Assembly: GCF_000173655.1 (NCBI RefSeq)
Contig: NZ_ABZU01000001.1
Coordinates: 1 to 64,000, forward strand
Origin: Corynebacterium amycolatum SK46
GTDB lineage: Bacteria > Actinomycetota > Actinomycetes > Mycobacteriales > Mycobacteriaceae
Direction: 5' to 3'
DNA length: 64,000 nucleotides
Shown: positions 1 through 64,000 of the stretch, piece after piece
Layout: the number at the start of each line of letters is the position of its first letter
How positions within the stretch are numbered: the stretch's first letter is position 1
Made by a program: the position numbers and the translations under genes
The notes under the pieces: generated by a model
The model's database searches: none
What the model saw: only the letters and a program-made list of their open reading frames with translations
Told to the model about the DNA's origin: nothing

Positions 1-5
1 ACGCT

Positions 6-39
6 AACTCCCTTGTGGTCCTCCACAAGGGAGTTTTTT
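6..39 (+). terminator. Rho-independent terminator of an upstream gene
   Basis: A perfect 13-bp inverted repeat (6-18 pairing with 23-35, 4-nt loop) is followed by a T run. It must end a gene lying before the window and it isolates the accessory operon that follows. Confidence 0.85.
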
Positions 40-55
40 GGCGAATCAAGGAAAA

Positions 56-90
56 GGATGCTGCAGTGGATAGCTATTGCAGCATCCTTT
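56..90. other. Second hairpin upstream of the YwqG-like gene
   Basis: A 10-bp inverted repeat (56-65 with 78-87) encloses a 12-nt loop that is itself partly self-complementary. It is followed by TTTCGTTT. It may be a backup terminator. Its 3' arm overlaps the candidate -35 of the next gene, so it could instead be a regulatory dyad. Confidence 0.4.
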
Positions 91-105
91 CGTTTGAAGG
101 ATAAT
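77..105 (+). promoter_or_regulatory. Candidate sigma-A promoter of the accessory operon
   Basis: TTGCAG (77-82) and GATAAT (100-105) are separated by 17 bp. This is a reasonable housekeeping promoter about 45 nt before the first start codon. It is read from sequence only. Confidence 0.45.
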
Positions 106-149
106 CCCTGATTAAACACCTTGTTTTCCGAGAGAAAGAACCACCTGCC

Positions 150-1106
150 ATGTCAGAGTTCACAGCACAGGTTCAAGCACTTCGCTCGTTGATCGAGGCC
201 GGAGAGTTTATCTCCGAAGACACTGATGGCCTCATCCAACTTGCTCAACCAGGCGTAACCCTTCCCTACTCCAACAGCACTCCCACCGACCATGGTTCGT
301 ACTTCGGTGGCAGGCCGTATCTTCCGGAAGGTGCGACATGGCCCATCGCAAAGAGCGGTCAGCCACTGCTCCACATCATTCAGCTGAATTTTGCGGATAT
401 TGTCGGTCATGTGCGTGCGGCGGGGGCGTCGACAAGCGAAGCAACTCTCGACGGATTGATTCCCGAATCAGGAATTTTTCAACTCTTTGTCGGCGCTGAT
501 CCCCTCAGCGGCGGATTTACTTCAGATTCGCCAGGAGACGGCATGGAGATTCGCTATATCCCTGAGCCTGCGGAAGGCTTTGGCAACCACAGCTTCCCTG
601 GACCTCATACCGCGGAGCCAGCAGCCTTCGATGAAGAGCACGAGGATTACTGCTCCCCGTTCAACGAGGATATTGGGACGGTTATGAACTCTCCGATTTC
701 CTTGTCTAGTGCAGTGGCAATGATCCCTCCCACTGACCAAGCAGTGTACGAGGCGTTGGAGTCCGAAAAGGACGATGACTTTCTTGATAACGATGACTAC
801 TTTGACGAGCTAGTTGAGTTGCGAGCCGCAGCCAGTAACCAAAGCAACATTATGCTTGGCGGTTTCCCCGCTTTCGCGCAAGACCCTTTTCAGCCTGATG
901 GGTACGTTCACTTCCTAGAGATCGATTCCACATATCTCGAAGAAGAAGAGCTCCCCTTCGAGGCCATGTGGGGCGATCTAGGTGTGGCCCACGTATTCCT
1001 TCACCCAGACGCATTGAAGAAGATGCACGCCGGCGAGGCCGTGGTGTACCGCTCCGAAAATACTGGCACGACCGATGGTGCTGTTTTCTACTGGGATTGT
1101 GGCTAG
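150..1106 (+). CDS. YwqG-like (DUF1963) protein
   Basis: The product has 318 residues and no signal peptide or membrane segment, so it is probably cytoplasmic. Residues 50-65 (SYFGGRPYLPEGATWP) and the following LLHIIQLNF block match the conserved core of the YwqG/DUF1963 family, in which a Gly-x-Pro-x-Leu-Pro loop is followed by a Trp-Pro and a QL(N/D) strand. The family has no assigned biochemical activity. The middle is acidic (about residues 200-225). A GAGAGAAAG stretch lies 11 nt before the ATG. This is the first gene of a four-gene run in one direction that ends in the radical SAM enzyme. Whether it belongs functionally to that system is inference from co-orientation and the terminator boundaries. 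Confidence 0.75.
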   Translation: MSEFTAQVQALRSLIEAGEFISEDTDGLIQLAQPGVTLPYSNSTPTDHGSYFGGRPYLPEGATWPIAKSGQPLLHIIQLNFADIVGHVRAAGASTSEATLDGLIPESGIFQLFVGADPLSGGFTSDSPGDGMEIRYIPEPAEGFGNHSFPGPHTAEPAAFDEEHEDYCSPFNEDIGTVMNSPISLSSAVAMIPPTDQAVYEALESEKDDDFLDNDDYFDELVELRAAASNQSNIMLGGFPAFAQDPFQPDGYVHFLEIDSTYLEEEELPFEAMWGDLGVAHVFLHPDALKKMHAGEAVVYRSENTGTTDGAVFYWDCG

Positions 1107-1131
1107 GTTTGTTTTCCACAATCGCCCCATT

Positions 1132-1154
1132 TGGTTTGCCTTTAATCCAAACCA
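1132..1154. repeat. Inverted repeat between the YwqG-like gene and the TM-protein gene
   Basis: TGGTTTG (1132-1138) and CAAACCA (1148-1154) form a perfect 7-bp dyad with a 9-nt spacer in the 78-nt intercistronic gap. It could be an operator or an mRNA processing/attenuation hairpin. There is no T run, so a full terminator is unlikely. Confidence 0.35.
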
Positions 1155-1184
1155 CAGTTTCGACCATTACCTGGAGTAAATAAA

Positions 1185-1874
1185 GTGGTAGGCGACTTTC
1201 TTATATTCGCAGTTATTATCGTATTTGTATCCCTTTTAGTATTTTTTGTTGAATTCCGCGGATCCGATAAACCTGTGGAGTGGCCACAGGCGAATATTGG
1301 TGTTGGACAGATCGAATCCTTCAGCGTCACCGGCAAGCCCGATAAGAAGGGTTACTACACGGTCATCATGCAGATGGCAGTCGAGGCACAAGATGGGAGC
1401 CACTTTAAGTCGGTTTTGACCCGTCAACTACCGGAACATAAGCACTCCCTCCTGCAGCAAGGCATACTCGTCCCTGTGATGTACCGCCCAGACCGACCGG
1501 AGAAGGTCAAGATTGCCCGCGGCAGGCATGAGAAACGGGCTCAAGATTTCCTGAACCAAGTCAAGATTCGCGATGGAATTCTTGATCGCGAAATGTTAGA
1601 GGCTGATCTACGAGGACGTCCGACTTACTCACAGGTGAAATACATCAAAGACACCGGACGAAAAGTCCGTGGCCTCAATGAATATGAACTTGGACTGTCT
1701 GTCTTCCCGGCGCATGGTGAGCCCTACTCTGTCACTAAGACAATGGTGTTAATGAATTACGAGGCGGCAGCGGTAACCCCGGGGACCATCCTGCCGACAC
1801 GATACCTTCCAAATCAACCAAACGCACTGGTAGTTAGCCTGCGTCCTAAGAATGAAAAGGCCGATGCAAAATGA
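1185..1874 (+). CDS. Membrane-anchored protein with duplicated small domain, unknown function
   Basis: The product has 229 residues. The GTG start is preceded by CTGGAG at 1171-1176. Residues 3-23 form one hydrophobic segment followed by FVEFRG, so it should be anchored by its N-terminus. The rest contains two similar units. Each has a beta-rich stretch and ends in a P-V-x-Y-R-P-D-R-P or P-T-R-Y-L-P-N-Q-P type turn followed by a hydrophobic strand (about residues 45-108 and 155-222). The arrangement is reminiscent of DUF3592-like domains, but I cannot assign a family. Its stop overlaps the start of the poly-Asn peptide gene (ATGA), so the two are translationally coupled. Confidence 0.7.
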   Translation: MVGDFLIFAVIIVFVSLLVFFVEFRGSDKPVEWPQANIGVGQIESFSVTGKPDKKGYYTVIMQMAVEAQDGSHFKSVLTRQLPEHKHSLLQQGILVPVMYRPDRPEKVKIARGRHEKRAQDFLNQVKIRDGILDREMLEADLRGRPTYSQVKYIKDTGRKVRGLNEYELGLSVFPAHGEPYSVTKTMVLMNYEAAAVTPGTILPTRYLPNQPNALVVSLRPKNEKADAK

Positions 1875-2167
1875 CGAACTATGAGTCGTGGGAAAACGAA
1901 GAACTAAATGAGCTGGAAAAATATCGGCGAACTGCAGACGTTGGCGGCCATAACCGTACCGGTACAGGTGCGAGCACCGGTGGCGACGGCAGCATTCCGG
2001 ACTATTTCGACCAGTCGGACTTTGACTGTCCATTCTCTGAAACAGGAAGTTTTACCAACGGTTGGTGCGACGCTCTAAATTTCGGTGACGGCAGCGACAG
2101 CGGATACGGCGGGGACTCGAACAACAACAATAACAATAACAATAACAACAACAATAATAATGGCTAA
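1871..2167 (+). CDS. 98-aa Gly/Asp/Asn-rich peptide with C-terminal Asn14 tract, candidate RiPP precursor
   Basis: The N-terminal 22 residues are charged and probably helical (ENEELNELEKYRR), like a leader. From residue 25 the sequence turns to Gly, Ser, Thr and Asp, with only two cysteines (C53 and C66). It ends in 14 consecutive asparagines (residues 84-97) and a glycine. There is no signal peptide and I recognise no family. Between residues 45 and 73 there are four aromatic-x-Asp/Asn triads (YFD, FTN, WCD, FGD). The gene overlaps the gene before it by ATGA and the radical SAM gene after it by 8 nt. Being a small, biased peptide locked between these genes suggests it is the substrate of the enzyme. 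That role is inference. A structural or scaffold peptide is the alternative. Confidence 0.65.
   Translation: MTNYESWENEELNELEKYRRTADVGGHNRTGTGASTGGDGSIPDYFDQSDFDCPFSETGSFTNGWCDALNFGDGSDSGYGGDSNNNNNNNNNNNNNNG
2120..2161 (+). repeat. AAC/AAT codon run (poly-Asn)
   Basis: Fourteen asparagine codons in a row use a mix of AAC and AAT, so the tract is not a pure trinucleotide repeat. The last AAT codon supplies the A and T of the next gene's ATG. The run is very A-rich and should be unstructured as RNA. It contains no Shine-Dalgarno sequence. Confidence 0.9.
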
Positions 2168-4058
2168 GACAATACTTCCGTTACCGACGATTCCTACCGT
2201 CGGCGTGCCAGCACTTGATGAGACCGCTGCTGCGGACAACGCCACTTTTCAAGCAGCTGTAACCACTAAAGCTGGATTCAGACTTCACCACAAAGCAATT
2301 AAGCTGACCTTTGTTCCTAACCAGTATTGCAATCTTGGGTGCAGTTACTGCTACCTGGGCGATCTCACCGAGAACAAAGACAATCCTTCGGATGTAGTGT
2401 CACAATTCAATCGCATTGCGAACCATCTGGATCACCAGGGAATCCTCATCAGCTCGTTACTTTTGCACGGTGCAGAAATTTCGACTTTGCCAGCATCTGT
2501 ATTGCGCGACCTGTTCAACGCATATACGGAGTATCGCTCTAAGTATCGCTTGCAGCTCAAAGCTTTAGGCAGCAACGGCGCAGCGATCCACATTAAAACC
2601 AATCTGTACAACTTCGATAAATTAAGGCCCCTCTACGAGGAGTTCGAAGTTTCCATTTCAGGCAGCTTTGATTTGCCATTTAGCCTGCATGAGAAACTGC
2701 GTACAACCAAGGCGGGGAAATCGACCCTCAAGCGAACAATTAACAATGTTTTGCTCCTTGGTGAATATCCATTCCGCAAGCAGATAAGCTGCGTAGTTGG
2801 GAAAGAACACCTCGAACGCATCGACGAGTTTATTCATGATATTGAATGGCTCGATGAACATGGTTTTGACATGGTTACCGACTTCTACATCATGTTTGCC
2901 TACGATAGCGTGAAGTCGGACTACACTTCCCAGCTCAACCAGCAGGAAATGGTTGAATTCTTCGAATCTTTGCGGCTCCATTTCGAAGGCACAAAGTTCG
3001 AACAAGCCATTTATTATGAGTGGTTCAAGGAATTTACCCACGGTTACTGCACTAATCAAATCAATTGCGGCACCAATAACTTTCTAGTGCAGAAGGACGG
3101 GGACGTTTACCCGTGCCACAGAGGTCAGGCAGAACCTGACTTGAAGTTTGGCAATATTCTCCAACTGGGAATGCCTGAGTTGATTACGCGCGGCGGCGAT
3201 GCCATTCGCGCTTATGAGCGGGCCAATCCTGCTCTATCCAGTGACTGCATTAGCTGTGAGTATTTCTATCTCTGCCATGCCGGGTGTCCAATTCAACGCA
3301 ACAACACCCAGCAGGACAAGGCCTATACCTGCGGTATCCAGAAGGCGCTTTATCGCGCCCAACCACATCGTTTTCCGCCCAAGCCGGAAGTTTCGCGCCG
3401 CCTTGTTGACTCATTCATTCGACAAAACCAGCCGCGTATTTACGATGACCTGTCAGTTCCTCGAGTAATTGAGTTTAATCCCGAGCTCTTCGAAGAGAAG
3501 AACTCGATTACATCGATTATCAACCGCGATTCTAATTTGGCAACGTTGTTCCGAAAAGGTGCGATACGTCTCCATGTCAACGAGGCGTCCTGTGACTTGT
3601 TCTCCAGCCGACTCTATGGTCGCATCACCCAGGCCAATATTTCGCCTAGCGATAGCATCAAGGTGTTTGTCGCAGACGACCTTTGGGCACTGAATGCAGG
3701 CGACGGCGCAATTAACGCGGTCCGGGTACAACTCTTGCGTGACAATCTCGTTGTCTATGGAGACGAGGCCCGAACAAAGATGGAGCACGTCGCCACGACC
3801 GATTTTTATGCCGCAGAACTGACTCGCGCGGAAGGTGGTTGGATTTTGGATTTAACCGGGTTTTTCAAGCAGTACGCACACACGTTCCTTCCCGATTATG
3901 GCAATCTCTTATCGATCACAACGATCAAAGCTCGTGAATACCACTACGCAAAGCACGCCAAAAACGCGTTCTACCACCTGGAAACGGTGAATCTTCCCTT
4001 CCACGAATTTCGGTTTGATTGGATGCCAGATCCGTCAATTGATATTCAGGCTACATAG
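2160..4058 (+). CDS. Radical SAM/SPASM domain peptide-modifying enzyme
   Basis: The product has 632 residues when started at the ATG that overlaps the end of the poly-Asn gene. The radical SAM motif CNLGCSYC places the 4Fe-4S ligands at C57, C61 and C64. A complete SPASM domain follows: C303, then a G-x4-C at C319, then C-x2-C-x5-C-x3-C at C363, C366, C372 and C376, and a final C391, with C297 as an extra cysteine. SPASM enzymes bind auxiliary Fe-S clusters and typically modify ribosomal peptides or proteins (for example anaerobic sulfatase maturases and RiPP maturases). About 225 residues after the SPASM domain match nothing I recognise. There is no Shine-Dalgarno sequence, so translation probably depends on reinitiation from the upstream gene. 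The 98-aa peptide is the obvious substrate candidate; the specific reaction cannot be told. Confidence 0.85.
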   Translation: MAKTILPLPTIPTVGVPALDETAAADNATFQAAVTTKAGFRLHHKAIKLTFVPNQYCNLGCSYCYLGDLTENKDNPSDVVSQFNRIANHLDHQGILISSLLLHGAEISTLPASVLRDLFNAYTEYRSKYRLQLKALGSNGAAIHIKTNLYNFDKLRPLYEEFEVSISGSFDLPFSLHEKLRTTKAGKSTLKRTINNVLLLGEYPFRKQISCVVGKEHLERIDEFIHDIEWLDEHGFDMVTDFYIMFAYDSVKSDYTSQLNQQEMVEFFESLRLHFEGTKFEQAIYYEWFKEFTHGYCTNQINCGTNNFLVQKDGDVYPCHRGQAEPDLKFGNILQLGMPELITRGGDAIRAYERANPALSSDCISCEYFYLCHAGCPIQRNNTQQDKAYTCGIQKALYRAQPHRFPPKPEVSRRLVDSFIRQNQPRIYDDLSVPRVIEFNPELFEEKNSITSIINRDSNLATLFRKGAIRLHVNEASCDLFSSRLYGRITQANISPSDSIKVFVADDLWALNAGDGAINAVRVQLLRDNLVVYGDEARTKMEHVATTDFYAAELTRAEGGWILDLTGFFKQYAHTFLPDYGNLLSITTIKAREYHYAKHAKNAFYHLETVNLPFHEFRFDWMPDPSIDIQAT

Positions 4059-4062
4059 AAAC

Positions 4063-4101
4063 GACCGCCCCAGGAACTTCCCTGGAGCGGTCTTCTCTTT
4101 T
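4063..4101. terminator. Bidirectional terminator between radical SAM operon and ferritin
   Basis: GACCGCCCCAGG (4063-4074) pairs with CCTGGAGCGGTC (4081-4092) with one mismatch and a 6-nt loop, followed by TTCTCTTTT. It closes the accessory operon and probably also serves ferritin on the other strand. Confidence 0.8.
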
Positions 4102-4125
4102 CGAACTCACAAATCGAGTTTGACG

Positions 4126-4623
4126 TTAAGCTGCGTCGCGAGCGCCAAGCTCCCGGTCGATACGTAGCAGGCCAGCACCGTTGTCGCCGACAATCTCCAG
4201 GCGGCCGATGATGCCACGCACGGTGTCCTCTTCCTCAATCTGCTCAACCACGAAGCTGTCCAGCAGCGGGCGGGAGTCGAGATCACCCTCGCTATCAGCA
4301 AGCTTGCGGAGGTTACGGATAGATGCCGAAACCTTTTCTTCATGCTCAAGAGCGATGCGGAATGCATCGATTGCGGAAGTGACCTTCACCTCCGGTGCGT
4401 CGACAGCACCAATCTGCGGGTGGTTGTCGCGAGCATCGAGGTGTGCGATGAACTGGTTCGCGTGATCAACTTCCTCATCCGCCTGTGCACGCATCCACTC
4501 TGCCATGCCGGAGAGATCCAGCAGATCCAGCTCGATTGCCAGCTGGCGGTAGACGTGGGAAGCGGTGAGCTCCATAGTGATCTGGTCGTTGAATGCCTTC
4601 TCAAGAGTATCTGTTAGTCGCAT
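4126..4623 (-). CDS. ftn: Ferritin
   Basis: The product has 165 residues from the ATG, which has AGGGG just upstream. It stores iron as ferric mineral in a 24-mer cage. The sequence has the four-helix ferritin pattern. The helix starting with DQITMELTASHVYRQLA, followed by EWMRAQADEEVDHANQFI, provides ferroxidase Glu and E-x-x-H ligands. Residues NHPQIGAVDAPEV form the usual loop, and EHEEKVSASI lies in the third helix. An open frame extends further upstream, but its translation is not ferritin-like and crosses the promoter. It is divergent from the RibD-like gene, and its promoter region carries an imperfect DtxR-like dyad, consistent with iron control. Confidence 0.95.
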   Translation of the reverse strand: MRLTDTLEKAFNDQITMELTASHVYRQLAIELDLLDLSGMAEWMRAQADEEVDHANQFIAHLDARDNHPQIGAVDAPEVKVTSAIDAFRIALEHEEKVSASIRNLRKLADSEGDLDSRPLLDSFVVEQIEEEDTVRGIIGRLEIVGDNGAGLLRIDRELGARDAA

Positions 4624-4660
4624 GCCCCTACTATAAGCCCAACCCCCATAAATGACAACG

Positions 4661-4668
4661 ATTATAAT
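4661..4668 (-). promoter_or_regulatory. Palindromic -10 box of ferritin
   Basis: ATTATAAT is its own reverse complement, so TATAAT reads as a perfect -10 on both strands. For ferritin it lies about 40 nt before the ATG, which leaves room for a leader with the AGGGG site. No good -35 is visible on the minus strand, which fits a promoter that needs an activator. Confidence 0.5.
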
Positions 4669-4676
4669 ACTTCCCT

Positions 4677-4695
4677 TATAAGCCAGGCCTTGCCT
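4677..4695. promoter_or_regulatory. Possible DtxR box upstream of ferritin
   Basis: This 19-bp imperfect dyad (TAAGCC-AGGCCT-TGCCTAT) is centred on AGGCCT. It agrees with the DtxR/IdeR consensus at only about half of the positions. It covers the -35 position of the ferritin promoter. DtxR is known to control ferritin genes in corynebacteria. Assignment to this site is tentative. Confidence 0.25.
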
Positions 4696-4719
4696 ATTTT
4701 GCAATCGTCGGCTTAACCT
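4690..4719 (+). promoter_or_regulatory. Candidate leaderless promoter of the RibD-like gene
   Basis: TTGCCT (4690-4695) and TAACCT (4714-4719) are 18 bp apart, and the ATG begins 8 nt after the -10 ends. Transcription would therefore start at or next to the initiator codon. Confidence 0.5.
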
Positions 4720-4726
4720 CGGCGGT

Positions 4727-5539
4727 ATGGCTACACTCACCTCCAGAAGCCCATCAACCGATGAAGTTTTGCAGTTTCTTTCTCGACCTGCGCAAACGGC
4801 ACATGATTCAGCAGCGGTACCCCTCGCCACCTCCACCGTCACTGCCATCGCCGTCACCAGCTTGGACGGACGCGGCGCCGTCGAAGGCACCTCAGGCCAG
4901 CTTGGGAATGACACCGATGCCACGGTTTTCAACACGCTTCGCGCGCTTGCCGACGTCGTTTTCGTTGGTACAGGCACCATCGCGGCTGAGGGTTACGGGC
5001 CAGTTGAGATACCGGAGTACCTAGAGACCGTTCGACAGAAGCTAGGTCGCTCCAAGCACGTGGCGATGTCCACACTCTCGCGCTCGTTGGATTTAGATAT
5101 AAAATCCGACTTTTTCGCGAATGCAGAAGTCAATCCTCCGATAATCTTCACCCAGACTGAAGATGCTTTTAATGATGAAGAGGCAAAGACCGCTCACAAG
5201 GACAAAGCTAGAAAGATGGAATCGGCCGGGGCTCGCGTCGTTAAGCTCCCTGATCCCTCGGTAAAAGCGGCGTTAGCGTGGCTGGCTGAACATGGGTATC
5301 GAGACATTGTCGTAGAGGGTGGGCCGACGATGTATCGAGAAGCATTCGAAAACGGGTGCGTCGACGAACTGTTCCTGACGTTGTCGCCGATGTGGGTGGG
5401 TAACGGTCCCCTGACTTTCGGCGAGACCGCCCCTGATGAGGACTGGAACTCGACGAACCCGCAGGCTTTTGAAGTGCGGGATATCCTACGTTCCGACTCA
5501 CACATCTTCCTACGCTATTCCCGCAGCTTCACCCAGTAG
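4727..5539 (+). CDS. RibD C-terminal/dihydrofolate-reductase-fold reductase
   Basis: The product has 270 residues. It matches the reductase half of RibD: an N-terminal strand VTAIAVTSLDGRGAVEG, the ADVVFVGTGTIAAEGYG segment for pyridine nucleotide, and the VVEGGPTMYREAF motif near residue 200. No deaminase domain is present, so it is a stand-alone RibD_C protein like the M. tuberculosis gene at the same position (Rv2671). Its substrate is uncertain: riboflavin precursor or another pteridine-like compound. It lies 11 nt before aftC, so the two are probably co-transcribed. No Shine-Dalgarno sequence precedes the ATG, in line with a leaderless start. Confidence 0.85.
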   Translation: MATLTSRSPSTDEVLQFLSRPAQTAHDSAAVPLATSTVTAIAVTSLDGRGAVEGTSGQLGNDTDATVFNTLRALADVVFVGTGTIAAEGYGPVEIPEYLETVRQKLGRSKHVAMSTLSRSLDLDIKSDFFANAEVNPPIIFTQTEDAFNDEEAKTAHKDKARKMESAGARVVKLPDPSVKAALAWLAEHGYRDIVVEGGPTMYREAFENGCVDELFLTLSPMWVGNGPLTFGETAPDEDWNSTNPQAFEVRDILRSDSHIFLRYSRSFTQ

Positions 5540-5550
5540 GGTGGAGTATT

Positions 5551-6939
5551 GTGAGTAAACCAAAAATCGACGTGAGCGCAAGCGCAACGGCATTAACGCA
5601 AACGTCCAAGGACACGCCAGAAACACCTTCGGTGGCTCGACGCCCTCTGACTCGGCAGGTATCACGAGGACTCAGCGCTTTCTTGTGGCCTATCGCAGCT
5701 GTGGTGATTTTTCACCGCACCTGGGTTTTGCCGAAAGACGTGTCTGGCACAGATGACTTTACGACGGTCTGGTCGGCAATTAATCGATTCGTATCGCAGG
5801 TACCCGTTTATTCGGAAGACTACGTAACAGCCGATCCGCACTATCTGTATTCCCCAGGCGCTACCCTACTTTTAGCCCCGATTGATTTGTTCGGCTCGCT
5901 CGAATCGGGCCGAATCTGGTTTGCGGTATTTCAGTCAGCTGCAATCATTGCGGCAATTGTGTTGCTACTCAGGTGGCTTGGTATTGCGCGCTCTGGCCCC
6001 ATCATTCCAGCGTCGATAGCACTGCTCTACCTTACGGAACCCGTTACCAACACCCTTGACTTTACGAACGTCAACGGTTCACTGTTCCTTGCATTAGTGC
6101 TATTTTTTATTGCGTTGACCGAGCGACGCAATATCCTGGCCGGCCTGATTATCGGTATCGCAATCACTATCAAGCCCGTATTCTTGCCAATGCTGTTCCT
6201 ACCGTTCATGCGCAGGCAGTTCTCTACGGTACTGACCAGTATCGGGGTGGTAATTGCAGCCAATGTCATTGCGTGGCCGCTCATGGTCCAACCACGTGAC
6301 TACCTAGATATCACTGTCCCCTACCTGGGAGTTGTCCGTGACTTTGCAAATGCTTCGCTGACTGGGCAGCTTGTTTGGCTGGGTGCCCACCCGACACTGA
6401 TTTTGCTGTGGCAAATCTTTTTCGGCATTTTCGTCTTGGTATCTGTCGTGCTCCTTCTTCGCTGGCTCGAAAGGGATGAGAAATTCTGGATTGCTACGAC
6501 TTCCGGAGTTCTCTTCACCGGCGCGTTCTTCCTTTCCAGCCTGGGACAGCAGTACTACTCTATGACGCTCTTGCCAATGGTTCTCACCGTGCTTCGCCCA
6601 TTGGTTTTGGATCGCGACAATGAAGGAAATATTGGTTCGACTGTCATGTTGAATTGGGGCGCAGGACTCGGAGTCGTACTCTGTTTCTTCTACGCCAATT
6701 GGTGGATTGATGAGGATGACCTGTTTTTCCCGTGGTTCATGGTCGCAATCGGCGGTATTGGATGGGCCGTTCTTATCCTCTCCATCACGGCAGCACTCAT
6801 TCGAATGACGATTGTGGATGCCGTCAATGGGCGTAGCTTTGCATCCGGCTTCAGCTGGTTGAGCGACTGGAAGTTCGCAGGCAGGAAGTCTAATCAGGAA
6901 TCTGATCTCAAGTCTGAGGAGACTATTCAGAATGGTTGA
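5551..6939 (+). CDS. aftC: Alpha-(1->3)-arabinofuranosyltransferase, GT87 family
   Basis: The product has 462 residues (GTG start) with about ten hydrophobic segments and a hydrophilic N-terminus of 40 residues. It is a GT-C-fold glycosyltransferase that uses decaprenyl-phospho-arabinose to branch arabinan of cell-wall arabinogalactan and lipoarabinomannan. An Asp pair at residues 68-69 sits in the first extracytoplasmic loop, where GT-C enzymes keep acidic catalytic residues. The position between a RibD-like gene and msrB is the same as for M. tuberculosis aftC (Rv2673), which is the strongest support for the specific name. It overlaps msrB by 8 nt. Confidence 0.85.
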   Translation: MSKPKIDVSASATALTQTSKDTPETPSVARRPLTRQVSRGLSAFLWPIAAVVIFHRTWVLPKDVSGTDDFTTVWSAINRFVSQVPVYSEDYVTADPHYLYSPGATLLLAPIDLFGSLESGRIWFAVFQSAAIIAAIVLLLRWLGIARSGPIIPASIALLYLTEPVTNTLDFTNVNGSLFLALVLFFIALTERRNILAGLIIGIAITIKPVFLPMLFLPFMRRQFSTVLTSIGVVIAANVIAWPLMVQPRDYLDITVPYLGVVRDFANASLTGQLVWLGAHPTLILLWQIFFGIFVLVSVVLLLRWLERDEKFWIATTSGVLFTGAFFLSSLGQQYYSMTLLPMVLTVLRPLVLDRDNEGNIGSTVMLNWGAGLGVVLCFFYANWWIDEDDLFFPWFMVAIGGIGWAVLILSITAALIRMTIVDAVNGRSFASGFSWLSDWKFAGRKSNQESDLKSEETIQNG

Positions 6940-7357
6940 TTCGCATAGCGAAGACTGGAATCTCAGCGAAGAAGAATGGCGCCAACGCCTCAGTGCCACG
7001 GAGTACCAAGTTTTGCGTCAGGCAGGTACTGAACGCGCCTTCACCGGTGAGTACACCGATACTAAAACTCAAGGTGTCTACCGCTGCCGGGCTTGTGGTT
7101 ACGAGCTGTTTCGGTCGAACGAGAAGTTCGACTCTCACTGCGGTTGGCCATCCTTCTTTTCTCCACTAGCTGGAGACCGGATTATTGAGCGCCGAGACAC
7201 GAGCCTCGGTATGGTCCGCACCGAAGTGCTGTGCAGTCGTTGCAAGTCTCACCTCGGCCACGTCTTTGAGGGGGAGGGTTACAATACTCCGACGGACCTG
7301 CGTTACTGCATCAATTCAATTTCACTCACTCTGGAACCGGACAAGACGGCTGAATAA
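6932..7357 (+). CDS. msrB: Peptide-methionine (R)-S-oxide reductase
   Basis: The product has 141 residues. It reduces methionine-R-sulfoxide in proteins. The zinc site is C52/C55 (CRAC) and C101/C104 (CSRC). The catalytic cysteine is C126 in RYCINSISL, and C70 in HCGWPSF is the probable resolving cysteine. The full family length is present. Its ATG lies inside the end of aftC, so it is translated as the last gene of the ribD-like/aftC/msrB operon. A strong terminator follows. Confidence 0.95.
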   Translation: MVDSHSEDWNLSEEEWRQRLSATEYQVLRQAGTERAFTGEYTDTKTQGVYRCRACGYELFRSNEKFDSHCGWPSFFSPLAGDRIIERRDTSLGMVRTEVLCSRCKSHLGHVFEGEGYNTPTDLRYCINSISLTLEPDKTAE

Positions 7358-7369
7358 CTAGATAAAGAA

Positions 7370-7424
7370 GCAGCGCCGCTGGTCAAAATCCCGTCAGTTA
7401 ACGGGCTTTGACCAGCGGCGCTGC
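7370..7424. terminator. Long convergent terminator between msrB and hemQ
   Basis: A perfect 18-bp stem (7370-7387 with 7407-7424) has a smaller CCCGT/ACGGG hairpin nested in its loop. It sits between convergent genes and could stop transcription from both sides. The T runs are weak. Confidence 0.75.
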
Positions 7425-7448
7425 TGATTCTCTCGTATAGCGCGCAGG

Positions 7449-8147
7449 CTACGGCAGAACGTTGATAATCTCCGCGATGTCATCGACGCGACGGCCCGTG
7501 TGGAACGGAATCTCTTCGCGGACGTGCAGACGAGCCTCGGTGTAACGCATCTTCCACATCAAGTCCACAATGCGGTCGAGCTCCGGCCCCTCGAATGCAA
7601 GGATCCACTCGTAGTCGCCGAGTGCGAACGCCGGGACAGTATTGGCGCGCACATCCGGGTAGTCACGACCGGCCATACCGTGTTCAGCAAGGATGCGGCG
7701 ACGCTCGGTCGGCTCCAGCAGGTACCAGTCGTAGGAACGGACGAACGGGTAAACCGCAATCCATCGTCCCGGCTCTTCACCCATGATGAACGACGGCAGG
7801 TGCGACTTGTTGAACTCAGCTGGACGGTGCAGCGCAGCGTTCGACCAATGCGGAGTGGATGCCTGGCCCAGCGGAGTCTCGCGTAGGAAGGCGTTGTAGA
7901 ACGCCTGCAGGTCTTCCATCTTCTCTGCGTGGATCCAGAACATGAAGTCAGCTTCAGCACGCATGGCCGAAACGTCGTAGAAACCACGGATGATCAAATC
8001 AGTGTCTTCGTAACGAGCTAGGAATTCCTTGGTCTTAGCCACTGCCTCTTCGCGGTTATCACCGAGTGCACCAGGGGTCACCTTGAAGGCAGACCACATG
8101 GTGTAGCGGATGGTGTCGTTGAGCTTCTTGAAATCGAGCTTGGCCAT
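7449..8147 (-). CDS. hemQ: Coproheme decarboxylase (HemQ/ChdC)
   Basis: The product has 232 residues. It is the last enzyme of the coproporphyrin-dependent haem pathway, converting Fe-coproporphyrin III to haem b with peroxide. It belongs to the chlorite-dismutase-like fold. H116 (SHLP), Y133 (AVYPFVRS) and H156 (AEHG) fall exactly two residues before the distal His118, catalytic Tyr135 and proximal His158 described for C. diphtheriae ChdC. AGGAG precedes the ATG. It is the last gene of a hemE-hemY-hemQ run. Confidence 0.95.
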
Positions 8148-8231
8148 TAGTTGTCTCCTAGTTCGGTTGAAAAGTTTGTTTAAAATCGACGGTTCAGCGC
8201 CAGTTTCGTACTTAGCACTAACCTCGCAGCT

Positions 8232-9743
8232 TTATGCCAGCTCCGCAGCGATCTTGCTAGCCGCAGCTTTGGCGTTGGAAATACACTCCGGAATGCCCGG
8301 GCCACTGAGCCACGCCCCTGTTGCTGCAAGCTTAGGCACCTCGTCCAACTCCTGACGAGCAAAATCCATGAGGCCACCATGCCCCATATCGAAGCGCGGA
8401 ATCCCCGCCCACCAACGCTGGACGAAAACCGCTGTCGGTTCAGCATCAAAGCCAGTCGCCTTAGCCAAATCCGCCTTTGCCCTGGCGATAAGGTCCTCGT
8501 CGCTGCGATGCACGTGCGAGTCATCATCAAAACGGCCGAAACTTGCCCTCACAACGGCACCGTAGCGCTCACCAATATGTGGCCACTTCCGGGACGACAC
8601 TGTGAAAGCCTTCGCGGACAGATCCGCACCAATCTCGCACAACACGCCGTTGATCTCCGGCAGCCCTTCTGACGAGTCGAAACACATACCGACCACCGCC
8701 GAGTTCGACGTGTCTACCCCACCAATGAGCTCGGCCGCCTCTGGAACAAGGCTGCTCAACAGCTCCGATGTGGTTGCAGAAGGTGCCGCCAGCACAACAC
8801 CGTCGACATCGATAGTGCTAACGCTCGTGCCGCTTTCCGACGGCAGTTCTACTGTCACCTCAAAGCCATTGTCATGCTGCCGCAGACCAGTAGCCTTCGT
8901 CGACAAGAGGAGTTCGGCTCCCGATTCGTCGACAAGCGTGTTGTAGAGAACCTCGAAGCCATCGCGGAACGTCTGGAAGACCACCGGTCGCTTCGTCTTC
9001 GTCGAATCTGTCGCAGCCTCACTGCTCAGACGCGCCTGCTGCGCCTGCTTACGTGCTTCCAGAACGCGCTGGACAGCACCGGTGAGGCTGACATGATCAC
9101 CGACACTAGCCATTTCATCAAGCGCTGCCGCCAGCTGTGGGATGGTCGCACGCAGCCCCAGGTCGTATGCGGTGGTTGAGTAGACGCCCCCGAGCAGCGG
9201 GGAGACGATGCGATCGACGACTTCCTCACCGAGCCGCGCCGCGACCAACTGTCCGACATTCATGTCGTCTCCCAGTACCCAGTGCAAGGCTGGAGTGAGC
9301 TCGGAATTCGACTCGGCATCAATCTTGGCGAGGGTTGCCTCGCTGAGGAGGTAGTCCAACCCCTCCGAGCTTCCTGGAATACCGGTGACCGTGTTACGCG
9401 GAAGGTCCTTGAGTTCACCGCCAATGTAGAGCTTGGAAGGTAGCCCCGAAGGGGCGACTAGCTGATCCGCCAAACCGAGTTCCTTGAAAAACTCGGTGGC
9501 ATCGTGACGGAATGCCAGGTACGCCTCAGCGCCCGCTTCAAGAGGGCCGTTAGCGCCTGGTCGAGTCTTCAGCTTGCCACCGACCCGTTCACTGGACTCG
9601 ATGACAATTATTCTGGCGGCGGGTCCGAGCTTTTTACGCAACTCATACGCTGCGGTCAGGCCGGAGATACCGCCACCTACGACGGCAATGGTAGAAGGTT
9701 GTGCAACCACGGTATTTCGTACGCTTTCTCTGTGCCCGCACAT
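8232..9743 (-). CDS. hemY: Coproporphyrinogen III oxidase (HemY/CgoX type)
   Basis: The product has up to 503 residues. This FAD enzyme oxidises coproporphyrinogen III to coproporphyrin III with O2, given the HemQ-type pathway next door. The dinucleotide-binding motif VVGGGISGLTAAYEL is near the N-terminus, and the C-terminal GAWLSGPGIPECISNAKAAA is the usual FAD-closing segment. The start is uncertain: the ATG used here has no Shine-Dalgarno sequence, and a GTG at 9710 is a good alternative that would put the GxGxxG motif at residue 9. It lies 72 nt after hemE. Confidence 0.93.
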   Translation of the reverse strand: MCGHRESVRNTVVAQPSTIAVVGGGISGLTAAYELRKKLGPAARIIVIESSERVGGKLKTRPGANGPLEAGAEAYLAFRHDATEFFKELGLADQLVAPSGLPSKLYIGGELKDLPRNTVTGIPGSSEGLDYLLSEATLAKIDAESNSELTPALHWVLGDDMNVGQLVAARLGEEVVDRIVSPLLGGVYSTTAYDLGLRATIPQLAAALDEMASVGDHVSLTGAVQRVLEARKQAQQARLSSEAATDSTKTKRPVVFQTFRDGFEVLYNTLVDESGAELLLSTKATGLRQHDNGFEVTVELPSESGTSVSTIDVDGVVLAAPSATTSELLSSLVPEAAELIGGVDTSNSAVVGMCFDSSEGLPEINGVLCEIGADLSAKAFTVSSRKWPHIGERYGAVVRASFGRFDDDSHVHRSDEDLIARAKADLAKATGFDAEPTAVFVQRWWAGIPRFDMGHGGLMDFARQELDEVPKLAATGAWLSGPGIPECISNAKAAASKIAAELA

Positions 9744-9815
9744 CGAGCGGGCACGGTCGATAAGACTTGTAGGAAATTAGCTAGTGCGTGTTTTACACGC
9801 CTGTTGTGTCGGCTT

Positions 9816-10925
9816 TTACGTTGCGTGAATGATTTCAACGGCGCGCGTAATCGCGTCGGCGTCGGTATTCGGTAGTACCCCGTGGCCCAAGTTGAAGATA
9901 TGTCCACGGGCGTCACCACGCTTTATTGCGCGGTCAGCCTCAGAGCAGATGCGCTGAATCTCTTGGGTCATTGCAGCTTCACCGGCAAAGAGAATCGCCG
10001 GGTCCAGGTTGCCCTGCAATGCAAGGCTGTTTTGCGCCGGGTCTGCGCCTCGGTGAACGTCGGAAAGCGTGGCACGAATGCGGTTGGCAGCAACGTCCAG
10101 TGGCACGCGCCAGTCGACGCCCATGACTTCTGGGCCGGTTTCAGCCATAGCACCGAGAAGCTCGCCGGTCCCCACACCGAAGTGGATGCGCGGAATGCCG
10201 GCGTCGGCGACGGCCTGGAAGATTTCCTTCGAGTACGGCAACACAAAGCGGCGGTAATCACGCTCGGTGAGATAGCCAGCCCAGGAGTCGAAGAGCTGAA
10301 TAGCGTCCACTCCAGCACCAATTTGCGCGCGCAGGAAAGCAATCACCATCGGAGTGATCTTCTGCATCAGGTGATCCCACAATTCAGGGTCCGAGTGCAT
10401 AAGCGCCTTGGTGCGCTCGTGATGGCGGGATGGACCACCTTCAATCAGGTACGACGCCAAGGTGAATGGTGCACCGGCGAAACCAATGAGTGCCTGAGTA
10501 TCAGTCAGCTCTTGCAGAATGAGGCCGATACCCTCGGCCACCGGAGCGAGTTGCTCTTCCGTGACTTCCGGTAGCGCCTTGATGTCTGCTTCCGAGCGCA
10601 CCGGAGTATCCATTACTGGACCGCGACCAGGAACAACATCCAGGTTGACACCCGCGGCCTTCAGCGGCACGACGATATCGGAAAAAAGAATCGCAGCATC
10701 AACGTCGTGCCTACGTACCGGCTGCATAGTAATCTCAGCGAGCAGTTCCGGACGGAAGCAGGAGTCCAACATACCGATGTCCTTGCGCACCTCACGGTAC
10801 TCAGGCAGTGAACGACCGGCTTGCCGCATAAACCACACCGGGCGGCGCGAAGGAGTTCGACCGTAAGCTGCATCAAGAATCGGGGCATCAGTCAAAGTGC
10901 GACGATTGTTCATACGGACAATCAT
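9816..10925 (-). CDS. hemE: Uroporphyrinogen decarboxylase
   Basis: The product has 369 residues. It removes four carboxyl groups from uroporphyrinogen III to give coproporphyrinogen III. The signature PVWFMRQAGRSLPEYR (residues 29-44) contains the substrate-binding arginines, and GAPFTLASYLIEGG is the second conserved block. AAGGAAAG precedes the ATG used; a second ATG follows four codons later. It is the first gene of the haem operon and divergent from the DUF3000 gene. Confidence 0.95.
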   Translation of the reverse strand: MIVRMNNRRTLTDAPILDAAYGRTPSRRPVWFMRQAGRSLPEYREVRKDIGMLDSCFRPELLAEITMQPVRRHDVDAAILFSDIVVPLKAAGVNLDVVPGRGPVMDTPVRSEADIKALPEVTEEQLAPVAEGIGLILQELTDTQALIGFAGAPFTLASYLIEGGPSRHHERTKALMHSDPELWDHLMQKITPMVIAFLRAQIGAGVDAIQLFDSWAGYLTERDYRRFVLPYSKEIFQAVADAGIPRIHFGVGTGELLGAMAETGPEVMGVDWRVPLDVAANRIRATLSDVHRGADPAQNSLALQGNLDPAILFAGEAAMTQEIQRICSEADRAIKRGDARGHIFNLGHGVLPNTDADAITRAVEIIHAT

Positions 10926-10926
10926 G

Positions 10927-10957
10927 CCCCACTTTCCTTAGAAATTAATGTGTGGGG
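10927..10957 (-). promoter_or_regulatory. Dyad around the hemE ribosome binding site
   Basis: CCCCAC (10927-10932) and GTGGGG (10952-10957) would pair in the hemE leader RNA, with the AAGGAAA site in the loop next to the stem. This may tune access to the ribosome binding site. The short stem makes it tentative. Confidence 0.3.
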
Positions 10958-11060
10958 TACTAAGAACAGGGAAATCGCTCGTCCTGCTGTGCGTTTTCGA
11001 CGAACCGCTTGGTCGCTTTCCGCTCTTTTTCGGCGCGCCTCCCACTAACGCAAGCGTCAT

Positions 11061-11651
11061 ATGGCTAAGTTCAGGCGCGTGAATGGAACCGATTCAACGC
11101 CACAGAACTTCCGCGCCGCGGTCGAGTCAATGCACTCTGCTGAACTGCGACCTGAGATTGCTCTGGGCACCGTTCGGCCACCGCAGAAGCTGGCACCGTT
11201 TAGCCACGCTGTCTCGCTTGAGGTCACGCAGCCCGAAGCTGATATTGTCCCCGAGTCCTCGGACGATGATGCCTTTGGTCGTTTAATTTTGCTCCATGAC
11301 CCCCGCAGCGAGGAAACCTGGGACGGCGACATGCGCTTGGTTGCATACATCCAGGCAGATATGGATGCCTCCCTCGCGGAAGATCCGCTGCTTCCCCAGG
11401 TTGCCTGGCAATGGCTCACCGAGGCTCTGGCTGAGAACAACGCCGAACTGTCGAACTTGGGTGGCACGGTGACAACTACGAACTCTGTCCGCTACGGCGA
11501 GATTGGCGGCAAGCCGCAGGCCTTTCAATTAGAAATGCGCGCATCGTGGACTGCTCGTGGCACCGACCTGCGCGCTCACGTTGAATCCTTCGCTCAGGTA
11601 CTAGCGAACGTCGCTGGTCTGCCGCCCGTCGGCGTATCCCTACTGAGCTGA
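11061..11651 (+). CDS. DUF3000 family protein
   Basis: The product has 196 residues, soluble and slightly acidic. It matches the actinobacterial DUF3000 family, whose M. tuberculosis member (Rv2680) sits at the same place between hemE and RNase D. The conserved block SVRYGEIGGKPQAFQLEMRASWT lies near residue 155, and RPEIALGTVRPPQKLAPFSHAV near residue 30. Function is unknown. The gene is followed after 40 nt by the RNase D gene and is probably co-transcribed with it. Confidence 0.85.
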   Translation: MAKFRRVNGTDSTPQNFRAAVESMHSAELRPEIALGTVRPPQKLAPFSHAVSLEVTQPEADIVPESSDDDAFGRLILLHDPRSEETWDGDMRLVAYIQADMDASLAEDPLLPQVAWQWLTEALAENNAELSNLGGTVTTTNSVRYGEIGGKPQAFQLEMRASWTARGTDLRAHVESFAQVLANVAGLPPVGVSLLS

Positions 11652-11691
11652 TACCGGCAACTGCTGATACCGACGACCGAAGAGGCGTGCG

Positions 11692-12993
11692 ATGAGCTCC
11701 GACGTGGAAACTGGTCCCGACGTAGAAGTAAGACTTGCCCCAGCCGAGGGAACTCCACGCGTGCTTTCCGACATCGACGACATTATTGACGCCGGTGAAC
11801 AGCTGGCCAAAGGACACGGTTGGCTCGCAGTCGATACTGAACGAGCTTCGGCGTATCGCTACGACGACCGCGCCTTCCTGCTTCAATTTCGCCGCCGTGG
11901 AGCGGGTACCTTTCTCATCGATCCCGAAGACGGGCGCAAGGCGATGGCCGTTTTCGGTTCCTCAGTCAACAACCTGACCTGGATCATTCACGCAGCTCAT
12001 TCTGACCTTCCCTGCCTCGCAGCTCTGGGCCTCTACCCCACCAAAGTCATTGACACTGAGCTGGCCGGCCGCCTTCTCGGACTGGAGCGAGTCAATTTAG
12101 CAGCTCTGACAGAAAGACTCCTCGGAGTTGGACTTGCCAAGGGGCACGGTCGAGAGGATTGGTCTACTCGTCCACTGCCGGCGGATTGGCTGGACTACGC
12201 AGCCCTGGATGTCGAGCTGCTCATCGAACTCGCCGAGGTTCTTTGTCAGGCACTGACTGAGCTCGACCGTTTGGAATGGCTAGAGCAGGAATGCGAACGC
12301 GAACTCGCTATCAACCGTAAATACCTCGATGGTCTACACGTCGGGCACTCGTGGCAAGGACTCAAAGGCATTGGGAAGCTGCGCACTCCCGAACAGCTTC
12401 ACGTCGCCCGTGCACTGTGGACTGAGCGTGACGAAATCGCGCAGCAACGCGATGTCTCCCCAACACACGTCATGGGTCACAGCGTTCTACGTACAATCGC
12501 AGAACAACTTCCCGGTACGCAGCGTGAGCTGACTGCAATCCGTGGATTTCCACGTCGCCGTCGCGGTGCTGCGGACGCTTGGTTGAAGGTCGTTAATGAA
12601 GCCCGTCAGGAACCCAGGTCGTCATGGCCGAAGCCCCAGAAGCCGTCTCGCAACGAGATGCCCCACTTTCGACGTTGGGCTGAGCATGCCCCACAAGCCG
12701 CCGAGATTTTCGAAACCACGCGAGACTGCATCGACAACGTCTGTGCCCAAATACACCTGCGCAAGGACACACTCATCACTTCCGCGCAGACACGTGAACT
12801 GGTTTGGTGGATTCACAGCCGCGCAGTCGGCTCATTCGTTTTCCGCCACCACGACAACTACGCTGGCGGCCTGCCAGCCGTTACAGAAATCACCGCTCAC
12901 CTCAGCGAACAGGGTTTCCGCCCATGGCAGGCACATTTGCTTGCCGACGTGATCGGTACCTACGTCCTTGCGCCCATGCGGCACCCTCTCTAG
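11692..12993 (+). CDS. rnd: Ribonuclease D-like 3'-5' exonuclease with HRDC domain
   Basis: The product has 433 residues. The DEDD exonuclease sites are visible: D48 and E50 in VDTERAS, the ExoII aspartate in HAAHSDLPCL, and Y/D in LDYAALDVELL. An HRDC domain follows at about residues 220-300 (ARALWTERDEIAQQRD). The enzyme is expected to trim tRNA 3' ends. AGAGG lies before the ATG. Its stop codon abuts the stop of the convergent methyltransferase gene with no intervening base. Confidence 0.9.
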   Translation: MSSDVETGPDVEVRLAPAEGTPRVLSDIDDIIDAGEQLAKGHGWLAVDTERASAYRYDDRAFLLQFRRRGAGTFLIDPEDGRKAMAVFGSSVNNLTWIIHAAHSDLPCLAALGLYPTKVIDTELAGRLLGLERVNLAALTERLLGVGLAKGHGREDWSTRPLPADWLDYAALDVELLIELAEVLCQALTELDRLEWLEQECERELAINRKYLDGLHVGHSWQGLKGIGKLRTPEQLHVARALWTERDEIAQQRDVSPTHVMGHSVLRTIAEQLPGTQRELTAIRGFPRRRRGAADAWLKVVNEARQEPRSSWPKPQKPSRNEMPHFRRWAEHAPQAAEIFETTRDCIDNVCAQIHLRKDTLITSAQTRELVWWIHSRAVGSFVFRHHDNYAGGLPAVTEITAHLSEQGFRPWQAHLLADVIGTYVLAPMRHPL

Positions 12994-14259
12994 CTACAGC
13001 TGCTCCAGCACCGCGATGGTTTCAAAGTGATGCGTTAGACCAAATGCGTCCACGACCTCGAGGTGTTTCAACACGTAGCCGTAGTCAGTCCAGTACCGGG
13101 CATCGCGGGCAAAAGTCGCCGGATCGCAACCGAAATGTACGACCACGCGTGGCTTGGCCTCAGCAATAGCGGCGATAGCATCCTTACCAGCACCGGAGCG
13201 CGGAGGGTCGAGAACGACGATATCCGGATTTGGTGTTTCCTCATTAGCAACTTCGCGGCGCACTACCTTGGTGACATCCCCAGTAACGAACCGGACTGGT
13301 GCCGCAGGCGTCGCATTCCCACTGTGGTCAGCTGCAGTGAAGGCCTTGCGCCCTGCCGTCGCTGCCGCTGCAAAACCCTCTACAGAGAGTATTGAGCCCT
13401 CTTCGTCAACTAACTTGCGCAGGGCCGCCGACAGAACGCCTGCGCCACCGTAAAGATCCCAACCGCAGGAGAAAGACTGACCGGCCAATAGGTCAATGAT
13501 GCGCGATCCATAGAACTCAGGGGCATGGCAATGGGCTTGCCAAAAACCGGTAGTCGGCACATCGAAAGTAATTCCGTGAACAGTGTGCTGTGTGGTTGGC
13601 TCGCCTTCAATCAACGTTTGCTTGCGGTTCCTCCCGCTGCCGAAAACGTACACAGCACTTCGGTTACCCTCCGTATCCATGGCCACATGGAGTTCTCCTG
13701 TCTGCGACTTCTTGCTCCCTCGACCGCGAGCTGGTTTAGCGACGGGGATGGTTCCGGCCGTCGAAAAGCCAGCGATGAGATTGGGAACTGTTTGGACACA
13801 CTCGGAGACGATGACAAGCTCGTGGGAACGGGAACGACGTAACCCCGCTCGTCCCTGGGAATCCACGCCCAGCCGCACGCGCGAGCGCCAACGGGAGGTG
13901 GGAGCCAGTGGAAGGACATCGATAGCTGGCAGCTCGTCGGCGGTGAAACGTCCCAGACGGCGCAGGCAATCGGTCAAGACATCAGCCTTGAGGCGCGCCG
14001 CGTACTCAGGATCGATAAAACCCCAGTCGCAACAACCCGCGCCCTGCCGAGCTGCTTCGCAACTCTGCGGAATTCGATGCTCTGAGGCATCCAGAACCTC
14101 AACGACATTGCCGCGCCACAGCTTGGCATCAGGTTTGGCAATTTCGACAACAACGCGTTCGCCGGGGATACCGCCGGTGACGAAACCGATACGTCCGTCA
14201 TAGCTGGCAATGAATTCTCCGCCGGCAGCGGGACGGTCAATAGTCACTTCGATGTTCAC
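12994..14259 (-). CDS. TRAM-domain RNA 5-methyluridine methyltransferase (TrmA/RlmD type)
   Basis: The product has 421 residues. A TRAM RNA-binding domain occupies about residues 1-60. Cysteines C67, C76 and C77 follow where RlmD-type enzymes hold an iron-sulfur cluster. The SAM-dependent catalytic domain ends with VVLDPPRSGAG and the nucleophile C378 in HFGCDPATFARD. It should methylate C5 of a uridine in rRNA or tRNA; which site cannot be told. It occupies the position of M. tuberculosis Rv2689c. Confidence 0.88.
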   Translation of the reverse strand: MNIEVTIDRPAAGGEFIASYDGRIGFVTGGIPGERVVVEIAKPDAKLWRGNVVEVLDASEHRIPQSCEAARQGAGCCDWGFIDPEYAARLKADVLTDCLRRLGRFTADELPAIDVLPLAPTSRWRSRVRLGVDSQGRAGLRRSRSHELVIVSECVQTVPNLIAGFSTAGTIPVAKPARGRGSKKSQTGELHVAMDTEGNRSAVYVFGSGRNRKQTLIEGEPTTQHTVHGITFDVPTTGFWQAHCHAPEFYGSRIIDLLAGQSFSCGWDLYGGAGVLSAALRKLVDEEGSILSVEGFAAAATAGRKAFTAADHSGNATPAAPVRFVTGDVTKVVRREVANEETPNPDIVVLDPPRSGAGKDAIAAIAEAKPRVVVHFGCDPATFARDARYWTDYGYVLKHLEVVDAFGLTHHFETIAVLEQL

Positions 14260-14291
14260 GCAGTGTGATACTACCCGTTGACAAGAGAAAA

Positions 14292-14313
14292 GCCGCCGTC
14301 GGGTGACGGCGGC
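14292..14313 (-). terminator. Terminator of the dut/DUF3710 transcript
   Basis: GCCGCCGTC and GACGGCGGC form a perfect 9-bp stem with a 4-nt loop. Reading on the minus strand it is followed by TTTCTCTTGT. It lies downstream of the DUF3710 gene. Confidence 0.7.
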
Positions 14314-14393
14314 GGACAGTGCACAGTGGCGCCGGTAGATTCTCTTCTACCTGGTCAAGCAGCTAGATTCTCTATGTTGGCGGGTTGACCAAA

Positions 14394-15173
14394 CTAATTG
14401 GTGGAGCCATCCGGGTTGATACCTGTAGCGCCTGGCACCTGCCCGGGTTCATCTTCAGCTTGAGCAGCCTGGGTCTGCTGCTGGTATGCCTGACGAATCT
14501 GCTCGGCCATCTGGGACGGCAGCGTAACCGGAAGCGGCTGGCCTGCTGGCATCGGGTTCTCACCGCGAGAAACGAAGCTACGGGCAAGGAGACCGCGGGC
14601 GAGGTCCGCAAGTTCCTCCGCCCGATCAGCCGGACCGGAGGCCGTCATGCGAAGCATCCAACGCGGGCCGTCGGCGCCGATGATTCGCATTTCCATATCG
14701 GAGGTGCGACCTACGACCTCAGAACCCCACGGCCCCTGCTCGACGTGGACATCGAGGCCATCGGACTCAAGGCCGTCCTTGATTTCCTGAGCGGACTCCT
14801 CCCAGAGGCCACCCGACGTCGGAGCAGCGAATGCTACAGGAGTTACGCGGCCATGCTCAGTGGCGACGTGCAGCATGGTCGGACCTGTCGGCCCCATCTC
14901 CACCTGAATATCACCAACGTGAGGGATAGGCAGCAGCATCGAACCGAGGTTCAGACTGGCCTTCGCGAAGTCCGAAAAATCAAATTGCGTCGGGCTGGCG
15001 CTGTTGATGTCGAAGGGGCCGTTTGCTGGTGCATTCTCCGCGGCGGCTTCCGACGCGTCGTCATGCACGGTTGCGGTAGCTTCCTCAGAAGCTGGCGCCG
15101 CAGAGTCGGTGGTAACGGCCTCTGCCTCAGCAGCTGGTTCTTCTGGCTGGTTCTTCTTTCCAAATGGCCACAT
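14394..15173 (-). CDS. DUF3710 family protein
   Basis: The product has 259 residues. It matches the actinobacterial DUF3710 family (M. tuberculosis Rv2696c, also beside dut). The N-terminus is basic then acidic and Ala-rich (residues 1-50). The conserved core begins at GPFDINSA and includes LPIPHVGDIQVEMG and MEMRIIGADGPRWMLRM. The C-terminus is Gln/Ala-rich. Function is unknown. It follows dut on the same strand after about 118 nt. Confidence 0.85.
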   Translation of the reverse strand: MWPFGKKNQPEEPAAEAEAVTTDSAAPASEEATATVHDDASEAAAENAPANGPFDINSASPTQFDFSDFAKASLNLGSMLLPIPHVGDIQVEMGPTGPTMLHVATEHGRVTPVAFAAPTSGGLWEESAQEIKDGLESDGLDVHVEQGPWGSEVVGRTSDMEMRIIGADGPRWMLRMTASGPADRAEELADLARGLLARSFVSRGENPMPAGQPLPVTLPSQMAEQIRQAYQQQTQAAQAEDEPGQVPGATGINPDGSTN

Positions 15174-15291
15174 GGTGGTTTATTGACACCTCGCTAAAAA
15201 GAAATCTTTGTATACGCCTTTGCAAACGCTTAATTGAGCTCTTCACGCATTGAACCACACTTGGTGGGGTCCCCGCGCTGTCAGAGACGTT

Positions 15292-15744
15292 TTAAAGCGT
15301 CGTGGACACTCCGGTTGAGCCGTGACCGCCCGCACCGCGTTCAGTTTCATCGAGTTCATCGACTTCCACCATCGGGCTGAGCTCGACCTTCTGCACAACC
15401 AACTGTGCGATTCGATCGCCTTTGGCGATCTCCACCGCATTGGTCGGGTCCAAGTTGATCAGGCAGACTTTAAGCTCACCACGGTAACCGGCATCAATAG
15501 TGCCGGGAGCGTTGACGATAGATAGCCCCTTTTTGAAAGCCAATCCGGAGCGAGGATGAACCAATCCCACTGTGCCCGCCGGCAAAGCAATGGCAATACC
15601 GGTTCCCACGAGCGCCCGCTGCCCTGGTGCTAGGACGACATCCTCCACTGAGCTCAAATCCACACCGGCATCATCGGCATGCGCACGCTGGGGAATCACT
15701 GCGTCTTTAGCGAGTTTCTTCACTCGCACCGGGGCATAAGTCAT
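15292..15744 (-). CDS. dut: dUTP diphosphatase
   Basis: The product has 150 residues. It hydrolyses dUTP to dUMP and pyrophosphate. All five trimeric dUTPase motifs are visible in order: [28 protein letters not shown] with the catalytic Asp, GDRIAQLVV, and the glycine-rich C-terminal [17 protein letters not shown] precedes the ATG. It is divergent from the DUF3093 gene. Confidence 0.96.
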
Positions 15745-15821
15745 CTCTTTGTATATCCTTCGCTGTCGCGTCTTTTAAGAACCGCACTTCGGCCTTGTCA
15801 GTACCGAGCATAGCCGTGCCC

Positions 15822-15827
15822 TAGAAT
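15822..15827 (+). promoter_or_regulatory. -10 box of a probable leaderless promoter (DUF3093 gene)
   Basis: TAGAAT ends 8 nt before the GTG start. No Shine-Dalgarno sequence is present. No -35 at normal spacing is seen. Confidence 0.5.
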
Positions 15828-15835
15828 GGATAACC

Positions 15836-16387
15836 GTGAGTGGAAAAGATAACCTGCAGCCTCGTCGCGACGACAGCTCAGCATCCGTCTCTGAAGGTGC
15901 GGCAATAGCAATGAGCTCGAGCGGAGATTCATCGATTGTCTATTCCGAAAAGCTCTGGGTTCCCTGGTGGTTCTGGGTACTCGGCGCTGCTGCTGTTTTT
16001 GTATGCACGGCCCAGATTGGCTTTAACCGTTCACCGATTTGGTTTGTCATCGGCGGCATTATTTGTCTGGCCGTGGGCGTGTGGGTGCTGTTGACTATGT
16101 CGAAGACCACGGTGTCCGTGGAAGTGGACAGCACTGGTGAACGCTGGCTTCACGCTGGCACGGCAGTTTTGCCAGCATCGGTTGTTGCCAAATCCCTGGT
16201 GGTCCCGAAGTCTGCGCAGCGCAATGCGTTGGGCCGTCAGCTCGATCCAGCAGCATTCCTGGTTACGCACACGTGGATTCCCACGATGGTGCTGCTAGTC
16301 CTCGACGATCCGGACGACCCCACCCCCTATTGGCTGGTCTCCACCCGCCACCCCGAGGCACTGCTTGATAGTCTCTTCGACCGCTAG
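15836..16387 (+). CDS. DUF3093 family membrane protein
   Basis: The product has 183 residues (GTG start). A polar N-terminus of about 40 residues precedes two transmembrane segments (about 42-62 and 66-88, beginning VPWWFWVLGAAAV). The cytoplasmic-looking remainder contains the DUF3093 pattern GERWLHAGTAVLPASVV and the family ending PYWLVSTRHPEALLDSL. M. tuberculosis Rv2698 lies at the same place. Function is unknown. Confidence 0.85.
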   Translation: MSGKDNLQPRRDDSSASVSEGAAIAMSSSGDSSIVYSEKLWVPWWFWVLGAAAVFVCTAQIGFNRSPIWFVIGGIICLAVGVWVLLTMSKTTVSVEVDSTGERWLHAGTAVLPASVVAKSLVVPKSAQRNALGRQLDPAAFLVTHTWIPTMVLLVLDDPDDPTPYWLVSTRHPEALLDSLFDR

Positions 16388-16496
16388 GTCACAATCTCTC
16401 ACCGCCGCTACACGCTTGCCGACGGCCCCAGCGCCGCCATAACCGTAGTAGTGGCGGTTTTCCTTTTCCTAGGAAGTTATCCCGGTTGTGCGGGGA

Positions 16497-16793
16497 TTAG
16501 GCACAGTCCTGGCAGATGGGGAAACCATCGCCGTTATCGATTGCGATCATCGAGCGGTGCATCACCATGAAGCAGGAGCCACAGGTGAATTCATCTTCTC
16601 CCTTCGGGGCAACATCTATATCGAATTCTTCACCCGCGATGTCGGCGACCGGCAACTCGAACGGCTCGACAATTTCGCCGTCGTCAGTGTCGTCGATTTC
16701 CTTCTCAGCAGATGCAGCCTGAAGGCCCTCGAGGGAATCGGTCTCCAGCTCTTCGGTTTCACGAGTACGCGGGGCATCGTAGTTTACAGCCAT
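16497..16793 (-). CDS. DUF4193 family zinc-ribbon protein
   Basis: The product has 98 acidic residues. Near the C-terminus, CGSC and CQDC pairs separated by about 18 residues form a probable zinc ribbon. The N-terminus MAVNYDAPRTRETEELETDSLE is typical of DUF4193 (M. tuberculosis Rv2699c). AAGG precedes the ATG. Function is unknown; it is related in layout to small regulatory zinc-ribbon proteins. It is divergent from the cei gene. Confidence 0.88.
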   Translation of the reverse strand: MAVNYDAPRTRETEELETDSLEGLQAASAEKEIDDTDDGEIVEPFELPVADIAGEEFDIDVAPKGEDEFTCGSCFMVMHRSMIAIDNGDGFPICQDCA

Positions 16794-16943
16794 GTCCCAA
16801 ACCTTCTTTCTGGACCTTTGCTAGACATTGTGAACTGACTTTTTCTCGGAGAATACAACGCGTTGAGACGATTGACACCCTGTACTCTCCAGTGCCTTTC
16901 TCAGCGGATATTAAGGCAATTCACGCAATCTGTCATCTCTGCA

Positions 16944-16980
16944 GGTCAGAATAGGTTTCTATAGGTCAGAATAGGTTTCT
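16944..16980 (+). repeat. Direct tandem repeat before cei
   Basis: AGGTCAGAATAGGTTTC occurs twice with a period of 20 bp. The second copy ends at the first possible ATG of the cei frame. Each copy carries CAGAAT, a weak -10-like hexamer, and in the second copy it ends 7 nt before that ATG. Confidence 0.8.
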
Positions 16981-17007
16981 ATGCCTATTAGACGTGGAGA
17001 CGATAAC

Positions 17008-17625
17008 ATGATGGCTATGAGTTCAGGCCCTGCGAGCACTTCGAGCGCATCACATCGACGAAAAATTGTTCCCTACGTGGTGGTTTCCGTAGTTGCTGTA
17101 GTGATTGCCGCTACGTCGTGGGTATTGGCATTCCGCAGCCAACCGGCCAGTTATCCGGTCCCCTGTTCCCTCCCCACAGCTGGCACCCCTGTTTCCTCCA
17201 CCACGCTAATCGGAGAACACGTCGTTCCACCGTCGGATGTTCATGTGCGCGTCTATAACGCCAACGGCAAAGTCGGCCAGGCTACAACCGTCGCCGAGCA
17301 ATTGCGGCAGCTCGATTTTGTTCTCGATGAGCAGGTTCCCTACGGCAACGACCCTATTGTGGAAAACCAAGACCTCGGCTGCTTCGGCCAGTTGCGTTAT
17401 GGCGAACAGTTCAATGGCCACGCCGCAGCGCTTCACGCTCTTTTCCCCTGTTTTGAGCTCATCCACGATGGTCGGCCGGATGCAACCGTCGATGTGTCGT
17501 TGGGTAAGGGGTTTAAGGACCTCGAAGTAGCCAGCCAGGTTGAGGAAACGTTGTCCGCATTGAACCGTGGCGAACAAGCCGACCTAGAGGGGTTGAGCTC
17601 GTTAGGCTCGAGCACCTGCTCCTAG
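17008..17625 (+). CDS. cei: Cei-like cell-envelope protein with LytR C-terminal domain
   Basis: The product has 205 residues from the ATG preceded by GGAG with 8-nt spacing. An in-frame ATG at 16981, directly after the tandem repeat, would add nine residues and could be a leaderless start. One transmembrane segment lies near residues 22-43 (VPYVVVSVVAVVIAATSWVL). The exported part holds a LytR_C domain starting at VHVRVYNANGKVGQA. Cysteines at CSLP, LGCFG and FPCFE may form disulfides. The M. tuberculosis homologue at this position (Rv2700) is called cell envelope integrity protein. Confidence 0.85.
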   Translation: MMAMSSGPASTSSASHRRKIVPYVVVSVVAVVIAATSWVLAFRSQPASYPVPCSLPTAGTPVSSTTLIGEHVVPPSDVHVRVYNANGKVGQATTVAEQLRQLDFVLDEQVPYGNDPIVENQDLGCFGQLRYGEQFNGHAAALHALFPCFELIHDGRPDATVDVSLGKGFKDLEVASQVEETLSALNRGEQADLEGLSSLGSSTCS

Positions 17626-17634
17626 ACCGACGCA

Positions 17635-18612
17635 CTAATTCCTAGCCTTCGAGATAGCACCATCCAATGCCTCGTAGAACGCATCGGCAACTTCAGGGTT
17701 CGCCGCACCGACACCGAAGTTGAGCGGGTCTCCCTCCGGCCGGCCAGCAGCGTTGGCACACTCACTGAATTCCGGAATCCTAATCCTTGCGCCTGCTTCA
17801 GCCGCAATCAGAGCACCTGCTGCATAGTCCCAAATCTTGATGTCGTGTTCGTAATACGCATCAACACGGCCGTGTGCCACCATGCACAAGTCAAGCGCCG
17901 CCGATCCCATGCGCCGAATATCTCGACACTCCCCCAACAACTGCGACGCTATCCGACCCTGCACCTGCCGGAGACTAGCGGAATAGCTGAATCCTGTTGC
18001 CACAAGTGTTTTTTCCAGCTCGGTGGTTGGGGAACAGCTAAGCGCCTGCACAGTGCCGTCCCGCCGAGAAACCTGAGCACCCTCTCCCTTTGCGGCACAG
18101 TAAATCTCTCCCGAGTACACATTTGCCACTGCACCCGCCACTACCTCATCGCCTACGGCGCAGGCGATACTCACAGCAAAATTGGGCAGTCCGTAGAGGA
18201 AATTCACGGTGCCATCGATGGGGTCTACAATCCAGGTCACTGGTTCGGGCGCGTCAGTAGTTTGCGCTTGAGAGCCCGCGCCGTCGTCAAGCCCGCCTTC
18301 TTCGCCCAAAATACGGTCGGAGCTGCTAAACGCCTTGATGAGCGAACGAATGAGCTCCTCAGATTCACGGTCGACGACGGTGACAGGGTCCACAGCTGAG
18401 GACTTCGTTTCGGAACTTGCTAAAACGCCATCGGAGCCGAGTTCGACCCGACGACTGGCGATGTGCGCCGCGGCTGCGCGGGCGATAAGTACCGCGCGGT
18501 CACGCAATTCCCTGACGCTGGGCCGCACGGACCCGGGGCTATTCGGTGCAGCAGACCCCCTGCTATCCGCGCTGTTAGCGAGTTGTTCGGTGCCATGCGA
18601 GTTATTGCTCAT
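17635..18612 (-). CDS. suhB: Inositol monophosphatase family protein (SuhB-like)
   Basis: The product has 325 residues from the ATG facing ppgK. Its Mg-dependent phosphatase motifs are ILGEEGG, WIVDPIDGTVNFLYGLP and IWDYAAGALIAAEAGARI. Likely substrates are inositol-1-phosphate or related sugar phosphates, as for M. tuberculosis SuhB (Rv2701c) at this position. The first 50 residues are a Ser/Gly/Pro-rich extension not needed for the fold. The frame is open further upstream, but that part overlaps ppgK. It is divergent from ppgK with a 34-nt gap. Confidence 0.9.
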   Translation of the reverse strand: MSNNSHGTEQLANSADSRGSAAPNSPGSVRPSVRELRDRAVLIARAAAAHIASRRVELGSDGVLASSETKSSAVDPVTVVDRESEELIRSLIKAFSSSDRILGEEGGLDDGAGSQAQTTDAPEPVTWIVDPIDGTVNFLYGLPNFAVSIACAVGDEVVAGAVANVYSGEIYCAAKGEGAQVSRRDGTVQALSCSPTTELEKTLVATGFSYSASLRQVQGRIASQLLGECRDIRRMGSAALDLCMVAHGRVDAYYEHDIKIWDYAAGALIAAEAGARIRIPEFSECANAAGRPEGDPLNFGVGAANPEVADAFYEALDGAISKARN

Positions 18613-18633
18613 GCCCCCATTGTGTCTGTTTCG

Positions 18634-18639
18634 TACAAT
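18634..18639 (+). promoter_or_regulatory. -10 box of a probable leaderless ppgK promoter
   Basis: TACAAT lies 7 nt before the ppgK ATG in the short gap between divergent genes. No Shine-Dalgarno sequence precedes ppgK. Confidence 0.5.
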
Positions 18640-18646
18640 TTGAGCT

Positions 18647-19402
18647 ATGGGACAACGAATTGGATTTGGCATCGACGTCGGAGGCTCTGGAATCAAGGGG
18701 GGCCGCGTGGATCTTGATACTGGGCAGCTTATTGGCGACCGCATTAAGATTTTCACGCCACAGCCGGCAACTCCGGAAGCAGTTGCGAAGACCATTGCAG
18801 AAATTGTGGACATTGCGCAGTGGGATTCCGATGTCGGCATCACGATTCCGTCCGTCGTACAGAATCAGATTGCCTTGCTGGCCGCCAATATTGACGGTTC
18901 TTGGGTTAATACGAACTGCCAAGAACTCTTCGCTAAGCACCTGCCCAACAACAAGGCGCACGTGCTTAACGACGCTGACGCTGCCGGCCTCGCTGAAGTC
19001 CAGTTTGGCGATCCGGGCAATAAGACTGGCGCCGTCTTGTTGCTAACTTTTGGTACCGGTATCGGCTCCGCGCTTATTCATGACGGATTGCTATACCCCA
19101 ATTCGGAGTTAGGCCACCTCATCATTGATGGCATGGAGGCCGAGCACTTTGCATCCGCAAGAGTTAAGGATGTGGAGGGGCTCGGCTTCGAAGAGTGGGC
19201 TGAGCGCGTGAGCAAGGTGCTTAAGACCTACGAGGCGCTGTTTTGGCCGTCACGGATTATCGTCGGTGGCGGAATCAGTCGCGAACATGAAAAGTGGATT
19301 CCGCTGTTGACATGTAAGACTCCAGTTGTCCCCGCAAGTTTGGACAATAATGCGGGCATCGCTGGCGCCGCCTTTGCTGCTGACCAGGGGATTTACCCTT
19401 AA
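18647..19402 (+). CDS. ppgK: Polyphosphate glucokinase
   Basis: The product has 251 residues of the ROK/glucokinase fold. It phosphorylates glucose with polyphosphate or ATP. The phosphate loop GIDVGGSGIKGG is at the N-terminus, the second loop is LTFGTGIGSALI, and DADAAGLAE lies between. The glucose-binding region includes SELGHLIIDGMEAEHFAS. It sits between suhB and sigA exactly as in M. tuberculosis (Rv2702). Confidence 0.93.
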   Translation: MGQRIGFGIDVGGSGIKGGRVDLDTGQLIGDRIKIFTPQPATPEAVAKTIAEIVDIAQWDSDVGITIPSVVQNQIALLAANIDGSWVNTNCQELFAKHLPNNKAHVLNDADAAGLAEVQFGDPGNKTGAVLLLTFGTGIGSALIHDGLLYPNSELGHLIIDGMEAEHFASARVKDVEGLGFEEWAERVSKVLKTYEALFWPSRIIVGGGISREHEKWIPLLTCKTPVVPASLDNNAGIAGAAFAADQGIYP

Positions 19403-19797
19403 GCAGTTTCATTTCTTATACGGGGATTGGTCGCTTCGTGGCGGGTGAGACACGTGGTTGAAGCCATGCCCCGTGGCGGCGATTTTCAGAATTGGTTTAC
19501 AATAAGAAGTTGACTCACGGCACGGTTGAATAATCAACAGGCTCGAGGAGGATTGGGAAGATCGAATTCAAGCGCACTGCTTCGATGAGAATTTCACCGA
19601 TTACTTCTTCGCTAGGAGCCAGAAAAGCAACACTGATGACCGTGGCACGAAATGGTCAGCTCTGAATGTTTTCCATTCGGCTAGCTGGCTATAGACGAAG
19701 TAAAGGCGCACCACTGGCGCGTTGAGCTTCTCTCTGACCGAGAGAAGCTGGCGGCGGCTTTGGCGGCGCACACAACGTACATCGTGAAAGGGCGTTC
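19403..19797 (+). promoter_or_regulatory. sigA leader and promoter region
   Basis: This 395-nt gap has no supportable gene. It contains TTGACT followed by AT-rich sequence near 19511-19535, which includes the dyad GTTGA-ATAA-TCAAC, and TACAAT near 19497, either of which could serve a promoter. A polypurine stretch GAGGAGGATTGGGAAG follows. A perfect 9-bp hairpin (19725-19733 with 19741-19749, 7-nt loop) lies about 50 nt before the start codon without a T run. A long structured sigA leader is likely. Exact starts cannot be read. Confidence 0.45.
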
Positions 19798-21360
19798 GTG
19801 GCAGGCAACGAACTGGGGCAAGCTCAGGACCAATCCACCGGGAGTGGCACCGGTTCAGCTACTCCTGCAAAGAAGGCTGTAAAGAAGGCCATCAAGAAGG
19901 CAGTGAAGAAGACTGCGGCAAAGAAGACTGCCGCGAAGAAAACTGCTGCCAAAAAGACAGCTGCTACCAAGGCTGCGGCGAAAAAGGCGACCGCTAAGAA
20001 GGCAGCGGCCAAGAAGACCGTGAAGAAAGCGGCTAAGAAGTCGGTCGCTAAAAAGACCACACGTAAGGCCGCCGCCAAGAAGGCAACTAAGCGGACAACG
20101 GCTGCGAAGGCCACCGCGGCCAAGGCTGCTGCAGCGAAGGCGAAGGACGCGCAGGCTCTCGACGCAACTGAGAACGAAGAGCTCGAGGACGAGGAACTCG
20201 ACCACGACTTGGAGCAGGAGCGGGACTACGACCCGGATCTGGATGATGATCTCGAAGACGATGATCTTCACGACGATCTGGATGATGACGACCTCGAAGA
20301 TGACGACCTCGACGACGATGAAGAAGGGGACGACGAGGACGAAAACGAAGACGAGGATGAAGAGGACGAGGGCGACGAGGTCTGGAACGAGGACGAGTCC
20401 GCTCGTCTGCGTCAGGCCCGCAAGGATGCTGCCCTCACCGCCTCCGCTGACTCTGTCCGCGCCTACCTCAAGCAGATTGGTAAGGTCGCGCTGCTGACTG
20501 CAGAGGAAGAGGTCAGCCTGGCTAAGCGTATCGAGGCCGGTCTGTACGCGCAGTACAAGATTGACGAGGCCAAGCAGGCCGGCGAGCGCATCGCCTACGC
20601 TCAGAAGCGCGACTTGCGCGAGATTTCTCGCGACGGTCAGCGCGCCAAGAATCACCTGCTCGAGGCCAACCTCCGTCTTGTGGTGTCCCTGGCAAAGCGT
20701 TACACCGGCCGTGGCATGGCTTTCCTAGACTTGATTCAGGAGGGCAACCTCGGCCTGATCCGTGCAGTCGAGAAGTTCGACTACACCAAGGGCTACAAGT
20801 TCTCCACGTACGCAACGTGGTGGATTCGCCAGGCCATTACTCGTGCAATGGCCGACCAGGCTCGAACCATTCGTATTCCGGTTCACATGGTCGAGGTCAT
20901 TAATAAGCTCGGCCGTATCCAGCGTGAGCTGCTCCAGGATTTGGGCCGCGAGCCCACTCCGGAAGAGCTCGCTAAGGAAATGGATATCACCGAGGAAAAG
21001 GTTCTCGAGATTCAGCAGTACGCTCGTGAGCCGATTTCGCTGGACCAGACCATCGGTGACGAGGGCGACTCCCAGCTCGGTGACTTCATTGAGGACTCCG
21101 AGGCAGTCATCGCCGTGGATGCCGTTAGCTTCACGCTCCTCCAGGACCAGCTTGGCGACGTTCTGGAGACACTCTCCGAACGCGAAGCCGGAGTCGTCCG
21201 CCTGCGCTTCGGCCTTACCGACGGCATGCCACGTACGCTGGACGAGATTGGTCAGGTCTACGGTGTGACACGCGAGCGCATCCGTCAGATTGAGTCCAAG
21301 ACGATGTCCAAGCTGCGTCACCCATCGCGTTCGCAGGTTCTGCGCGACTACTTGGAGTAA
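19798..21360 (+). CDS. sigA: Primary RNA polymerase sigma factor SigA
   Basis: The product has 520 residues (GTG start with AAAGGG five nt upstream). It is the housekeeping sigma factor. Residues 22-120 are Lys/Ala repeats of the KKTAA type, like histone H1 or the tails of mycobacterial HupB. Residues about 122-200 are an acidic run of Asp and Glu. The conserved factor begins near residue 215 ([16 protein letters not shown], region 1.2), followed by [18 protein letters not shown] and [17 protein letters not shown] (region 2), region 3, and [17 protein letters not shown] (region 4.2). The length is normal for actinobacterial SigA, where N-terminal extensions vary. Confidence 0.97.
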
Positions 21361-21400
21361 CGCTTTCACTTGGCGTGTTAGTGAGCTAACAGCTAGACCC

Positions 21401-21451
21401 AGAGAATCGGGCTTGAATGAGGTTACACACCTTATTCGGGCCCGATTCTCT
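21401..21451 (+). terminator. sigA terminator
   Basis: A perfect 12-bp stem (AGAGAATCGGGC with GCCCGATTCTCT) encloses a second near-perfect stem GAATGAGGT/ACCTTATTC. A short T run TTTAA follows. Confidence 0.75.
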
Positions 21452-21480
21452 TTAAGGGGGGCTAGGGTCAGGGCCAGCGG

Positions 21481-21542
21481 GTTAATGACTGCGCTTATGG
21501 CTGGTGGCGGTGAGCAGGTGCGAGTTACTGACTGCGCTTATG
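21481..21542 (+). repeat. Two 19-bp near-identical direct repeats
   Basis: GTTAATGACTGCGCTTATG (21481-21499) and GTTACTGACTGCGCTTATG (21524-21542) differ at one base and start 43 bp apart. They lie in the gap between the convergent sigA and transporter genes. No function is evident. Confidence 0.75.
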
Positions 21543-21610
21543 TCAAAAATGGGCGGAAAAATGGCATGAAAGTGCTATAACCTCACACAGTTTCACATTT
21601 GCAGCCCAAA

Positions 21611-21638
21611 GCCCCGAACCACCACAGTGGAACGGGGC
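21611..21638 (-). terminator. Hairpin downstream of the small ORF/SLC13 transcript
   Basis: GCCCCG and CGGGGC flank an inner CCAC/GTGG pairing. On the minus strand it follows the small ORF by about 20 nt and is trailed by TTTGGG. It is a plausible but weak terminator. Confidence 0.45.
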
Positions 21639-21658
21639 GAGGGGGAATCTAAGCAACA

Positions 21659-21832
21659 CTAGGCGAAACAGTCCCATGGAGCGCCAACAAAATCAGCAAG
21701 CTCAATGCTGTATTCGTCTGTCCCTACCAAACGAATGTTTTCACGAACAATTGCGAACAGCTCATCGGGCACTTCGCCTCCGGTGAACTGTAGGCATTCC
21801 ACAAGGCAATCATAAATCGCGTCTGCGGGCAC
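21659..21832 (-). CDS. Probable 57-aa acidic protein coupled to the SLC13 transporter
   Basis: A GTG codon overlaps the transporter stop in the arrangement TAGTG and opens a 57-codon frame ending in TAG. The product begins MPADAIYDCLVECLQF and ends LADFVGAPWDCFA. It is acidic, has three cysteines (C9, C13 and C55) and no membrane segment. Protein-like composition and the exact stop/start overlap support a real gene translated by reinitiation. No Shine-Dalgarno sequence is present. I recognise no family. The frame is also open further upstream inside the transporter, but that part reads as a low-quality shadow. Confidence 0.5.
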   Translation of the reverse strand: MPADAIYDCLVECLQFTGGEVPDELFAIVRENIRLVGTDEYSIELADFVGAPWDCFA

Positions 21833-23439
21833 TAGTACACGACGCCGAATACCCACTGCAGCAGGGTCAGCGAAGCCACCGAAATCACAATCAGTGCGAT
21901 GATGTTCAGCCAGACACCGGCCTTGACCATGTTGTCCATGCTGACATAGCCGGAGCCGTAGGCGATGGCGTTCGGCGGCGTTGCAACCGGCATCATGAAT
22001 GCCGAAGTAGCCGCCAGAGCAACCGGAACTGCGAAGATCATCTGGTCGTGGCCCAGGCCGATTGCCATTGCACCAACCAGCGGCAGGAAGGTCGCGGCCG
22101 TCGCGGTGTTCGAGGTGAACTCGGTCAGGAACAGCACAACGGCGCCGACGACAACCACGAGTGCCGCCACTGGCATCCAGCCGAGGGTAGACAGCTGTTC
22201 GCCAATCCAGTCCGACAGCCCAGAGGCACCGAACTGCGAGGACAGCGCCAGGCCACCACCGAACAGCAGCAGCACACCCCACGGTAGCTCCAACGCATTT
22301 TCCCAGCGCATGAGCTTCACGCCATCAGGACCGCCCGGAATAATGAACAGCGCAATACCCACGGTCATTGCGATAACCGCATCGACAATCTTGGTGTCGG
22401 GCAGCAGCACCGGAACAAAGACCCACGCCAGCGCAGCCGCGATAAATACCATGAGTACGCGACGCTCACCAGCCGACATACGGCCAAGGCGCTTCAGCTC
22501 TTCACGCATGAGTTCGCGCCCACCTGGAATATGCGTAATCTCCGGCTTAAACAGAACACTTGTCAGCAGGAACCATGCACAGAGCATGAGCACAACCGCC
22601 ACCGGGACACCCAGTAGCATCCACTGGCCGAACCCAATGTTGACACCTTGCTCCGCCATGTAGGCCGCCAGCATCGCGTTCGGCGGAGTACCGATAATCG
22701 TGCCCAGCGAACCAATCGATGCCGCGTAGGCGATACCCAGCATCAGCGCGATACCGAAGTTCGACTTTGGCATCGGGTCATAGCTTGACGACGACTCCTC
22801 GGCCTCCTCCAGCGCATCCCCACCGGGGGTTTCGGCGACCGATTCACTCGCAGATCCCGCATCCTCTGCAGCAACTTTCTCATCGTGCAGCATTCGGACA
22901 ATCAGGCTCAGGACGGACACACCGATTGGCAGCATCATCACGGCTGTAGCCGTGTTAGATACCCACATCGAGAGGAAGCCAGTAGCCACCATGAAGCCCA
23001 GAATCAGCATCTTTGGTGACGACCCCATGAACACCAGGACCCACAATGCGACACGCTTGTGTAGGTTCCAACGCTGCATCGCCAAGGCCAACAGGAAGCC
23101 GCCCATAAAGAGGAAGATGGTCGGGTCTGTGTACTTGCCCGAGAAATCCTTAATCTCCGCGAGGTTGAGAATCGGGAATAGCGCCAGCGGCAGCAGAGCC
23201 GTAACGGCAATCGGGATAGCCTCGGACATCCACCACACGGCCATAAGCACTGCTACACCTGCGGTTGCACGCAGGTTGTGATCGAGCTCAGCCGGCATAA
23301 AGAAGTACACCAGCAAGGACAGGATGATACCGAGTCCTAGACCGGTGCGCTTACGAAAAAGCTCCCGGCTGAGGTAACCACGATCTTGTTGGCCAGGTGA
23401 CAGTTCCGGGGAGTTGTCGCGCGTAGATGTCGCTGCCAC
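21832..23439 (-). CDS. SLC13/DASS family sodium:anion symporter
   Basis: The product has 535 residues (GTG start, AGGAG upstream) with about 12-13 hydrophobic segments. The two signature Ser-Asn-Thr motifs of the family, WVSNTATAVMMLP near residue 160 and FTSNTATAATFLPLVG near residue 445, form the sodium and carboxylate sites. Substrates of relatives are C4-dicarboxylates, citrate or sulfate; dicarboxylate is the best guess. A cytoplasmic acidic loop (about residues 190-225) contains EDAGSASESVAET. It is an accessory gene on the opposite strand to sigA. Confidence 0.9.
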   Translation of the reverse strand: MAATSTRDNSPELSPGQQDRGYLSRELFRKRTGLGLGIILSLLVYFFMPAELDHNLRATAGVAVLMAVWWMSEAIPIAVTALLPLALFPILNLAEIKDFSGKYTDPTIFLFMGGFLLALAMQRWNLHKRVALWVLVFMGSSPKMLILGFMVATGFLSMWVSNTATAVMMLPIGVSVLSLIVRMLHDEKVAAEDAGSASESVAETPGGDALEEAEESSSSYDPMPKSNFGIALMLGIAYAASIGSLGTIIGTPPNAMLAAYMAEQGVNIGFGQWMLLGVPVAVVLMLCAWFLLTSVLFKPEITHIPGGRELMREELKRLGRMSAGERRVLMVFIAAALAWVFVPVLLPDTKIVDAVIAMTVGIALFIIPGGPDGVKLMRWENALELPWGVLLLFGGGLALSSQFGASGLSDWIGEQLSTLGWMPVAALVVVVGAVVLFLTEFTSNTATAATFLPLVGAMAIGLGHDQMIFAVPVALAATSAFMMPVATPPNAIAYGSGYVSMDNMVKAGVWLNIIALIVISVASLTLLQWVFGVVY

Positions 23440-23587
23440 GATTCACGCTCCTATTTAATAATCAGCAGACATCCTGTATTGCACGTATGTTCAAACGTTT
23501 ACCGCATGTAGGGGATGCCAAATGTGGGTACTTTCTGACACCAATATCATTACCAACACTCGGCCAAATATGAGATTTCACTAAGAA

Positions 23588-23626
23588 ACCCCCGGTTGAA
23601 ACTGCAGGCAGTTGGACTTCGGGGGT
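23588..23626 (-). terminator. Terminator downstream of the DUF4190 gene
   Basis: ACCCCCG and CGGGGGT form the outer stem, with AACTGC/GCAGTT inside. On the minus strand it runs into TTTCTTAG. The 289-nt gap around it otherwise holds the transporter promoter; I see no gene in it. Confidence 0.6.
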
Positions 23627-23728
23627 AATTTGCGGGGTTACTCTTTTTCGCGATTGTGCCTTTAGCGGCGGCCGATAGTGTTACTGGGACCGCACTGTGA
23701 ATCTCAATCGCAACCGCTATTGCTACTA

Positions 23729-24160
23729 CTAATCCTTCGGCTGGTCAGTGCCCATCTGCTTAGAAATACACTCGGCATACTCCGCCGTCGTACGCTCGTA
23801 CTTCTCGCACTTAGACATGGCATCGGATGTCGAGGCGTACAACATCAAAGACACCACGACGGCAGCGATACCCGTCACAATGCCGACAATCCCCAGCCCG
23901 AACGAACCGCTAATAGCCGCTTCTCCCCCAGCGGCCTGCACGCGCTTTTTCACGCTCATTGCCTTCGCCATCGCGATGATGCCCAGAACAATGCCAAAGA
24001 CTCCGAGGATGCCACCAACAATCATCCAGGACATCAAGAGTCCGCCGACGCCAAAGATCAGTGCCAGCACGCCAATAGTCCGACCGTCATTGCCTGGCAC
24101 GGCCGACAAACCACCGACGGTCAATTCCGAGGGCCTCGACTTATCACTGCTTGCCGACAT
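23729..24160 (-). CDS. DUF4190-type small membrane protein
   Basis: The product has 143 residues from the ATG preceded by GGAG at 6 nt; an upstream in-frame ATG lacks this signal. Two hydrophobic segments separated by a basic loop (IFGVGGLLMSWMIVGGILGV and FGLGIVGIVTGIAAVVVSLM) match the DUF4190 pattern. The C-terminus holds two cysteines (SKCEKYE, AECISKQ). Function is unknown. It lies 39 nt after the helicase gene on the same strand. Confidence 0.75.
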   Translation of the reverse strand: MSASSDKSRPSELTVGGLSAVPGNDGRTIGVLALIFGVGGLLMSWMIVGGILGVFGIVLGIIAMAKAMSVKKRVQAAGGEAAISGSFGLGIVGIVTGIAAVVVSLMLYASTSDAMSKCEKYERTTAEYAECISKQMGTDQPKD

Positions 24161-24199
24161 TCTTCTCTCCACCATAGATTGCTCAGTTCGCTTGAAACC

Positions 24200-25945
24200 C
24201 TACCAATTACGCAGGTAGCTAATGCGATCACGCAACTGTTCCTCCGTACACAGCGCAGTCGGCGGGCCACCACAGGCGCGCCGAACCTCATTATGCACCT
24301 GACCATGCGGCTTACCGGTTCGCGCCGCTGTCATCGACACCAGCGTATTGAGCTCCTTCCGCAACTTCGGCAACACCTCACTGGCCACCTTCTGCGGCCT
24401 CGGGTACGCCGATCCCTCAATGCGGTGCACCGCGCCGCCTTCGCCTCCGCTTGACGACGATTCCCTCGCCTCCTCGCGGGCTTCCTTCTCTCGGGCACTG
24501 GCGGCTTTAAGCTGTTCATCCTGTCGCTGACGCAGCAAGAGTCTCATCTGGTCGGCGTCGAGAAGCCCTGGCAACCCCAGATAGTCGGCCTCTTCGGCGG
24601 AACCGGCGATGGTTGCGGTGCCATAGGAGGAACCATCGTAAATCAGGTAGTCGAGTTCGGCATCCGCACCGATGGATTCGTAGGCAGGTAGTAGCTCGTC
24701 AGGCTCGTCCTTGCGACGATTGGCCTCGGCGACCAAATCGTCTTCCCACCCTTCCGAAGGGCGGTCCGGCTTGCCGAGCACGTGGTTGCGTTGCACCTCC
24801 ATCTGCGAAGCCAAATCAAGCAACACCGGAATCGACGGCAGAAAGACAGAAGCCGTCTCCCCTGGCATGCGGCTTCGCACGAATCGTCCGATAGCCTGCG
24901 CAAAGAATAGCGGTGTCGAGGAGCTGGTCGCGTAGACGCCGACGGCCAGTCGCGGCACGTCAACACCTTCGGAGACCATGCGCACTGCCACCATCCACTC
25001 ATCGGTGGACTCAGAGAACGTCTTAATTCGCTCCGACGAGCCCGGTTCATCCGAGAGCACTAGAGCCACCGGCGTGGAGGCAATCTGCTCGAGAATGCGT
25101 TTGTACGCACGAGCAGTTGCCGCATCGGAGGCGATAACCAGGCCACCCGCGTCCGGGATATGCTGCCTCATCTGCGAGAGACGGGTGTGCGCTGCCCGCA
25201 GCACAGATGGCATCCACTCGCCCTTTGGGTCGAGCGCGGTGCGCCAGGCTCGCGTAGTCTCCTCTGGACTCATCACGGTGCCCAGACGCGCAGCAAACTC
25301 ATCGCCCGCACTATCACGCCAGCGGGCTTCACCGGAATAAGCCAGAAAGACTACCGGGCGGACGACGCCGTCGGCAAGCGCATTGGAATAGCCGTACGTG
25401 TAATCAGCGACAGAACGCGAGTAACCATCGCCGTCCGGCGAGTAGCGAACAAACGGAATCGCCGCGTCATCGGAGCGGAACGGCGTACCAGTTAGGCACA
25501 GGCGGCGTTCGACATCGCCGTAAGCTTCGGAAATACCGTCGCCCCAGCTCTTGGCATCGCCACCGTGGTGTACCTCGTCCAAAATCACCAATGTCGGCCG
25601 AGCGGTGGCTACGGCATGGTGCTTAAACGGATGCACTGCGACTTGGGCGTAGGTCACAACAATTCCCTGGTAGGAGGGGTTTACCACGCCCTTCGCGTTG
25701 GAGAATTTGGGATCCAACGCAATCCCCGAACGAGCAGCGGAGGCAGCCCACTGCACCTTCAGGTGCTCAGTGGGAACTACAACGATAATGCGCTCGACAA
25801 TCCGGCGCGACAGCAACTCACTGGCGATACGCAGGGCGAAGGTCGTCTTACCTGCGCCCGGTGTCGCCACTGCAAGGAAGTCCTTCGGGTTAGTCGCCAG
25901 GTATTTGTCGAGGGCCTCCTGCTGCCATTTACGAAGCCCGCTCAC
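24200..25945 (-). CDS. Superfamily 2 DEAD/DEAH-type helicase
   Basis: The product has 581 residues. Walker A is VATPGAGKTTFA, Walker B is ILDEVHH, motif III is CLTGTPFRSD, and the C-terminal RecA lobe holds VRMVSEGVDVPRLAVG and QAIGRFVRSR. It resembles the SSL2/XPB-like or type III restriction-type helicases found next to DUF3039 in actinobacteria. It is probably a DNA helicase of unknown pathway. The C-terminal 150 residues are charged and Lys/Glu-rich. The GTG start overlaps the DUF3039 stop (GTGA), so the pair is coupled. Confidence 0.88.
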   Translation of the reverse strand: MSGLRKWQQEALDKYLATNPKDFLAVATPGAGKTTFALRIASELLSRRIVERIIVVVPTEHLKVQWAASAARSGIALDPKFSNAKGVVNPSYQGIVVTYAQVAVHPFKHHAVATARPTLVILDEVHHGGDAKSWGDGISEAYGDVERRLCLTGTPFRSDDAAIPFVRYSPDGDGYSRSVADYTYGYSNALADGVVRPVVFLAYSGEARWRDSAGDEFAARLGTVMSPEETTRAWRTALDPKGEWMPSVLRAAHTRLSQMRQHIPDAGGLVIASDAATARAYKRILEQIASTPVALVLSDEPGSSERIKTFSESTDEWMVAVRMVSEGVDVPRLAVGVYATSSSTPLFFAQAIGRFVRSRMPGETASVFLPSIPVLLDLASQMEVQRNHVLGKPDRPSEGWEDDLVAEANRRKDEPDELLPAYESIGADAELDYLIYDGSSYGTATIAGSAEEADYLGLPGLLDADQMRLLLRQRQDEQLKAASAREKEAREEARESSSSGGEGGAVHRIEGSAYPRPQKVASEVLPKLRKELNTLVSMTAARTGKPHGQVHNEVRRACGGPPTALCTEEQLRDRISYLRNW

Positions 25946-26190
25946 TTGCGACGCAGGGACTTGTAAATCCGCTCGCAGTCAGGGCATACCGGTGAACCCG
26001 GCTTCGCCGACTTCTTCACCGGGAAGGTTTCACCGCACAGAGCAACGACGTAGGAGCCGTTGACCGCGGAGTTCACGATCTGGTCCTTCTTGACGTAATG
26101 GAAGAACTTCGGAGTGTCGTCCCTCGTCGACTCATCGACGCGGGTATCGGTGCGTTCAATCGTCTTTGTCGTCTTCAATGGAGTGCTCAC
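25942..26190 (-). CDS. DUF3039 family zinc-ribbon protein
   Basis: The product has 82 residues from a GTG start; the longer open frame upstream overlaps the divergent promoter and reads unlike a protein. The conserved core is DTPKFFHYVKKDQIVNSAV followed by ALCGETFPV and CPDC, a four-ligand zinc-binding pattern (Cys plus CxxC) typical of DUF3039. Function is unknown. It is translationally coupled to the helicase, suggesting they work together. Confidence 0.85.
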   Translation of the reverse strand: MSTPLKTTKTIERTDTRVDESTRDDTPKFFHYVKKDQIVNSAVNGSYVVALCGETFPVKKSAKPGSPVCPDCERIYKSLRRK

Positions 26191-26324
26191 AGATTCCAAT
26201 TGTGCCCCATCGGTCAAATTATGCCTAGCGACCCAGGTGCTGGCCGCTGCTGACTGCTGACTTCCACAACCATCCACAACATCGCTACGACTACGCGAGC
26301 ATGCGGCTGCAACGGGCATAGCCA

Positions 26325-26355
26325 TTGAGACGACCCCACGCCACAGGCGTATGCT
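26325..26355 (+). promoter_or_regulatory. Candidate leaderless promoter of the DUF3099 gene
   Basis: TTGAGA (26325-26330) and TATGCT (26350-26355) are 19 bp apart, and the ATG starts 9 nt after the -10 ends. No Shine-Dalgarno sequence is present. Confidence 0.45.
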
Positions 26356-26363
26356 AGACAACC

Positions 26364-26903
26364 ATGGCGCGAATCAATGACCGTCGCGACTCCGCGCTGC
26401 CGAAACGCGGAAGTTCCCGGCGACGCAAGAAAGACGCGGCGTTGATTACCGACGCCCGCGGCTCTCGGATTCGCAACTATGACCACCGCCGCCACGTCTA
26501 CGCGGCCCTGCAATGGTCTCGCATACCGCTGCTGCTTCTTTCCGGCGCTTTTTATCTGTGGTGGGATGTGCCGTGGATCGCGGCGATTCTCATGGTTGTC
26601 TCCGTACCGATGCCGTGGATTGCGGTTGTCATCGCCAATGGCGTCGGAGAACCCGCTGACAAACGTAAGCCGCGCGTCTACAAGCCGGGAGTTGTACGCG
26701 AGCAAAACCGCAAGTGGGAGGAGCAGCAGCGCCAGCGCGCCCTCAAGGAAGCGGAGATGCGCGCTCTCAGTTCTGCCGCCAGTACCGAAGACACCGACGC
26801 ACCGCCGCAGTCTGGAAACGAGACCATCTCAACCTCCTTCGATGACGCAAATGTCATCGATATGCCGGAAGAAGACGATCCGTCGTCAAGCTCCCCTAAC
26901 TAG
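26364..26903 (+). CDS. DUF3099 family membrane protein
   Basis: The product has 179 residues. A basic N-terminus (residues 1-45, RRRKKDAALITDARGSR) precedes two transmembrane segments (about 52-70 and 74-94, with FYLWWDVPWIAAIL). A charged coiled-coil-like stretch (NRKWEEQQRQRALKEAEM) and an acidic tail follow. LITDARGSR is characteristic of DUF3099. Function is unknown. Its divergent placement opposite DUF3039 is conserved in corynebacteria. Confidence 0.85.
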   Translation: MARINDRRDSALPKRGSSRRRKKDAALITDARGSRIRNYDHRRHVYAALQWSRIPLLLLSGAFYLWWDVPWIAAILMVVSVPMPWIAVVIANGVGEPADKRKPRVYKPGVVREQNRKWEEQQRQRALKEAEMRALSSAASTEDTDAPPQSGNETISTSFDDANVIDMPEEDDPSSSSPN

Positions 26904-26932
26904 CCCCTCCGCCCCGCTTTACGACGAAGGTA

Positions 26933-28507
26933 GTGCCTACGATGACCTTTTCCCCCTCCACTTTCACCCCACCGACTGATCAGCAGCTTCGTGCATTTGT
27001 CGACTGCGCGGAGGAATTCGCCACCGCGCTCAGGCGCCTTGAGTTTTCCAGCGAGTCACTGCGCCGAGTCCTAGGAGCCGAAGGGTTGGCCGCGCTGGAC
27101 CGCGGTGAGCCCGGTGTTGTCGATATTCTGCTTACCGAGACTGCGGGCGTTTCTGCGGATACCGTGACCGCGTTGCGTCTTCTCATCCTGGGCGACTTCG
27201 CCGACGCAGAGCAGCTATTTGGGGCTGAACTGACAGCCAAGTTGCTGGACAGCGGCATACTTGCCGGCACCGCCACCGACGCACAGGTGTGTATCGATGT
27301 GCGCCCGGTCGAGATTGCGGGAGCCGACCGTATTGTCTTTTCCGACCGCGACGCCTCTATGAGCGATCACGTTCCTGGACCCGATCATGTCTTAGGCGTA
27401 GGGAGGGCTTCCCGCTCCCTCCTCGATATTTCGCCGACCTCGGCGGTGGAATCCGTACTCGATCTCGGTGCCGGTTGTGGCATCCAGAGCCTTGCCCAGC
27501 CTGATGCAAAGTCGATTGTCGCGACGGACATTCACCCCCGGGCGCTGTTTTTTGCCCGCGCTACTTTCGCAGCAAATGGTTTCGACCAGGCGCAGGCCCT
27601 CGAAGGTTCGTGGTTTGAACCGGTTGCAGGACAAAAATTTGACCGCATTGTGGCCAACCCGCCGTTCGTCGTAGGGCTGCCAAGTGTGGAACATGTTTAC
27701 CGTGACTCAGGATTGAATCTGGACGGTGCCACCGAGCTTATGATCCGCGGCCTGGCCGACCATCTCTCCGACTGTGGCACGGCGCATCTGCTCGGCGCTT
27801 GGGCCCATATCGAAGGCCAAAGTTGGCAACAGCGTATTGCCTCTTGGCTCCCTGCTGAGGGCCTCGAAGTGTGGGTAACGCAACGGGATGTCGCTACGCC
27901 GGCGGAATACATTGGCACCTGGCTTCGCGACGAGTCCATCGACCCCCGCAGTCCAGAGGGGTGCGAACGCTCCCGTGCCTGGCTGGAGCACTTTCGCAAC
28001 AGTGGCGTGACAGGCATCGGGTTTGGCTACATCACGGTTCAGCGCATCGAAGGCCCGACTTCCGCCGTGTGTGAGGAAATGCCCCAGCCTTTGGGTGCTC
28101 CCTTCGCCGCCGAAGCCGAGGAGTATCTCGGCCGAGCCGAATGGCTTCGTACACAAACTCCTGACACCATCCTCGAAGCTGCCTTTACTGTGCGCCCCGG
28201 CGTCGCCATCGAGCGCGTTTCGCTTGCCGACGTCGAAAGCGGCCAGGGCTTCACTGAGTTCGATACGCGCATCTCACGCACCGATGGCCCCGCCTGGACA
28301 CACTCAATCGATGAGTCCGTGGCAACCATTCTGGGAGCGCTGCATCCCGAAGCAGCTCTGGGCTCCGTCATCGACATCATGGCAATGTTTGGAGCCTTTG
28401 ATGAGTCCGAAGTACCTGCCATTAAGGACGCCCTAGTTCCCATCGTCGTTGACCTGGTTCGCCATGGTCTGATTCTCCCCACCGAGCTCTTGGAGGATAA
28501 ACAGTAA
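26933..28507 (+). CDS. Class I SAM methyltransferase, RlmG/PrmC-like with NPPF motif
   Basis: The product has 524 residues from the GTG, or 521 from an ATG three codons later. The SAM site is VLDLGAGCGIQSLA and ATDIHPRALFFARAT, and the N6-type catalytic motif is IVANPPFVVGL, as in enzymes that methylate planar nitrogens of Gln, Ade or Gua. The N-terminal 150 residues form a helical recognition domain, and about 200 residues at the C-terminus are extra. The target is unknown. The stop is directly followed by the start of dtd without a gap. Confidence 0.85.
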   Translation: MPTMTFSPSTFTPPTDQQLRAFVDCAEEFATALRRLEFSSESLRRVLGAEGLAALDRGEPGVVDILLTETAGVSADTVTALRLLILGDFADAEQLFGAELTAKLLDSGILAGTATDAQVCIDVRPVEIAGADRIVFSDRDASMSDHVPGPDHVLGVGRASRSLLDISPTSAVESVLDLGAGCGIQSLAQPDAKSIVATDIHPRALFFARATFAANGFDQAQALEGSWFEPVAGQKFDRIVANPPFVVGLPSVEHVYRDSGLNLDGATELMIRGLADHLSDCGTAHLLGAWAHIEGQSWQQRIASWLPAEGLEVWVTQRDVATPAEYIGTWLRDESIDPRSPEGCERSRAWLEHFRNSGVTGIGFGYITVQRIEGPTSAVCEEMPQPLGAPFAAEAEEYLGRAEWLRTQTPDTILEAAFTVRPGVAIERVSLADVESGQGFTEFDTRISRTDGPAWTHSIDESVATILGALHPEAALGSVIDIMAMFGAFDESEVPAIKDALVPIVVDLVRHGLILPTELLEDKQ

Positions 28508-28942
28508 ATGAAAGCCGTTCTTACCCGAGTTAAATCCGCGTCAGTCACTGTCGACGGCTCCGTTGTTGGCCACGTTGAGGGAGGCGATACCGGCGCCATT
28601 TTGGCGCTCGTAGGCGTTGGCCGCGCGGACGCAGCCGATGCTTGGGAAACGATGGCCCGCAAGATCGCGGAGCTGCGCATCCTGGATGGCGAGCTCAGCG
28701 CTGTCGATGCTGGCGCCCCGGTGCTCGTCGTTAGCCAATTCACGTTGATGGGGGCGACGAAGAAGGGACGGCGGCCGTCATGGGTAGACGCGGCTCCGGG
28801 CCCAGAGGCCGAACCCGTCATTGAAAAAATTGTCGAGAACTTGCGAAATCGTGGCTTAACGGTCGCAACGGGACAATTTGGGGCAATGATGGAGGTCGCA
28901 TCAGTCAATGATGGCCCCTTTACAGTTCTCGTGGAATGCTAG
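28508..28942 (+). CDS. dtd: D-aminoacyl-tRNA deacylase
   Basis: The product has 144 residues, the family's usual length. It hydrolyses D-amino acids from tRNA. The signature [17 protein letters not shown] contains the catalytic SQ-T segment, and the C-terminal [12 protein letters not shown] carries the Gly-Pro cis motif. Its ATG follows the previous stop codon immediately, so the two genes are coupled. Confidence 0.95.
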
Positions 28943-29012
28943 TGACGGTAGTTTTTCTTAACATTATATTTGCATGGCAAAATTACCCTATTGACATTCA
29001 TCAACTTTCACG

Positions 29013-29038
29013 GGAACATTTTCATGACTCCGTGCGTT
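29013..29038 (+). promoter_or_regulatory. SigH-type promoter of sigB
   Basis: GGAAC (29013-29017) and CGTT (29035-29038) are 17 bp apart, matching the corynebacterial SigH consensus GGAA-N18-20-GTT. SigH control of sigB is established in C. glutamicum, so the assignment is well founded. Confidence 0.75.
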
Positions 29039-29078
29039 GTAGTTTTTGAGTCCACTTAAAAATCCAGGAGGCAGATTC

Positions 29079-30068
29079 ATGAAGAGTGCCGATATTCAAA
29101 ATGACGAACTGGAAGGTCAGGCAAGGGACAAGGGGCGCCGCACTGGCAATAACTCCAACCCGTCCGCCGATTTGGTTCGTGTGTATTTGAACGGCATCGG
29201 AAAGACTGCTCTTCTCAGCGCTGAAGAAGAGGTGGAGCTTTCTAAGCGCATTGAAGCTGGCGTATACGCCGAGCATTTGCTGCAGACCGGCGCGAAAATG
29301 ACCCGCGCAAAGAAGCGTGATGTCAAGATTTTGGCGAAGGAAGGTAAGGCCGCACGTGCCCACCTACTCGAAGCCAATCTTCGTCTTGTGGTCTCGCTGG
29401 CGAAGCGCTATACCAACCGCGGCATGCCGCTGCTGGATCTAATCCAGGAGGGCAACTTGGGCCTCATCCGCGCCATGGAAAAGTTCGACTACACCAAGGG
29501 CTTCAAGTTCTCCACCTACGCAACGTGGTGGATTCGCCAAGCTATTACCCGCGGCATGGCTGATCAGTCGCGCACTATTCGCCTCCCTGTCCATTTGGTT
29601 GAGCAGGTCAACAAGATTTCTCGTATCAAGCGTGAGCTCTACCAGCAGCTCGGCCGTGAGGCTACGAATGAGGAATTGGCAGAGGAATCCGGCATTCCAG
29701 AAGCCAAGATTGAGATGCTGCTCCGTCAGTCCCGCGACCCGGTGAGCTTGGACATGCCAGTGGGCACTGATGAGGAAGCCCCTCTGGGAGACTTCATCGA
29801 GGACTCAGAGGCAACTGATGCCGAGGAGGCAGTTGTCGCTTCCCTGCGCCACCACGATGTCCGCAAAGTTCTGTCCACTCTCGAGATTCGAGAGCAGGAA
29901 GTTATTAAGCTCCGCTACGGTCTCGACGATGGCCTGCCCCGCACGCTGGATCAGATTGGCCGCCACTTCGGCCTGTCTCGCGAGCGCGTCCGACAGATTG
30001 AGCGGGAAGTTATGTCCAAGCTGCGCGAGGGTGACCGTGCTGACAAGCTGCGTGAGTACGCAAACTAA
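29079..30068 (+). CDS. sigB: Primary-like sigma factor SigB
   Basis: The product has 329 residues from the ATG preceded by AGGAGG; an upstream in-frame TTG is not needed. It lacks the Lys/Ala and acidic N-terminus of SigA and begins region 1.2 at about residue 35 ([18 protein letters not shown]). Regions 2.1-2.4 ([36 protein letters not shown]) and 4.2 ([18 protein letters not shown]) are intact. It is a group 2 sigma factor for stress and the transition to slow growth. The gap before it carries a SigH-type promoter. Confidence 0.96.
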
Positions 30069-30133
30069 CGCCACATGGCGGTGACATCGATAGGGTTCCC
30101 GATTTCAGCCCTGAGATAGAGCTGGACTTCAAT

Positions 30134-30179
30134 GCCGACCCCGTGCGGGAGTTTCATCCACACTGGCGGTCGGCGTTTT
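30134..30179 (+). terminator. sigB terminator
   Basis: GCCGACC (30134-30140) pairs with GGTCGGC (30168-30174), followed by GTTTTC. The rest of the 303-nt gap up to dtxR contains only promoter-like AT-rich sequence near 30310-30360. Confidence 0.6.
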
Positions 30180-30371
30180 CGTCTGCAAGTCAAGCTTTCG
30201 ACATCGCGTACGCTCCCTCCGTCTCAGCAGCGCCCACCGGAACCAAGCTTTTCACTGCCCAATCGGCACCAAAGCCACTGGATTTGCGAGCCCTAACACC
30301 TTTCTTACGCAAGTGTGGTTATCCTAATACTTGAGTGAAAACTTTTAAGACTGTGTTATCGGAGGAAAACC

Positions 30372-31052
30372 GTGAGGGATTTGGTTGACACCACGGAAAT
30401 GTACTTACGTACGATTTTCGAACTCGAAGAAGAGGGCATCATTCCTTTGCGTGCTCGCATTGCCGAACGCCTTGAGCAGTCGGGGCCGACCGTTAGCCAA
30501 ACCGTTGCGCGCATGGAGCGCGATGGCCTTCTCGTAGTTGCCCCAGATCGCAGCTTGCAGCTTTCCGACGAGGGCCGCAGGCTAGCCACGGCTGTCATGC
30601 GTAAGCACCGCCTAGCTGAGCGCCTACTTACGGATGTCATTGGCCTCGAATGGGACAAGGTTCACGATGAAGCCTGTCGCTGGGAGCACGTAATGAGTGA
30701 CGAGGTCGAGTGCAAACTTCTCGACGTTCTTGACTCTTACACACGTTCCCCATTCGGCAATCCGATTCCCGGTTTGGAAGACCTCGGTGGGACTCAGTCA
30801 CCAGAGCCCTTAGAGAACGTTCGCCGACTGTCCGACCTAAACCCTGGTGAACACACCATTGAAATCGTCCAGATTAACGAAATCCTGCAGGTCGAGCAGA
30901 GCTACATGAAGCGTCTCCACAAGGCCGGTATTATGCCGGGTAACGAGGCACTTGCCGAGGTTGCCGCCGGCCGCGTAACTCTCGCCCGCGGTGATCATTC
31001 TCTTGACATTCCGGATTCTCTATCTCACGCGATTATGGTGATTATCAAATGA
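30372..31052 (+). CDS. dtxR: Iron-dependent repressor DtxR
   Basis: The product has 226 residues (GTG start, GGAGG upstream), the same length as C. diphtheriae DtxR. It represses iron uptake genes, and in corynebacteria activates some storage genes, when bound to Fe2+. Both metal sites keep the C. diphtheriae numbering: H79, E83 and H98 for the ancillary site, and M10, C102, E105 and H106 for the primary site. The winged-helix segment around [18 protein letters not shown] binds DNA and the C-terminus is SH3-like. It overlaps galE by ATGA. Candidate targets in this window are feoAB and ferritin. Confidence 0.98.
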
Positions 31053-32032
31053 AACTCCTAGTCACTGGTGGTGCCGGCTACGTCGGTAGCGTTTGCTCGG
31101 CAGTATTGATTTCTCTTGGCCACAACGTCACTATTCTGGACAACTTCTCTGTTGGCAACCGTGATGCGGTGCCGGAGGGCGCAACCCTAGTCGAAGGTGA
31201 TGTGGAGGACAAAGCCTACGAGGTTTTGTCCTCCGACAGCTTCGACGGCGTCGTTCATTTCGCTGCGAAATCGCTCGTTGGCGAGTCCGTCGAAGTTCCT
31301 TCCGACTACTGGCACAACAATGTGGGCCAAACACTGAAGCTACTCGACGCGATGCGTGATACCGGTACGAATAACCTGGTGTTCTCTTCGACAGCTGCAA
31401 CCTACGGTGAGCCAGAGAAGACACCAATTACCGAAGACATGCCAACCGCGCCGACCAACCCTTACGGTGCCACCAAGCTGGCCATGGACTACGCCATCGC
31501 GTCTTACGCCAAGGCATACAACATCGGCGCTACCAGCTTGCGTTACTTCAATGTGGCGGGCGCCTGGGGCGGTTTTGGAGAAAACCGTGAGGTGGAAACT
31601 CACCTCATCCCACTGGTACTGCAGGTTGCGCTCGGTCACCGCGACAAGATTATGGTCTTTGGCAATGACTGGCCGACTCCGGACGGCACCGCGGTTCGTG
31701 ACTACATCCACATCAAAGACCTCGCCGATGCGCACGTCTTGGCACTGGAGTCCAACACGCCGGGTACGCACCGTATCTTTAACCTCGGTTCTGGCGACGG
31801 CTTTTCGGTTCGCCAGGTTATTGAGACCTGCCGTAAGGTCACCGGTCACCCGATTCCCGCTGAGGATGCACCGCGTAGAGCCGGCGATCCGGCAACTCTT
31901 ATTGCCTCTTCTCAGCGTGCCATGGACGAGCTCGGATGGAAGCCCAATCACACGGAGCTGGAAACCATCGTCGCCGATGCATGGGAGTACACCAAGGCCC
32001 TCGGCGACCGAGCCCATTCGGCGCACCGCTAG
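31049..32032 (+). CDS. galE: UDP-glucose 4-epimerase
   Basis: The product has 327 residues. It interconverts UDP-glucose and UDP-galactose, feeding galactan of the cell wall. The NAD motif is TGGAGYVG at residues 6-13. The catalytic region has T115 in SSTAATYG and the Y139-x3-K143 pair in PYGATK. Coupling to dtxR by a 4-nt overlap is a known arrangement in corynebacteria. Confidence 0.95.
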
Positions 32033-32058
32033 GCACTGCAGCACAGAGTGCAGGGTCG

Positions 32059-33171
32059 CTAATCAATACGCGGCATTTTCACCTTGTATACCCTGCGCAG
32101 CACCTCTTGTGCTGCCCCAAGAATTGTGCCGATGCACCTCGGCACAATTTGATTGGCGACCGCAATTTCCAGCAACTGAGTCAGTGAATGATTCGGTTGC
32201 TCCCCCGCTGCCTCATCGAGGGCTGTTTGCGCATAGTTCTCCAGCCCAGCCGCGAACTTTGCGATGGCAAAACACGCTAAAGCGTTTGCACGCAGGCTGC
32301 CGCGGTGGACAATTGCGGCCTCGCGCCAAATTTCTCCCATTGGTTGCGCCAACTGCGTAGTAATGAAAATCATGGACATATCGCGCAAGGTGACGTTGGT
32401 CAGTGCTGCAGCAATGGCATATCCTGCGTTTTCATCGCGCACCGCCTCATGTGCATCCATCACACCATCGGCCACGTTTTCCACGGCGGTTTTTAGCATG
32501 TCGAAGTGCTCAATGAGCGCGGGATTGTCCGAACCAATTTTGAGTTTCCTCGGTTGCTCAACGGCTGTCGCTCGTTCCCGGAGGCGTTCAATCAGAGCCC
32601 TGTCTTTACTGTCGCGGAACTGACCACCTCGAAAATAGCTGCGGTACTCCTCATAGTTTTTGAAAATCTGCTCTCCCTGCCGAGAGATTAGATTTGCATT
32701 GTCGGTCATCAGGCTGTCACCGACAATGCCGACGATCTCTCCCTGCTCGTCCGTGACAACTTCCCCCGCAGCAATAGCGGCAACGCCCGCCAAACGCACC
32801 TCATGCAGGCCGCCTTCTCGCAGCCAGCCTGTAATGGGTGTGGAGTCTTTTTCAATCCCCCAGGATTCGTCGATAATAAACACATCTGCGTGAGTGCATC
32901 CTTCATCGAGCAGGAAATCCGCGGCTGCCCGCACCAAGTCAGGATTGCTCTCCATCGAGGCCACATCCTTGATCAGCATCGGGCCAGCATGCGCTGTCGG
33001 ATCAAACTCGACCTTGCCATCGATGAGATCTTCGACCTGCTGACGATACAACGCCGCAATCACTACCTGCCCCCGCGGATAGAATCCAACGATTCCCGGC
33101 AGGTTCGTCAGAAATACGCTCGGCTCAATTTCAGGCATTTGTCCTGCACCGAAGTTCTTTTTGTTTCCCAT
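32059..33171 (-). CDS. DUF4192 family protein
   Basis: The product has 370 residues from the ATG preceded by AAGGAA; the longer open frame has no initiation signal. The conserved opening is SVFLTNLPGIVGFYPRGQVVIAAL, the usual DUF4192 pattern. The C-terminal half is helical and Ala-rich (HRGSLRANALACFAIAKFA). Function is unknown. It converges on galE with a 26-nt gap and diverges from the PAC2 gene. Confidence 0.85.
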   Translation of the reverse strand: MGNKKNFGAGQMPEIEPSVFLTNLPGIVGFYPRGQVVIAALYRQQVEDLIDGKVEFDPTAHAGPMLIKDVASMESNPDLVRAAADFLLDEGCTHADVFIIDESWGIEKDSTPITGWLREGGLHEVRLAGVAAIAAGEVVTDEQGEIVGIVGDSLMTDNANLISRQGEQIFKNYEEYRSYFRGGQFRDSKDRALIERLRERATAVEQPRKLKIGSDNPALIEHFDMLKTAVENVADGVMDAHEAVRDENAGYAIAAALTNVTLRDMSMIFITTQLAQPMGEIWREAAIVHRGSLRANALACFAIAKFAAGLENYAQTALDEAAGEQPNHSLTQLLEIAVANQIVPRCIGTILGAAQEVLRRVYKVKMPRID

Positions 33172-33398
33172 TGATTCCTTACCCCTTTCCCCATTGGAAT
33201 AGCTCGACAGAGGACACCCCTCTCGCCATCTGGTGGCTCTCATTGTTATCGAATCCGCAACAGCCTTGCTTGTGCGCGACCGGAAGAATCGGCCCATCTG
33301 TGGACTACTTTCAACTTGTGGATAACTGGAATAATTTCTGCGGTATCGTGGTTGTTTACTTCAAATGACGAAAAATGTGATGCAGGAGGTAGTCGTAC

Positions 33399-34616
33399 GT
33401 GAGTAATCCGACCGACAAGCCTCAGGGCAATATGTACGAGGTAGTTTTTCCGGTTCCTGACGTAACGGGAAGCGAGGGGCATCTGACCCTGGTCATTGCA
33501 CTTAGCGGTTATGCAGATGCCGGTAATGCCGTCTCGGAATCAGCCAGTTTCCTCTTGGATGCTCTCGAGCACCGCCCATTGGTGAACTTTTCTATCGACG
33601 AGCTGATTGATTATCGTTCCCGCCGTCCCGCTGTAACGATGAACCACGACCAGATTGTGGATGTATCCGATTTGAACCTGTCGCTCAATGTGGTTCGCGA
33701 CAACGTCGGCAAGCCGTTCTTACTGCTTTCTGGCCCTGAGCCAGACATGCGGTGGGAGGCTTTTTCGACTGCCGTCGCAGATTTGGCAGAGCGCTACGAT
33801 GTCGGTCGGACTGTGTCGCTGTACTCGGCGCCGATGACGGTTCCGCACACCCGACCGTTGGGCATCATCGCCCATGGCACAGATAAGCGGAAACTCAGTG
33901 ATATGCATACCTGGGGCAACCGCGTCACGGTTCCGGGTGCTGCCAGCTTGAACATTGAGTACGAACTCGCAAGCCGCGGTTGTGATGCCTTTGGTTTCAC
34001 CGCACAGGTGCCACACTATGTCGCGGCGTCTGAGTATCCGCTGGCGTCACTGCGACTGTTGCAGGAGGTAGCAAAGCTTGCCAAGCTCGAGCTCCCGCTT
34101 GAGGCGCTGGAGAAGGAATCCGCGCGGGTGGCGGAGCTGCTCAATACGCAGACGAATGATTCCGGCGAGGTCTCTCAGCTGGTCAATCTTCTCGAGGAAC
34201 AGTACGACCAGGAAGTTCAACGTCGTCAAGAGCTGGAGACTTCTCCCCTGCTTGGGCCTGACGGCGAGATGCCTTCGGCCGACGAGATTGGCGCCGAGTT
34301 CGAGAAGTTCCTCGCATCTCAACCGCTGCGCCCAGTAGAAGATTCTTCCTCGCTTGACGACGGGGCGGAAACCCCGGCCAACGCGGATTCCTCGGCAACT
34401 ACATCAGAGGACACTGACACACACTCGGAAGATCCCGAGTCGTCCTCTGCGGATGATAGGTCCGCGGAGTTTTCTGCAGACGACACTGCCGAACAGCCTG
34501 AGTCAGAACAGCCTGCGTCTGAACAGCTTCGGGACGAGCAGGCGGAAAGCGAAGAATCCGGTGAACCGGAAAAGCCTCGCCGTCGGCGCGGCTGGAAGCC
34601 CTGGTTCCGCTTCTAA
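33399..34616 (+). CDS. PAC2 family protein
   Basis: The product has 405 residues (GTG start, AGGAGG upstream). Residues about 10-275 match the PAC2 (proteasome assembly chaperone-like) family: LVIALSGYADAGNAVSES, RPAVTMNHDQIVDV and HTRPLGIIAHGTDKRKL are its conserved blocks, and M. tuberculosis Rv2714 is the counterpart. Residues 310-390 are a long acidic, Ser/Glu-rich low-complexity tail, and the protein ends in a basic aromatic cluster RRRRGWKPWFRF-like motif. Function in bacteria is not established. Confidence 0.88.
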   Translation: MSNPTDKPQGNMYEVVFPVPDVTGSEGHLTLVIALSGYADAGNAVSESASFLLDALEHRPLVNFSIDELIDYRSRRPAVTMNHDQIVDVSDLNLSLNVVRDNVGKPFLLLSGPEPDMRWEAFSTAVADLAERYDVGRTVSLYSAPMTVPHTRPLGIIAHGTDKRKLSDMHTWGNRVTVPGAASLNIEYELASRGCDAFGFTAQVPHYVAASEYPLASLRLLQEVAKLAKLELPLEALEKESARVAELLNTQTNDSGEVSQLVNLLEEQYDQEVQRRQELETSPLLGPDGEMPSADEIGAEFEKFLASQPLRPVEDSSSLDDGAETPANADSSATTSEDTDTHSEDPESSSADDRSAEFSADDTAEQPESEQPASEQLRDEQAESEESGEPEKPRRRRGWKPWFRF

Positions 34617-34630
34617 TCCGGGGTTACCGC

Positions 34631-34636
34631 TAGGGT
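34631..34636 (+). promoter_or_regulatory. -10-like box before the DUF3516 helicase
   Basis: TAGGGT ends 7 nt before the GTG at 34644, which favours that GTG over the one at 34635 as a leaderless start. No -35 is obvious. Confidence 0.35.
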
Positions 34637-34643
34637 GGGAAGC

Positions 34644-37178
34644 GTGTCACTATCTGAAATGCTTCCCGACCTAGCTGAGGTTCCTGAGTCCCTTTTCGAC
34701 GATGCGATTATGGACTCTTTCATTGCCTGGACCAGGGATCAGGGCATCACGCTCTACCCGGCGCAGGAAGAGGCCGCAATCGGCTTGGCCGGTGGCGACC
34801 ATGTAATCCTTGCCACTCCAACGGGGTCGGGCAAATCAATGGTGGCTATCGCCGCCCATTTCTGCGCGCTTGCCCGTGGCCAACGCAGCTTTTACACGGC
34901 GCCTATTAAGGCCTTGGTCAGCGAGAAGTTCTTTGCCCTCTGCGAAGTCTTTGGCGCAGAGAATGTCGGTATGATGACCGGCGATGCCACCGTCAACGGT
35001 GGCGCACCCATCATCTGCGCAACTGCGGAAATTGTCGCCAATATCGCCCTGCGCGACGGGGCCGACGCCGATATTGACCAGGTAGTAATGGATGAATTCC
35101 ACTTCTATGCGGATCCCGACCGCGGCTGGGCATGGCAAGTGCCCTTGCTCGAGCTTTCTCGTTGCCAATTCCTGTTGATGTCCGCCACTCTCGGCGATAC
35201 TCAAAAGTTTGAGACGGATTTGAAGGAACGCACGGGACTCGACGTCAACCTCGTTTCAGGTACGACGCGCCCGGTACCGCTGGATTTCCACTATGTCTAC
35301 ACACCAGTTCATGACACACTGGCGGAGTTGCTGGAATCCGGCAAAGCCCCAATCTACATCGTCTTTTTCTCCCAGCGCCAAGCAGCAGAACAGGCTCAAG
35401 CACTGACTGGTCTGAAGCTACTGACCAAGGAGGAAAAGGAGCGGATTCGCGAAGAAATTGGCGATTTCCGGTTTACCACGGCCTTTGGTCGAGTTCTTTC
35501 CAAGTTGGTGCGCCAGGGCATTGGCGTCCACCATGCGGGAATGCTGCCGAAGTACCGTCGTTTAGTTGAGCGTCTCTCTCAGACTGGTCTGCTCAAGGTC
35601 ATCTGTGGCACGGATACCCTCGGCGTCGGCATCAACGTGCCTATTCGCACGGTGCTGATTACCGGTTTAGCCAAGTTCGATGGCCGTCGTAGCCGTATTC
35701 TCAAGTCACGCGAGTTCCACCAGATTGCTGGACGCGCCGGCCGTGCCGGCTACGACACCGAGGGCACCGTAGTTGTCGAAGCTCCTGAACACGAAATTGA
35801 AAACGCCAAGCTGCGTCGCCGTGCCGGCCAGGATGAGGCCAAACTGAAGAAGTTGCGGCTGAAGTCCGTTCCCAAGGGCGAAGTGACATGGTCGGAGAAG
35901 ACTTTCGACAAAATCGTTTCGCAGCCACCAGAGCCGCTGACCAGCCGCTTTGCAGTTACCAACGGTATGTTGCTCAACGTCATTGCACGTGGTGGCGATA
36001 CCTACAAACACATGCGTCATCTGCTGCGCACCAATCACGACACCCGCCACCAACAAAATGAGGCTATTCTGACCGCAATTGAGCTCTACCGCGGTTTGGT
36101 CAACGCGGGAATCGTCGTCACGCATGGCGAGGGCGATGACTGCCGCCCCGAGCTGACAATGGAGCTGCAGCGTGACTTCGCGCTCAATCAGCCGCTGTCG
36201 CCTTTCGCCATCGCCGCGCTCGAACTGCTGGATAAGGACAGCCCGAACTACGCACTCGATGTCATCAGTGTGTTTGAGTCAATTCTGGAAGACCCTCGCC
36301 CACTGCTCATCGCGCAGCAGAAAAAAGCACGCGGTGAAGAAATCGCCGCGCTCAAGACCGAGGGCGTTGATTACACCGAACGTATGAACATCGTCGAAGA
36401 CATCACATGGCCGATGCCGCTTGCCGACGAGCTGGAGGGCGCATTCGACACCTATGCTCAAGGCCACCCGTGGGTGCGAGAGTTTTCGCTGTCGCCCAAG
36501 TCTGTCGTGCGCGAGATGGTAGAAAAAGCCATGACTTTCTCGGACGTGGTATCTGAGTATGGAATTGCCCGCTCCGAAGGTATTTTCTTGCGCTACCTCA
36601 CCGATGCCTGGCGCACTTTGCGACACACTCTCCCACCGGAAGCCGCTAACGAGGAGCTCCGGGACATTGTGGAGTGGCTCGGCGAGCTCGTTGTACAGGT
36701 GGATAACTCCCTGGTGGATGAATGGGCGCAGATGGCCGATCCAGATAAGCCATTGGACGAGGAAACTCTCAAGGAAGCGGCTTTTGGCAACGACGAGTCG
36801 CGGCCCCTTACCGGCAACGAACGTGCATTTACCCGTATGGTGCGCAATCTCATGTTCCGCCACGTACAGCTCTTTGCCTTTGAAAAGGAGGAGGAGCTAG
36901 CCGACCTGGACAACTACCTCGACGATGCGCCAGATTGGCCTACCGCGATGGATGACTACTTCGATGAATACGATGATCTAGGCATCGATGCAGAGGCTCG
37001 CGGCGGCGATATGATTTCGATTGACCGCAAGGCTAGTGAGGGCCTATGGCATGTGATCCAGATACTCGATGATCCTGAGGGCGATCACGGCTGGCGCTTT
37101 GAAGCGGACATTGACTTGGCTGCATCTGATGAATACGGCGAGGTCAGGTTGGCATCGCTGCGAGTTATTCAGGGATAG
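34644..37178 (+). CDS. DEAD/DEAH-box helicase with DUF3516 C-terminal region
   Basis: The product has 844 residues from the GTG used; a GTG three codons upstream is possible. The SF2 motifs are ILATPTGSGKSMV (I), MDEFHFY (II), LLMSATLGD (III) and FHQIAGRAGRAGYD (VI), a Ski2-like arrangement. The C-terminal 400 residues match the actinobacterial DUF3516 helicase family. It is probably an RNA helicase; its partner is unknown. It follows the PAC2 gene and ends at a very strong terminator. Confidence 0.88.
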   Translation: MSLSEMLPDLAEVPESLFDDAIMDSFIAWTRDQGITLYPAQEEAAIGLAGGDHVILATPTGSGKSMVAIAAHFCALARGQRSFYTAPIKALVSEKFFALCEVFGAENVGMMTGDATVNGGAPIICATAEIVANIALRDGADADIDQVVMDEFHFYADPDRGWAWQVPLLELSRCQFLLMSATLGDTQKFETDLKERTGLDVNLVSGTTRPVPLDFHYVYTPVHDTLAELLESGKAPIYIVFFSQRQAAEQAQALTGLKLLTKEEKERIREEIGDFRFTTAFGRVLSKLVRQGIGVHHAGMLPKYRRLVERLSQTGLLKVICGTDTLGVGINVPIRTVLITGLAKFDGRRSRILKSREFHQIAGRAGRAGYDTEGTVVVEAPEHEIENAKLRRRAGQDEAKLKKLRLKSVPKGEVTWSEKTFDKIVSQPPEPLTSRFAVTNGMLLNVIARGGDTYKHMRHLLRTNHDTRHQQNEAILTAIELYRGLVNAGIVVTHGEGDDCRPELTMELQRDFALNQPLSPFAIAALELLDKDSPNYALDVISVFESILEDPRPLLIAQQKKARGEEIAALKTEGVDYTERMNIVEDITWPMPLADELEGAFDTYAQGHPWVREFSLSPKSVVREMVEKAMTFSDVVSEYGIARSEGIFLRYLTDAWRTLRHTLPPEAANEELRDIVEWLGELVVQVDNSLVDEWAQMADPDKPLDEETLKEAAFGNDESRPLTGNERAFTRMVRNLMFRHVQLFAFEKEEELADLDNYLDDAPDWPTAMDDYFDEYDDLGIDAEARGGDMISIDRKASEGLWHVIQILDDPEGDHGWRFEADIDLAASDEYGEVRLASLRVIQG

Positions 37179-37180
37179 AC

Positions 37181-37217
37181 GCAAAAACCGGGCTGGAACT
37201 ACCAGCCCGGTTTTTGC
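37181..37217. terminator. Strong convergent terminator
   Basis: A perfect 16-bp inverted repeat (37181-37196 with 37202-37217) has a 5-nt loop, with A and T runs built into the arms so it works on both strands. It separates the helicase from oxyR. Confidence 0.9.
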
Positions 37218-37255
37218 TTATTTCGTACGTTACTGCAGCACGCGCCAAGAGAGCT

Positions 37256-38188
37256 TTAGGCAACAGCGCCTATGTATGCCTGCCGTACCAGTTCGGCAAT
37301 TCGATTGAACTCGCCGCCGCGTACCGATGATGCGCGGTGAACCAGCCCAATGGTGCGTCCCGGCCGTGCCGGACCTTCGAAACGCGCAACAGCCAGGCCG
37401 GGACGGTCGGCCTCAATCTTGACAGCTGATTCCGGCACAAGCGACTGCCCCAACCCACCGGCAACACACTGCACGACGGTCGATAGAGAAGCCGCCCGTG
37501 TTTCCAAGCTGGAGGTCTCGCCGTGAACAGCATCGACCTTGCGACAAATATCCAACACCTGGTCGCGCAGGCAATGACCGTCGTCAAGCAGGAGCAAGTC
37601 CAAGTCCCTGATTGCCTCAAGCTTTACGTCTTCCTTACCGGCCAGCGGATGATCCTCTGGCACGACGATGTAGAACTCCTCGTCGTAGAGGTAAATCTCT
37701 TCAAAGGAAGGCACATCGGACGGCAGTGCCATGATGGCGGCATCAATAGTGCCGGAGCGAAGTGATTCGATGAGGCGCTGGGTCGGCTCCTCGACGATCC
37801 GAGGCTTTAGATCTGGCAGCTCGTCACGAACCAACTGGAGGAAGTTGGGCAGCACGTATGGAGCAACCGTAGGGATAACACCAATGGATAGTGGTCCGGA
37901 CAAATCATCTGTACGGCCAGAGGCGCGAGCAACAATCTCGTCAACAATTTCAGATGCTTGGCGTGCATATGGAATCAGACCGCGACCGAGTGGCGTCACC
38001 AGCACTCGGCGAGTCGAACGCTCTACAAGCTGCACCCCCAGCCCCTGCTCAAGGGTGGAAAGCGCTTGTGACAGGCTGGGCTGTGAAATGCCGAGGCGGG
38101 CAGCGGCTTGACCGAAGTGACCGGTATCGGCAATCGCGACAAAGGCACGTAACTGAGGCAAAGTGGGCCGATAATCTCTATTACGCAT
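37256..38188 (-). CDS. oxyR: Hydrogen-peroxide-sensing regulator OxyR
   Basis: The product has 310 residues, a LysR-type regulator. The HTH is in FGQAAARLGISQPSLSQALSTLEQGLG (about residues 25-50). The redox pair is C206 and C215 in GHCLRDQVLDIC, the same nine-residue spacing as C199/C208 of E. coli OxyR. It is divergent from ahpC, its usual target. The ATG chosen begins MRNRDYRPT; the longer open frame runs into ahpC. A TAGGCT hexamer (plus-strand 38196-38201) 7 nt upstream suggests a leaderless mRNA. Confidence 0.95.
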   Translation of the reverse strand: MRNRDYRPTLPQLRAFVAIADTGHFGQAAARLGISQPSLSQALSTLEQGLGVQLVERSTRRVLVTPLGRGLIPYARQASEIVDEIVARASGRTDDLSGPLSIGVIPTVAPYVLPNFLQLVRDELPDLKPRIVEEPTQRLIESLRSGTIDAAIMALPSDVPSFEEIYLYDEEFYIVVPEDHPLAGKEDVKLEAIRDLDLLLLDDGHCLRDQVLDICRKVDAVHGETSSLETRAASLSTVVQCVAGGLGQSLVPESAVKIEADRPGLAVARFEGPARPGRTIGLVHRASSVRGGEFNRIAELVRQAYIGAVA

Positions 38189-38192
38189 ACCT

Positions 38193-38212
38193 ATAAGCCT
38201 ACACGAGCTTAT
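38193..38212. promoter_or_regulatory. Candidate OxyR operator
   Basis: ATAAGC (38193-38198) and GCTTAT (38207-38212) form a perfect dyad with an 8-nt spacer. It overlaps the proposed oxyR -10 and lies upstream of the ahpC -35, a position that suits autorepression and activation of ahpC. Confidence 0.5.
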
Positions 38213-38225
38213 TAACTTTTTCCTC

Positions 38226-38254
38226 TTGACGGTTCGGGAATCCATAGGCATAAT
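38226..38254 (+). promoter_or_regulatory. ahpC promoter
   Basis: TTGACG (38226-38231) and CATAAT (38249-38254) are 17 bp apart. AGGAGG at 38283-38288 precedes the ahpC ATG. Confidence 0.7.
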
Positions 38255-38293
38255 GGTGTGTGACCCCAGAAGGAATACATTCAGGAGGATTCC

Positions 38294-38890
38294 ATGGCAA
38301 TTTTGACTGTTGGCGACAAGTTCCCCGAGTTTTCTCTGACCGCTCTCAAGGGCGGCAACCTGCGTGATGCAAACGCTTCTTCTCCGGATGACTACTTCGA
38401 GCAGGTAACCAATGAGTCCTACGAGAGTAAGTGGAAGGTCGTCTTCTTCTACCCGAAGGACTTCACCTTTGTCTGCCCGACTGAGATTGCTGCATTCGGC
38501 AAGCTGAACGAGGAATTCGAGGACCGCGACACCGTTATTCTCGGTGGCTCTGGCGACAACGAGTTCTCCCACTTCAACTGGCGCGCTACCCACGAGGATC
38601 TGCTGGACATTCCGTTCCCGATGTTCTCCGACATCCGCCATGACCTGATGCGCGCTCTCGGTGTCGAGAACGCTGACGGTGTTGCAGACCGCGCAACCTT
38701 CATCATTGACCCGGACGGCATCATTCAGTTCGTCTCCGTTACCCCGGACGCTGTCGGCCGTAACGTTGACGAGGTTCTGCGTGTTCTCGACGCTCTTCAG
38801 TCTGAAGAGGTCTGCGCATGTAACTGGCAGAAGAATGACCCGACCAAGAACATCGACAAGATGGACGTTCTGAAGCAGGAGCTGAAGTAA
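38294..38890 (+). CDS. ahpC: Alkyl hydroperoxide reductase AhpC (2-Cys peroxiredoxin)
   Basis: The product has 198 residues. The peroxidatic cysteine is C61 in FTFVCPTEI, and the C-terminal EEVCACNW provides C174 and C176, as in mycobacterial AhpC which uses AhpD for reduction. It reduces peroxides and peroxynitrite. It is followed after 5 nt by ahpD. Confidence 0.97.
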
Positions 38891-38895
38891 CTCAT

Positions 38896-39420
38896 ATGAG
38901 CATCGATAACCTTCGTTCCGGTCTACCGGAGTACGCCAAGGACATGAAGCTGAACCTTGGCACTCTCACCCGGTCTACGGAACTCTCCGAGCAGCAGCTG
39001 TGGGGAACCTTGCTTGCATCCGCTGCCGCAACCCGCAACGAGACCGTTTTCTCCGAGATTGCTGAGGAAGCCAAGGAACACTTGTCTGCTGAGGCTTTTG
39101 AGGCTGCTCTTGGTGCCGCAACCGTTATGGGTATGAACAACGTCGCATACCGCACTCGTCACATGCTCGGTGATGACTACGCACAGGTCAAGTTCGGCCT
39201 GCGCATGAACATCATTTCCAAGCCCGGTGTCGAGAAGGAAGACTTCGAGCTGTGGTCGTTGGCAGTTTCCGCCATCAACGGCTGCGAAGCATGCGTTACC
39301 TCCCATGCACAGGTTGTCCGCGATGCTGGTCTGACTAAGGAACAGGTCTGGGAGGCAGTTAAGGTCGCCGGTACCGTCTCTGGCGTTGCGCAGGCTGTGT
39401 TCGCAGAGGCATCCCGCTAA
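38896..39420 (+). CDS. ahpD: Alkylhydroperoxidase AhpD
   Basis: The product has 174 residues. The catalytic set E118, C130, C133 and H137 (in [10 protein letters not shown]) matches M. tuberculosis AhpD residue for residue. It passes electrons to AhpC from a lipoyl-protein adaptor. It is co-transcribed with ahpC and ends at the terminator region downstream, where a small 8-bp hairpin (39436-39457) comes first. Confidence 0.96.
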
Positions 39421-39482
39421 ATATTTGGAGCATAGGTTCGGCTTTTGATAGCCGAACGCTCCCCGCAGGATTACCTGCTGAC

Positions 39483-39532
39483 GAAATAGCGCCCAAGGAA
39501 CCAATTTGTACCGGTTCCTTGGGCGCTATTTC
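39483..39532. terminator. Perfect 20-bp inverted repeat terminator
   Basis: Positions 39483-39502 and 39513-39532 are exact reverse complements with a 10-nt loop. The arm ends GAAAT/ATTTC give weak T runs on both strands. It lies between convergent ahpD and the membrane-protein gene. Confidence 0.8.
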
Positions 39533-39546
39533 TTGTTCGTTTTTGG

Positions 39547-40764
39547 CTACTGCTGTGGCGGGTAATAACTCGGATTCTCCTGCGCTTCATTAATAACCCG
39601 CCTGCCACCGATGAGCTGACGGTAAATATGTACTTGCACGAGGAGAGCAAGCGGGACTGTGTACAACATACCGATATAGAAAAGCATTGCACCTGCGGAA
39701 GAAACAATCGACGTCAGAATGAATGCAACAAGCATCGTCCAATACTGAGGCTTCACCAAGCGCCAAGCGACGACCGGCGACTCAAGCGCGGTTGCTCGAC
39801 CATCGAAAACAAGTAGTGGCATAGTCGCTGTGATTGGCATGATGAAGATCGACGTCAACAACAAAACCAAGTAGCCCAGTGGAATCATTGCCGCGGCAGC
39901 TTCACTGCCGTTGGCAGACAAGGATACTCCGCCGATGAAGAGCGCCATCCCCGGAAGCATGGCGAGCAGCCCCACCAGGAACGTGACAATGTAGACACTG
40001 ATAAGAGAACCCCACCGGTTTACACGGAAGAAAGTACCGTAGCTCGGCACTCGCCCGTCGACAGCTTCGAATGCACCGCGCAGCATAAAAGCCTGCATCG
40101 CGAACATGCCCACGGCAAATAGGAGTGCCATCGCGCCGAGAGTCGCGAACATTGACCCTAGATCCTCAAACGGAACATCGCCTGGATAGTTCGGCTCAAA
40201 GTCTGGATCGAAGTCACCAGATGCAAAGAGAATTGCCGCTGCGCCAACAATCAGGGCGACTAGTATGGCGAAGAACGTCAGCATGATGCCAAGCCAGGAA
40301 ACAAAATTGCTGTTTAGACTACGAAACGCCGCGGAAAAGGCACTTCCGATGTCGACCTTCGTCGGCCCTTGTGCCACCGGCTTCACCGGCGGCTCGTCAC
40401 CTCCGGGCATGTTGACACCTGGAGCAAGCGCGCCGGCTGCAGGATTCCCACCTGCCGGTTGCTGCCAATAGCTCGAGCCCGCACCATAGGGTTGCCCGCC
40501 GTAGCTATCGCGCGACTCGCCAGTTCCATAAGAAGGAATTCCGCCATAAGCCTGTTCACGGCCGTAAGCCTGATTCCACTGTGGCGAATCCTCTGGTCCA
40601 CGCGGGCCATGTTGTGCGTGCGAATCGAACCCGTAAGGGTTGTAGTCCTGCGAACCATTGTTGGGAAAACCGTGACTCTGGGAGTCATAGTTATTGGACT
40701 CATTATCCCGGCTGCCGTCACCGTAAGGATCGTTGTTGCTATATGGATCGTTTGGGGTATTCAT
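39547..40764 (-). CDS. Integral membrane protein with Asn/Gly/Tyr/Pro-rich N-terminus
   Basis: The product has 405 residues from the ATG with AGGAG upstream. Residues 1-125 are disordered and rich in Asn, Gly, Tyr, Pro and Ser with YG/PYG repeats. About residues 150-390 contain six hydrophobic segments, beginning at VSWLGIMLTFFAILVALIVG. The layout resembles DUF975 or glycerophosphodiester-phosphodiesterase membrane-domain proteins, but I do not assign a family. It sits downstream of the ceramidase gene on the same strand. Confidence 0.7.
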   Translation of the reverse strand: MNTPNDPYSNNDPYGDGSRDNESNNYDSQSHGFPNNGSQDYNPYGFDSHAQHGPRGPEDSPQWNQAYGREQAYGGIPSYGTGESRDSYGGQPYGAGSSYWQQPAGGNPAAGALAPGVNMPGGDEPPVKPVAQGPTKVDIGSAFSAAFRSLNSNFVSWLGIMLTFFAILVALIVGAAAILFASGDFDPDFEPNYPGDVPFEDLGSMFATLGAMALLFAVGMFAMQAFMLRGAFEAVDGRVPSYGTFFRVNRWGSLISVYIVTFLVGLLAMLPGMALFIGGVSLSANGSEAAAAMIPLGYLVLLLTSIFIMPITATMPLLVFDGRATALESPVVAWRLVKPQYWTMLVAFILTSIVSSAGAMLFYIGMLYTVPLALLVQVHIYRQLIGGRRVINEAQENPSYYPPQQ

Positions 40765-40806
40765 GAAGCAAATTGCTCCTGCCAAATTGACGGATACATA
40801 CAAATA

Positions 40807-40884
40807 ATGCGCACAACGGACTATACGTGAGACAAACCCTTGATGAGTTTTTAAAGGCCGAAGTATAAGTCACATTGTGCGCAT
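40807..40884. repeat. Widely spaced perfect inverted repeat
   Basis: ATGCGCACAA (40807-40816) and TTGTGCGCAT (40875-40884) are exact reverse complements 58 bp apart. They flank the gap between the ceramidase stop and the membrane-protein promoter. The segment holds no gene. Confidence 0.7.
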
Positions 40885-40906
40885 GGACGTATTTAATTGG
40901 ACGTTC

Positions 40907-43009
40907 TTACACGAGCTCCACTGAGGCGACTCCCTCGAATTCGTTCAGTGAATCACCGACACCCAACGCGCTACCACGCACGATGATGTCATACTTGCCC
41001 GGCGCGACTCCTGCGGTCTCCCAAGTGACCTTGGCGGTGGTATAAATACCGTCCTTGGCAAATTCAATAACAGTTGCCTGGTCCCAGTCGTCAGAAACGA
41101 TCTCACCGCGGTCATTCTTGACAAGTAGGTAGCCGTCTTCCAGTCGCAAGTCGTTATTCGGATTTGCCGCGACGAATTGGGCAACAGCCTTCTGTCCTAC
41201 CGTGACGCTTGCAGTCGATTCGAGCACGTCACCAAAGTTCTTGCCCATTGGTGCGGAATCGATAATCTTTCCTCCTGCTGGCGACGGCGGGATGATGCCA
41301 GTGAGATCACCTGCAGCACTGCCCGGGTCGACGGCCATGCCGTCGGCAAGCGCGTGAGCGAGATCGTGATAGATGGAGATCATCGCACTGAGCGTGTACT
41401 TGCCGAATGCCGTTGCGCCGCCCTCGTAGTCCTGCTGATCGTATTCCTCTGGGGTAGCGACGTAGTGTCCATAGCTGTTGGTGTAGCCCTGGCAGATGAC
41501 AGTGTCGATTGGAACGCCGAGGACTTCAGCGACGTGCTGACGCATGCGGTAACCCGACATCGTGGTGGGTTCAAGGCCGTTGGTAATCAAGGTGAAGCCA
41601 CCGATGCGGGTGATGGAGAACATGTGGGTCTGCTGGAGAAGACCATCGATGTAGCCCACTGGCAGCAGGCATTCTTTCTCGCCCTGAATCTCCCGGATGT
41701 TTTTCGGGAGTACGACGTTATTGAGCTGACGTACCCACGGTGTGCCTCCGCGCTCGCCCTCGTTGAAACCTAGGGCTGGTTCGCCGCCGCCGTCCTCCTG
41801 GCTACTGGCTGCGAAGGCCGCACCGAGGATTGCAGGTCCAGTGCGGTGTGGCTGGCCGTCGGGCGTGAATTGGCCGGCGATGTCGACATCGCCGAGGTTG
41901 ACCCACTTGTGGACGGTGGAGATTCCGCCTCCTGGCAGTGCAATGGTCTGGCCTTGGGTAGCGTCAATCTGACGCTGACCGAGAATACGGGCGGACTCTG
42001 CTTCGTCTCCGTTGCCTGGGCCCGAATTGGGCACGAGCCCCATGTTCGGGCTGATGTCACCCGGGCACGACATGGTAAATGCGGCGACAAAGGGGGCATC
42101 GGCCGGCTCACGGTGGGTAACCCCGCGGTCGACCTCGACCTTCCATGCTGCGTAGCCCTTGTTGTCGCCGTCGATGATGGTGTGTTCGGGGCCGAAGGTG
42201 GTCGGATGAATTCCGTACCAGTTAATGAAGCCGACTTCGCGACCACCGCGACTCACGTGCAGTGTATGGCTTTCCGGGTTGACTCCGTCGGGGAAGCGAC
42301 GCAGTTCTTCTTCAGGGTTACGCTTGAATGCCTCTAGGGAGCGGTTGACACCCGCATCCTTGGCAATCCCCTTGGTCAGGTGGATAGTCGACGGCTGGTA
42401 ATCAGCGTGTGCACGTTCAATTGCCTTGACCACACCGACGACTACAGCTTCGAAAGTGACGGGACGGAATCCGAGAGTCGTCAGGTCGACCATGAGGTGG
42501 CCCGATGTACCGCCCGGCGCAACGTGCGTGTGAGATGCGCAGATAAGCACGTTGCCCTCATGGTAGAGGTCTCCGAAGAGAGCTCGGAGACGCCGCAGAA
42601 CTTCCATCTGGATGGACTGGAACATGAGCCCCATGTCTGCGGTGACGTGAACGACACGGTTGTCGTTGTCATCACCGAAAATGAATGCACGCGCCATCTG
42701 GCGAAGACGCAGACCCGAGGTGGTCTGATCCATGACCGCATACCCGTTCATGCCAGCGCCGAGTGGCTCGCCTGTCATGTCAGCCATTCCTCGACCGACA
42801 TTCAAATTGGTGGTCGAATTCCCCGCGGCGGCAGAAGCCCCGTTTGCAGGAGCCGCGTTTGCCTTTGGTGCACCACTTACGGCAGGCATCATACTCGCAG
42901 CTGACACGGCAGTTGCTCCGACGAGGAAGCCTCGCCTGCCCACTTGGTACGGGGCGCGTGCGGTTGGTTCTGCCGAATTCGACGATGATGCCATCTGGGG
43001 ATCGAGCAT
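40907..43009 (-). CDS. Neutral/alkaline ceramidase, Tat-exported
   Basis: The product has 700 residues. It hydrolyses ceramide to sphingosine and fatty acid. A twin-arginine signal (R25-R26 in GRRGFLVG, then an Ala-rich hydrophobic stretch and ANA) directs a folded protein outside. Family motifs include the zinc-binding ASHTHVAPGG, NWYGIHPTTFG, and MSCPGDISPNMG with the serine that is catalytic in Pseudomonas neutral ceramidase. A beta-sandwich-like C-terminal domain (about residues 560-700) is present. AGAGG precedes the ATG. Ceramide is a major lipid of skin, so this suggests a host surface niche. Confidence 0.92.
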   Translation of the reverse strand: MLDPQMASSSNSAEPTARAPYQVGRRGFLVGATAVSAASMMPAVSGAPKANAAPANGASAAAGNSTTNLNVGRGMADMTGEPLGAGMNGYAVMDQTTSGLRLRQMARAFIFGDDNDNRVVHVTADMGLMFQSIQMEVLRRLRALFGDLYHEGNVLICASHTHVAPGGTSGHLMVDLTTLGFRPVTFEAVVVGVVKAIERAHADYQPSTIHLTKGIAKDAGVNRSLEAFKRNPEEELRRFPDGVNPESHTLHVSRGGREVGFINWYGIHPTTFGPEHTIIDGDNKGYAAWKVEVDRGVTHREPADAPFVAAFTMSCPGDISPNMGLVPNSGPGNGDEAESARILGQRQIDATQGQTIALPGGGISTVHKWVNLGDVDIAGQFTPDGQPHRTGPAILGAAFAASSQEDGGGEPALGFNEGERGGTPWVRQLNNVVLPKNIREIQGEKECLLPVGYIDGLLQQTHMFSITRIGGFTLITNGLEPTTMSGYRMRQHVAEVLGVPIDTVICQGYTNSYGHYVATPEEYDQQDYEGGATAFGKYTLSAMISIYHDLAHALADGMAVDPGSAAGDLTGIIPPSPAGGKIIDSAPMGKNFGDVLESTASVTVGQKAVAQFVAANPNNDLRLEDGYLLVKNDRGEIVSDDWDQATVIEFAKDGIYTTAKVTWETAGVAPGKYDIIVRGSALGVGDSLNEFEGVASVELV

Positions 43010-43127
43010 GTCACATCCTCTTCATATTTCTTTTTGAATATCAATACATGGGAGATTAATCATCCAATCCCCCACGCGTGGCCTAATGAGCCAAAGTTTC
43101 CAAAATTTCCCCCGCGACAGCAGTACC

Positions 43128-43154
43128 TGATACGACATTCGCAAGGCGGTATCA
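43128..43154. repeat. Dyad in the DUF1846 upstream region
   Basis: TGATAC (43128-43133) and GTATCA (43149-43154) are inverted with a 15-nt spacer in the gap between the divergent ceramidase and DUF1846 genes. It may be an operator. A TAGAAT hexamer (about 43169) follows it. Confidence 0.3.
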
Positions 43155-43225
43155 CTACCATGGACACAGTAGAATTTCGCAAGCTTTAGCGCGCTCCCCG
43201 TAGACACAACTTCAGAAAGGGCACC

Positions 43226-44728
43226 ATGGCTCAGGCTGTCGGTTTTAACCGCGAGAAGTACATTGAAATGCAATCCGCCCATATTAAGAAGCGGCGCGCA
43301 GACATCGCAGGTGAAGGCGGCAAGCTCTATCTCGAAATGGGCGGCAAGCTATTTGATGACATGCATGCCTCGCGTGTTCTCCCCGGCTTCACACCTGACA
43401 ATAAAATCGCTATGCTCGATCGCCTCAAGGACGATCTGGAAATCATGGTGTGCATCAATGCCAAGGATTTGGAGCGCCACAAGGTCCGCGCTGACCTCGA
43501 CATCACCTACGAGGATGATGTGCTACGCCTCGTCGACGTCTTTCGTGAACGCGGGTTTGTAGTCGGCAGCGTCGTCGTCACGCAGCTTTCCGACGACAAC
43601 ACCCTGGCAAAGAACTTCATTGAGCGCCTGCAGCGACTCGGATTGAGCGTAATCCGCCATCGCAATATCGAGGGCTACCCAACAAACACGGAGAAAATTG
43701 TCAGTGAAGCCGGCTTCGGGCTGAATGAATGGGCACAAACGACGCGGGACTTGGTCGTTGTCACAGCGCCGGGCCCGGGCTCCGGAAAGCTGGCGACCTG
43801 CCTATCGCAGATCTACCACGATCACAAACACGGGATTCGTTCCGGTTACGCAAAGTTTGAGACCTTCCCTATCTGGAACCTGGCGCTCGAACACCCGGTA
43901 AATCTGGCCTACGAGGCGGCAACGGCTGATCTCGATGACATCAATCTCATCGACCCTTTTCATTTGGCCGCCTATGACACCAAGGTCACCAGCTATAACC
44001 GCGATGTCGAGGTCTTCCCGCTGCTGCGCACTCTGTTGGAGAAGCTCGCAGGCGAGTCACCGTACAAGTCACCGACCGACATGGGCGTCAATATGGCCGG
44101 TTACTGTATCGACGATGACGAAGTGTGCCGAGAGGCATCGAACCAGGAAATCGTCCGCCGTTACTACAAGGCTCTTGTCGACGAACACAAGAACAGCGCA
44201 GACGACGAAGTCTCGCAGCGCATTGCCATGATTATGAGCAAGGCCAACGTGTCGACAGCTGCCCGCCGAGTCGTCGCACCAGCTCTTGAAGTTGAGAAAT
44301 CTACCGGGGCACCGGGCAGTGCAATCGAATTGCACGATGGCACAATCATCACGGGCAAGACCTCTGAGCTGCTCGGATGCTCAGCAGCAATGCTGCTCAA
44401 TGCTCTCAAGAAGCTCGCCAATATCGACCCGGACTTGCACTTGCTCTCCCCTGCTGCCATTGAGCCAATTCAAACGCTTAAGACGCATCACCTGGGCAGC
44501 CGCAACCCCCGCTTGCATACCGACGAGGTTCTTATCGCCCTTTCCGTGTCGGCGGCCACCAGCGACGATGCCCGCGCAGCCCTCGCCGAGCTGAAGAACC
44601 TTCGAAACTGCGATGTCCACACCACCACCATTCTGGGCAGCGTGGACGAAACAATTTTCCGTAACCTCGGTGTCCTAGTTACTTCGGAGCCCAAGTACCA
44701 GAAGAAGGCTCTCTATCAGAAGCACTAA
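43226..44728 (+). CDS. DUF1846 family protein
   Basis: The product has 500 residues (AAAGGG before the ATG). It matches the full-length DUF1846 family: the N-terminal [18 protein letters not shown], the central [19 protein letters not shown]-loop-like segment, and [10 protein letters not shown]. Structures of relatives show a nucleotide-binding-like fold, but no reaction is assigned. It is widespread in Firmicutes and scattered in actinobacteria. It stands alone between ceramidase and trhO. Confidence 0.88.
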
Positions 44729-44776
44729 ACCGGACCAGCAGCTCACGCCGAAAATAGGATAACTGGGAGAGCAGAC

Positions 44777-44782
44777 TAGAAT
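44777..44782 (+). promoter_or_regulatory. -10 box of a probable leaderless trhO promoter
   Basis: TAGAAT ends 7 nt before the GTG start and no Shine-Dalgarno sequence is present. Confidence 0.45.
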
Positions 44783-44789
44783 AGTCCCC

Positions 44790-45722
44790 GTGAGCATCAG
44801 CAAGATTCTTCTGTACTACCAGTTCGCCCCGCTGTCCGATCCGCGTGCCATCATGCTGTGGCAGCGCGATCTTTGCGAGTCGTTAGGGCTCAAGGGCCGC
44901 ATTCTGGTGTCTGAGCACGGCATCAATGGCACCGTCGGCGGTGATCTCGATGCCTGTAAGAAGTACATTAAGAAAACCAAGCAGTACCCCGCTTTTCACT
45001 CTATGCAGTTTAAGTGGAGCGAAGGCGGCGCTGATGACTTTCCGAAACTCTCCGTCAAGGTTCGCGACGAAATCGTCGCTTTCGGTGCTCCGGGCGAGCT
45101 TAAAGTCGATGCCGATGGTGTCATTGGTGGCGGCACACATTTGAAGCCTGAAGAGGTCAATAAACTGGTTGAGGAACGCGGCGACGATGTCATCTTTTTC
45201 GATGGCCGCAACGCAATGGAAGCCGAGATTGGCAAGTTTAAAAACGCCGTCGTCCCGGACGTAAAGACCACGCACGACTTCATCGACGAACTGGAATCCG
45301 GCAAGTACGACTGGATGAAGGACAAGCCGGTTATCTCCTACTGCACCGGCGGCATCCGCTGCGAGATCCTCTCCGCACTTATGAAGAACCGCGGTTTCGA
45401 GGAGGTCTACCAAATCGACGGCGGTATTGTCCGCTACGGCGAAAAGTTTGGCAATAAAGGGCTGTGGGAAGGCTCTCTATATGTCTTCGACAAGCGCATG
45501 CATATGGAGTTTGGCGATGGCATCGAAGACGAGGACTACATACAGCTCGGACACTGCGTCCACTGCGGCAAGCCCACGAACACCTTCCAGAACTGCATCA
45601 ACGAAGATACCTGCCGTCGTCAGGTGCTTATCTGCGATGACTGCTGGGAGCACACCGAGACACAGCACTGTGGGCGCGAGGACTGCAAGGAAGTGGCCGA
45701 AGAGCTAGCGGCGGCAAAGTAG
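44790..45722 (+). CDS. trhO: tRNA uridine-34 hydroxylase TrhO (rhodanese-like)
   Basis: The product has 310 residues (GTG start). It performs oxygen-dependent 5-hydroxylation of U34 in tRNA. The N-terminal acylphosphatase-like domain contains [13 protein letters not shown], and the rhodanese domain has the active-site cysteine in [11 protein letters not shown]. The C-terminal region has a cysteine cluster ([29 protein letters not shown]) typical of the family. Upstream of it lies the DUF1846 gene. Confidence 0.92.
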
Positions 45723-45815
45723 GACGCTCCCTGCTGCCATCGGACTATCTTGAGCGTCTCCGATCAGCACAAATGTGGGTTGTCTACCGAGACGCAGCTA
45801 ATCTAGTAGGCAACC

Positions 45816-48800
45816 ATGACTACTCCTAGCCGTTCTGATAAACCAGCTCCACGTGCCCAGTCGGGAAACCGCCACTCCGGCCACCGCAATTCCGCCAGGC
45901 CGCAGCACTCTGGCAAGCCTGCTAAGGACACGCGTAAAAAAGAGCTCTACCAGCTCGCTGATCAATTGCCGATTCGGGAAGCCCAGTCCTTCCGGCGCCG
46001 GCTAAAGCGAGCATCCGCGCCGAAGGCGCTGTCTGCAATCTCTGCAGACCTCAGCTTTGCGCTGGAGCGGTTAGAAGATCGTCGTAAAGCGATTCCTCGC
46101 ATCACCTACCCTGCCCAGTTGCCGGTGTCCGCGCGCCACGACGACATTGCAGAGGCAATTGAAAACAATCAAGTCGTCATTATTGCTGGTGAGACTGGCT
46201 CTGGTAAGACTACGCAGATCCCGAAGATATGCCTCGAACTGGGCCGCGGCGTGCGGGGCAAGATTGGTCACACTCAGCCACGTCGTATTGCAGCGCGTTC
46301 CGTCGCGGAGCGCATCGCCCATGAGCTGGGTGAAAAGATTGGACAGCACGTCGGTTATGCCGTGCGTTTTGATGACCGCGTGGGCAAGGATACCTGCATC
46401 AAACTGATGACCGACGGTATCTTGCTGGCCGAAATTGGCCGCGACCGACTGTTGCGTGAGTACGACACCATCATCATCGATGAGGCGCACGAACGCAGCC
46501 TCAACATCGACTTCCTGCTGGGATATTTAAAGCATATTTTGCCGCAGCGCCCAGATCTGAAGATCATTATCACTTCGGCGACGATTGATCCGGAACGGTT
46601 CGCTCGTCATTTCTCGCCTGACGACGAGCACCCTGCGCCCATCATCGAGGTGTCAGGGCGCACCTACCCGGTGGAAATCCGCTATCGCCCGCTGGTGCGG
46701 ACTGTTGTTGCGAAAAATGGGCAAGAAAAGGAAGTCGCCATTGAGCAGATCGATGGTGTTATCGCTGCGTGTGAAGAGCTCATGCGGCTTGGCGACGGCG
46801 ATATCCTGGTGTTCTTTTCGGGTGAGCGAGAGATCCGAGAAGCTGCCGAAGCCATCGAGGGCAAACACTGGAAAGGCGTAGAAGCCGTTCCACTATTCGG
46901 TCGGCTCTCTAATGCAGAGCAGCATCGGATCTTCACTCCGCATTCCGGGCGTCGCATTGTTCTGGCGACCAACATCGCGGAAACGTCGCTGACGGTCCCT
47001 GGTATCGAGTATGTCGTCGATACTGGTACCGCGCGCATTTCGCGCTACTCCACCCGCACAAAGGTGCAGCGCCTGCCAGTCGAGGACATCAGCCAGGCAT
47101 CCGCAAATCAGCGCTCTGGTCGCTGTGGTCGTGTAGCTGATGGTGTGGCGATCCGTCTCTACAGCGAGGAGGATTATCTCTCGCGTCCCGAGTTTACGGA
47201 TCCGGAGATTCTGCGCACCAATCTCGCTTCGGTGGTATTGCAAATGATTTCTCTGCGGCTTGGCGCGATTGAGGACTTCCCCTTTGTCCAGCCACCAGAG
47301 CACAAGGCAATCCGCGATGGGATTAACCTGCTAACAGAGCTTCAGGCTATTACCACCACGTCGGGGTCTGGCGCCCCCGAGCTGACGGATATCGGCCGAC
47401 AGATTGCCCGTATCCCAGTTGACCCGCGTCTTGCCCGCATGCTGGTCGAAGGGTACGAGAACACTACCCTCGGGGCTGTAACCGTCATTGTCGCCGCTCT
47501 ATCTCTGCAGGATGTTCGCGAACGCCCGCTGGAGTTCCAGGCTCAGGCAGATCAGCTACATGCCCGTTTTAAGGACACCACCAGCGACTTCAACTCCCTA
47601 CTGAAGCTCTGGGAATACCTGGAGGAAAAGCGCCGCGAGCTTAGCGGTAACCAGTTCCGCAAGATGTGCAAGCGCGAGTACCTCCATTATCTGCGCGTTC
47701 GCGAGTGGCAGGACTTGGTACGTCAGCTCCACCAGGCAACGGCTGAGCTGGGCTGGCATCTCTCGGCCCGCAGCTCAACCAGCGGTGTCGACAATCCCGA
47801 CGAGGTGGCAAAGTCGCTGTTACCGGGTCTGTTGTCGATGATTGGTACGCGCGAGGGCGAGGGCAAGGAATTTACTGGCACCCGCAACACTAAGTTCCTC
47901 ATTCACCCCTCGTCCGCGTTGGCAAAGAAGCCGCCTCGCTGGGTGATGGCTGCGGAAATCGTCGAGACCTCGCGAACTTTTGCGCGCAACGTAGGCACGA
48001 TTCAGCCGCAGTGGGTAGAGAAGGTAGCTCCTCATCTGCTCAAGCACCAGTACTCAGAGCCTCACTGGTCTACTAAGCGCGGTGCAGCGATGGCTTACCA
48101 GAAGTCGACGCTCTACGGCGTGCCTGTGGTGGTTGATCGCCTGGTGCCATATCACCGAGTCGATGCCGACGCCGCCCGCTCGATCTTCATTCGCTCTGCG
48201 CTTGTCGACGGCGAGTGGAACACACACCACGAGTTCTTCAAGAACAACCAGGACAAACTTGCCGAAGCCGAGAAGATCGAGGAAAAGCAGCGTTCCCGCG
48301 GCATTGTCGTCGATGACGACGTGCTCTACGCGTTCTACGACTCCAAGCTGCCCGCCTCTATCACCACGGCCGCCAATTTTGACCGCTGGTGGAAGAAAAC
48401 TAAGCCCAAGCAGCCGAATCTACTGGACTTTGACCCCAATAAACTGCTCAACCCCGAAGCCGGCGACATCGATGACAACGCCTTCCCCGAAATGTGGCAG
48501 CAGGGCTCGGTCGAGTTCTCACTGTCCTATAAATTCGAACCGGGCGCCCCTGATGACGGTGTGACTCTCCGTGTCCCCGTGCCTCTCCTTGCAGGTCTGC
48601 GTGAAGATGGCTTCGACTGGCAGGTGCCAGGTCTTCGCTCTGAGCTCGCAGAAGCCTACATTCGCACTCTGCCGAAGGCACTGCGGAAGTCCGTTGTCCC
48701 CGCCCCGGATTTCGCACGCCGCGCGCTGGAGACGATGACTCCGTACTCAGGCCGCTTCGTCGATGTTTTTGCCGATGCTTTACGACGACTCGGAGGCTCG

Positions 48801-49835
48801 GGCATCAATGGTGCAGACTTTGCCCCTTCGAAGCTGCCAGCACACTTGCGCTTTAACTACGCGGTGGTAGACCGCCATGGAAAGATTGTCGATCAGAGCC
48901 GGAATCTTGCTGCGCTTCGAGACAAGCATGCCACGACTGTCTCAACTGCTGTGTCGAAACGTTCGAAGTCTGCAGCTCGCGAAGCTGTGAAAAAGTGGAC
49001 TTCAGACAACTTGGGCGCCGTCTCAGAAACGGTCAAAAGTACTGTCGACGGTCAGTCCGTCACGATGTATCCGACGCTGGTGACCACCAAGGATGGCGTG
49101 GCCATCGAGGTCAAACCAACTAAGGCGCAGGCAGAGGCGACGTTGGCGACCACAAATTTGACAATGTTATTGCGGGATTGCCCAGTAAATAGTGCACAAA
49201 TGACTAAGGGGCTTCCACTGCAGCAACGTGTTGGCGTGGACGCATGGCCACATGGGGGCGCCGATGGGCTTGTCGAGGACTGCCGTGTCGCCGTGATTCG
49301 CGACCGTATGATGGCTGCCGGTGGGCCGGTCCGCGATCCGAAGGAATTCGACAAACTACTCGAACACGTTCGTTCTGGGGTCGCCTCAGAGGTGCGCCAA
49401 TTGGTCGTCGGCGTTGCCCAGGCGATGCCCCGCTATGTCTCGGTGGTGAATCAACTAAACAAGTGGGAAGGCGATGCCATTGACGATATGCGTCGCCAGC
49501 TGGAGTTCATGTTCCCTAAGGGCGCTGTGGCAAGGCACGGTTGGCAGCATCTACGCCATTTGCCACGTTATCTCCAAGCGATGGAGATTCGACTTGAGGA
49601 AATGAACCGTGACCCGGACCGTGATGCTGAACGTGAGGATGAGGTCGCTGAGGCCCGCGAATACTTGGCGGCAAAGCTTCAGCAGCTGCCTAAGGCACGT
49701 TCGAATTCCGCCGAGGTACGGGATATTCAGTGGCTCATCCAAGAGCTGCGTGTCAGCCTTTTCGCACAACGCTTGGGTACCGCCCAGAGCGTATCCCTGA
49801 CCCGAGTAAAGAAACGTGTGGATAAACTGCGTTAG
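45816..49835 (+). CDS. hrpA: ATP-dependent RNA helicase HrpA
   Basis: The product has 1339 residues, the full bacterial HrpA length. A basic N-terminus (residues 1-50) is followed by the DEAH helicase core: [14 protein letters not shown] (I), [14 protein letters not shown] (II), IITSATID (III) and [12 protein letters not shown] (VI). Winged-helix, ratchet and OB regions come next, and the DUF3418 C-terminal half contains [13 protein letters not shown]. It acts on mRNA or stalled ribosomes in other bacteria. No Shine-Dalgarno sequence; a -10-like CTAGTA lies 7 nt before the ATG. It overlaps nrdR tail-to-tail by 4 nt. Confidence 0.95.
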
Positions 49836-50314
49836 TTCTTTTTAACCTCGTTGCCATTTACCTGCGGTCCTTTCCCCTTCCGCATGCTGGCAATCTCCTG
49901 CGCGAAATCGTCGGCGGAGGAAAAGGACTTGTACACTGAAGCGAAACGGAGATAACCAACTTCGTCCAGTTCTTTCAGCGGCTCAAGGATGGCAAGGCCG
50001 ATATCGTTCGAGTCCACCCGGGGCGTGCCTTTCTCGCGTAGGCTCTCCTCCACTTTTTGTGCAAGTTTCTTCAGCTGAGACTCTGATACTTCGCGCCCCT
50101 GGCACGCACGTCGAACACCCTGGATAACCTTTTCGCGGTTGAACTCCTCGGGGATTCCATCCCGTTTAACAACCATCAGTTGGGAGCGTTCAATCGTAGA
50201 AAAACGTTTGCCGCAATTCAGGCATTCCCTCCGGCGACGAATCCCCATACCGTTATCTATCAACCGTGAGTCCAAGACTCGTGTCTGATCATGATGACAA
50301 AACTGGCAATACAC
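49832..50314 (-). CDS. nrdR: Transcriptional repressor NrdR
   Basis: The product has 160 residues. It represses ribonucleotide reductase genes in response to (d)ATP. The N-terminal zinc ribbon has C3, C6, C31 and C34 (MYCQFC, CLNC), followed by an ATP-cone domain starting [19 protein letters not shown]. It lies 44 nt after the divS-like gene on the same strand, the usual corynebacterial order. Confidence 0.96.
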
Positions 50315-50358
50315 GGTCTCCAGTCTACGTCCAACCCCAACGTCGGAAACCGGAATGA

Positions 50359-50820
50359 TTACTGCGCGGAGTAGGAAGCGTACGTAGACGTAAAGGTGCT
50401 TTCGACTGCCTCACTTTGTCCCTGTTCAAAGACCATGCTGCCGAAAACCCCGAAGAAAGCACCGAGCCCTAGAGCCCATACCGCCATCAAACGAGTCAGA
50501 TTTGTGCCTGCGGATACATCACTTCGATTGGACTGCTGCGCCCTGCTGACGGATAGAGATGGACGCCCGTAGTTGACCGAGACATGACCAGGCCGCGACC
50601 TGTCCCTACGCATTCGCGCCGATGAAGATCCATTGCGATTGCACTGTGCAATACGTGCACGCTGACCGGGCCGAACGATGTGCTGTGTGCAAGACGCACT
50701 ACGTTCACCCCACACCAGCGGGGCTTTCCGTGTCGTCCGAGCAGGGAGCTCGGAAACTTGAGAAAAGTCAATATTAGATGTGCTGCTAACACCTAGTGCG
50801 GTTGAAACCGTAGACATCAT
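50359..50820 (-). CDS. divS: DivS-like SOS cell-division suppressor
   Basis: The product has 153 residues with GGGAG before the ATG. One hydrophobic segment near the C-terminus ([21 protein letters not shown], about residues 110-132) would place the basic N-terminal 100 residues in the cytoplasm. Sequence conservation is low. The identification rests on the position between nrdR and divergent lexA, where C. glutamicum has divS, and on the SOS box directly upstream. DivS inhibits division during DNA damage. Confidence 0.7.
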
Positions 50821-50952
50821 GTTTTCTCCCTTTCCAACGTTGACTCTCCCACCTCTGCCAGACTGGAGAGCATAAGAGTTGTACGACCGTTTCCCGACGC
50901 TGTGGAGACTATGTCCAAGGGCGGATGCGGAGAATCCGTCTAGACCTTTTCA

Positions 50953-50968
50953 TCAAACGACTGTTCGA
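50953..50968. promoter_or_regulatory. SOS box (LexA operator) of the divS-nrdR side
   Basis: TCAAACGACTGTTCGA agrees with the corynebacterial consensus TCGAA(A/C)AnnTGTTCGA at 12 of 14 defined positions. It sits 133 nt before the divS ATG. Confidence 0.65.
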
Positions 50969-51179
50969 GTAACTTGTCATGTTCGATTTATAACACCATG
51001 TTCGAACCATGTCTAGCGCTATCCGGATTTATTTTCGATTTTCGTTGTCGCCACCGCCCCCGAACACGGATAATGTACATCTTTCCCGAAGAACCAAAGG
51101 ACGCACGGTGTTCGATGCTCGACGATTCGAACAGCTTTGAGTTATGATTCATTCGAAAGAGTTTGAGAAGGGATGTTCC
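50969..51179 (+). promoter_or_regulatory. lexA upstream region with several TTCGA half-sites
   Basis: Further partial SOS-like sites lie at 50981-50986 and 51000-51005 (GTTCGA), 51127-51142 (TCGAACA then degenerate) and 51153-51168 (TCGAAA then degenerate). The last two are next to the lexA start, as expected for autoregulation. No gene is supported in the 358-nt gap between divS and lexA. Confidence 0.5.
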
Positions 51180-51881
51180 ATGGCTCAAAAGAAGAAAGCG
51201 AACCCTAAAACACTTACCGATCGGCAGCGTCGCATTCTTGACGTCATTTCGGATGCCGTCGTACTTCGCGGATACCCACCGAGCATTCGAGAAATTGGAG
51301 ATGCCGTAGGCCTGAATTCCACCTCGTCGGTGGCATACCAACTCAAGGAGTTGGAAAAGAAGGGCTTTCTCCGCCGCGACCCACACAAACCACGCGCGGT
51401 AAACGTAAGGGATTCGAAGTCCTCGGCTGGCACTTTCACTCCGGTAAAGCCTGGGCCAAAGGCTACTGGCAGCACCCAAACTCCTGAGATGCCAGAGGAC
51501 ATGCCAGAACCAATCTTCGTTCCTATCGTTGGACAGATTGCGGCTGGCAACCCCATTTTGGCGGAGCAGCATGTGGAAAGTCATATGGCACTCCCTATGG
51601 AGATCACGGGCTCTGGTCAGCTATACCTACTCAAAGTCGTGGGTGATTCCATGGTTGACGCGGGCATTCTCGACGGAGACTGGGTGGTAGTCCGTTCCCA
51701 AGACGTGGTCGAACAGGGAGACTTTGTTGCAGCCCTGTTTGAAGATGAAGCAACAGTCAAGGAATGGCACGAAGACGCTGCTGGCAAGTGGCTCATGCCC
51801 CATAATCGCGCATTTGACCCACTTCCCGCGGAGCACGCCAAGATCCTCGGCAAGATTGTCAGCGTCCTACGCAGTCTCTAA
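51180..51881 (+). CDS. lexA: LexA SOS repressor
   Basis: The product has 233 residues from the ATG preceded by AAGGGA; an upstream in-frame ATG lacks a ribosome site. The winged HTH spans about residues 12-75 ([14 protein letters not shown]). Self-cleavage occurs between A122 and G123 (QIAAGNP), catalysed by S157 (GDSM) and K194 (ATVKEW). A Gly/Pro-rich linker of about 30 residues joins the domains. It is divergent from divS. Confidence 0.97.
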
Positions 51882-51896
51882 TTTCCCACATTTTCG

Positions 51897-51926
51897 TTGC
51901 CCGAAACAGACATAAACGGGCATACT
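51897..51926 (+). promoter_or_regulatory. fruR promoter with overlapping inverted repeat
   Basis: TTGCCC (51897-51902) and CATACT (51921-51926) are 18 bp apart. TGCCCG and CGGGCA (51898-51903 and 51917-51922) form a perfect dyad over the promoter, a good place for autoregulation by FruR. A hairpin here could also end the lexA transcript, but no T run is present. Confidence 0.45.
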
Positions 51927-51974
51927 GGAAACAGGTAGTAGAGCTGAGAATTCTTAACAGCTAAGGAGCGGGGA

Positions 51975-52754
51975 ATGTACGCAGAGGAACGCCGCCGGAA
52001 GATTGCGTCTTTGACAGCAGTGGAAGGGCGCGTGACGGTCGCTGATCTTGCGGAAGCTTTCGATGTCACAGCAGAGACGATTCGCCGTGACCTAGCTCAG
52101 TTGGATGCAGAGGGCGCAGTTCACCGCGTACACGGTGGCGCCGTAGCTACTCGTTCTTTTCAGACTGTTGAGTTTTCAGTTGCCGCTCGAAAGAACGCGC
52201 AGAAGGACGCGAAGCTCTCTATCGCCCGCTGTGCTGCGGATTTTCTGCCTGACTCTGGCGGTGGAATTTTTCTCGATGCCGGAACTACCACCGAGGCTCT
52301 TGCAGAGCTGATGGTCCACTCCCCTGATAACCGCCGTTGGTCGGTTGTCACAAACTCTCTTCCCAACGCCATCACACTCGCAGGATCGAACCGCATTGAG
52401 CTTCAACTCCTTGGCGGCCAAGTTCGCGTCATTACTCAGGCGGTTGCTGGCGATACGGCACTCCGCACTCTCGCAGTTATGCGTGCCGATGTAGCTTTCA
52501 TTGGATCTAATGCCTTGACAATTGACCACGGTCTTTCTACTGCTGATCCACAGGAAGCAGCAGTAAAGCGCGCGATGATTACGAATGCGCGCAAAGTCAT
52601 CGTCATGGCGGACTCGACGAAACTTGGCCGCGACTTCCTTGTCAGCTTTGCGGCATTGGAAGATATCGACGTCGTGATTACAGATTCCTCTGCCCCGGAA
52701 CAATTCGTAAACGATCTCAGGGAGCAAGGTGTCGAGGTCGTGATTGCTTCATGA
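51975..52754 (+). CDS. fruR: DeoR-family regulator of fructose PTS
   Basis: The product has 259 residues (AAGGAG before the ATG). The N-terminal DeoR HTH reads YAEERRRKIASLTAVEGRV and ETIRRDLAQLDAEG. The sugar-phosphate binding domain shows FLDAGTTTEALAEL and the C-terminal DSTKLGRDFLVSFAALEDID. It overlaps fruK by ATGA, so it belongs to the fru operon and likely responds to fructose-1-phosphate. Confidence 0.93.
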   Translation: MYAEERRRKIASLTAVEGRVTVADLAEAFDVTAETIRRDLAQLDAEGAVHRVHGGAVATRSFQTVEFSVAARKNAQKDAKLSIARCAADFLPDSGGGIFLDAGTTTEALAELMVHSPDNRRWSVVTNSLPNAITLAGSNRIELQLLGGQVRVITQAVAGDTALRTLAVMRADVAFIGSNALTIDHGLSTADPQEAAVKRAMITNARKVIVMADSTKLGRDFLVSFAALEDIDVVITDSSAPEQFVNDLREQGVEVVIAS

Positions 52755-53722
52755 TCCTGACCTTGACTGTAAATCCGTCGATCGATCGACTTGCTCGACT
52801 CGATACGGAGCTCAAACGAGGTGGAGTGTTCCGCCTACCAATGGCTGAGGACATGGCTGGCGGCAAGGGAATTAATGTGTCCAAGGCCTTGCACTACGCG
52901 GGAGAAAAAACGCTCGCGCTCTACCCGGCATCGGACTCCGGAAAATTCACGCGTCTGTTGGAAGTCTCTGGCATACCCCATGAAGCCATCAACACGACTA
53001 ACGAAGCCCGCGTTAATCTCACACTCGCAGAGCCAGATGGGACGACCACCAAGCTCAATTCCCCTGGCATGACATTGACGAAAGCGCACCGTAGGCGTGT
53101 CCTGGAGAAGCTTATCCACCATGCTAAACGCGCCACCTGGGTAGTTTTCGCAGGTTCACTGCCCCCTGGTGTCCCCCGGGATTTTTACGTTCAATGCACC
53201 GAAGCGGTGTATTCGGTCAATCCGAATATTCGTGTTGCGCTGGACACTAGCGACGGCCCACTGACTGAGGTCGTTCGCGCATTTCCGAAGGTGCGGCCTT
53301 TTTTGATGAAGCCAAACGCATACGAGCTTGGCCAAATCATTGACCAGGATGGCGAAGTGCTAGAGGCCGCTGCAGCCGAAGGGAACTATCTTCCCGTAGC
53401 GCAGGCTGCACGTGCGCTGAACGAGCTTGGCGTTTCCGAAGTCCTTGCCACTCTCGGCGAAGCAGGGGCGGTACTTTCGGTGAAATCAGGCGATTGTTTC
53501 GCTGCTACCTCCCCCTCGATAGTCGCTCAGTCCACGGTCGGTGCTGGAGACTGTGCTTTGGCCGGCTACGTTATGTCCCGCGAACGCGGTGATAGCTACC
53601 AAGATGCACTAACCACGGCCGTGGCTTATGGGGCGGCGGCAACCAGTCTTCCCGGTACGACCATCCCCTATCCAGAACAGGTTCACCCCGAGGCCGGCCG
53701 GTTATGGCAGCTCGACGCTTAG
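52751..53722 (+). CDS. fruK: 1-phosphofructokinase
   Basis: The product has 323 residues of the PfkB family. It converts fructose-1-phosphate to fructose-1,6-bisphosphate. The signatures are GGKGINVSKAL at the N-terminus and STVGAGDCALAGYV with the catalytic aspartate near the C-terminus. It is the second gene of the fru operon, 35 nt before ptsF. Confidence 0.95.
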   Translation: MILTLTVNPSIDRLARLDTELKRGGVFRLPMAEDMAGGKGINVSKALHYAGEKTLALYPASDSGKFTRLLEVSGIPHEAINTTNEARVNLTLAEPDGTTTKLNSPGMTLTKAHRRRVLEKLIHHAKRATWVVFAGSLPPGVPRDFYVQCTEAVYSVNPNIRVALDTSDGPLTEVVRAFPKVRPFLMKPNAYELGQIIDQDGEVLEAAAAEGNYLPVAQAARALNELGVSEVLATLGEAGAVLSVKSGDCFAATSPSIVAQSTVGAGDCALAGYVMSRERGDSYQDALTTAVAYGAAATSLPGTTIPYPEQVHPEAGRLWQLDA

Positions 53723-53757
53723 CTTTTCGATGCCTAGATAAGGAGCATTAGAAAACC

Positions 53758-55947
53758 ATGTCTTCTTCGGCAGATTTTTCCGCTATTGCATCAGACCTGG
53801 CCGATGAGTCGACAGTGTTCCTTGACCTTGATATCGGTCCGCAAAAGGAGAAGATCCTTAACTACCTCATCGCTAAAGCTGTAGAGACCAGCCGCGCCAC
53901 CGACAGCAACGGCATCGTCGCAGCAGCCCTCGAACGCGAAGAGAAGGCCCCGACAGGTCTGCCGGGCGGGATAGCCATCCCCCACTGCCGCCATGAGGAC
54001 TGGTCGAAGCCGACCCTGATATTTGCCCGCTTAACCGGCGCTACGGAATTCACCACACCAGACGGGCCGGCGGACCTGCTCTTTTTCATCGGTGTCCCAT
54101 CTACTAACAGCGATGTCCACGTCGACATTCTGGCTGCACTCGCAAAAGCACTTCGCGATAAGGGGTTTCGCGCAGCTCTTCGCGGTGCTGAAAACGACGA
54201 TGAGGCCGCCCAGATTATTAGCGAGCACATCACCAAAGCGCCTCGTCGGAAAGCGAAAAATCCTCCGACGAAGACCAATATCGTCGCCATTACGGCCTGC
54301 CCCACTGGTATCGCTCACACTTACTTAGCAGCCGAAGCGCTTACTGGCGCGGCAGAAAGCATGGCTGATGTCACGCTAACTGTAGAAACTCAGGGCTCGG
54401 TAGGAACCCAGGACGCCCCCACAGAGGCAATTGACCGGGCCGACGTGCTGGTAATCGCTGCCGATATTGGAGTCACGGGGCTCAAGCGTTTCAGCGATAA
54501 ACCACAGGTCAAAGTGCCAATTCGTAAGGCAGTCAATGAACCCACTGCGGTTATTGAACAAGCGAAAGCGGTAGCAGAACAATCACGCGTTCGCGCCTAC
54601 GACCGAAAGGCGCCGCAGCCTAAGGATGACCACGACAAAAAAGCCGGTTCGCAAGCCGGTGATGCAGGCGCATACCCTACATCTGAGAGAGCACGGGCTG
54701 CTACGGAGGCAAGGGCGCCTAAACCGTCGTTACGCGGCGACAAAGCCTTTGGACACTGGGTTCGTGATGCCATTATGACCGGTGTCAGCTATATGGTGCC
54801 GTTCGTGGCCGCTTCTGGTTTGTTGATTGCGCTGGGATTCCTCGTCGGCGGTCATCAGGTTGGTCTAGTGGCTGACGCCGTGACTAGGGATTTGCGGCTG
54901 CCGGAGGTTATCGGGCTTGATGCTCCGATTGCTGTGCCGACGAAGGATCTCGGCACCGTGCTAGTTGATCGTAGTGGTCTGTGGCTGTATCTCGGCTCGG
55001 CGCTTTTTGCCATTGGCAACCACGGCATGCAGGTCATTGTGGCTGTAATGAGTGCTTATATTGCCTTTGGCATGACTGGCAGAGCCGGTATTGCACCAGG
55101 CTTCATTGGCGGTGCCATCGCGGTCACGGTTGGCGCCGGCTTCCTTGGGGGCCTAGTGACAGGGATTCTGGCGGGACTAGTCGTAGCCTTACTGTTGAGG
55201 ATGAGAGTCCCGGACTGGCTACGACCGCTAATGCCGGTTGTCGTGATTCCTATGCTCGGGGCTATGACCGTTGGGCTCACCATGTACCTGCTTCTCGGGA
55301 TGCCGCTGGCATGGCTGATGACAGCTCTGCAGCAGTGGCTGCAATCACTGGATACGGCAGCGGCGTTCCTGTTCGGTGGTCTTCTCGGCGCAATGATGTG
55401 CGTGGATATGGGCGGAATGATCAACAAGGCTGCTTATCTTTTTGCCGTCGCAAACATCGCCTCGGCAGATCCAGCATCATGGAAGGTCATGGCCGCTGTG
55501 ATGGCGGCGGGCATGGTACCTCCATTGGCTACATCTCTGGCAGTTGTGCTCCGACCAAAGCTGTTCAGTTCGGCGGAGCGTCAAAACGGCAAAGCGGGCT
55601 GGGTGCTCGGTGCTGCCTTCATTTCAGAGGGAGTGATTCCCTTCGCCGCCGCAGATCCGCTACGTGTGATTCCGTCGATTGTGATTGGCGGTGCCGTCAC
55701 CGGTGGCACCTCAATGGCTTTGGGTGCGGCCACACGTGTTCCGCACGGAGGTATTTTCGTGCTGTTTGCAATCGACAACCCTGTCGCATGGCTTGCTGCA
55801 ATCGTCTTGGGCAGCATAGTGGCAGCTATTCTCGTTGTGGCAGCTAAAAGTCTGTGGCCGCGGCAAGTCAGCACCGATAGTCAAAACGTAGAAGGATTTC
55901 TGCAAACTTCACCAAACATGCCCCATCCCAACCTGCCAAGCGATTAA
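53758..55947 (+). CDS. ptsF: Fructose-specific PTS enzyme IIABC
   Basis: The product has 729 residues with domains in the order A, B, C. The IIA domain (about 1-155) has the phospho-accepting H76 in IAIPHCRHED. The IIB domain (about 172-270) has C181 in ITACPTGIAHTYL. An acidic, Ala-rich linker (about 280-325) leads to the membrane IIC domain with about nine segments (GVSYMVPFVAASGLLIALGF onward). It imports fructose as fructose-1-phosphate. AAGGAG lies before the ATG. Confidence 0.96.
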   Translation: MSSSADFSAIASDLADESTVFLDLDIGPQKEKILNYLIAKAVETSRATDSNGIVAAALEREEKAPTGLPGGIAIPHCRHEDWSKPTLIFARLTGATEFTTPDGPADLLFFIGVPSTNSDVHVDILAALAKALRDKGFRAALRGAENDDEAAQIISEHITKAPRRKAKNPPTKTNIVAITACPTGIAHTYLAAEALTGAAESMADVTLTVETQGSVGTQDAPTEAIDRADVLVIAADIGVTGLKRFSDKPQVKVPIRKAVNEPTAVIEQAKAVAEQSRVRAYDRKAPQPKDDHDKKAGSQAGDAGAYPTSERARAATEARAPKPSLRGDKAFGHWVRDAIMTGVSYMVPFVAASGLLIALGFLVGGHQVGLVADAVTRDLRLPEVIGLDAPIAVPTKDLGTVLVDRSGLWLYLGSALFAIGNHGMQVIVAVMSAYIAFGMTGRAGIAPGFIGGAIAVTVGAGFLGGLVTGILAGLVVALLLRMRVPDWLRPLMPVVVIPMLGAMTVGLTMYLLLGMPLAWLMTALQQWLQSLDTAAAFLFGGLLGAMMCVDMGGMINKAAYLFAVANIASADPASWKVMAAVMAAGMVPPLATSLAVVLRPKLFSSAERQNGKAGWVLGAAFISEGVIPFAAADPLRVIPSIVIGGAVTGGTSMALGAATRVPHGGIFVLFAIDNPVAWLAAIVLGSIVAAILVVAAKSLWPRQVSTDSQNVEGFLQTSPNMPHPNLPSD

Positions 55948-56000
55948 GCTCTGAACAGGTGTCGAGGAAATCGATAAGCAGAAAGGCAAGGTGCCGCCCC

Positions 56001-56273
56001 ATGGCTACGCAACACGTCCACGTCGGCTCCAAGGTGGGTATTCATGCCCGCCCCGCGTCGGTAATCGCTGAGCGTGCCTCCCGATTTCAGGAAGAAATAC
56101 TGATCGAACTCATTGATTCACCCGAGCCCGACAACGAACCGGCTGATGCCTCCTCAACTTTGATGCTAATGGCACTCGGCGCAGGATATGGCGATGAAGT
56201 CGCCGTCACCAGTACAAACGCAGTTGCGGTGGAGAAGATAGCACAGCTCATTGCCCAAGATTTGAGCGATTAA
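56001..56273 (+). CDS. ptsH: PTS phosphocarrier HPr
   Basis: The product has 90 residues from the ATG with AGGTG upstream. The active site is H15 in KVGIHARPAS. The segment ADASSTLMLMALG (S51/S52) corresponds to the regulatory-serine helix of HPr, with slightly changed sequence. It transfers phosphate from enzyme I to PtsF. It lies 53 nt after ptsF, completing fruR-fruK-ptsF-ptsH. Confidence 0.95.
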   Translation: MATQHVHVGSKVGIHARPASVIAERASRFQEEILIELIDSPEPDNEPADASSTLMLMALGAGYGDEVAVTSTNAVAVEKIAQLIAQDLSD

Positions 56274-56282
56274 GAGCAATCA

Positions 56283-56332
56283 GCTTAACGACGAAACATC
56301 GTGGCAACGGTCACGGGGTTCCGTCGTTAAGC
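56283..56332. terminator. Long hairpin between ptsH and the NCS2 permease
   Basis: GCTTAACGACG (56283-56293) and CGTCGTTAAGC (56322-56332) are a perfect 11-bp inverted repeat, with CGTG/CACG nested inside. It lies between convergent genes. No strong T run follows. A 12-bp palindrome GCAAGATCTTGC (56339-56350) comes right after. Confidence 0.55.
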
Positions 56333-56364
56333 ATTCGTGCAAGATCTTGCCCTGGACAGGAGGC

Positions 56365-57708
56365 CTACGAGCGGTTCTCGCCGATGCGGTTGTAGAGCCA
56401 GTTCAAAATTGGATAGCCGATAATAATGCCGACCGAACCCCAAGCAATGCCCTCCAGCGTCAGCGAACCAATGTCGAGGGTGAGGTTGCCGATACCCGCA
56501 ATCAGCGCGGTGGCGGCAGCGGTGAGATTGACCGGGTTGTTGAAGTCGACCTTTTCGTCCATCCAGATGCGCACACCGAGCAGACCGATCAGGCCGTAGA
56601 GCACCATCGTTGCCCCACCGAGCACGCCGGTAGGAATGGTCAAGATAAGTGCGCCGAACTTTGGAATGAAAGCCAGTGCAATGGCCGTGAAAGCTGCCAC
56701 CCAGTAAGCGGCGGTCGAATAGACACGGGTAGCGGCCATAACCCCGATATTCTCAGCGTAGGTAGTGGTACCAGAACCACCAGCTGAACCGGCGATGGTG
56801 GTGGCTAGACCGTCTGCAATAAGAGCATCTCCAGCGATGTCATCGAGGTTTCGGCCAGTCATGGCAGCAACAGCCTTGACGTGACCGACATTCTCGGCAA
56901 TCAGCACCACGATGACAGGCAGACCAATCAGCATCGCATTGACGTGGAACTCCGGTGCGTGGAATGCGGGCATACCAATCCAGGCGGCATTGCCGACGGT
57001 TTCTGTAGCCTCGGGCGAGAGATTTCCGGTGGCAGCGGCGAAGATCCAGCCGATTAGTACGCCGATAAGGACTCCCAGACGGCTGACCATACCGCGGCCA
57101 GCGACGGTTGCGAAGACAATGGATGCCATCGTGACAAATGCGACCAACGGCTGAGTGGCGAAGTTCTCCGTGGCAGCAGGCGCCAGATTAAGTCCGATGA
57201 GAGCGACGATGCTTCCTGTTACTACAGGGGGCATGATCATATCGAGGACACGCTTGCCGGCGAACTTTACTACGAAGCCAACGAGCATGAGCGCAATGCC
57301 GGCGCAGAGCACGACACCGAGCTGAACACCAATACCCTGCGCCTGTGTCGCGGTCAGTGGCGCGATGAAGGCAAACGACGAGCCCAGGTAAGAGGGCAAG
57401 CGATTTCGGGTGATCAGCAGGAAGACAATCGTGCCGATACCCGAGAACAGCAGTGTGGTGTTGACTGGAAAACCGGTCAACAACGGCACCAGAAGAGTTG
57501 CACCAAACATGGCAATGACGTGCTGTGCGCCGATGCCAATCGTGCGAGGCCAATCGAGGCGTTCGTTGGGAGCCACCACGGCTCCCGGTGCGATCTTTCG
57601 ACCGTCACCGTGAATATCCCAACCGAAAAGACGGCCACGTTCGGCGTTTTCAGCAGACGGATTTGCGGAGGTTCCCTGTCGGGTCTCCGCGTCAGAAGTA
57701 GAATTCAT
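56365..57708 (-). CDS. NCS2-family uracil/xanthine permease
   Basis: The product has 447 residues from the ATG starting MNSTSDAET. A 45-residue polar N-terminus is followed by about 13-14 hydrophobic segments. Motifs VIAMFGATLLVPLLTGF, LGSSFAFIAPL and LIAENVGHVKAV, with the Glu of the substrate site, and the GGSGTTTYAENIGVMAATRVYS block are typical of UraA-like nucleobase:H+ symporters. Uracil is the likely substrate, with xanthine possible. No Shine-Dalgarno sequence precedes the ATG. Confidence 0.9.
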   Translation of the reverse strand: MNSTSDAETRQGTSANPSAENAERGRLFGWDIHGDGRKIAPGAVVAPNERLDWPRTIGIGAQHVIAMFGATLLVPLLTGFPVNTTLLFSGIGTIVFLLITRNRLPSYLGSSFAFIAPLTATQAQGIGVQLGVVLCAGIALMLVGFVVKFAGKRVLDMIMPPVVTGSIVALIGLNLAPAATENFATQPLVAFVTMASIVFATVAGRGMVSRLGVLIGVLIGWIFAAATGNLSPEATETVGNAAWIGMPAFHAPEFHVNAMLIGLPVIVVLIAENVGHVKAVAAMTGRNLDDIAGDALIADGLATTIAGSAGGSGTTTYAENIGVMAATRVYSTAAYWVAAFTAIALAFIPKFGALILTIPTGVLGGATMVLYGLIGLLGVRIWMDEKVDFNNPVNLTAAATALIAGIGNLTLDIGSLTLEGIAWGSVGIIIGYPILNWLYNRIGENRS

Positions 57709-57715
57709 GGTCTTA

Positions 57716-57721
57716 ATGCTA
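57716..57721 (-). promoter_or_regulatory. -10 box of a probable leaderless NCS2 permease promoter
   Basis: TAGCAT on the minus strand ends 7 nt before the ATG of the permease. Nothing resembling a ribosome site is present. Confidence 0.4.
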
Positions 57722-57804
57722 GTGGATGCCCACCGCAGATCACGCCACGGATACCGCCTCAACCCCAGGACTGCCGGAGCTCTTTTCCGCTCGCACTATT
57801 CCGG

Positions 57805-59412
57805 CTAGGAGTCAATGCTACTTTCCTCATTCGCATCAGCCGTGAAGTCAGTATCTGCTGCAGGTTCAATGTGGTACGCCGACAGTTCATCCGCGAGGCT
57901 AGTGGGCAAACGCACATCCATCTGGGTGCCTTGCTCCGTCCATGTCTCCGACAGCACGGTCGCATCTTCGTGGAGCATGGAGACAATATTGCCCTTGTCA
58001 TAGGGGATCAACATGTGAACGTGAGACTCCAGCTCATTGAGAGCAAGCTCGAGTCGGGTCTCCAGTTCACCGATCCCCTCACCCGTTCGCGCAGAGACAA
58101 AGACCGCATCATCGAGCTGGTGGCGCAGTTGTGCCAGGGTAATGCCATCGGCCTTGTCCACCTTGTTGACTACCAACAGCTCGGGCGGAATCTCAGCCTT
58201 TTCTTCCTCCGCGATTTCGTTGATGACTTTGTTGACAGCCTTAATCTGATCCAGCGGGAATGGGTCAGAGGAGTCTACGACGTGCATGATGACGTCGGCT
58301 TCGAGTACCTCTTCCAAGGTCGAGCGAAAAGCTTCAATGAGCTGGGTCGGCAAGTGGCGAACAAATCCGACCGTATCGGTCATAATCACCGTGCGGCCGT
58401 CGCGAAGCTTGGTGCGACGAGTCGTCGGATCCAGCGTTGCAAACAGCGCGTCTTCCACCAACACCCCAGCGTCTGTCAGCGCATTGAGCAACGAAGACTT
58501 GCCCGCGTTGGTGTAGCCGACAATTGCCACGCGCGGCAGGTGCCCAGCCTTACGACGTGCGCGCTTAATCTCACGCGCAGTCTTCATGCCGGCCAATTCC
58601 TTGCGAATCCGCGCCATATCTTGGCGCAGTCGCCGACGATCGGTTTCAATCTTAGTTTCACCCGGACCACGCAGACCCACGCCGCCGTTAGAGCCCGCGC
58701 GACCACCAGCCTGACGCGACAGGTTGCCACCCCAGCCGCGCAGACGCGTGTACAAGTACTGCATCTGTGCCAGCGAGACCTGCGCCTTGCCCTCCTTGGA
58801 CTTCGCGTGCTGAGCAAAGATATCCAGAATCAGCATGGTGCGGTCAATAACCTTGGCGTCAAGCCGGTCTTCCAGCGCCACCAATTGGCCGGGGGACAGC
58901 TCACCGTCGCAAATAACTGTATCTGCGCCGGTAGAAGCGACAATATCGCGAAGCTCGTTGAGCTTGCCAGATCCCACGTAAGTGCCAGGGTCCGGCTTAT
59001 CGCGGCGCTGCAGCACCATCTCTAAAACTTCCGAACCTGCAGTCTCTGCCAGTGCGGCGAGCTCCTCCATCGCCACTTCGGCTTCCTGAAGGGTCCCGGA
59101 TGTCCAGACACCGAGCAGCACCACGCGTTCTAGGCGGAGCTGACGGTACTCGACCATCGCCTCTTCAGACTCAGTATGTGCTACTGACCTGGTCAGCCGG
59201 CGCAGAGAGGAACGCGCCTCCAGATCCAAATCACCGACCGTAGGTTCCCTTTGCGTGCCGACGTTCGTTGCGAACGCATCCCCGGAGGCACTATCGGCGT
59301 TTTCGCCAGCATCATTAGCGTCGATGAGAAAATCGTCCATCTCGTGCGAGGTGCTAGCCTGCTGCGACATTTCGTCGCTGACCTCATCAAAGTTGTTGGA
59401 AAAATTCGTCAT
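57805..59412 (-). CDS. hflX: GTPase HflX
   Basis: The product has 535 residues from the ATG starting MTNFSNNF; an ATG 14 codons later is possible. The N-terminal 100 residues are an acidic extension. The HflX domain holds RDKPDPGTYVGSGKLNELR and the glycine-rich GGRAGSNGGVGLRGPGE. The GTPase motifs are GYTNAGKSSLLN (G1), DTVGFVRHLP (G3) and VVNKVDKA (G4). It splits or rescues stalled 70S ribosomes. In M. tuberculosis it is next to dapF; here the feo operon lies between. Confidence 0.95.
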   Translation of the reverse strand: MTNFSNNFDEVSDEMSQQASTSHEMDDFLIDANDAGENADSASGDAFATNVGTQREPTVGDLDLEARSSLRRLTRSVAHTESEEAMVEYRQLRLERVVLLGVWTSGTLQEAEVAMEELAALAETAGSEVLEMVLQRRDKPDPGTYVGSGKLNELRDIVASTGADTVICDGELSPGQLVALEDRLDAKVIDRTMLILDIFAQHAKSKEGKAQVSLAQMQYLYTRLRGWGGNLSRQAGGRAGSNGGVGLRGPGETKIETDRRRLRQDMARIRKELAGMKTAREIKRARRKAGHLPRVAIVGYTNAGKSSLLNALTDAGVLVEDALFATLDPTTRRTKLRDGRTVIMTDTVGFVRHLPTQLIEAFRSTLEEVLEADVIMHVVDSSDPFPLDQIKAVNKVINEIAEEEKAEIPPELLVVNKVDKADGITLAQLRHQLDDAVFVSARTGEGIGELETRLELALNELESHVHMLIPYDKGNIVSMLHEDATVLSETWTEQGTQMDVRLPTSLADELSAYHIEPAADTDFTADANEESSIDS

Positions 59413-59487
59413 ACTAGCTGCTATTGTCGCATGACAAGCCAAATTCTCCGCATTGTGTGCGGAGAATACCGAGCTGAAGCTCAAGAC

Positions 59488-59805
59488 TTAGGCTGCAGAA
59501 GGTGGCCTGCGTGTCAGAACCAGTGCAACCGGACCACTGTTAGTACTACCGCCAGCACACGTACCACTGTCGGACACTCCGCAGTTGGAACAACCTCCGC
59601 CTGGGCACATGCCACCGAGGGATTCCCGGCGCAGTTGGCCGGTGTGTTCCATGCGGTCAAGGATGAGGTCTACCGTTGCTCGCTGCAGGCCGGTGATTTC
59701 GCAGATTTTGCGCCGGGAGCTAATGCCCTGCGCAATTGCATCCTGGACGGCTTCTGTAGGCCGACGAGTAACCGTCGTATTCTTCCTGGCTCTAAAGAGT
59801 CCCAC
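59488..59805 (-). CDS. feoC: FeoC-like winged-helix protein with Cys cluster
   Basis: The product has 105 residues (GTG start with AAAGGAG upstream). Residues 15-60 form a small winged helix (SSRRKICEITGLQRATVDLILDRM). A glycine-rich loop with cysteines follows (MCPGGGCSNCGVSDSGTC), a probable iron-sulfur or metal site as in FeoC proteins. It lies 102 nt downstream of feoB on the same strand, and should modulate FeoB. The C-terminal 20 residues are variable. Confidence 0.7.
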   Translation of the reverse strand: MGLFRARKNTTVTRRPTEAVQDAIAQGISSRRKICEITGLQRATVDLILDRMEHTGQLRRESLGGMCPGGGCSNCGVSDSGTCAGGSTNSGPVALVLTRRPPSAA

Positions 59806-59907
59806 GGCGATAGCTCCTTTCCGTATCGGGATTCTTGTTGGACCTGATTTCTAGTTGGAAAATGTGTCCTAGTAGCTTTGCCGAAGCTCCTAGGAATTTA
59901 CGAGGCT

Positions 59908-61893
59908 TTACAGGAACAGTTTCAACCCTTGGAAAACAATCACGGCCAGTGCCCATGCAACGACCAGCTGCGCTAGCAAACCGAAGCCCGTCCACTTCAA
60001 GCCGATCTCGCGGCGTTGTGCCGCGAGCGTAGCCACGCACGGTGTGTAAGCCAGCAGGAAGATCATGTAGGCCCAGACTGCTGCCAATCCATTTCCATCG
60101 GATGCATTGTCAAAGTCACGTCGAATATTCTCCGCGAGCGGGCTGGAGGCCTGTTCGCTCGAATCCGAGTCGGTGACGTCCTCCACTGCATAGGTCTGTG
60201 CCCAGGTAGAAATGACGGCTTCCTTGGCCACAAAGCCCGTCACCAACGGACCTGTCAGAGACCATGTGCCGAAACCTGCCGGGTTAAAAACAGGAGCAAT
60301 AGTTGCGCTGACTGTACCGTATGCGGAGTCCTGCGGTGCCAGGTCTTCATCGGCAAAGGAGTGCCCGGAGACAACCGGGATAGACATCAGTAGCCAAACG
60401 ACGATGACGGTGCTGACGATGATTCCACTAGCGGTCTGCAGAAAGCCCTTCAGACGCATCCACATCACTGATAGTGCCAGTCGTGCAGTCGGTAGCTGGT
60501 AGGTTGGCAGGTCAATGACCAGCGGTTCCGACGGCATGGTGCGCCACAGAGTCTTACGCAGCGCAAGGCCGGTCAGAACGATCAGCAGAATCGAGATCAC
60601 GTACATAGCGAAGACGACGGTGCCCGCGTGTTCCGGGAAGAACACCGCACCCAGCATGACATACACGGTTAGGCGCGCCGAACAGGAGGTAAACGGAACC
60701 AGTAGTGCCGTCAATATGCGGTGGCGCGGATTACTTAGCACACGTGTCGCCGAAATCGCTGGCACGTTACAACCAAAGCCGACGATGAGCGGAATAAATG
60801 CCTTACCCGGAAGACCAATTACACGCATGACACGGTCCGCCACCACGGCCGCACGCGCCATATACCCTGAATCCTCGAGCACTGCGAGGCACAGGAACAT
60901 GAGTGCCATCAGCGGAACAAAGGTCAGCACCATGCCGACACCGCCGATGATGCCGTTCACAAGCAGCCCCGTGACAATCGGATGGTCCCATCCCATCGCT
61001 TCTAATCCGCGGGTAACCAGATCTGCGAAATTACCGGTAATAAGGGTTTCTAAACCGTCCTGCAACGGCGCTGCCACCGTGGTCGTGATCTGGAAGACTG
61101 CCCACATGACCGCCAGGAACACAATCGGTCCGAGAACCGGATGGAGAACCACGTTATCAATGCGGTCGGAGAACGTCTGGCGATCTTCTACCCCGCCCGT
61201 AGCTGCCGCAACCGCCGCATCAATCGCGGCAAAGCGTGCGTCGTCCAGGCGTTCAATCGAGTCACCATCGGCCCGGCGAATCGGTGACGATACCGAACTA
61301 CATCCGTCCAGAGCCGCAGCTACCGCGTCGGCCAACCGCGCCATTCCCGCTTTACGACGGGGATCCAGCGCCACCACTGGCATCCCCATAGCTGACTGCA
61401 ATGCGTCCGGATTCACATCGATGCCCTTGGCCTTGGCAACATCGAGTTTGGTCAGGGCCAGAACGATGCGCTGGGGCTGCTCCGCCAACTCCGCAGCCAT
61501 GTAGAGGCCACGCCCCAGTGCCGTGGCGTCGACAACGACAACGACGAGATCCGGGCGTTCTTCTTCCGGTTTCTCGATGAGCATCTCGCGAGTGAGCTCT
61601 TCGTCCGGGCTCATGGCATCCAGCGAGTAGGCACCCGGGAAATCGATGACATCGTACTCAGCGGCATCGGTCTTCCACGCGCCGCGACTGACCTCCACGG
61701 TCGTACCAGGCCAATTGCCCATCTGCGCTTTCGCACCAGTCAAACTATTGAACAGTGTTGACTTACCGGAGTTCGGAGCGCCGACTACGGCAACAACAGG
61801 TGCACCCTCCTTTGCTGGTGCACCGCCGCTGCACGCATGACAGCTGGGCGTAGATGCGAATTTTCGCGTTGAAGAATCCGTAGGTGTTGTCAT
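59908..61893 (-). CDS. feoB: Ferrous iron transporter FeoB
   Basis: The product has 661 residues. An N-terminal CHACSGG segment precedes the G domain with VGAPNSGKSTLFNSLTG (G1), GTTVEVSRG (G2), DFPGAYSLDAMS (G3) and TKLD (G4). The helical GDI-like region is followed by about nine or ten membrane segments containing the two Gate motifs (VGFGCNVPAISATR and VPFTSCSARLTVYV) with conserved cysteines. It imports Fe2+. It lies 42 nt after feoA. Confidence 0.95.
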   Translation of the reverse strand: MTTPTDSSTRKFASTPSCHACSGGAPAKEGAPVVAVVGAPNSGKSTLFNSLTGAKAQMGNWPGTTVEVSRGAWKTDAAEYDVIDFPGAYSLDAMSPDEELTREMLIEKPEEERPDLVVVVVDATALGRGLYMAAELAEQPQRIVLALTKLDVAKAKGIDVNPDALQSAMGMPVVALDPRRKAGMARLADAVAAALDGCSSVSSPIRRADGDSIERLDDARFAAIDAAVAAATGGVEDRQTFSDRIDNVVLHPVLGPIVFLAVMWAVFQITTTVAAPLQDGLETLITGNFADLVTRGLEAMGWDHPIVTGLLVNGIIGGVGMVLTFVPLMALMFLCLAVLEDSGYMARAAVVADRVMRVIGLPGKAFIPLIVGFGCNVPAISATRVLSNPRHRILTALLVPFTSCSARLTVYVMLGAVFFPEHAGTVVFAMYVISILLIVLTGLALRKTLWRTMPSEPLVIDLPTYQLPTARLALSVMWMRLKGFLQTASGIIVSTVIVVWLLMSIPVVSGHSFADEDLAPQDSAYGTVSATIAPVFNPAGFGTWSLTGPLVTGFVAKEAVISTWAQTYAVEDVTDSDSSEQASSPLAENIRRDFDNASDGNGLAAVWAYMIFLLAYTPCVATLAAQRREIGLKWTGFGLLAQLVVAWALAVIVFQGLKLFL

Positions 61894-61935
61894 TGTTAAC
61901 TTTCAGGAGGGAGGTGAGAAAAGAGATGTACGGGA

Positions 61936-62193
61936 CTAACCCGCGATGGACATCTTGTGCAGCGTGCTGGCATCGATGGCGTAGCGCGTTGCGCCAGCAT
62001 GGACGATTCGCCCACCGCCGCTGGTGCTCCGTCCCACAGTGACACTCATTCCAGGGCGAAGCCCCAGTTGCGAAAGCCTGCGACACAGGCACTCATCCAC
62101 ATGCGACGCTCCCAGAGTGACGGTTACCCCCACCGGGACGTCGGCAAGCGACTGAATGTCATCCGACTGTTTTCGAAACCGCAATCCGAGCAT
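61936..62193 (-). CDS. feoA: Ferrous iron transport protein FeoA
   Basis: The product has 85 residues with an SH3-like FeoA fold. Conserved strands include LADVPVGVTVTLGA, RLSQLGLRPGMSVTVGR and TRYAIDASTLHKM. It is a small cytoplasmic partner of FeoB. It is the first gene of the feoA-feoB-feoC operon, with a DtxR-type dyad about 70 nt upstream. Confidence 0.92.
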   Translation of the reverse strand: MLGLRFRKQSDDIQSLADVPVGVTVTLGASHVDECLCRRLSQLGLRPGMSVTVGRSTSGGGRIVHAGATRYAIDASTLHKMSIAG

Positions 62194-62260
62194 GAGAAAC
62201 CTCGCTTACATAGATAAGAATTAAGCTAAGCATTGAGTGTTTACGGAGATGAGCTTACTC

Positions 62261-62274
62261 TTAGGCATGCCTAA
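62261..62274. promoter_or_regulatory. Candidate DtxR operator upstream of feoA
   Basis: TTAGGCATGCCTAA is a perfect 14-bp palindrome whose TTAGG/CCTAA ends match the DtxR/IdeR half-site. A further TAAGCTAAGC lies at 62222-62231. The site suits repression of feoAB by iron-loaded DtxR, encoded in this same window. Confidence 0.6.
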
Positions 62275-62406
62275 ATGGAATAAACCGGGCACACCTAAGG
62301 AAAGTTATTTATACCACACTTAATATTCACCTATTTAGCGTGGCAGAATTGTTAGTCCAATCCGAATAGTTACCGCGGTGTGAAGGAATGGTTTTAGGCG
62401 CCCCAG

Positions 62407-62419
62407 AGCACAATGTGCT
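62407..62419. promoter_or_regulatory. 13-bp palindrome before the Cys-tail protein gene
   Basis: AGCACA-A-TGTGCT is a perfect 6-1-6 dyad about 55 nt before the start codon. It looks like a regulator binding site; the regulator is unknown. Confidence 0.4.
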
Positions 62420-62473
62420 GACGTGCGATTCGTTAGTTCGCAGATGAAGATATGGGAAGTATTATCGAGAAGT

Positions 62474-63253
62474 ATGACTACTGACTTGCTAAGCATTGGC
62501 ATGGACTACCCCAGCTGGCGAGACGCGATGGAAGCCGCGATTGCCAGTGACAATCTGTCGGTCATCGGCGAGGTCCGCGGCGGCCAGCTGGTCCGTTTCG
62601 AAGATTCCTCTGGTGCGCGTCTGCACATCCTGGGTGTTGAACCATTTTCTACCTACGCCGGCTTCGCGGGCAGCCCGACCGTCACCGCCCATGTATCCAG
62701 CGTGGACGATGTCTTGGCACTCGTGGAAATCGTCGAGGACGATCCCTCCTCAGATAACTTTGACAAGGTCATCGAGGTCGCTACCTGCCTGCTGTCACAA
62801 GGGCCGATGATTGTTGATGCCGGAACTCAGACTTTTGAGCACGTCGCGCTATCAGCTCTGGCAACTGATTTCACCCTCGACGCATCCGCCGAAGAGTACG
62901 AGAAGCGCACTGGGGCAACCCCGACAACATTGGACTTCGAAGGTGCTAAGGCAATTGTCGGAGATCAGGTCGGCAAGGCATCGCCTAGTGCAACCGTCAA
63001 ACTGGCCGGTGTTATCAATAACTCCCGCAAGCATGTCAATGAGCTAACCGGCAAGAAGTTCTGGGTGCTCAATCTTGCTCTGCCGACTCCCATGGACGTA
63101 CTTGTCCCCGGCGGCGACGAAGCTCCCCAGCCGGGCATGGTCGTCTCCGGCACTTTCTCGCTGACGGGTGAAATTATCCCTCCGCAGGGCTGTGGTGGCG
63201 GTTGTGGCGATGGCGGCTGTGGTTGTGGCGATGGCGGCTGCGGCGGACACTAG
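62474..63253 (+). CDS. Unknown protein with C-terminal Cys/Gly/His metal-binding-like tail
   Basis: The product has 259 residues from the ATG preceded by GAGAAG; an upstream in-frame ATG has no such signal. No signal peptide or membrane segment is visible. Residues 1-235 are mixed alpha/beta without a family I recognise. The last 20 residues contain five cysteines, many glycines, two aspartates and a final histidine, including the heptad GCGDGGC twice in tandem. Such tails bind nickel, zinc or other soft metals in SlyD- and HypB-like proteins. It is divergent from feoA and lies in the accessory segment between hflX and dapF. Confidence 0.6.
   Translation: MTTDLLSIGMDYPSWRDAMEAAIASDNLSVIGEVRGGQLVRFEDSSGARLHILGVEPFSTYAGFAGSPTVTAHVSSVDDVLALVEIVEDDPSSDNFDKVIEVATCLLSQGPMIVDAGTQTFEHVALSALATDFTLDASAEEYEKRTGATPTTLDFEGAKAIVGDQVGKASPSATVKLAGVINNSRKHVNELTGKKFWVLNLALPTPMDVLVPGGDEAPQPGMVVSGTFSLTGEIIPPQGCGGGCGDGGCGCGDGGCGGH
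63200..63240 (+). repeat. 21-bp tandem repeat encoding GCGDGGC
   Basis: A 20-bp unit is exactly repeated with a period of 21 bp (63200-63219 and 63221-63240), encoding two copies of the same heptapeptide at the C-terminus. A run of nine C residues (63266-63274) follows the gene. Confidence 0.85.
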
Positions 63254-63320
63254 TCCGATAACTCTCCCCCCCCCACCGCCTCCGCTACCCCGCTAGCGCT
63301 CCTGCTGCACTAGCTATCAG

Positions 63321-64000
63321 TCACAGGGCTTCCAGCTCAATATCGCCGAGCGTGTGAATCACGCTCGGCCCGGTCAAGGTCGCTGAGAAGGCCCCATCCG
63401 CATTGCTGGCTTTGTGGACATCCACAGTCACCACACCGCCGGACACCTTGACTGTCACAGCCCCCTCAGTCCGGCCGGCATCGGCCAGCGCGGCAATTGC
63501 TGCGGCAACCGTGCCGGTACCACACGAACGGGTCTCACCAACTCCACGTTCAATTACTCGCATGGACACCGAATCAGAGGCATCCAGCGGGGTGACAATT
63601 TCCAGGTTGAGGCCGTTCGGGAACATGGCTTCGTCGGCACGCACTGGCTTCGCGACACTACCCGCCGCTTCCAATTCCAGCTCCGCCAGACCGGCGGCAC
63701 TCAGGCCCGGCATGACGCAGGCCAAATGCGGATTTCCCACGTCGACACCAATCCCGGCGAATTTCAGTGCATTGTTGCCCGAGCCAATGAACGCAGTAGC
63801 GAGGCCAAGGACCTCCGGCTGCCCCATATTCACCCCGACGACCGCATGCCTGCGGCTGAGCTCATCAATCGAAACAGCGCGCAGCCCTGCTCGAGTGCCC
63901 ACCCGCAGAGTTCCGTCGACGACACTGTCCGGGCTGTGAATCGCGGCAATATAGTGTCCAAAAACGCGGACACCATTCCCGCACATCTCGGCAATAGAAC
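63321..64000 (-). CDS. dapF: Diaminopimelate epimerase (5' end outside the window)
   Basis: At least 226 codons are present and the frame continues past the window edge. Reading in from the edge it gives SIAEMCGNGVR, the first active-site cysteine motif of DapF. The second catalytic cysteine is in ETRSCGTGTVAAA. It converts LL- to meso-diaminopimelate for lysine and peptidoglycan. The missing part is the N-terminal strand region of about 60-80 residues. It is the M. tuberculosis Rv2726c counterpart. Confidence 0.95.
   Translation of the reverse strand, partial: SIAEMCGNGVRVFGHYIAAIHSPDSVVDGTLRVGTRAGLRAVSIDELSRRHAVVGVNMGQPEVLGLATAFIGSGNNALKFAGIGVDVGNPHLACVMPGLSAAGLAELELEAAGSVAKPVRADEAMFPNGLNLEIVTPLDASDSVSMRVIERGVGETRSCGTGTVAAAIAALADAGRTEGAVTVKVSGGVVTVDVHKASNADGAFSATLTGPSVIHTLGDIELEAL

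Follow-up and report, generated by a model that had tools for sequence, protein, structure and literature searches.

The window, a stretch of 64,000 nucleotides from Corynebacterium amycolatum SK46 (contig NZ_ABZU01000001.1), carries near its left end four co-oriented ORFs on the + strand, laid out as the first-pass annotation had described them: the second and third overlap by an ATGA (1871-1874), and the third, encoding a small peptide, overlaps by 8 nt (2160-2167) the fourth, encoding a radical SAM/SPASM enzyme. The features of the locus are:

150..1106, + strand: DUF1963 (YwqG-like) gene, by Pfam match; a neighbour without conserved partnership
1185..1874, + strand: gene of a membrane-anchored protein, with an N-terminal hydrophobic stretch (by eye) and a weak DUF3592 match
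1871..2167, + strand: gene of a putative substrate peptide of 98 aa, with the C-terminus Ser-Asn14-Gly
2030..2083, + strand: possible recognition motif PFSE..xF..GW...L.F, common to Corynebacterium peptides (by-eye peptide comparison)
2120..2161, + strand: 14 Asn codons, a mixture of AAC and AAT
2160..4058, + strand: gene of the radical SAM/SPASM enzyme, 632 aa
2328..2351, + strand: CxxxCxxC radical SAM cluster motif (C57, C61, C64), from the alignment
3048..3332, + strand: SPASM region with eight invariant Cys (297-391), from Pfam and the alignment
3480..4034, + strand: family-specific C-terminal domain (residues 441-625), with motifs YG(D/E/N)ExRxK and RxYHYxKxxxNAFYHxxxxNxPF

The first protein is a clear DUF1963 member (83.9 bits for a Pfam cut-off of 23), and the second resembles DUF3592 weakly (18.7 bits, below the cut-off of 25.3). 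The two terminators proposed to flank the operon were recovered in part: a downstream stem (4063-4092) is listed by the terminator scan, on the minus strand only, and the upstream one, a stem-loop followed by Ts seen by eye at about 8-37, is absent from that scan. No Rfam family matched positions 1-8000 at its gathering score. The four genes do not form a conserved unit, as had been thought: the DUF1963 gene recurs in a single one of the 18 related loci, namely the near-identical L069, and the YwqG-like protein, first read as an accessory or immunity part, is a passenger. The family of the 1185-1874 protein is kept in each of the seven other loci from Corynebacterium (fragmented in L073); relatives of it were found in 63 of the 401 genomes in the bacterial family, two of which have the enzyme. 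In L069 the operon adjoins a tRNA-Gly/Val/Cys array, a position that would suit a mobile origin. An anti-phage defence system was considered and rejected, since none of five proteins matched a PADLOC model at E ≤ 0.01.

The enzyme carries the complete set of radical SAM and SPASM cysteines announced by the first-pass annotation: C57, C61 and C64, together with 297, 303, 319, 363, 366, 372, 376 and 391, do not vary among 16 aligned relatives. Assigned by pattern, three of these 11 residues hold the radical SAM cluster and eight fit a layout of two auxiliary clusters, which suits oxidative two-electron reactions, as established for the anaerobic sulfatase-maturating enzyme anSME. Its Pfam scores lie above the cut-off for SPASM (22.9 bits against 21.5) and below it for Radical_SAM (27.1 against 29.5). 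No NCBIfam family reached its cut-off, the best being DynA (85.7 of 450 bits), with anSME (TIGR03942) at 78.5 of 349.45 bits and DarE at 49 of 650. We observed a full-length match to PHROG 1802 for the window enzyme (158.6 bits) and a stronger one for the Campylobacter phage enzyme (475 bits). From these searches, the enzyme appears to belong to an undescribed radical SAM/SPASM family, and in the open-licence PMC literature we found nothing linking poly-asparagine or a tail fibre to it.

The predicted structure (pLDDT 82) has anSMEcpe as its best fold match (Foldseek rank 1). The core fold is that of anSME (PDB 4k36-4k39; TM 0.69-0.73 by target length) with the same Cys layout, yet the window enzyme differs from anSME in an added C-terminal domain of about 185 residues, in having no sulfatase substrate, and in the residue following the third SPASM Cys. 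This position, occupied in anSME by an Asp that acts as the catalytic base, is His, Pro or Val in all 16 aligned members, beside invariant R321 and Q323. The C-terminal domain is confidently modelled (pLDDT 85) and bears strongly conserved motifs. It found no PDB match at E ≤ 0.001 with Foldseek, and VIA-align gave a best Z of 6.9, among unrelated proteins, so that we neither assign a fold nor claim a new one. This domain may hold the Asn tail.

A contig scan of genomes gave 12 enzyme loci in Corynebacterium, Gammaproteobacteria (including Aliikangiella), relatives of Geobacter and Pelobacter, a Bacteroidia MAG and a Clostridia MAG, with 34-38% identity outside Corynebacterium. Profile searches added five Corynebacterium genomes and five in the order of G405, for a total of 23 cellular loci from four phyla, window included; a class-level search around G403 recovered the enzyme in G403 alone (1/185). 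The pairing of enzyme and peptide, whose absence in homologues the first-pass annotation had named as telling against it, is general: in 21 of the 23 cellular loci (counting L021, whose run contains unread bases), the enzyme adjoins an ORF whose product terminates in an Asn run plus Gly. In the other two, a transposase-like ORF, recognised by eye, follows the enzyme (L022), or the contig ends inside the enzyme (L025). Relative to the enzyme, the peptide gene is upstream in Corynebacterium and in L016, L017 and L023; it is downstream in L019, L024 and the Geobacter group. Most Corynebacterium peptides consist of a short PFSE..F..GW..L motif, a Gly/Ser-rich spacer, and a tail made of Ser (Asp in one case), 5-14 Asn and a Gly; the other cellular peptides have an N-terminal domain of 100-130 aa. 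These N-terminal parts are unrelated between groups, and the tail is the sole part common to all. A protein with hydrophobic stretches (by eye) stands beside most cellular enzyme copies. Such proteins fall into at least three families with no detectable mutual similarity, which makes any link to the envelope indirect. The enzyme itself is patchy: 8 of the 242 Corynebacterium genomes have it, and in two of these (L015 and L073) the copy is broken. Its gene is also frameshifted in L040/L092 and, near the 3' end, in L038, indicating that it is dispensable in some lineages.

We then asked what the DNA of the tract says about selection. Over 29 tails (20 cellular, leaving out L021, and nine from phages), the 305 Asn codons divide into 157 AAC and 148 AAT, a mixture showing that the amino acid itself is selected. 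Run lengths vary from 2 to 18, reaching 13-18 in the Geobacter group, and the only interruptions counted within runs are single Gly residues in L016, L017 and L023. Lys, whose codons differ from those of Asn by a single base, never flanks a run (inside a run it is absent by construction). As a control at the genome level, we searched for the DNA pattern (AAY)5-GGN-TRR, that is, Asn5-Gly-stop, calling the enzyme present at E ≤ 1e-50. The pattern occurs in 8 of 242 Corynebacterium genomes and in 8 of the 141 from the order of G405. These 16 of 383 genomes are exactly the 16 with the enzyme, each with one match, beside the enzyme gene; the remaining 367 have none (Fisher p = 1.3e-28, relatedness ignored). 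In viral contigs, the pattern Asn6-Gly-stop gave 14 matches, none with the enzyme in the available surrounding sequence; two of them, L126 and L130, are long viral ORFs that do have such a C-terminus, an Asn run followed by Gly, with no such enzyme nearby.

Enzyme members were also found in phages, with 36-42% identity to the window enzyme. The 15 viral loci comprise a Campylobacter coli plasmid record with phage genes (L026), Campylobacter phage CAM-P21 (L027) and 13 viral contigs whose host is unstated. In a tree of 23 rows, Corynebacterium and phage enzymes fall together, apart from the remaining cellular ones (99/99), in an unrooted topology where long branches meet at that point. The gene order is tail fibre, p211 (PHROG 10241), enzyme in 14 of the 15 loci, the enzyme being the second gene after the fibre, and the fibres of these 14 end in NNNNY, SCNNNNN, GNNF or GNNS (those of L033 and L034 being taken from L086 and L081, on the same contigs). 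The exception, L028, is a viral member without an Asn tail, whose nearest candidate partner is a short Cys-rich protein.

The N-terminal part of the fibre allowed us to gather 28 viral loci as a control, of which two were cut within the fibre. Among the 26 left, seven carry p211 and the enzyme, whose gene is interrupted by a frameshift in L092 (same contig as L040). Each of these seven has a fibre with the C-terminus NNNNY or GNNF, the latter with only two Asn. A DUF4376 chaperone is present in the 19 others, whose fibres all lack a terminal Asn pair or run: that of L090 ends in one Asn, and that of L106 is split, its second piece ending without Asn. Restricting the statistic to the 15 DUF4376 loci with at least 3 kb of downstream sequence, Asn-tailed fibres were found in 7/7 loci with the enzyme and 0/15 without it (p = 5.9e-6, many contigs being near-copies). 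Counted by distinct tip type, the numbers, although small, are 4/4 and 0/6 (L106 entering by its second piece). None of the 43 loci tested has both p211 and the DUF4376 protein, and p211 showed no similarity to 33 ORFs following seven enzyme-less fibres. This co-distribution suggests that the Asn-tailed tip travels together with p211 and the enzyme, as a single cassette at the site of host recognition. An exported peptide accompanied by immunity genes, as first imagined, finds no support here: we recognised no recurring transporter, protease or immunity gene in a by-eye reading of the cellular neighbour lists, and in phages the tail sits on a full-length tail fibre.

Several known systems come close in one respect or another. 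The RiPP maturases DynA, DarE, PapB, AmcB and GrrM likewise pair a radical SAM/SPASM enzyme with a small peptide, but their matches here are weak and all far below cut-off, and in our loci a phage tail fibre can replace the peptide. To our knowledge, none of the five acts on an Asn run. PHROG 1802 (radical SAM domain-containing phage protein) is an anonymous cluster, with no function or substrate given and a description that includes neither cellular members nor Asn tails. The Mu/P2-type fibre of the related prophage CJIE1 is alike in its N-terminal domain and gene position; this H-fibre is reported to bind C. jejuni and to require its DUF4376 chaperone (PMC7882524). That system differs in having neither a radical SAM gene (the term "radical SAM" is absent from the paper) nor an Asn tail; p211 and the enzyme occupy here the place of the chaperone. 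Phages CP220 and CPt10 carry 11 and 12 radical SAM proteins, for which a metabolic role has been suggested (PMC2853527).

Adjacency, genome co-occurrence, mixed codons and the swap of the fibre cassette together make it rather probable that the enzyme family is dedicated, as we predict from sequence, to the Asn-rich C-terminal tails of partner proteins, which it probably alters in a so far undescribed way. Co-occurrence of tract and enzyme and the phage cassette swap strongly support the peptide as the putative substrate, as the first-pass annotation had proposed. In Corynebacterium the partner would be the small peptide, with its conserved motif, Gly/Ser-rich spacer and Asn tail; in Campylobacter-type phages it would be the tail fibre, with p211 as a helper where relatives have the DUF4376 chaperone. 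The enzyme would bind the tail, generate a 5'-deoxyadenosyl radical and remove a hydrogen from the tail, possibly at the favoured Asn beta-carbon; handing electrons to the two auxiliary clusters would leave the tail oxidised. Our best guess, by family resemblance, is an oxidative, AnSME-like change. Other SPASM systems are known to abstract hydrogen at an Asn beta-carbon, which makes a cross-link inside the tail our first guess for the product, a tentative one that may well prove wrong. The finished tail could be, speculatively, a stiff or ligand-binding tip, making receptor contact in phages and having an envelope-linked role in cells.

One alternative would make the Asn run a docking handle, the changed residue being the preceding Ser, Cys or Thr, either oxidised as by anSME or joined to Asn through O or S. 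Of 21 cellular tails, 20 have one of these three residues directly before the run, and the exception, L073, with Asp and only five Asn, has a frameshifted enzyme gene; anSME is moreover the closest solved fold, and TIGR03942 matches all 16 aligned members. We nevertheless consider this reading unlikely: the Asp of anSME is replaced, Gly precedes the run in four GNN-ending fibres (Ser/Thr standing one or two positions earlier), and runs of up to 18 Asn are left unexplained. Epimerisation of Asn, with D and L residues alternating to give a helical tail like those of polytheonamide-type peptides, in which Asn ladders are known, would be a processive, regular change fitting a homopolymer of free length. 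Known peptide epimerases, however, use a spare Cys as hydrogen donor, and here no conserved Cys is spare, all 11 invariant ones fitting three clusters by pattern; since the eight SPASM Cys also suggest net oxidation, we regard epimerisation as very improbable. Least credible is an origin of the run in repeat slippage, with the enzyme acting on some other substrate: tract length does differ between close relatives in the Geobacter group, but we reject a chance or slippage origin of the run on the codon mixture and the genome control (16/16 against 0/367), and no tract has Lys at its borders.

Returning to the oxidative modification of poly-asparagine tails, its fullest form, to which we give even chances, is that phages finish the tip of their receptor-binding fibre in this undescribed manner, the enzyme and p211 replacing the usual chaperone, and that the bacterial peptides are free-standing versions of the same tip. 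If this is true, finishing of the fibre tip by a radical enzyme would add a new step to virion assembly and to recognition of the host, and Asn-tailed fibres produced without the enzyme, for example in phage-based antibacterials, might lack activity. For SPASM chemistry, a homopolymeric Asn substrate would be a new target, easily assayed because its length varies freely, and the anonymous phage family PHROG 1802 would gain a role.

Relatives of the DUF3592-like protein (window 1185-1874) occur in 63 of the 401 genomes of the host's taxonomic family, and most of these 63 lack the radical SAM enzyme. Locus L072 carries two copies of this protein. In the sister genome, whose locus L069 is nearly identical to the window operon, seven tRNA genes (Gly, Val, Cys; L069:10226-11318) lie immediately upstream of the operon, and the window's contig starts at the corresponding point.

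The enzyme gene is frameshifted at two Corynebacterium loci (L073 and L015) and on two viral contigs (L040 and L038), all four of which retain the Asn-ending ORF despite this lesion; the shortest cellular run, with five Asn, is found in L073. Open frames ending in an Asn run and Gly were also recovered from two other viral contigs, in whose examined DNA the radical SAM enzyme was not found:

L126:6-701, viral open frame of 232 residues with a C-terminal Asn run and Gly
L130, on the minus strand at about 4617-4640, open frame of 465 residues, likewise viral, with a C-terminal Asn run and Gly

Of the 23 cellular enzyme loci, only L022 and L025 show no Asn-run peptide in the DNA examined, and both have an ORF upstream of the enzyme:

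L022:5159-5779, GNAT acetyltransferase (Pfam)
L025:5480-6040, ORF resembling, as judged by eye, the GNAT acetyltransferase ORF of L022

At the viral locus L028, the enzyme-family member is adjoined by a short protein (L028:4752-5270) that lacks an Asn run and whose C-terminus (CALCASCSGCPC) is rich in Cys; this protein is possibly a different type of substrate.
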